DNA of 12,464 nt from Myxococcota bacterium. Its GTDB lineage: Bacteria; Myxococcota_C; UBA6777. Shown in pieces: positions 1-12,464 of this stretch (position 1 is the stretch's first letter; every line of letters begins with the position of its first letter). The notes under the pieces are model-generated. The model did not search any database. It was not told the DNA's origin and worked only from the letters and a program-made list of their open reading frames with translations. The position numbers were made by a program, and so were the translations under genes. The DNA lies in assembly GCA_023150835.1 (NCBI GenBank), contig JAKLKB010000165.1:1-12464 (forward strand). The letters run 5' to 3'.

Positions 1-124
1 TGCATACAGCGTGTGTCATGAAAAAACAAAATCCCCGCTGCTTCCGACTTTCGCTCCCTCCCCTGTTCACGGGGGAGGGCTGGGGTGGGGGGGCCAACAA
101 GCGCTTAACCTAACGCCTATGGGG
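1..124. repeat. Left copy of 124-bp terminal inverted repeat
   Basis: Bases 1-124 are the reverse complement of 12326-12449 without gaps and with two mismatches (positions 5 and 14). The repeat contains a hairpin with perfect 8-bp arms, CCCTCCCC at 56-63 and GGGGAGGG at 72-79. Towards the window edge there is an A-rich tract at 21-31, which reads as a T-tract on the outward strand. GC-rich hairpins of this general look are common as dispersed intergenic repeats. No transposase or target-site duplication is visible, and the outer edge of the repeat may lie beyond the window. Confidence 0.93.
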
Positions 125-196
125 GCAGCCCCCTGTGGCTTCCCGATAATCGGGCATCTGCGAATGATGCTTTGTGTACATCACTCGGATATCGTA
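119..196 (+). repeat. Diverged, shortened copy of hairpin repeat family R3
   Basis: This stretch shares with 3043-3132 and 6337-6426 the opening GGGGCAGCCCCCTGTGGCT, the phrase TTTGTGTACA (shared with the 3010 copy only) and the closing CTCGGATATCGTA. It is about 11 bp shorter than the other copies between hairpin and end. Its hairpin is imperfect, because the right arm reads GGCTTCCC where the other copies have GGCTGCCC. It abuts the inner edge of the left inverted repeat. Bases 197-269, up to the first gene, show nothing else I can name. Confidence 0.7.
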
Positions 197-269
197 TTAC
201 CTCCCGTTTGCCCGCCCTCACAGAGCGGTGATTGCGCGATGTTCACATCGCCGCATGGAGAACTCGATC

Positions 270-1343
270 ATGCGCCGTTTTCCTCCGTTTTGCACACAGA
301 ACCACACGCAAAAGCCCTATCACAACGCCAAAAACGCTTGCTCTCTTCTCCGTTTCGACACGCATCCGCTCTGCGCCCTTCTCTTCTTGCTTTTCCTCCC
401 ATCCTGCACCTCCCCCGCCTCTCCTACTCTCGACGATCAACTCCGCCTCCACCACATCCAGATCAAAGGCACCCACAACAGCTACCACATCTCCCCCAAC
501 AACGGCGTCAAACCGTGGGACTACACCCACGCCCCGCTCACCGAACAACTCGACCAACAAGGCGTACGAAAGTTTGAACTCGACCTCTATTGGTCCCCCG
601 AACACAAACGCTTTGATGTCCTCCACGTCCCCGGATTCGACCCCCACAGCCGATGCCCGCTCTTCACAGACTGCCTCTCCGAGATCAACGCTTGGTCGAG
701 CAAACATCCCACCCACCTCCCTGTCTTTGTCTTCCTCGAAGCCAAAGAATCTTCTCCACCCGACGGATGGGATCTCTATTACCAACGCCTCGAAGCGGCC
801 ATCCTTTCGGTCTTTCCGCGCAAAGGACTCTTTACCCCTGACGATCTCCGCAAAGAACACCCCTCCCTCCAAGCCGCCCTCCAAAAAGACGGATGGCCAA
901 CCCTCCGAGAAGTCCGTGGCAAGGTTCTCTTCGTCCTGCTCGTCGGTGGCGAAAAGCGCGATGCCTACACCAAAAACGATCCTGCACAGCAAGACCGCCT
1001 GTGTTTTGTCACCGCTGAAACCAACGATCCTTTCGCTGCCATCGTCAAAATCGATTCCCCCCTCGGCAACGAACCCCAGATCCAAGCCGCCATCCGCGCC
1101 CACTTGATCGTGCGCACACGCGCTGACTCCCCCGAAGATGAACATGATCCCAAACGCCTCGCTGCCGCCCTCCAAAGCGGCGCACACATCATCAGCACCG
1201 ATGTCCCCGTCCCCCAAGCAGGCACCTCCTACGTTGTCACCCTCCCCAACGCAAACCCCGCTCGCTGTAACCCCATCCTCGCCCCTCCCGAATGTACCCC
1301 CCAAGCCCTCGAAGATCTCGCCTCCACACCATCCAAACCCTAA
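270..1343 (+). CDS. Ca2+-dependent PI-PLC-like phosphodiesterase lipoprotein
   Basis: Probable secreted phosphodiesterase of the Ca2+-dependent phosphoinositide phospholipase C family (PI-PLC-C1 type TIM barrel), 357 aa. The ATG at 270 has GGAG at 257-260, nine bases upstream; an in-frame ATG at 255 lacks this. The N-terminus has a long basic stretch, then a hydrophobic run (CALLFLLFLPSC, residues 35-46) ending in a lipobox, so Cys46 is probably lipidated and the enzyme membrane-anchored outside the cytoplasm. Family landmarks are GTHNSYH near residue 68 (His69, candidate general acid/base), FELDLYW near 102 (acidic metal ligands), LHVPG near 118 (second catalytic His) and, near the C-terminus, VRTRADSPEDE, ISTDVP and LPNANPARCNP. 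Bacterial members are largely uncharacterised and the lipid substrate cannot be read from the sequence. Codons are strongly C-rich. The next gene starts 14 bp downstream. Confidence 0.87.
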   Translation: MRRFPPFCTQNHTQKPYHNAKNACSLLRFDTHPLCALLFLLFLPSCTSPASPTLDDQLRLHHIQIKGTHNSYHISPNNGVKPWDYTHAPLTEQLDQQGVRKFELDLYWSPEHKRFDVLHVPGFDPHSRCPLFTDCLSEINAWSSKHPTHLPVFVFLEAKESSPPDGWDLYYQRLEAAILSVFPRKGLFTPDDLRKEHPSLQAALQKDGWPTLREVRGKVLFVLLVGGEKRDAYTKNDPAQQDRLCFVTAETNDPFAAIVKIDSPLGNEPQIQAAIRAHLIVRTRADSPEDEHDPKRLAAALQSGAHIISTDVPVPQAGTSYVVTLPNANPARCNPILAPPECTPQALEDLASTPSKP

Positions 1344-1357
1344 CCCAAGGTCACACC

Positions 1358-2836
1358 ATGCCTCTCTTCTTTCTTCTTTCTTGTCAGGTAGGACTTACAC
1401 AGTCGGATAGTTTTCGTGGGGTGTCACCCCACACCCCACAAGGGAGCACCGCTCCCTTGACCCCGTATTGGCGAAACGAGCACTGTTTTTCAAACCAGCA
1501 ACGCTCTCGCTTGAAACAGCGCGAACACGGCTTTTTTTGGCAACCACGCCACGTTGCGGCTTGTCTCTTTTTATTTCTCGGTGTTTTGATGCTGCCCTTC
1601 ACCGCAAATGCGCAATCCATCCCCTCCCTTCTGCTTTTTGTCGGAAACAGCTACACCTACGGCAACGATCCCCAAGCCCTCAACCAACAAACCATCGCCA
1701 TGCTCCGAGAGTTCCTTCCCCCACAAACCACCACCCACCAAGAACGCATCGCTTATGGCGGATATCTCTGGGAACAACACCTCGCTGACCTCCAAAACAC
1801 CCAAACCATCAAGCCTTTGCGCCAACTCCTCCTCGAAAGCCAAGATCCCCTTCATCGCTGGCAATGGGTCGTCTTCCAAGAACAAAGCCAGATCCCGGGC
1901 ATCCCCGAAACCGACCCCTACGCCCAACGCAGCACCGCCGCCATCCAACAACTCGCGGCCACCGTACATACACGCAACGCACGCTCCATCTTGCTCATGA
2001 CATGGGGGCGACGAGATGGCGACTCACAAAACAAGACCCTATTTCCCGACTTCAAAACCATGCAAGCACGCCTTCGCGATGGCTATCTTCGCTACCGCAC
2101 TCGCGCCTCTACCCCCCAATACACCGTCTACATCGCGCCCGCTGGCATCGCATGGGAACACCTTTACGACGATATCAAACGCAACGGCCAAGACCCTCTA
2201 CGCCCTGAAAGCCTCTGGTATCGGCTCTATGATGCCGATGGCAGCCACCCCTCCCTCCTTGGAACTTTCCTCGCTGCCGCCACCCTCACCGCCGCACTCA
2301 CGGGCCGCGATCCCCGCTCTCTCACCTACAACCCCTCCCCCAACATCCTCGAAGCCGAACGCAAACAACTCCTCCAAGCCGCTTACCAAGCCGTCTTCCA
2401 AAATACCCTACCCTTCCCCTTCCCTTGGGCCTCCGCCTCCGAACCCAACCAAGAACCCACACCCGAATCCCCCCATGAATCCGAACCCACACAAACAAAC
2501 ACCGAACCTGCTTCCCCCGATGCTTCGATCGAATCCACCACTTCCGAAACTCCCCATGAATCCGAACCCACACAAACAAACACCGAAACTCCCCATGAAT
2601 CCGCCTCTTCTGAATCCTCCATTGAATCACCTCTTGAGTCCGTTCACTCCGAGATCTCGACCGAATCATCCACTGAACAGCCCCCCCAAGACGCCCTTCC
2701 TTCCGATACGAACAGCACACCCAATGCCCAAGGCTGTTGCGCAGCCCATCCAACCGCTTCTCTCGATCTCCCGACCTTGCTCCTTTTGCTCTTCGGACTC
2801 ATCTTCTTTCTCCGCCGTTTTGCTTATGGCGTGTAG
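1358..2836 (+). CDS. Secreted SGNH/GDSL-type hydrolase with MYXO-CTERM-like tail
   Basis: Predicted exported hydrolase of the SGNH superfamily (DUF4886-like), 492 aa from ATG 1358 (AAGG eight bases upstream). The signal peptide is internal: a hydrophobic run near residues 67-82 ends in TANAQS, suggesting cleavage after Ala85. The catalytic domain starts with LLLFVGNSYT (Ser98 nucleophile, block I), followed by YGG near 133, VVFQEQSQ near 171, and DADGSHPS with Asp294/His297 as the rest of the triad. Residues ~360-458 form a Ser/Glu/Pro/Thr linker with duplicated segments. The C-terminus is GCC, a leucine-rich helix (~469-485) and RR, resembling MYXO-CTERM sorting signals. A dispersed repeat (1416-1541) supplies about 40 residues before the signal peptide, so the true start may be later, for example TTG 1511, which would give a normal-length signal peptide but has no clear ribosome site. 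Substrate unknown; esterase or carbohydrate deacetylase are possibilities. Confidence 0.8.
   Translation: MPLFFLLSCQVGLTQSDSFRGVSPHTPQGSTAPLTPYWRNEHCFSNQQRSRLKQREHGFFWQPRHVAACLFLFLGVLMLPFTANAQSIPSLLLFVGNSYTYGNDPQALNQQTIAMLREFLPPQTTTHQERIAYGGYLWEQHLADLQNTQTIKPLRQLLLESQDPLHRWQWVVFQEQSQIPGIPETDPYAQRSTAAIQQLAATVHTRNARSILLMTWGRRDGDSQNKTLFPDFKTMQARLRDGYLRYRTRASTPQYTVYIAPAGIAWEHLYDDIKRNGQDPLRPESLWYRLYDADGSHPSLLGTFLAAATLTAALTGRDPRSLTYNPSPNILEAERKQLLQAAYQAVFQNTLPFPFPWASASEPNQEPTPESPHESEPTQTNTEPASPDASIESTTSETPHESEPTQTNTETPHESASSESSIESPLESVHSEISTESSTEQPPQDALPSDTNSTPNAQGCCAAHPTASLDLPTLLLLLFGLIFFLRRFAYGV
1416..1541 (+). repeat. R2 dispersed repeat, copy A (inside the SGNH gene 5' end)
   Basis: This ~125-bp element is related to the reverse complements of 12035-12160 and 12204-12329. 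Shared landmarks are TTGACCCCGT, a TTTCAAAC/TTTCATAC block, GCTTGAA/GCTTGCAA and GCGAACACGG followed by a T-run. The motif TAGGACTTACACAGTCG (1389-1405) lies just upstream. The same motif with two changes occurs at 12188-12204, but there in the opposite orientation relative to the repeat body. The element is read through by the SGNH hydrolase frame ahead of its signal peptide. Confidence 0.8.
2471..2587 (+). repeat. In-frame duplicated segment in the hydrolase linker
   Basis: A 36-bp segment at 2471-2506 recurs at 2552-2587 and encodes PHESEPTQTNTE twice in the Ser/Glu/Pro/Thr-rich linker. A third, partial copy (gaaactccccatgaatccg) follows from 2585. The spacing keeps the frame, so copy-number change would lengthen or shorten the stalk between the hydrolase domain and the C-terminal sorting tail without disrupting either. 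Confidence 0.85.
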
Positions 2837-2842
2837 ATCTCT

Positions 2843-3042
2843 CGATAACCCCCAAGCATCCGCCGATTCGTGGATCTTACGATAACTCACGAGCATCCGC
2901 CGCTTCGTGGATCTTACGATAACTCACGAGCATCCGCCGCTTCGTGGACCTTACGATCATACGAAATCCGCCCATGGTGTGATCGACGGAGCTTCGTGTG
3001 TCTCACGAACATACGAAATCCGCCCATGGTGTGATCGACGGA
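2843..3042 (+). repeat. 37-bp tandem repeat array with variant units
   Basis: Three adjacent 37-bp units occupy 2843-2879, 2880-2916 and 2917-2953. They share CGATAAC, GCATCCGCCG and TTCGTGGA and differ at only a few bases. A fourth 37-bp stretch (2954-2990) keeps the CGAT start but has the alternative body CATACGAAATCCGCCCATGG. After a 15-bp insert that body recurs as another 37-bp unit (3006-3042). A further unit of the first type sits at about 3130-3166, beyond the hairpin repeat. The array begins six bases after the SGNH hydrolase stop codon. No unique spacers separate the units, so it is not CRISPR. Bases 3167-3217 hold only the leader and ribosome site of the next gene. Confidence 0.9.
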
Positions 3043-3132
3043 TGTAGGGGCAGCCCCCTGTGGCTGCCCAAGAACAGGGCGTATACAGCAACTCGTGGCA
3101 ACGTTTTGTGTACACGTCTCTCGAATATCGTA
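3010..3132 (+). repeat. R3 hairpin repeat, 123-bp copy
   Basis: This matches 6304-6426 with the same total length of 123 bp. Conserved parts are CATACGAAATCC at the start, a central hairpin (arms GGGCAGCC 3048-3055 and GGCTGCCC 3062-3069, loop ccctgt), the stretch CCAAGAACAGGGCGT, and the terminal CTCTCGAATATCGTA. The part between ~3080 and ~3115 is much less conserved. The first 33 bp of the copy coincide with the last 37-bp unit of the tandem array, so the two repeat families are nested. Confidence 0.88.
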
Positions 3133-3217
3133 CAACCCCCAAGCATCCGCCGTTTCGTGCATCACCGCCATCAAAACGTTCCGCACCAACCCCACCGCAT
3201 CGGAGAAAAGAACTGCC

Positions 3218-3871
3218 ATGTTCTTCTTTGCAAACAAAAAAACCAAACTCCCTGATCCAGCAAGCGCACTCCCGGGTAGAACCCAAGCGATCCCAACGTC
3301 CACTACCCACTTTGTTCTACAAACGCCGATCAAACCGCCGTTTCCGACACATCTACAACAAGCGCTCTTTGGAATGGGTTGCTTTTGGGGAGCCGAACGC
3401 AAGTTCTGGACGCAACAAGGCATCCACACCACCGCTGTCGGATACGCCGCAGGGATCACACCCAACCCCACTTACCACGAGGTCTGCTCTGGAATGACGG
3501 GACACAATGAAGTCGTCCTCGTTGTCTTTGATCCGCTCACGATCTCTTATCAAGCCCTGCTGCGGATCTTTTGGGAGTCTCACGATCCCACCCAAGGCAT
3601 GCGCCAAGGCAACGATACCGGCACACAATACCGTTCCGGGATCTACACCTCCGACAACACCCAACACCAACAAGCCCTCGCCACACGCGATGCCTTCCAA
3701 CCTCGTCTTCTCGCCGCTGGCTTCGGCACGATCACCACCGAGATCTTGCCTGCCCCCACCTTCTACTACGCCGAAGAATACCACCAACAATACCTCGCCA
3801 AAGTTCCCGATGGGTACTGTGGACTCGGTGGAACGGGGGTCTCCTGCCCTATTGGCCTTCTCCCTGCTTAA
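3218..3871 (+). CDS. msrA: Peptide-methionine (S)-S-oxide reductase MsrA
   Basis: MsrA reduces the S-epimer of methionine sulfoxide in proteins and free methionine, a cytoplasmic antioxidant repair step usually recycled by thioredoxin. The 217-aa product matches the long E. coli-like form (212 aa). The ATG at 3218 is preferred over the longer frame because [20 protein letters not shown] aligns with the E. coli N-terminus (F-x-K-K ... P-A-D-A-L-P-G-R); GGAG lies at 3202-3205. The catalytic motif [10 protein letters not shown] places the nucleophile at Cys55. [35 protein letters not shown] and [12 protein letters not shown] are family signatures. The resolving cysteines Cys201 and Cys210 lie in [13 protein letters not shown], so the full three-cysteine relay appears intact. 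Upstream is the repeat-filled region and downstream a 171-bp gap with no feature I can name. Confidence 0.97.
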
Positions 3872-4042
3872 AGCCTCTTCTATTGCCTCGGTGGTATGGG
3901 AGAAATCGCCTGTTTCTTGCCTCGAAGAATTTCTCCGCACCTGAGGCTTGCATCCAAGCGCCTATCGCTCTACTCTCCTCCACGCTGATCCCCTTTTCAC
4001 CGCGCCGATCTCTCCGATCTTGCGCTTACAGGAGCCGAGAAC

Positions 4043-4708
4043 ATGCTGTTTGCAACAGGCACTTTCCTTTCCATGCTCTTTGATTTCCTCCTCAAACTCT
4101 TTGGCCCGATCCTTGGTGTTTTGGCTGGCTGGTACTGGGGCCAATGGCAAGCCAACGCTTCTTGGAAGAAAAAAGAATTCAAAACCGTCCTTTTGCTCGG
4201 ACTCAACCAGATCCAACGCCTTGATCCCCAAGCCTCCGAACAAAAATACGCTGCGTCTCTCAAACTGCGCACGCTTTTCGAACGCAAGATCGAAAGCATC
4301 TTCCCCAACAAAGCCATGCTCGATCTGGTCACCCAAGGCATCGAAAAAACCACCGAACAAGATCCGCTCGTCCGCTTTCCCAAAGAAGACGGGTGGTTCG
4401 TCCTCAATCGCGTCCTCAACGAGATCGCCGAACAGTTCGCCACCGGCACACTCAAACGCGACATGGGCCTCCCCGTCCACAACCAGTCCTATCTCTTCTG
4501 CTTGACCTTCGAGCGCGACGGCAAAATGCACCAATTCAAACCCCGCGTCTTGATGATTCAAAAGCAAGAACTCCTCAACTTCCCCGACAACGGAGCCATC
4601 TTACTCGAAAGTCCCAACCACGAAGTCCGTGTCCGTACCCTTCGCCAACTCAAAAAAGAATACCAAAGCAATCCTCATCTCTTTATGGAACTGGAGATAT
4701 CCCTCTAA
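4043..4708 (+). CDS. Unrecognised membrane-anchored protein
   Basis: A 221-aa protein I cannot place in a family. The start at 4043 has AGGAG at 4030-4034, eight bases upstream; a second ATG at 4073 is possible. Residues ~5-33 form one hydrophobic segment (LFDFLLKLFGPILGVLAGWY), followed at once by QWQANASWKKKEFK, which suggests an N-terminal membrane anchor with a cytoplasmic soluble domain by the positive-inside rule. The rest is a mixed helical/strand, charged domain with a Trp/Phe-rich centre (EDGWFVLNRVLNEIAEQFATG) and a beta-rich-looking end (LFCLTFERDGKMHQFKPRVLMI). I see no enzymatic motif. C-rich codon use resembles the genes upstream. The TPR-like gene begins 68 bp downstream on the same strand. 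Confidence 0.8.
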   Translation: MLFATGTFLSMLFDFLLKLFGPILGVLAGWYWGQWQANASWKKKEFKTVLLLGLNQIQRLDPQASEQKYAASLKLRTLFERKIESIFPNKAMLDLVTQGIEKTTEQDPLVRFPKEDGWFVLNRVLNEIAEQFATGTLKRDMGLPVHNQSYLFCLTFERDGKMHQFKPRVLMIQKQELLNFPDNGAILLESPNHEVRVRTLRQLKKEYQSNPHLFMELEISL

Positions 4709-4776
4709 TATCCACCCACTTCCGCCCACAACTGCTGCGACGCCCCTCAATACAGCCCTCGGAGTTTTGCCTTCAA

Positions 4777-5310
4777 ATGACCCAACCTTCTTCTCGGCCC
4801 CCAAAAACCGAAGTGCCGATGTCATCACCCCAAAACGCCGCCCCTTCCCCCCAAACCGAAGTGCCGATGTCATCATCCCGAAAGATCCGCGTGATCCATC
4901 ACCCTCACCACGCCCAAAAACGCCAAACCCACACCTTTTATCCCACCCTCTCTCCCCAAGAACCCGAAGACTCCCACCTTTCAACCGAAGAACGCCGTAT
5001 CCTCGAATCCTCCGACCTTCTCACTCGATTTCGGATCGCCACCGAGATGTTGCGTACGGGTCGATTCTTTCGATCTATCGAGGCTTTTGATTACATTCAA
5101 CAACAACACCCCGAGCAAGCCGCACACACACACGCCCAAATCGGTGCCGCTCACTTTTTCCTCCACCACTACGAAAAAGCCATCCACCACTACGAAAAAG
5201 CCCTTGAACTCGGTGCCAACCCAACCATGATGCACGCCAACATTCTCGAAGCCCGCAACGCACAACAACCCTACAACCATCACCCCTCCAATCAGAAAGA
5301 AATCGGGTAA
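4777..5310 (+). CDS. Small TPR-like protein
   Basis: A 177-aa soluble protein, probably a protein-interaction module. The ATG at 4777 has GGAG at 4761-4764; the frame is open further upstream but that part reads like an out-of-frame Arg/Pro/Ser shadow of the preceding gene. Residues 1-70 are low-complexity, with a 16-aa in-frame duplication carrying TEVPMSS twice (22-bp identical DNA at 4806-4827 and 4854-4875). Residues ~80-165 look like two TPR-type helical hairpins: ATEMLRTGRFFRSIEAFDYI, then AQIGAAHFFLHHYEKAIHHY running on into KALELGANP, with the usual Gly/Ala, Tyr and Ala positions. A second small duplication (5163-5181 and 5184-5202) repeats HHYEKA. There is no signal peptide. It ends 9 bp before the DUF1295 gene, so co-transcription is likely. 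Partner unknown. Confidence 0.75.
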   Translation: MTQPSSRPPKTEVPMSSPQNAAPSPQTEVPMSSSRKIRVIHHPHHAQKRQTHTFYPTLSPQEPEDSHLSTEERRILESSDLLTRFRIATEMLRTGRFFRSIEAFDYIQQQHPEQAAHTHAQIGAAHFFLHHYEKAIHHYEKALELGANPTMMHANILEARNAQQPYNHHPSNQKEIG

Positions 5311-5319
5311 GCAACAAAG

Positions 5320-6228
5320 ATGCAGAAAGAAGCTTCAACCACTTGGAGTGTATCATCATCACGCGGTTTGTGCTTGGCGGCCTATGTCGTCGCACTCGGA
5401 GCCGCGTGGTTGACGGTCTCCCTTGTCCCCACAGAAAGCAGCCTATGGAAAGCGATCTGGGCGGATGTTGTCGCAACATGCGTCATCTTTGCTTCGAGCC
5501 TCTGGACCCGAAATTCGAGTATGTACGACCCTTATTGGAGTGTGGCCCCTGTGCCGATCGCGCTTTACTGGTATCTTGTCCACACACCCGTAGCATCCGA
5601 TCGATGGCGTGCGTGGCTTGTGCTTGCGGGGGTCGCATTTTGGTCGGTACGTCTGACGCTCAACTGGCTGACCGGCTGGAAAGGGCTTGGGCACGAAGAT
5701 TGGCGTTATCGCCAGATCCGCGAACAGACGGGACCGTTGTGGTGGTTGGTGAGTTTTCTCGGAATCCACATGTTTCCGACCGTGGTCGTGCTTTTCGGTT
5801 GTCTGCCGATCTGGGCGGTGATGACAGCCCGAGGGCGAGCCTTGGGCTGGCTTGACGTTGCAGCGGCCTTGGTCACGATCAGCGCGGTGGTGATCGAGAT
5901 GATCGCGGACCTACAACTACGGCACTTTATGCGCGATCGCAAGCCCGAAGAGATGATGCGTCGGGGCCTTTGGGCCTATTCTCGCCATCCCAACTACTTT
6001 GGAGAGATCCTCTTTTGGTGCGGATTGTATCTATTTGGAGTCGCGGCCAATCCCGCGCTCGTGTGGATCGCTATCGGTCCCCTCTCGATGATCTTGCTCT
6101 TTCTCTTCATCTCGATCCCCTTGGTGGAGAAAAAGATTCTCAAAACCAGACCGCAGTATCGGCAACTTCAACAAGAGATCTCGATGCTTCTCCCCTTGCC
6201 ACCGAGATATCCTTCACCTCCTCGCTGA
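5320..6228 (+). CDS. DUF1295 / steroid 5-alpha-reductase-like membrane protein
   Basis: A 302-aa polytopic inner-membrane protein of the DUF1295 family, related to the C-terminal domain of steroid 5-alpha-reductases and to isoprenylcysteine methyltransferases. Family marks are SMYDPYWSVAPV (residues ~67-78), LTGWKGLGHEDWRYRQIREQ (~110-130), and RRGLWAYSRHPNYFGEILFW (~210-230), the last being the cofactor-site signature of this fold. About seven or eight hydrophobic segments are visible, and the C-terminus is cytoplasmic-looking with LVEKKILKTRPQYRQLQ. Most bacterial members have no proven substrate; NADPH-dependent reduction of a lipid is a family-level guess. The start is set by the first ATG, with only a weak ribosome site (GGTAA). 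Codon use is more G-rich than the five genes upstream. Its stop faces the ComA-like gene across a 198-bp convergent gap. Confidence 0.9.
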   Translation: MQKEASTTWSVSSSRGLCLAAYVVALGAAWLTVSLVPTESSLWKAIWADVVATCVIFASSLWTRNSSMYDPYWSVAPVPIALYWYLVHTPVASDRWRAWLVLAGVAFWSVRLTLNWLTGWKGLGHEDWRYRQIREQTGPLWWLVSFLGIHMFPTVVVLFGCLPIWAVMTARGRALGWLDVAAALVTISAVVIEMIADLQLRHFMRDRKPEEMMRRGLWAYSRHPNYFGEILFWCGLYLFGVAANPALVWIAIGPLSMILLFLFISIPLVEKKILKTRPQYRQLQQEISMLLPLPPRYPSPPR

Positions 6229-6303
6229 TTCCCCGAGATCACCCCAAACCCCGCCCACATCGGCGTAGCCTCTCAACCAACCCACAAAACAAACTCAACA
6301 AGT

Positions 6304-6426
6304 CATACGAAATCCACCCATAGTGTGAGCGACCTTTGTAGGGGCAGCCCCCTGTGGCTGCCCAAGAACAGGGCGTCTCCAACGGATCGCACCTACCCTT
6401 CAATCACACTTCTCTCGGATATCGTA
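6304..6426 (+). repeat. R3 hairpin repeat, 123-bp copy between convergent genes
   Basis: Same family and same length as 3010-3132: CATACGAAATCC at the start, central hairpin, CCAAGAACAGGGCGT, and CTCTCGGATATCGTA at the end. Its last base touches the stop codon of the ComA-like gene (6427-6429 on the opposite strand). Bases 6229-6303, between the DUF1295 stop and the repeat, show nothing I can name. Confidence 0.88.
6342..6363. terminator. Perfect 8-bp hairpin, possible bidirectional terminator
   Basis: Arms GGGCAGCC (6342-6349) and GGCTGCCC (6356-6363) are exact complements with the 6-base loop ccctgt. It sits between the convergent DUF1295 and ComA-like genes, where a terminator is expected. 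It lacks a following T-run on either strand, so intrinsic termination is uncertain; a protective mRNA 3' structure or a plain repeat is equally possible. Confidence 0.35.
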
Positions 6427-7374
6427 TCACTCGTTGGGCTTGCCGATGGACAGTTCCTTGAGCGCAAACCCTCGCTGCATATCTTGGTGATAATCAGGAG
6501 ACTCGATTTGCCACCAATGTTCGCACTGGCTCTTATCTTGAGACCACCGCATATAGGGGTGATCCATCTCAAAGATGATGCCGTGACGAACCCACTCCAC
6601 CCACTTCACGTCCGGCGGGTAGATATTCGCCAGATTCACGTTCGGAGTCAGTTCTTTCACAAGCCAAGAGATAATCGGCAAATTTCCTTGGTTGCGAGCG
6701 TCCCATACTTCAAAAACCATTTTATCCGAATTAACAGCCTTTACGACTTCAAGAAACTGCTTTTGTCCTTCGATATTTTCAAGCTGAGTGCCGATCAAGT
6801 TGCGCACCACCATCCCTTCCCAATAGATGTAATCCGCGCCCGCTTCCAACAACCCAAGGGCCAGTTCGGTGACTTTGTCCACATAGACTTGGTCTCGACC
6901 TTTCCGAGTCGGATCCTTCCATGCCCATTTTTTCCCTAGCTCGCCAACCACCGTAAAGCCCGCATCTTTGGCCATCTTGATCTCATCTTTGAACTCTTCA
7001 AGAGAAGCCCCGCTGGCATGGTTCTCCACTTCGATCTCGTTGATCCCGAGCTGATGAAGAAGATGCAGGTATTCTTTCAGTTTGCCTTGCGCCTTGGCCA
7101 CCTCAAACTGAGTCCCACCCAACGCCACGTCGATGTTCATGTCCCGATATTGAGCCACCGCCTTTTCCACGATACTCAAGTCGTTGTGCCAAAGCGTGTC
7201 CAACATCTTCACCCGATCCACCAACTCACTATAAGAGCGAATAAACTCGGGTCCTTGGTTCACAACGTCCATCACAAGCACCATCGTAATCCCCGTCTTA
7301 CGAGGCTTCCGTGTGCGCAAAGAATCCGCATCCAGTTTGTCTTGAAACAGTTTCAGCATCTCTGTTAAGTTCAT
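6427..7374 (-). CDS. Divergent ComA (phosphosulfolactate synthase) family protein
   Basis: A 315-aa (beta/alpha)8-barrel protein related to ComA, which adds sulfite to phosphoenolpyruvate to give phosphosulfolactate. Start: ATG 7374 overlaps the stop of the PrpF-like gene as ATGA (7371-7374), with AGGAAG nine bases upstream. Family landmarks are KPRKTGIT (24-30), GGTQFEVAKAQGKLKEYL (86-103), EIEVENHASGASLEEFKDEI, VVGELGKK (142-149), LEAGADYIYWEG (176-187) and PNVNLANI (244-251). Three positions usually conserved in canonical ComA differ: the FVKFGWGTS strand is RVKMLDTLW here, the EARESG loop is EGMVVRN, and FEAP..K.QQ is FEVWDARNQ. About 50 C-terminal residues rich in Trp, His and Asp extend past the normal end. 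I infer the barrel and perhaps the addition chemistry are kept but the acceptor is not phosphoenolpyruvate. Plant HSA32-like proteins show the family can also have non-sulfonate roles. Last gene of the four-gene operon. Confidence 0.88.
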   Translation of the reverse strand: MNLTEMLKLFQDKLDADSLRTRKPRKTGITMVLVMDVVNQGPEFIRSYSELVDRVKMLDTLWHNDLSIVEKAVAQYRDMNIDVALGGTQFEVAKAQGKLKEYLHLLHQLGINEIEVENHASGASLEEFKDEIKMAKDAGFTVVGELGKKWAWKDPTRKGRDQVYVDKVTELALGLLEAGADYIYWEGMVVRNLIGTQLENIEGQKQFLEVVKAVNSDKMVFEVWDARNQGNLPIISWLVKELTPNVNLANIYPPDVKWVEWVRHGIIFEMDHPYMRWSQDKSQCEHWWQIESPDYHQDMQRGFALKELSIGKPNE

Positions 7375-8492
7375 ACAAACACTCTTCCTTCCATGATCTT
7401 CCTCCAAGTCCGACCAAATGCCAGCCTCTGAAAACCGCCTTGGCCATCCGTTTGTACTTCGACTTCCATCACGCCAGAAGGGTGTCCGATCCTCCATCTC
7501 CCACCCTGTTGCTGTTGCGATGCTTGGTGAACAAGGGTGCCTTCAAGGCTTGCAGCCGCTGCAAGGCAAACAGCACCTGTTCCCGGAAATGTTTTGTGCG
7601 TACGCTTGAAGCCCACAAGCCTCGCCTGCATGTCGATATCGCCTGCGCTGAGCGAACGGTTTTCACCATACACCGAGCTTTCTTTCGGCCCAGAAACATA
7701 GCAAAGAAACGGAATGTACGGCGTCTTCGAAAATGCGTCCTCCGCTCGATCAACAAACCCCAGACGCACCGCCGCTGCGCCGCGAATCATCTCAAGCTTT
7801 TCGATCAGTCCCCGATCCCCGTCAACCGCAGACGGCGACTCAACGCCCGTAAGCCCCAGAGATTCGGCCCTGATAAACGCTACAGGGTTCGCCAGATCCA
7901 CGATGCTCATCTCGATCTCCCCGAGGCCGGGGACATCGACCGAATCGACTACGCGGCCTGTAGGTAAAAGTTTACCTGTCACGGAGCCCGCAGTTTCCGA
8001 GAAATCCAACATAATCTTCGCGCCAAAGCCGGGAACACCATCGATCGCGTAATCACCCACTGATTGCGGAATCCCCTCTTTGATAGGAACTTCTGCTGTG
8101 ATGATCTTACCGACGTTCGTATTGTGGATCCGAATCTTTAAGAGGCCCTCATCCTTTGCACGAACAAAACCTTCTTCGATCGCGATCGGTCCGACAGCAG
8201 CGGAGATATTGCCACAATTGCCTTCATAACTGACGGTATCTTTTTCTATGCCGACTTGCGCAAAAGTATAGTCGACATCTGCCCCCGGCACGCTCGGAGG
8301 GCCAAGGATCGCCACTTTGCTGGTGAGTATATCTGCCCCACCCAATCCATCGATCTGACGGGCATCCGGCGTACCCATGATCCGCTTGATCACCCGATCT
8401 CGCTCTGGCCCTTGCGGCGGCAAGTCTTGCGAAAAAACAAACACTCCTTTGCTCGTTCCCCCTCGAACGATCGCACAGCGAAAACTTTTCAC
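7371..8492 (-). CDS. PrpF-family isomerase of unsaturated carboxylates
   Basis: A 373-aa protein of the PrpF/DUF453 family (diaminopimelate-epimerase fold). Characterised members move or flip double bonds in aconitate-like acids: 2-methylaconitate cis-trans isomerase PrpF, oxalomesaconate tautomerase, methylitaconate isomerase. The start is GTG 8492, with AGGAG six bases upstream; an adjacent TTG at 8495 is too close to that site. Motifs: RGGTSKGVF (10-18), RQIDGLGGADILTSKVAI (45-62) and YEGNCGNISAAVGP (89-102). Lys59 and Cys93 are 34 residues apart, the spacing of the catalytic Lys73/Cys107 pair in Shewanella PrpF. The second lobe has THKTFPGTGAVC. Length is normal for the family. The gene follows the hydro-lyase through a 26-bp tandem repeat array and overlaps the ComA-like gene by 4 bp, so it probably acts on the hydro-lyase product before the ComA-like step. 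Confidence 0.93.
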   Translation of the reverse strand: MKSFRCAIVRGGTSKGVFVFSQDLPPQGPERDRVIKRIMGTPDARQIDGLGGADILTSKVAILGPPSVPGADVDYTFAQVGIEKDTVSYEGNCGNISAAVGPIAIEEGFVRAKDEGLLKIRIHNTNVGKIITAEVPIKEGIPQSVGDYAIDGVPGFGAKIMLDFSETAGSVTGKLLPTGRVVDSVDVPGLGEIEMSIVDLANPVAFIRAESLGLTGVESPSAVDGDRGLIEKLEMIRGAAAVRLGFVDRAEDAFSKTPYIPFLCYVSGPKESSVYGENRSLSAGDIDMQARLVGFKRTHKTFPGTGAVCLAAAASLEGTLVHQASQQQQGGRWRIGHPSGVMEVEVQTDGQGGFQRLAFGRTWRKIMEGRVFV

Positions 8493-8598
8493 CAAACTCT
8501 CCTTTCCAAAGACGCCATCAGTCCATCGCTTTCAAAGACGCCATCAGTCCACCGCTTTCAAAGACGCCATCAGTCCATCGCTTTCAAAGACGCCATCA
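8489..8598 (-). promoter_or_regulatory. Chain of overlapping mini-ORFs coupling hydro-lyase to isomerase
   Basis: On the minus strand the hydro-lyase stop (TGA 8598-8596) shares its A with an ATG at 8596, which opens an 8-codon ORF (MASLKAMD) ending at 8570. That stop again overlaps an ATG (TGATG), as does the next at 8544 and the next at 8518. The fourth ORF (MASLERRVW) ends at TGA 8491-8489, which overlaps the PrpF GTG start (8492-8490) as GTGA. Four mini-ORFs thus tile the gap without a free base, because the 26-bp repeat equals 27 nt of ORF minus one shared base. Termination-reinitiation is an inference; the tiling itself is seen. Confidence 0.75.
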
Positions 8599-8637
8599 GT
8601 CCACCGCTTTCAAAGACGCCATCAGTCCACCGCTTTC
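8508..8637. repeat. 26-bp tandem repeat, five units
   Basis: Five contiguous 26-bp units lie at 8508-8533, 8534-8559, 8560-8585, 8586-8611 and 8612-8637. On the + strand each contains AAAGACGCCATCAGTCCA and GCTTTC; the only variation is a T/C alternation after TCCA (units 1 and 3 have T, units 2, 4 and 5 have C). The array covers the last 14 codons and the stop of the hydro-lyase gene and ends 15 bases before the PrpF start. Near-identity of the units points to recent slippage or duplication. Confidence 0.97.
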
Positions 8638-10644
8638 AAATAGGCTTTTTTGAAAGGCATTGGAAGGCCGCGCCGCATACTCCTCACGGCGAGTATGGTT
8701 CACGATCCGCCCCAAAGAAACCTCGACAGAGATCTCATCGCCTTGCCGAATTTGGTAGGCGGCGTTGCCGATCTCAAAAACGGGCAAACCAATATTCAGA
8801 GCATTTCTAAAAAAGATTCGTGCAAAGCTGTGAGCGATCACCACCGAAAAACCCGCTTCTTTGATGCCCATTGGGGCGCTTTCTCGCGAAGAGCCACAAC
8901 CAAAGTTTTTACCCGCTACGCAGATATCCCCACTCAAACGGTATCGAGATTGTTTGAAATGACTGAGAAATTCTGCATTCTCAGTATCCAACAACGTATA
9001 CACTTTGTAGTCCTGTGGTGAAGTGATATTACAGAACCGAGCGGGCATGATCAGATCTGTATTGACATCATCTCCAAAGCACCAAGCCTTTTGAGCGGGT
9101 GTATCGGACACATCGGCGTCCATCTCACGGATCGCAGCCTGATAAAAGGCGCTCCCCAAGGCTTCCATCACACGTTTCGACTTTTGAAGAGAGGCGTCGA
9201 GCGACGCCCCTACGGCCTGCTCCGTCGCATAATAACACTCTTGGCCATAGCCCGAAGTCAAACGACCCGCCAGAGCCGAATACGCAGCCACCGACGGACT
9301 CGCAAGGATCACAGCCGAAAGCTTGTCTCCCGTACGACCATAGAAATTTCGATTGGAAGTAAAAATCGCCGTCTCTTTGGGTCCAACGACGCCCGATTTG
9401 ATCCCGATACAAGGGCCGCAACTGGAGGACTCGATATAACAACCCGCCTCCAGAAACGTCCCCACAAGCCCTTCTTTGATCGCCTGCCGAAAGACCTGTT
9501 GTGAGGCGGGGATGATGATCGCCCGCACCCCGGGAGCCACGCGATGGCCTTTGAAGATATCCGCCACCACGCGCAGATCTTCGATCCGACCGTTGGTACA
9601 GGACCCAATGAAGGCTTGGTGGATCGGGATATCGCCTTCCGCAGTCACACGATCCACGATGCCTTTGATGCGGTTCAAGCCCAGCGGATCAGAGGTCGAC
9701 TTGCGTTCTGGACGTAGCGCCTCTCTTAGCTGGTACACACCAAGCGCATTCTCTGGAAGATACGGTAGCGCGACCGTAGGCTCCATTTCTGATAAATCGA
9801 TATCGATTTGTGCAGAATAAACGCCCTCAGGATCTCCGTCCATGCCCTTCAATCCGCTTACAGTATCCAAATCAAACCGCACTTCGTCGGGGAAATTCGC
9901 TTTGACTTCTTTTAGATAATCCAACGTCACATCGTCGACAGGAAACAGTCCGAATTTCGCCCCTGCTTCGATCGCCATATTGCTTATCGAAAATCGCGCC
10001 GCCATATCCAGACCGAACACTCCCGAGCCTGTGAATTCGATCGACTGGTACGTCGCCCCATCCACACCTGTCAGGCCAATTAAATGTAAGACGACATCTT
10101 TTCCATAAACGCCTTTTCTTAGCGTCCCCGTCAGATTTACTCGAATCGATCGAGGAACCTGTAGCCAAACCTTGCCCGATATCATCGCCGAAGCTAAGTC
10201 CGTAGAACCAATCCCAGTACCCAAACAACCCAACGCACCGTAGGTACAAGAATGAGAGTCCGCCCCCACGCCGACCGTTCCCGGGTACAAAAATCCACGC
10301 TCTTCAAAGAGACGATGTTGGATGCCCCCGTCATAACCGACCTCAAAAACCCGAATGCCGTATTTTTTTGCAAACTCACGCAGTCCCACCATCAACGCGG
10401 CCGACTTTGCATCCGTCGCAGGGACAAGGTGATCGAACGGGAACATGATCTTCGAAGAATTGGCTTTTAAAACAGCGTCATAGGTTCCATCAAGAAACCC
10501 CTTTTCGCGCAAAACATCCACCGCAAACTGAAGGGTCATCTCGCTCCCCCACGCAAGATCCACAGGGAGCTCTACAATTTCACCGATCTCCACCGACCGA
10601 GCGAGCCGGTGTGAAAAAAGTTTCTGTGTCAGTGTTTCAGCCAT
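8596..10644 (-). CDS. Single-chain aconitase-family hydro-lyase (LeuC+LeuD type)
   Basis: A 682-aa [4Fe-4S] hydro-lyase that would dehydrate and rehydrate a 2-alkylmalate-like acid. Start ATG 10644 gives MAETLTQKLFSHRLARSVEI, matching the LeuC/homoaconitase N-terminus, 7 bp after the preceding stop. Large-subunit part: FDHLVP (70-75), GGIQHRLFEERG (106-117), GADSHSCTYGALG (127-139), cluster ligands Cys349 (GSCTNG) and Cys409/Cys412 (SSCGPCIG). Swivel, LeuD-like part from ~520: FGDDVNTDLIMPARF (523-537), GKNFGCGSSRESAP (578-591), ARIFFRNALNIGLPV. LeuC and LeuD are separate in E. coli; here they are fused in natural order, as in single-chain aconitases. After IMPAR the specificity loop reads FCNITSP, unlike the YLRT-type loops of homoaconitase small subunits that I recall. 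The last residues (MASLKAVD) are encoded by the tandem repeat. Aconitase, isopropylmalate dehydratase and homoaconitase are all open as labels. Confidence 0.93.
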   Translation of the reverse strand: MAETLTQKLFSHRLARSVEIGEIVELPVDLAWGSEMTLQFAVDVLREKGFLDGTYDAVLKANSSKIMFPFDHLVPATDAKSAALMVGLREFAKKYGIRVFEVGYDGGIQHRLFEERGFLYPGTVGVGADSHSCTYGALGCLGTGIGSTDLASAMISGKVWLQVPRSIRVNLTGTLRKGVYGKDVVLHLIGLTGVDGATYQSIEFTGSGVFGLDMAARFSISNMAIEAGAKFGLFPVDDVTLDYLKEVKANFPDEVRFDLDTVSGLKGMDGDPEGVYSAQIDIDLSEMEPTVALPYLPENALGVYQLREALRPERKSTSDPLGLNRIKGIVDRVTAEGDIPIHQAFIGSCTNGRIEDLRVVADIFKGHRVAPGVRAIIIPASQQVFRQAIKEGLVGTFLEAGCYIESSSCGPCIGIKSGVVGPKETAIFTSNRNFYGRTGDKLSAVILASPSVAAYSALAGRLTSGYGQECYYATEQAVGASLDASLQKSKRVMEALGSAFYQAAIREMDADVSDTPAQKAWCFGDDVNTDLIMPARFCNITSPQDYKVYTLLDTENAEFLSHFKQSRYRLSGDICVAGKNFGCGSSRESAPMGIKEAGFSVVIAHSFARIFFRNALNIGLPVFEIGNAAYQIRQGDEISVEVSLGRIVNHTRREEYAARPSNAFQKSLFESGGLMASLKAVD

Positions 10645-10651
10645 CGAATTC

Positions 10652-11902
10652 TCACAAAAGCTTTCTGATCTCTTCATCCGTTAGGACACGGTTAGAGGAC
10701 TTCGCGAACTGAAGGATGCGTTCCACGACTTCGTCCGCCGCACTCAATCCGCGCTTCTTGAACCAATACAAGACATTTGATTTTCCACTCACAGGGCCGA
10801 TCTCGATCACTTGTTCGAGTCCCAAAGCGTGGGCAGGCACAGCTGAGTACACATAATCGGCCAGCCACCGGTCTTCCACACAATCAAAAGACTTGATCAC
10901 CGCCGCAGCGTGTACGCCTGTGGACGTTCGAAACGCATCCTTCCCAACTGCCGGATAATGGGGCGGGATGTCGACACCACACACTTTCGAGACGAATTGG
11001 CAATACTCGCCTAACACACCCAAGTCCTTTTTGTACAGCCCCATCAAAAACAGATTCACGATGATCTGATCGATGGCTGCGTTTCCTGTGCGTTCGCCGA
11101 TCCCCAAACAGGTGCCGTGTATGCGATCAACGCCCGCATCGATCGCTGCAACCAGCGCATTGCAAAGCCCCAAGCCCCTGTCGTTGTGCCCGTGCCAATC
11201 GATCTTGATATCTTCTCCCGTCGCCGCAACCACCGCTTTGACGTAACTGACAAGGTTTATCACCCCGTCAGGCGTCGAATAGCCCACCGTGTCCGAGATA
11301 CAGATGCGGCGAGCCCCGCCTTCGATGGCTGTTGTGTACAACTTTTTGATCACTTCGGGTTCGGCTCGCGTGGTATCTTCGGTCACATACATCACTGGGA
11401 CATTGTTTTTCTGACAAAAATCCATGACTGTTTCGGTGGCTTTCAACAACTTTTCAAGATCCCATCCTTCTGCAAAACGGCGGATAGAACTCGACCCAAT
11501 AAACAGATGAGCCTCCACTTCTACACCTGTTTTTTGCATGATCTCGATGATCGGAACAACGTCGTTTGGTAGAGTACGCCCCGCACAAGCCAGATGGATA
11601 TGGAGCTTTTGACTGGCAACTTCTTGCGCAATTCTCGTACAGTCAGCCTGAACAGAAGCACCCGCCGCAGGCAACCCGATATCAGCGATGTGAACGCCCA
11701 GATCGTTCATGTAGTGCAAGATGCGCAACTTGTCTTCGATCGCGGGGTGTGTCACCGAAGTCGACTGCAACCCGTCCCGCAGCGTCTCATCATCCAACTC
11801 AATCCCGGGTGGGTGATGCAAGAAAAACCGTTGGGTCTTTGCCCCCTCGGCGTTCACTTCATTCCACGGATAAACAAGATCCTTCATCGACGGAGAGTTC
11901 AT
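10652..11902 (-). CDS. DRE-TIM acyl-CoA/2-oxoacid condensing enzyme (IPMS/homocitrate synthase type)
   Basis: A 416-aa metal-dependent aldolase-type synthase that would join an acyl-CoA (often acetyl-CoA) to a 2-oxoacid, giving a 2-hydroxy-2-alkyl dicarboxylate. Start: ATG 11902 with GGAAGG nine bases upstream. The longer open frame starts in non-conserved sequence, and ATG 11887 lacks a ribosome site. Catalytic and metal-site motifs: DETLRDGLQ (38-46, Asp38, Arg42, Asp43), IADIGLPAAG (72-81), EDTTRAEPE (175-183), SDTVGYSTPDG (203-213), WHGHND (236-241, His237/His239 as ligands) and GIGERTGN (267-274, Asn274). VGKDAFRTSTGVHAAAVIK resembles the post-barrel subdomain. The protein ends without the LeuA dimer domain that binds leucine, so leucine feedback is not expected. 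The particular 2-oxoacid cannot be read from motifs. First gene of the operon; stop is 7 bp before the hydro-lyase. Confidence 0.93.
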   Translation of the reverse strand: MNSPSMKDLVYPWNEVNAEGAKTQRFFLHHPPGIELDDETLRDGLQSTSVTHPAIEDKLRILHYMNDLGVHIADIGLPAAGASVQADCTRIAQEVASQKLHIHLACAGRTLPNDVVPIIEIMQKTGVEVEAHLFIGSSSIRRFAEGWDLEKLLKATETVMDFCQKNNVPVMYVTEDTTRAEPEVIKKLYTTAIEGGARRICISDTVGYSTPDGVINLVSYVKAVVAATGEDIKIDWHGHNDRGLGLCNALVAAIDAGVDRIHGTCLGIGERTGNAAIDQIIVNLFLMGLYKKDLGVLGEYCQFVSKVCGVDIPPHYPAVGKDAFRTSTGVHAAAVIKSFDCVEDRWLADYVYSAVPAHALGLEQVIEIGPVSGKSNVLYWFKKRGLSAADEVVERILQFAKSSNRVLTDEEIRKLL

Positions 11903-11970
11903 CCACACCAGCCTTCCGAGTCGTAGTGATGCAAGGACGGAACATTTCAATCCATTTCTAACGTGGGGGG

Positions 11971-12000
11971 TTTGTAGCATTGGGGGAAGACAGGTGTCAA
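11971..12000 (-). promoter_or_regulatory. Sigma-70-like promoter of the four-gene operon
   Basis: On the minus strand a perfect -35 TTGACA (12000-11995) is followed after 18 bases by TACAAA (11976-11971), which is preceded by TGC, an extended -10 signature. Transcription would start near 11964, leaving about 60 nt of leader before ATG 11902. The leader contains no long hairpin I can see. The -35 box lies just outside the R2 repeats, so the promoter is not itself a repeat part. Confidence 0.6.
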
Positions 12001-12034
12001 CAAAATTATGGTGAAGACGAGAAGTGATGCGGTG

Positions 12035-12160
12035 GACAAAAAACCCCGTGTTCGCAGCACTTCAAGCGACAGAGCCGTCTGTATGAAACGCCTGTGCTCT
12101 CTTCGCCGGTACAGGGTCAAGGGAGCCGCGCCCTTAGCAGTGGGGTGTGGGATGACCCTC
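12035..12160 (-). repeat. R2 dispersed repeat, copy B
   Basis: Reverse-complement relative of 1416-1541. Read on + it runs ACAAAAAACCCCGTGTTCGC, TTCAAGCGA, TATGAAAC, GGGTCAAGGGAGC and TGGGGTGTGGGATGACC. It diverges from copies A and C at many positions but keeps the block order. It lies upstream of the operon promoter and carries short open frames in several phases that are only the repeat being read through. Confidence 0.75.
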
Positions 12161-12203
12161 CCGCACCAAACGAACAAGTCGCTTCTATAGGGCTTACGCA
12201 GTC

Positions 12204-12329
12204 GCCAAAAAAAGCCGTGTTCGCGGAATTTGCAAGCGGCTGTGCTGTTTGTTTGAAACACCCTCGATCACTCCGCCAGCACGGGGTCAAGAGGGCTTTA
12301 CCCGCTCGCGGGGCGTGGGGCCGCGCCCC
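12204..12329 (-). repeat. R2 dispersed repeat, copy C, next to the right inverted repeat
   Basis: Same orientation as copy B and separated from it by 43 bp. On + it begins CGCCAAAAAAAGCCGTGTTC, close to the reverse complement of the copy A end, and continues with TGTTTGAAAC, ACGGGGTCAAGAGGG and GGGGCGTGGGG. The motif TAGGGCTTACGCAGTCG (12188-12204) touches its outer end. Its other end runs directly into the 124-bp inverted repeat. Together with copy B it fills the region upstream of the operon; I see no gene in 11903-12464. Confidence 0.8.
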
Positions 12330-12449
12330 ATAGGCGTTAGGTTAAGCGCTTGTTGGCCCCCCCACCCCAGCCCTCCCCCGTGAACAGGGGAGGGAGCGAA
12401 AGTCGGAAGCAGCGGGGATTTTGTTTTTTCATGACGCACGCTGTTTGCA
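12326..12449. repeat. Right copy of 124-bp terminal inverted repeat
   Basis: Reverse complement of 1-124, ungapped, two mismatches. On the outward (+) strand the GC-rich hairpin (GGGGGAGGG class arms) is followed about 30 bases later by ATTTTGTTTTTTC (12417-12430), a T-rich tract. The 15 bases after 12449 have no counterpart within the window at the left, which begins at the repeat. Confidence 0.93.
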
Positions 12450-12464
12450 CGAGACGCAGACGCT

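Follow-up and report, generated by a model that had tools for sequence, protein, structure and literature searches.

ComA, the phosphosulfolactate synthase, adds sulfite to phosphoenolpyruvate (PEP) in the synthesis of coenzyme M and sulfolactate. In the citramalate route of isoleucine synthesis, the condensing enzyme CimA is combined with a LeuCD-type hydro-lyase, and the conversion of citramalate to citraconate by LeuCD is established (PMC7100375). Pantaphos-type clusters (PEP mutase, phosphonomethylmalate synthase, LeuCD), which are fed by a PEP-derived C-heteroatom acid, likewise use a LeuA-like synthase and a LeuCD-type hydro-lyase to build an unsaturated substituted dicarboxylate. The nicotinate fermentation of Eubacterium barkeri relies on a PrpF-family allylic isomerase, 3-methylitaconate delta-isomerase (Mii), and on a LeuCD-type hydro-lyase (DmdAB), both acting on alkyl-maleates; Mii acts on itaconate as well (PMC4720413). 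In the 2-methylcitrate cycle, the gene for the aconitase-superfamily enzyme AcnD lies beside that of a PrpF-family isomerase. A literature search returned no report of the four-gene combination that we describe here, and none of sulfomethylsuccinate.

The window that we analysed comprises 12,464 bases and is an entire contig, so that gene context is limited to it. It contains the following features:

11902 to 10652, minus strand: DRE-TIM (LeuA-like) condensing enzyme, ATG start to stop, 416 aa, of the GLQ / FRTxTGVH clade
10644 to 8596, minus strand: fused LeuC-LeuD-type hydro-lyase, ATG start, 682 aa, with the GSCTNG and SCGPC Fe-S cysteine motifs
8492 to 7371, minus strand: PrpF-family isomerase, GTG start, 373 aa, nearest to Mii
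7374 to 6427, minus strand: ComA-like TIM-barrel protein, ATG start, 315 aa, extended at the C-terminus and with changes in the PEP-site motifs
8502 to 8640, minus strand: tandem repeat of 26 bp in 5.3 copies, which covers the stop codon of the hydro-lyase gene and the interval up to the PrpF gene

We propose, with a probability of about one in three, that the four gene products form a short biosynthetic pathway in which a methylenesuccinate, itaconate in the simplest case, is first made and then consumed.

The preliminary description had spoken of four tightly coupled genes. This holds for the synthase and the hydro-lyase, which are separated by 7 nt between stop and ATG, and for the PrpF and ComA-like genes, whose stop and start codons overlap as ATGA, but not for the hydro-lyase and PrpF genes, between which there is a gap of 103 nt made of the 26-bp repeat. 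The GTG start of the PrpF gene is closely preceded by AGGAG, and an in-frame ATG at 11980 is a possible alternative start for the synthase. On the minus strand, the repeat reads as chained 8-codon mini-ORFs with TGATG stop/start overlaps. The four family assignments made earlier were borne out, all Pfam scores being far above cut-off (HMGL-like, 147 bits; Aconitase, 352.5 bits, and Aconitase_C, 63 bits; PrpF, 382 bits; ComA, 123.6 bits for a cut-off of 25.2). The expectation that the set would recur elsewhere was also confirmed, since a gene-neighbourhood check found all four orthologues clustered at a locus (L010) in one groundwater MAG of a different phylum. The identities to the window were 55% for the synthase, 56% for the hydro-lyase, 55% for the PrpF protein and 74% for the ComA-like protein, which was thus the best conserved member. 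The gene order at L010 was rearranged, with the ComA-like gene divergent. Because the same four orthologues cluster there in another order and in another phylum, their association exceeds chance, and the four genes belong together. The second copy is that of a single MAG, and such sets are very uncommon: when about 85,000 genomes were scanned by sequence pattern, the subfamily of the ComA-like protein, which has the signature YWEGMVVRNLIG, turned up at 4 loci, and only one of those had all four genes. No match to the subfamily was found beyond the window's own genome among 386 diverse genomes, nor in the viral contigs searched, in 58 genomes from the same phylum as L010 or in 392 genomes from that of an archaeal homologue.

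The hydro-lyase scored above the NCBIfam cut-offs of hacA_fam, IPMI_arch and, for its small domain, the LeuD/DmdB subfamily, and its nearest solved relatives were the large and small subunits of isopropylmalate/citramalate isomerase. With both domains, the Fe-S cysteines and these nearest relatives, it qualifies as an enzyme of that type, its substrate being a prediction. The match to the AcnD equivalog was poor (106 bits for a cut-off of 1420). Similarly, the isomerase was 46.6% identical to Mii and 38.6% to the PrpF partner of AcnD; it scored 349.7 bits with Mii versus at most 254 bits with PrpF and oxalomesaconate isomerases, and reached only 287 of the 440 bits set for the PrpF equivalog. 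It keeps the TSK lysine and GNCGN cysteine motifs, as expected for a Mii-like protein. The pair therefore differs from AcnD-PrpF, and these findings point to a putative Mii-type isomerisation between a methylenesuccinate and an alkylmaleate. The earlier proposal was that the PrpF protein moves or flips a double bond; its closer similarity to Mii favours the first, as an allylic shift of an alkyl-maleate, over a flip of methylaconitate. Unlike Mii and DmdAB, the pair described here is accompanied by a condensing and a ComA-like enzyme, which suggests that it would run in the synthetic direction; no nicotinate-pathway mutase or lyase is present.

The synthase was below every NCBIfam equivalog cut-off for isopropylmalate synthase, homocitrate synthase and CimA (119 bits versus 450 for the last), and its best, weak, score was with homocitrate synthase. 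By its sequence, it is a member of a large LeuA-like clade, in which a dehydrogenase gene that is missing at this operon is often the neighbour. The clade, found in 28 of the 386 diverse genomes, differs from every characterised relative in two otherwise near-invariant motifs (RDGLQ for RDGEQ and TxxGVH for HxxGxH), so that its chemistry may differ; a widespread group with altered catalytic motifs is brought to light. R133 and H72 of the Thermus homocitrate synthase, which we take to bind the side chain of 2-oxoglutarate, are replaced by M and by L/A in the operon synthase. Homocitrate synthase was rejected on this ground. Non-polar residues at these positions argue for a dicarboxylate and against a tricarboxylate, which counts against the first option in the earlier wording, 'unsaturated tri- or dicarboxylate'. 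The claim that the operon supplies the opening steps of 2-oxoacid elongation stood. Pyruvate would be a suitable acceptor, to judge from the pocket positions and the partner enzymes.

If the synthase used oxaloacetate or 2-oxoglutarate instead, citrate or homocitrate would be dehydrated and isomerised (as from cis- to trans-aconitate), and the ComA-like protein would use the product. The weak homocitrate synthase score would fit with this, as would the LeuA-like nature of Re-citrate synthases (PMC12016533) and the existence in Ustilago of a Mii-related PrpF protein, Adi1, that acts as an aconitate delta-isomerase (PMC4720413). This possibility is nonetheless decidedly unlikely, because R133 and H72 are not conserved, the window's genome (G000) encodes a full aconitase elsewhere, and the hydro-lyase is nearer to isopropylmalate/citramalate isomerase than to aconitase. 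Furthermore, a Si-citrate synthase is present in 27 of the 29 genomes that carry the synthase clade (the match in G000 being weak and partial), which indicates that the clade does not generally replace this enzyme. The two others are incomplete genomes with adjoining LeuCD genes; a Re-citrate synthase, considered on account of these two, appears unlikely in view of the 27.

We compared two host genomes, G000 (93% complete) and a second host, G060. Neither contained an isopropylmalate-type dehydrogenase: the only Iso_dh match in G000 was a divergent, isocitrate-dehydrogenase-like protein of 579 aa, below every cut-off, and that in G060 was clearly isocitrate-dehydrogenase-like. IlvD (PF00920), present in 14 of 14 control genomes, was absent from both. 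No LeuA-like synthase other than the operon gene was found in either; the only further HMGL-like protein in each was of the carboxylase type (by NCBIfam in G000, by its 1160-aa frame alone in G060). Together, these absences exclude ordinary leucine or isoleucine synthesis and also set the operon apart from the CimA-LeuCD route. The dehydrogenase noted as missing in the preliminary description is thus absent from both genomes and not just from the operon, and its conclusion that this is not simple leucine synthesis is upheld by the lack of IlvD. The genes could still be the leuA and leuCD of the host, performing a leucine-type elongation without dehydrogenase next to unrelated PrpF and ComA-like passengers. 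Indeed, G000 has no other LeuA/LeuC-type genes, and at loci of the wider clade the synthase often adjoins an isopropylmalate-dehydrogenase-like gene (8 of 28) or LeuCD genes (7 of 28). Yet with both hosts devoid of the dehydrogenase and of IlvD, and with the four genes clustered in two phyla, the best conserved of them being the ComA-like gene, we regard this as highly improbable.

The ComA-like protein resembles phosphosulfolactate synthase in its Pfam family, in its nearest solved fold (1QWG, E 5.6e-13) and in its scaffold residues (K43, E133, K137, E168, E205 and VNxxNI, in 1QWG numbering). The AlphaFold model, of low confidence (mean pLDDT 57), is too poor for pocket analysis. Unlike ComA, the protein falls short of the equivalog TIGR03849 (102.1 bits versus 280), has no ComB/C/D/E neighbours and carries an extra C-terminal segment (MDHPYMRW...WWxxExPxY), conserved in the subfamily across bacteria and archaea. 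It is also devoid of the motifs G.GTS, E[GA]RE[ST]G and FEAP.K.QQ, which were conserved in every canonical ComA compared, and has LDT, EGMVVRNLIG and FE[VIM]W in their place in the subfamily members seen; the segments around these PEP-site motifs are changed too. The lost motifs presumably hold the phosphate in ComA. Their loss indicates that the protein is probably not a phosphosulfolactate synthase, and a plain enzyme of this kind was rejected. The earlier claim that it adds sulfite is weakened accordingly: PEP is an improbable acceptor of sulfite, and the choice of sulfite as the nucleophile is a guess.

Gene order, coupling, families, kept and lost motifs and conservation in a second phylum are read directly from the DNA; the reactions of the itaconate pathway are inferred, as follows. 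From acetyl-CoA and pyruvate, or a different non-polar 2-oxoacid of small size, the synthase would form citramalate (2-alkylmalate), which the hydro-lyase would dehydrate to citraconate (2-alkylmaleate). The Mii-like protein would then shift the double bond outwards to give itaconate, and in the last and least certain step the ComA-like enzyme may add a nucleophile to the terminal CH2. Since ComA adds sulfite to PEP, sulfite is the first candidate, and the product would be 2-(sulfomethyl)succinate. Itaconate is isosteric with PEP, having the same skeleton with CH2-COO- replacing O-PO3; this would account for the survival of the TIM-barrel scaffold alongside the replacement of the presumed phosphate-holding motifs. 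The complete version, in which a neofunctionalised ComA adds sulfite to an itaconate-type acid made through citramalate and citraconate, yielding an undescribed polycarboxylate sulfonate, is unlikely as it stands.

With the same front half, the ComA-like enzyme could add water, ammonia, a thiol or a carbon nucleophile, or catalyse another reaction, to yield a non-sulfonated substituted dicarboxylate. We consider this a serious alternative, though less likely than not. Both substrates may have changed, as the PEP-site segments are replaced and the new aromatic and charged extension is conserved, and no sulfonate gene adjoins the operon in the window or at L010; the retained scaffold residues argue for a related mechanism, however, and no chemistry other than sulfite addition has, to our knowledge, been characterised in the family. 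Another option is that the ComA-like protein acts first, in a sulfonate counterpart to phosphonate routes such as those to pantaphos and FR-900098: PEP and sulfite would give a sulfonated C3 acid, the synthase would use acetyl-CoA and the sulfopyruvate formed from that acid, and the hydro-lyase and isomerase would produce an unsaturated sulfonated dicarboxylate. The Pantoea cluster does group a PEP mutase, a LeuA-like synthase and a LeuCD-type hydro-lyase, but the present operon has a ComA-like protein for the mutase and an added PrpF protein, and its synthase is not near the phosphonomethylmalate-type enzymes in the tree. This different clade led us to reject the analogy, which is also very improbable given the loss of the motifs of PEP-using ComA and the lack of ComB- and ComC-like genes (phosphatase and dehydrogenase steps) in the window.

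If the itaconate pathway is correct, it would allow bacteria to make itaconate, or a closely related acid, independently of cis- or trans-aconitate decarboxylation, and would add a second activity to the ComA family. As the set is small, compact and complete, it could realistically be reconstituted with the four proteins in purified form. The haloarchaeal homologue of the ComA-like protein adjoins genes for a CoA-transferase, an HMG-CoA-lyase-like protein and a member of the adenylosuccinate-lyase family, a neighbourhood that would be compatible with a branched dicarboxylate.

The preliminary description had placed four coupled genes on the minus strand of the window; their positions and strand held, and their families were borne out by Pfam. 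The window is the complete contig C110 of a 7.56 Mb genome (93% complete), and the operon in it is compact:

11902-10652, minus strand: LeuA-like synthase, 416 aa
10644-8596, minus strand: fused LeuCD-type hydro-lyase, 682 aa, start 7 nt past the synthase stop
8492-7371, minus strand: PrpF-family isomerase, 373 aa, GTG start with AGGAG upstream
7374-6427, minus strand: ComA-like protein, 315 aa, ATG overlapping the PrpF stop (ATGA)

Using an alignment of the ComA-like protein as probe, we scanned genome contigs and found its subfamily at four loci; the scan was pattern-based, so divergent members will have been missed. One of these, L010 (JACPKR010000028.1, from a Deltaproteobacteria groundwater MAG), contained all four orthologues:

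125-1264: PrpF, same strand as the hydro-lyase and synthase
1252-3327: hydro-lyase, same strand as PrpF, with the synthase next on that strand too
4833-5756: ComA-like gene, strand opposite to the other three

Identity with the window proteins was 55% for the synthase, 56% for the hydro-lyase, 55% for PrpF and 74% for the ComA-like protein. The search for co-occurrence proposed earlier thus found the four families together again in a second phylum, and the gene set of the operon is conserved across two phyla. Because the same gene content is found in differing order, this suggests that the association has been maintained and is not merely a frozen segment. The remaining three loci were archaeal and had the ComA-like gene without the other three genes. 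No other member of the subfamily turned up in 386 diverse bacterial genomes, in the 58 genomes of L010's phylum or in 392 from the phylum to which the archaeal homologue belongs. In Natrinema zhouii (L008, 12010-12827) and Natrialba asiatica (L013, 10025-10816), the ComA-like gene appeared to be frameshifted at the same place, and its neighbours were UGSC-family, DUF6282, adenylosuccinate-lyase-family, CoA-transferase and HMG-CoA-lyase-like genes.

Leucine synthesis, and isoleucine synthesis via citramalate, were ruled out in both hosts by their Iso_dh content and the lack of IlvD, which was found in neither genome and in 14 of 14 control genomes. Each genome had a single Iso_dh protein: in L010 this was an NADP isocitrate dehydrogenase, and in the window genome a divergent protein (579 aa, under every curated cut-off) that is most likely the isocitrate dehydrogenase of this host, since it shares a contig with a divergent citrate synthase. 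The earlier case against simple leucine synthesis, made from the missing dehydrogenase, therefore stands, with no isopropylmalate-type Iso_dh in either host. The only other HMGL-like protein of the window genome was a carboxylase subunit and its only other aconitase-family protein a mitochondrial-type aconitase; the only other HMGL-like frame of the L010 genome had the length expected of pyruvate carboxylase (1160 aa).

The window synthase scored under all equivalog cut-offs and belongs to an uncharacterised clade. With the synthases of the window, L010 and Streptomyces KN37 as queries, strong matches were obtained in 28 of 386 diverse genomes, including the window's own. RDGEQ was replaced by RDG[LIQ]Q in all 28 further loci fetched (L061-L088), and the usual H-x-x-G-I/V/M-H by FRTxTGVH in all 26 that extended to that site. 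A tree built from a subset recovered the clade as monophyletic (100/100), set off by a long branch, and paired the window and L010 sequences as sisters (95/99). Within about 7 kb, an isopropylmalate-dehydrogenase-like gene was present in 8 of the 28 loci, a LeuCD-type gene in 7, and a PrpF or ComA-like gene in none; some loci, read by eye, adjoined crotonase, 3-hydroxyacyl-CoA dehydrogenase or acyl-CoA dehydrogenase genes. From these neighbourhoods and the tree, the window and L010 sets look like an offshoot of a system for 2-oxoacid elongation whose dehydrogenase gave way to an isomerase and a ComA-like enzyme. The clade is unlikely to serve as a general citrate synthase substitute, as Si-citrate synthase is present in 27 of its 29 hosts.

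The L061-L088 proteins, of a widespread clade, share about 50% identity with the window synthase, and the L061 gene adjoins 6-oxocyclohex-1-ene-1-carbonyl-CoA hydratase. On a plasmid of Streptomyces sp. KN37 (L007, 13962-18230), an NRPS/PKS cluster that has two crotonyl-CoA carboxylase/reductases also encodes a synthase from this clade (41%), a hydro-lyase with seemingly reversed domain order and a dehydrogenase of the isocitrate/isopropylmalate type.

The synthase has M and L/A where Thermus homocitrate synthase has R133 and H72, which we take to be acceptor-binding residues; these replacements favour a small, non-polar acceptor. The hydro-lyase passed the subfamily cut-offs for the isopropylmalate isomerase (IPMI)/homoaconitase large subunit and the LeuD/DmdB small subunit. 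Among solved structures it was closest to the subunits of isopropylmalate/citramalate isomerase, with 294 and 127 bits; aconitase and the homoaconitase small subunit scored lower, and the homoaconitase large subunit only just lower (290 bits). The isomerase shared 46.6% identity with 3-methylitaconate delta-isomerase (Mii, 3G7K) versus 38.6% with AcnD-type PrpF. Judged by these similarities, the hydro-lyase is IPMI/citramalate-isomerase-like and the isomerase Mii-like. LeuCD converts citramalate to citraconate (PMC7100375), and Mii, which turns methylitaconate into dimethylmaleate, accepts itaconate as well (PMC4720413). A Yersinia ruckeri plasmid (L032, 4679-7137) carries LeuC-type, LeuD-type and PrpF genes without a synthase, recalling DmdAB-Mii.

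The ComA-like protein retains K43, E133, K137, E168, E205 and VNxxNI in an alignment with canonical ComA (numbering of 1QWG, a solved ComA fold). The subfamily members seen have other sequences in place of G.GTS, E[GA]RE[ST]G and FEAP.K.QQ, and they share a conserved, added C-terminal extension; the canonical PEP-site motifs are thus lost. The protein scored far under the ComA equivalog cut-off (102 versus 280 bits), and its AlphaFold model was poor (pLDDT 57), its best match nonetheless being 1QWG. ComA adds sulfite to PEP, CH2=C(COO-)-O-PO3, via a metal-stabilised carboxylate. Itaconate, CH2=C(COO-)-CH2-COO-, is isosteric with PEP.

We propose that the synthase would use pyruvate as acceptor to form citramalate, that the hydro-lyase would then convert this to citraconate, and that itaconate would be a further intermediate, to which the ComA-like enzyme may add a nucleophile. 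Such a route would naturally end with a ComA in which a carboxylate site had replaced the phosphate site; sulfite is only a first candidate for the nucleophile. The open-access literature searched, which leaves out most subscription journals, contained no matching pathway.

The gap of 103 nt between the hydro-lyase and PrpF genes is occupied by a 26-bp tandem repeat (8502-8640, 5.3 copies) that is a duplication of the hydro-lyase 3' end. The unit length of 26 bp is not divisible by 3, so every copy closes the frame and opens a new 8-codon mini-ORF (MASLKAVD or MASLKAMD) via a TGATG overlap. The final mini-ORF, MASLERRVW, terminates in TGGTGA on the start codon of PrpF. Ribosomes could be relayed along such an array, and the number of copies could change the hydro-lyase C-terminus. 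Several other dispersed and tandem intergenic repeats were present (3010-3132 and 6304-6426; 2836-3042; 122-168), among them a 123-nt pair (80% identity) with one copy directly 3' of the ComA-like gene. A 133-nt inverted repeat, 95% complementary, lies at both contig ends (1-133 and 12317-12449) and probably accounts for the assembly ending at these points; a related but shorter pair is found at 1446-1483 and 12094-12131.
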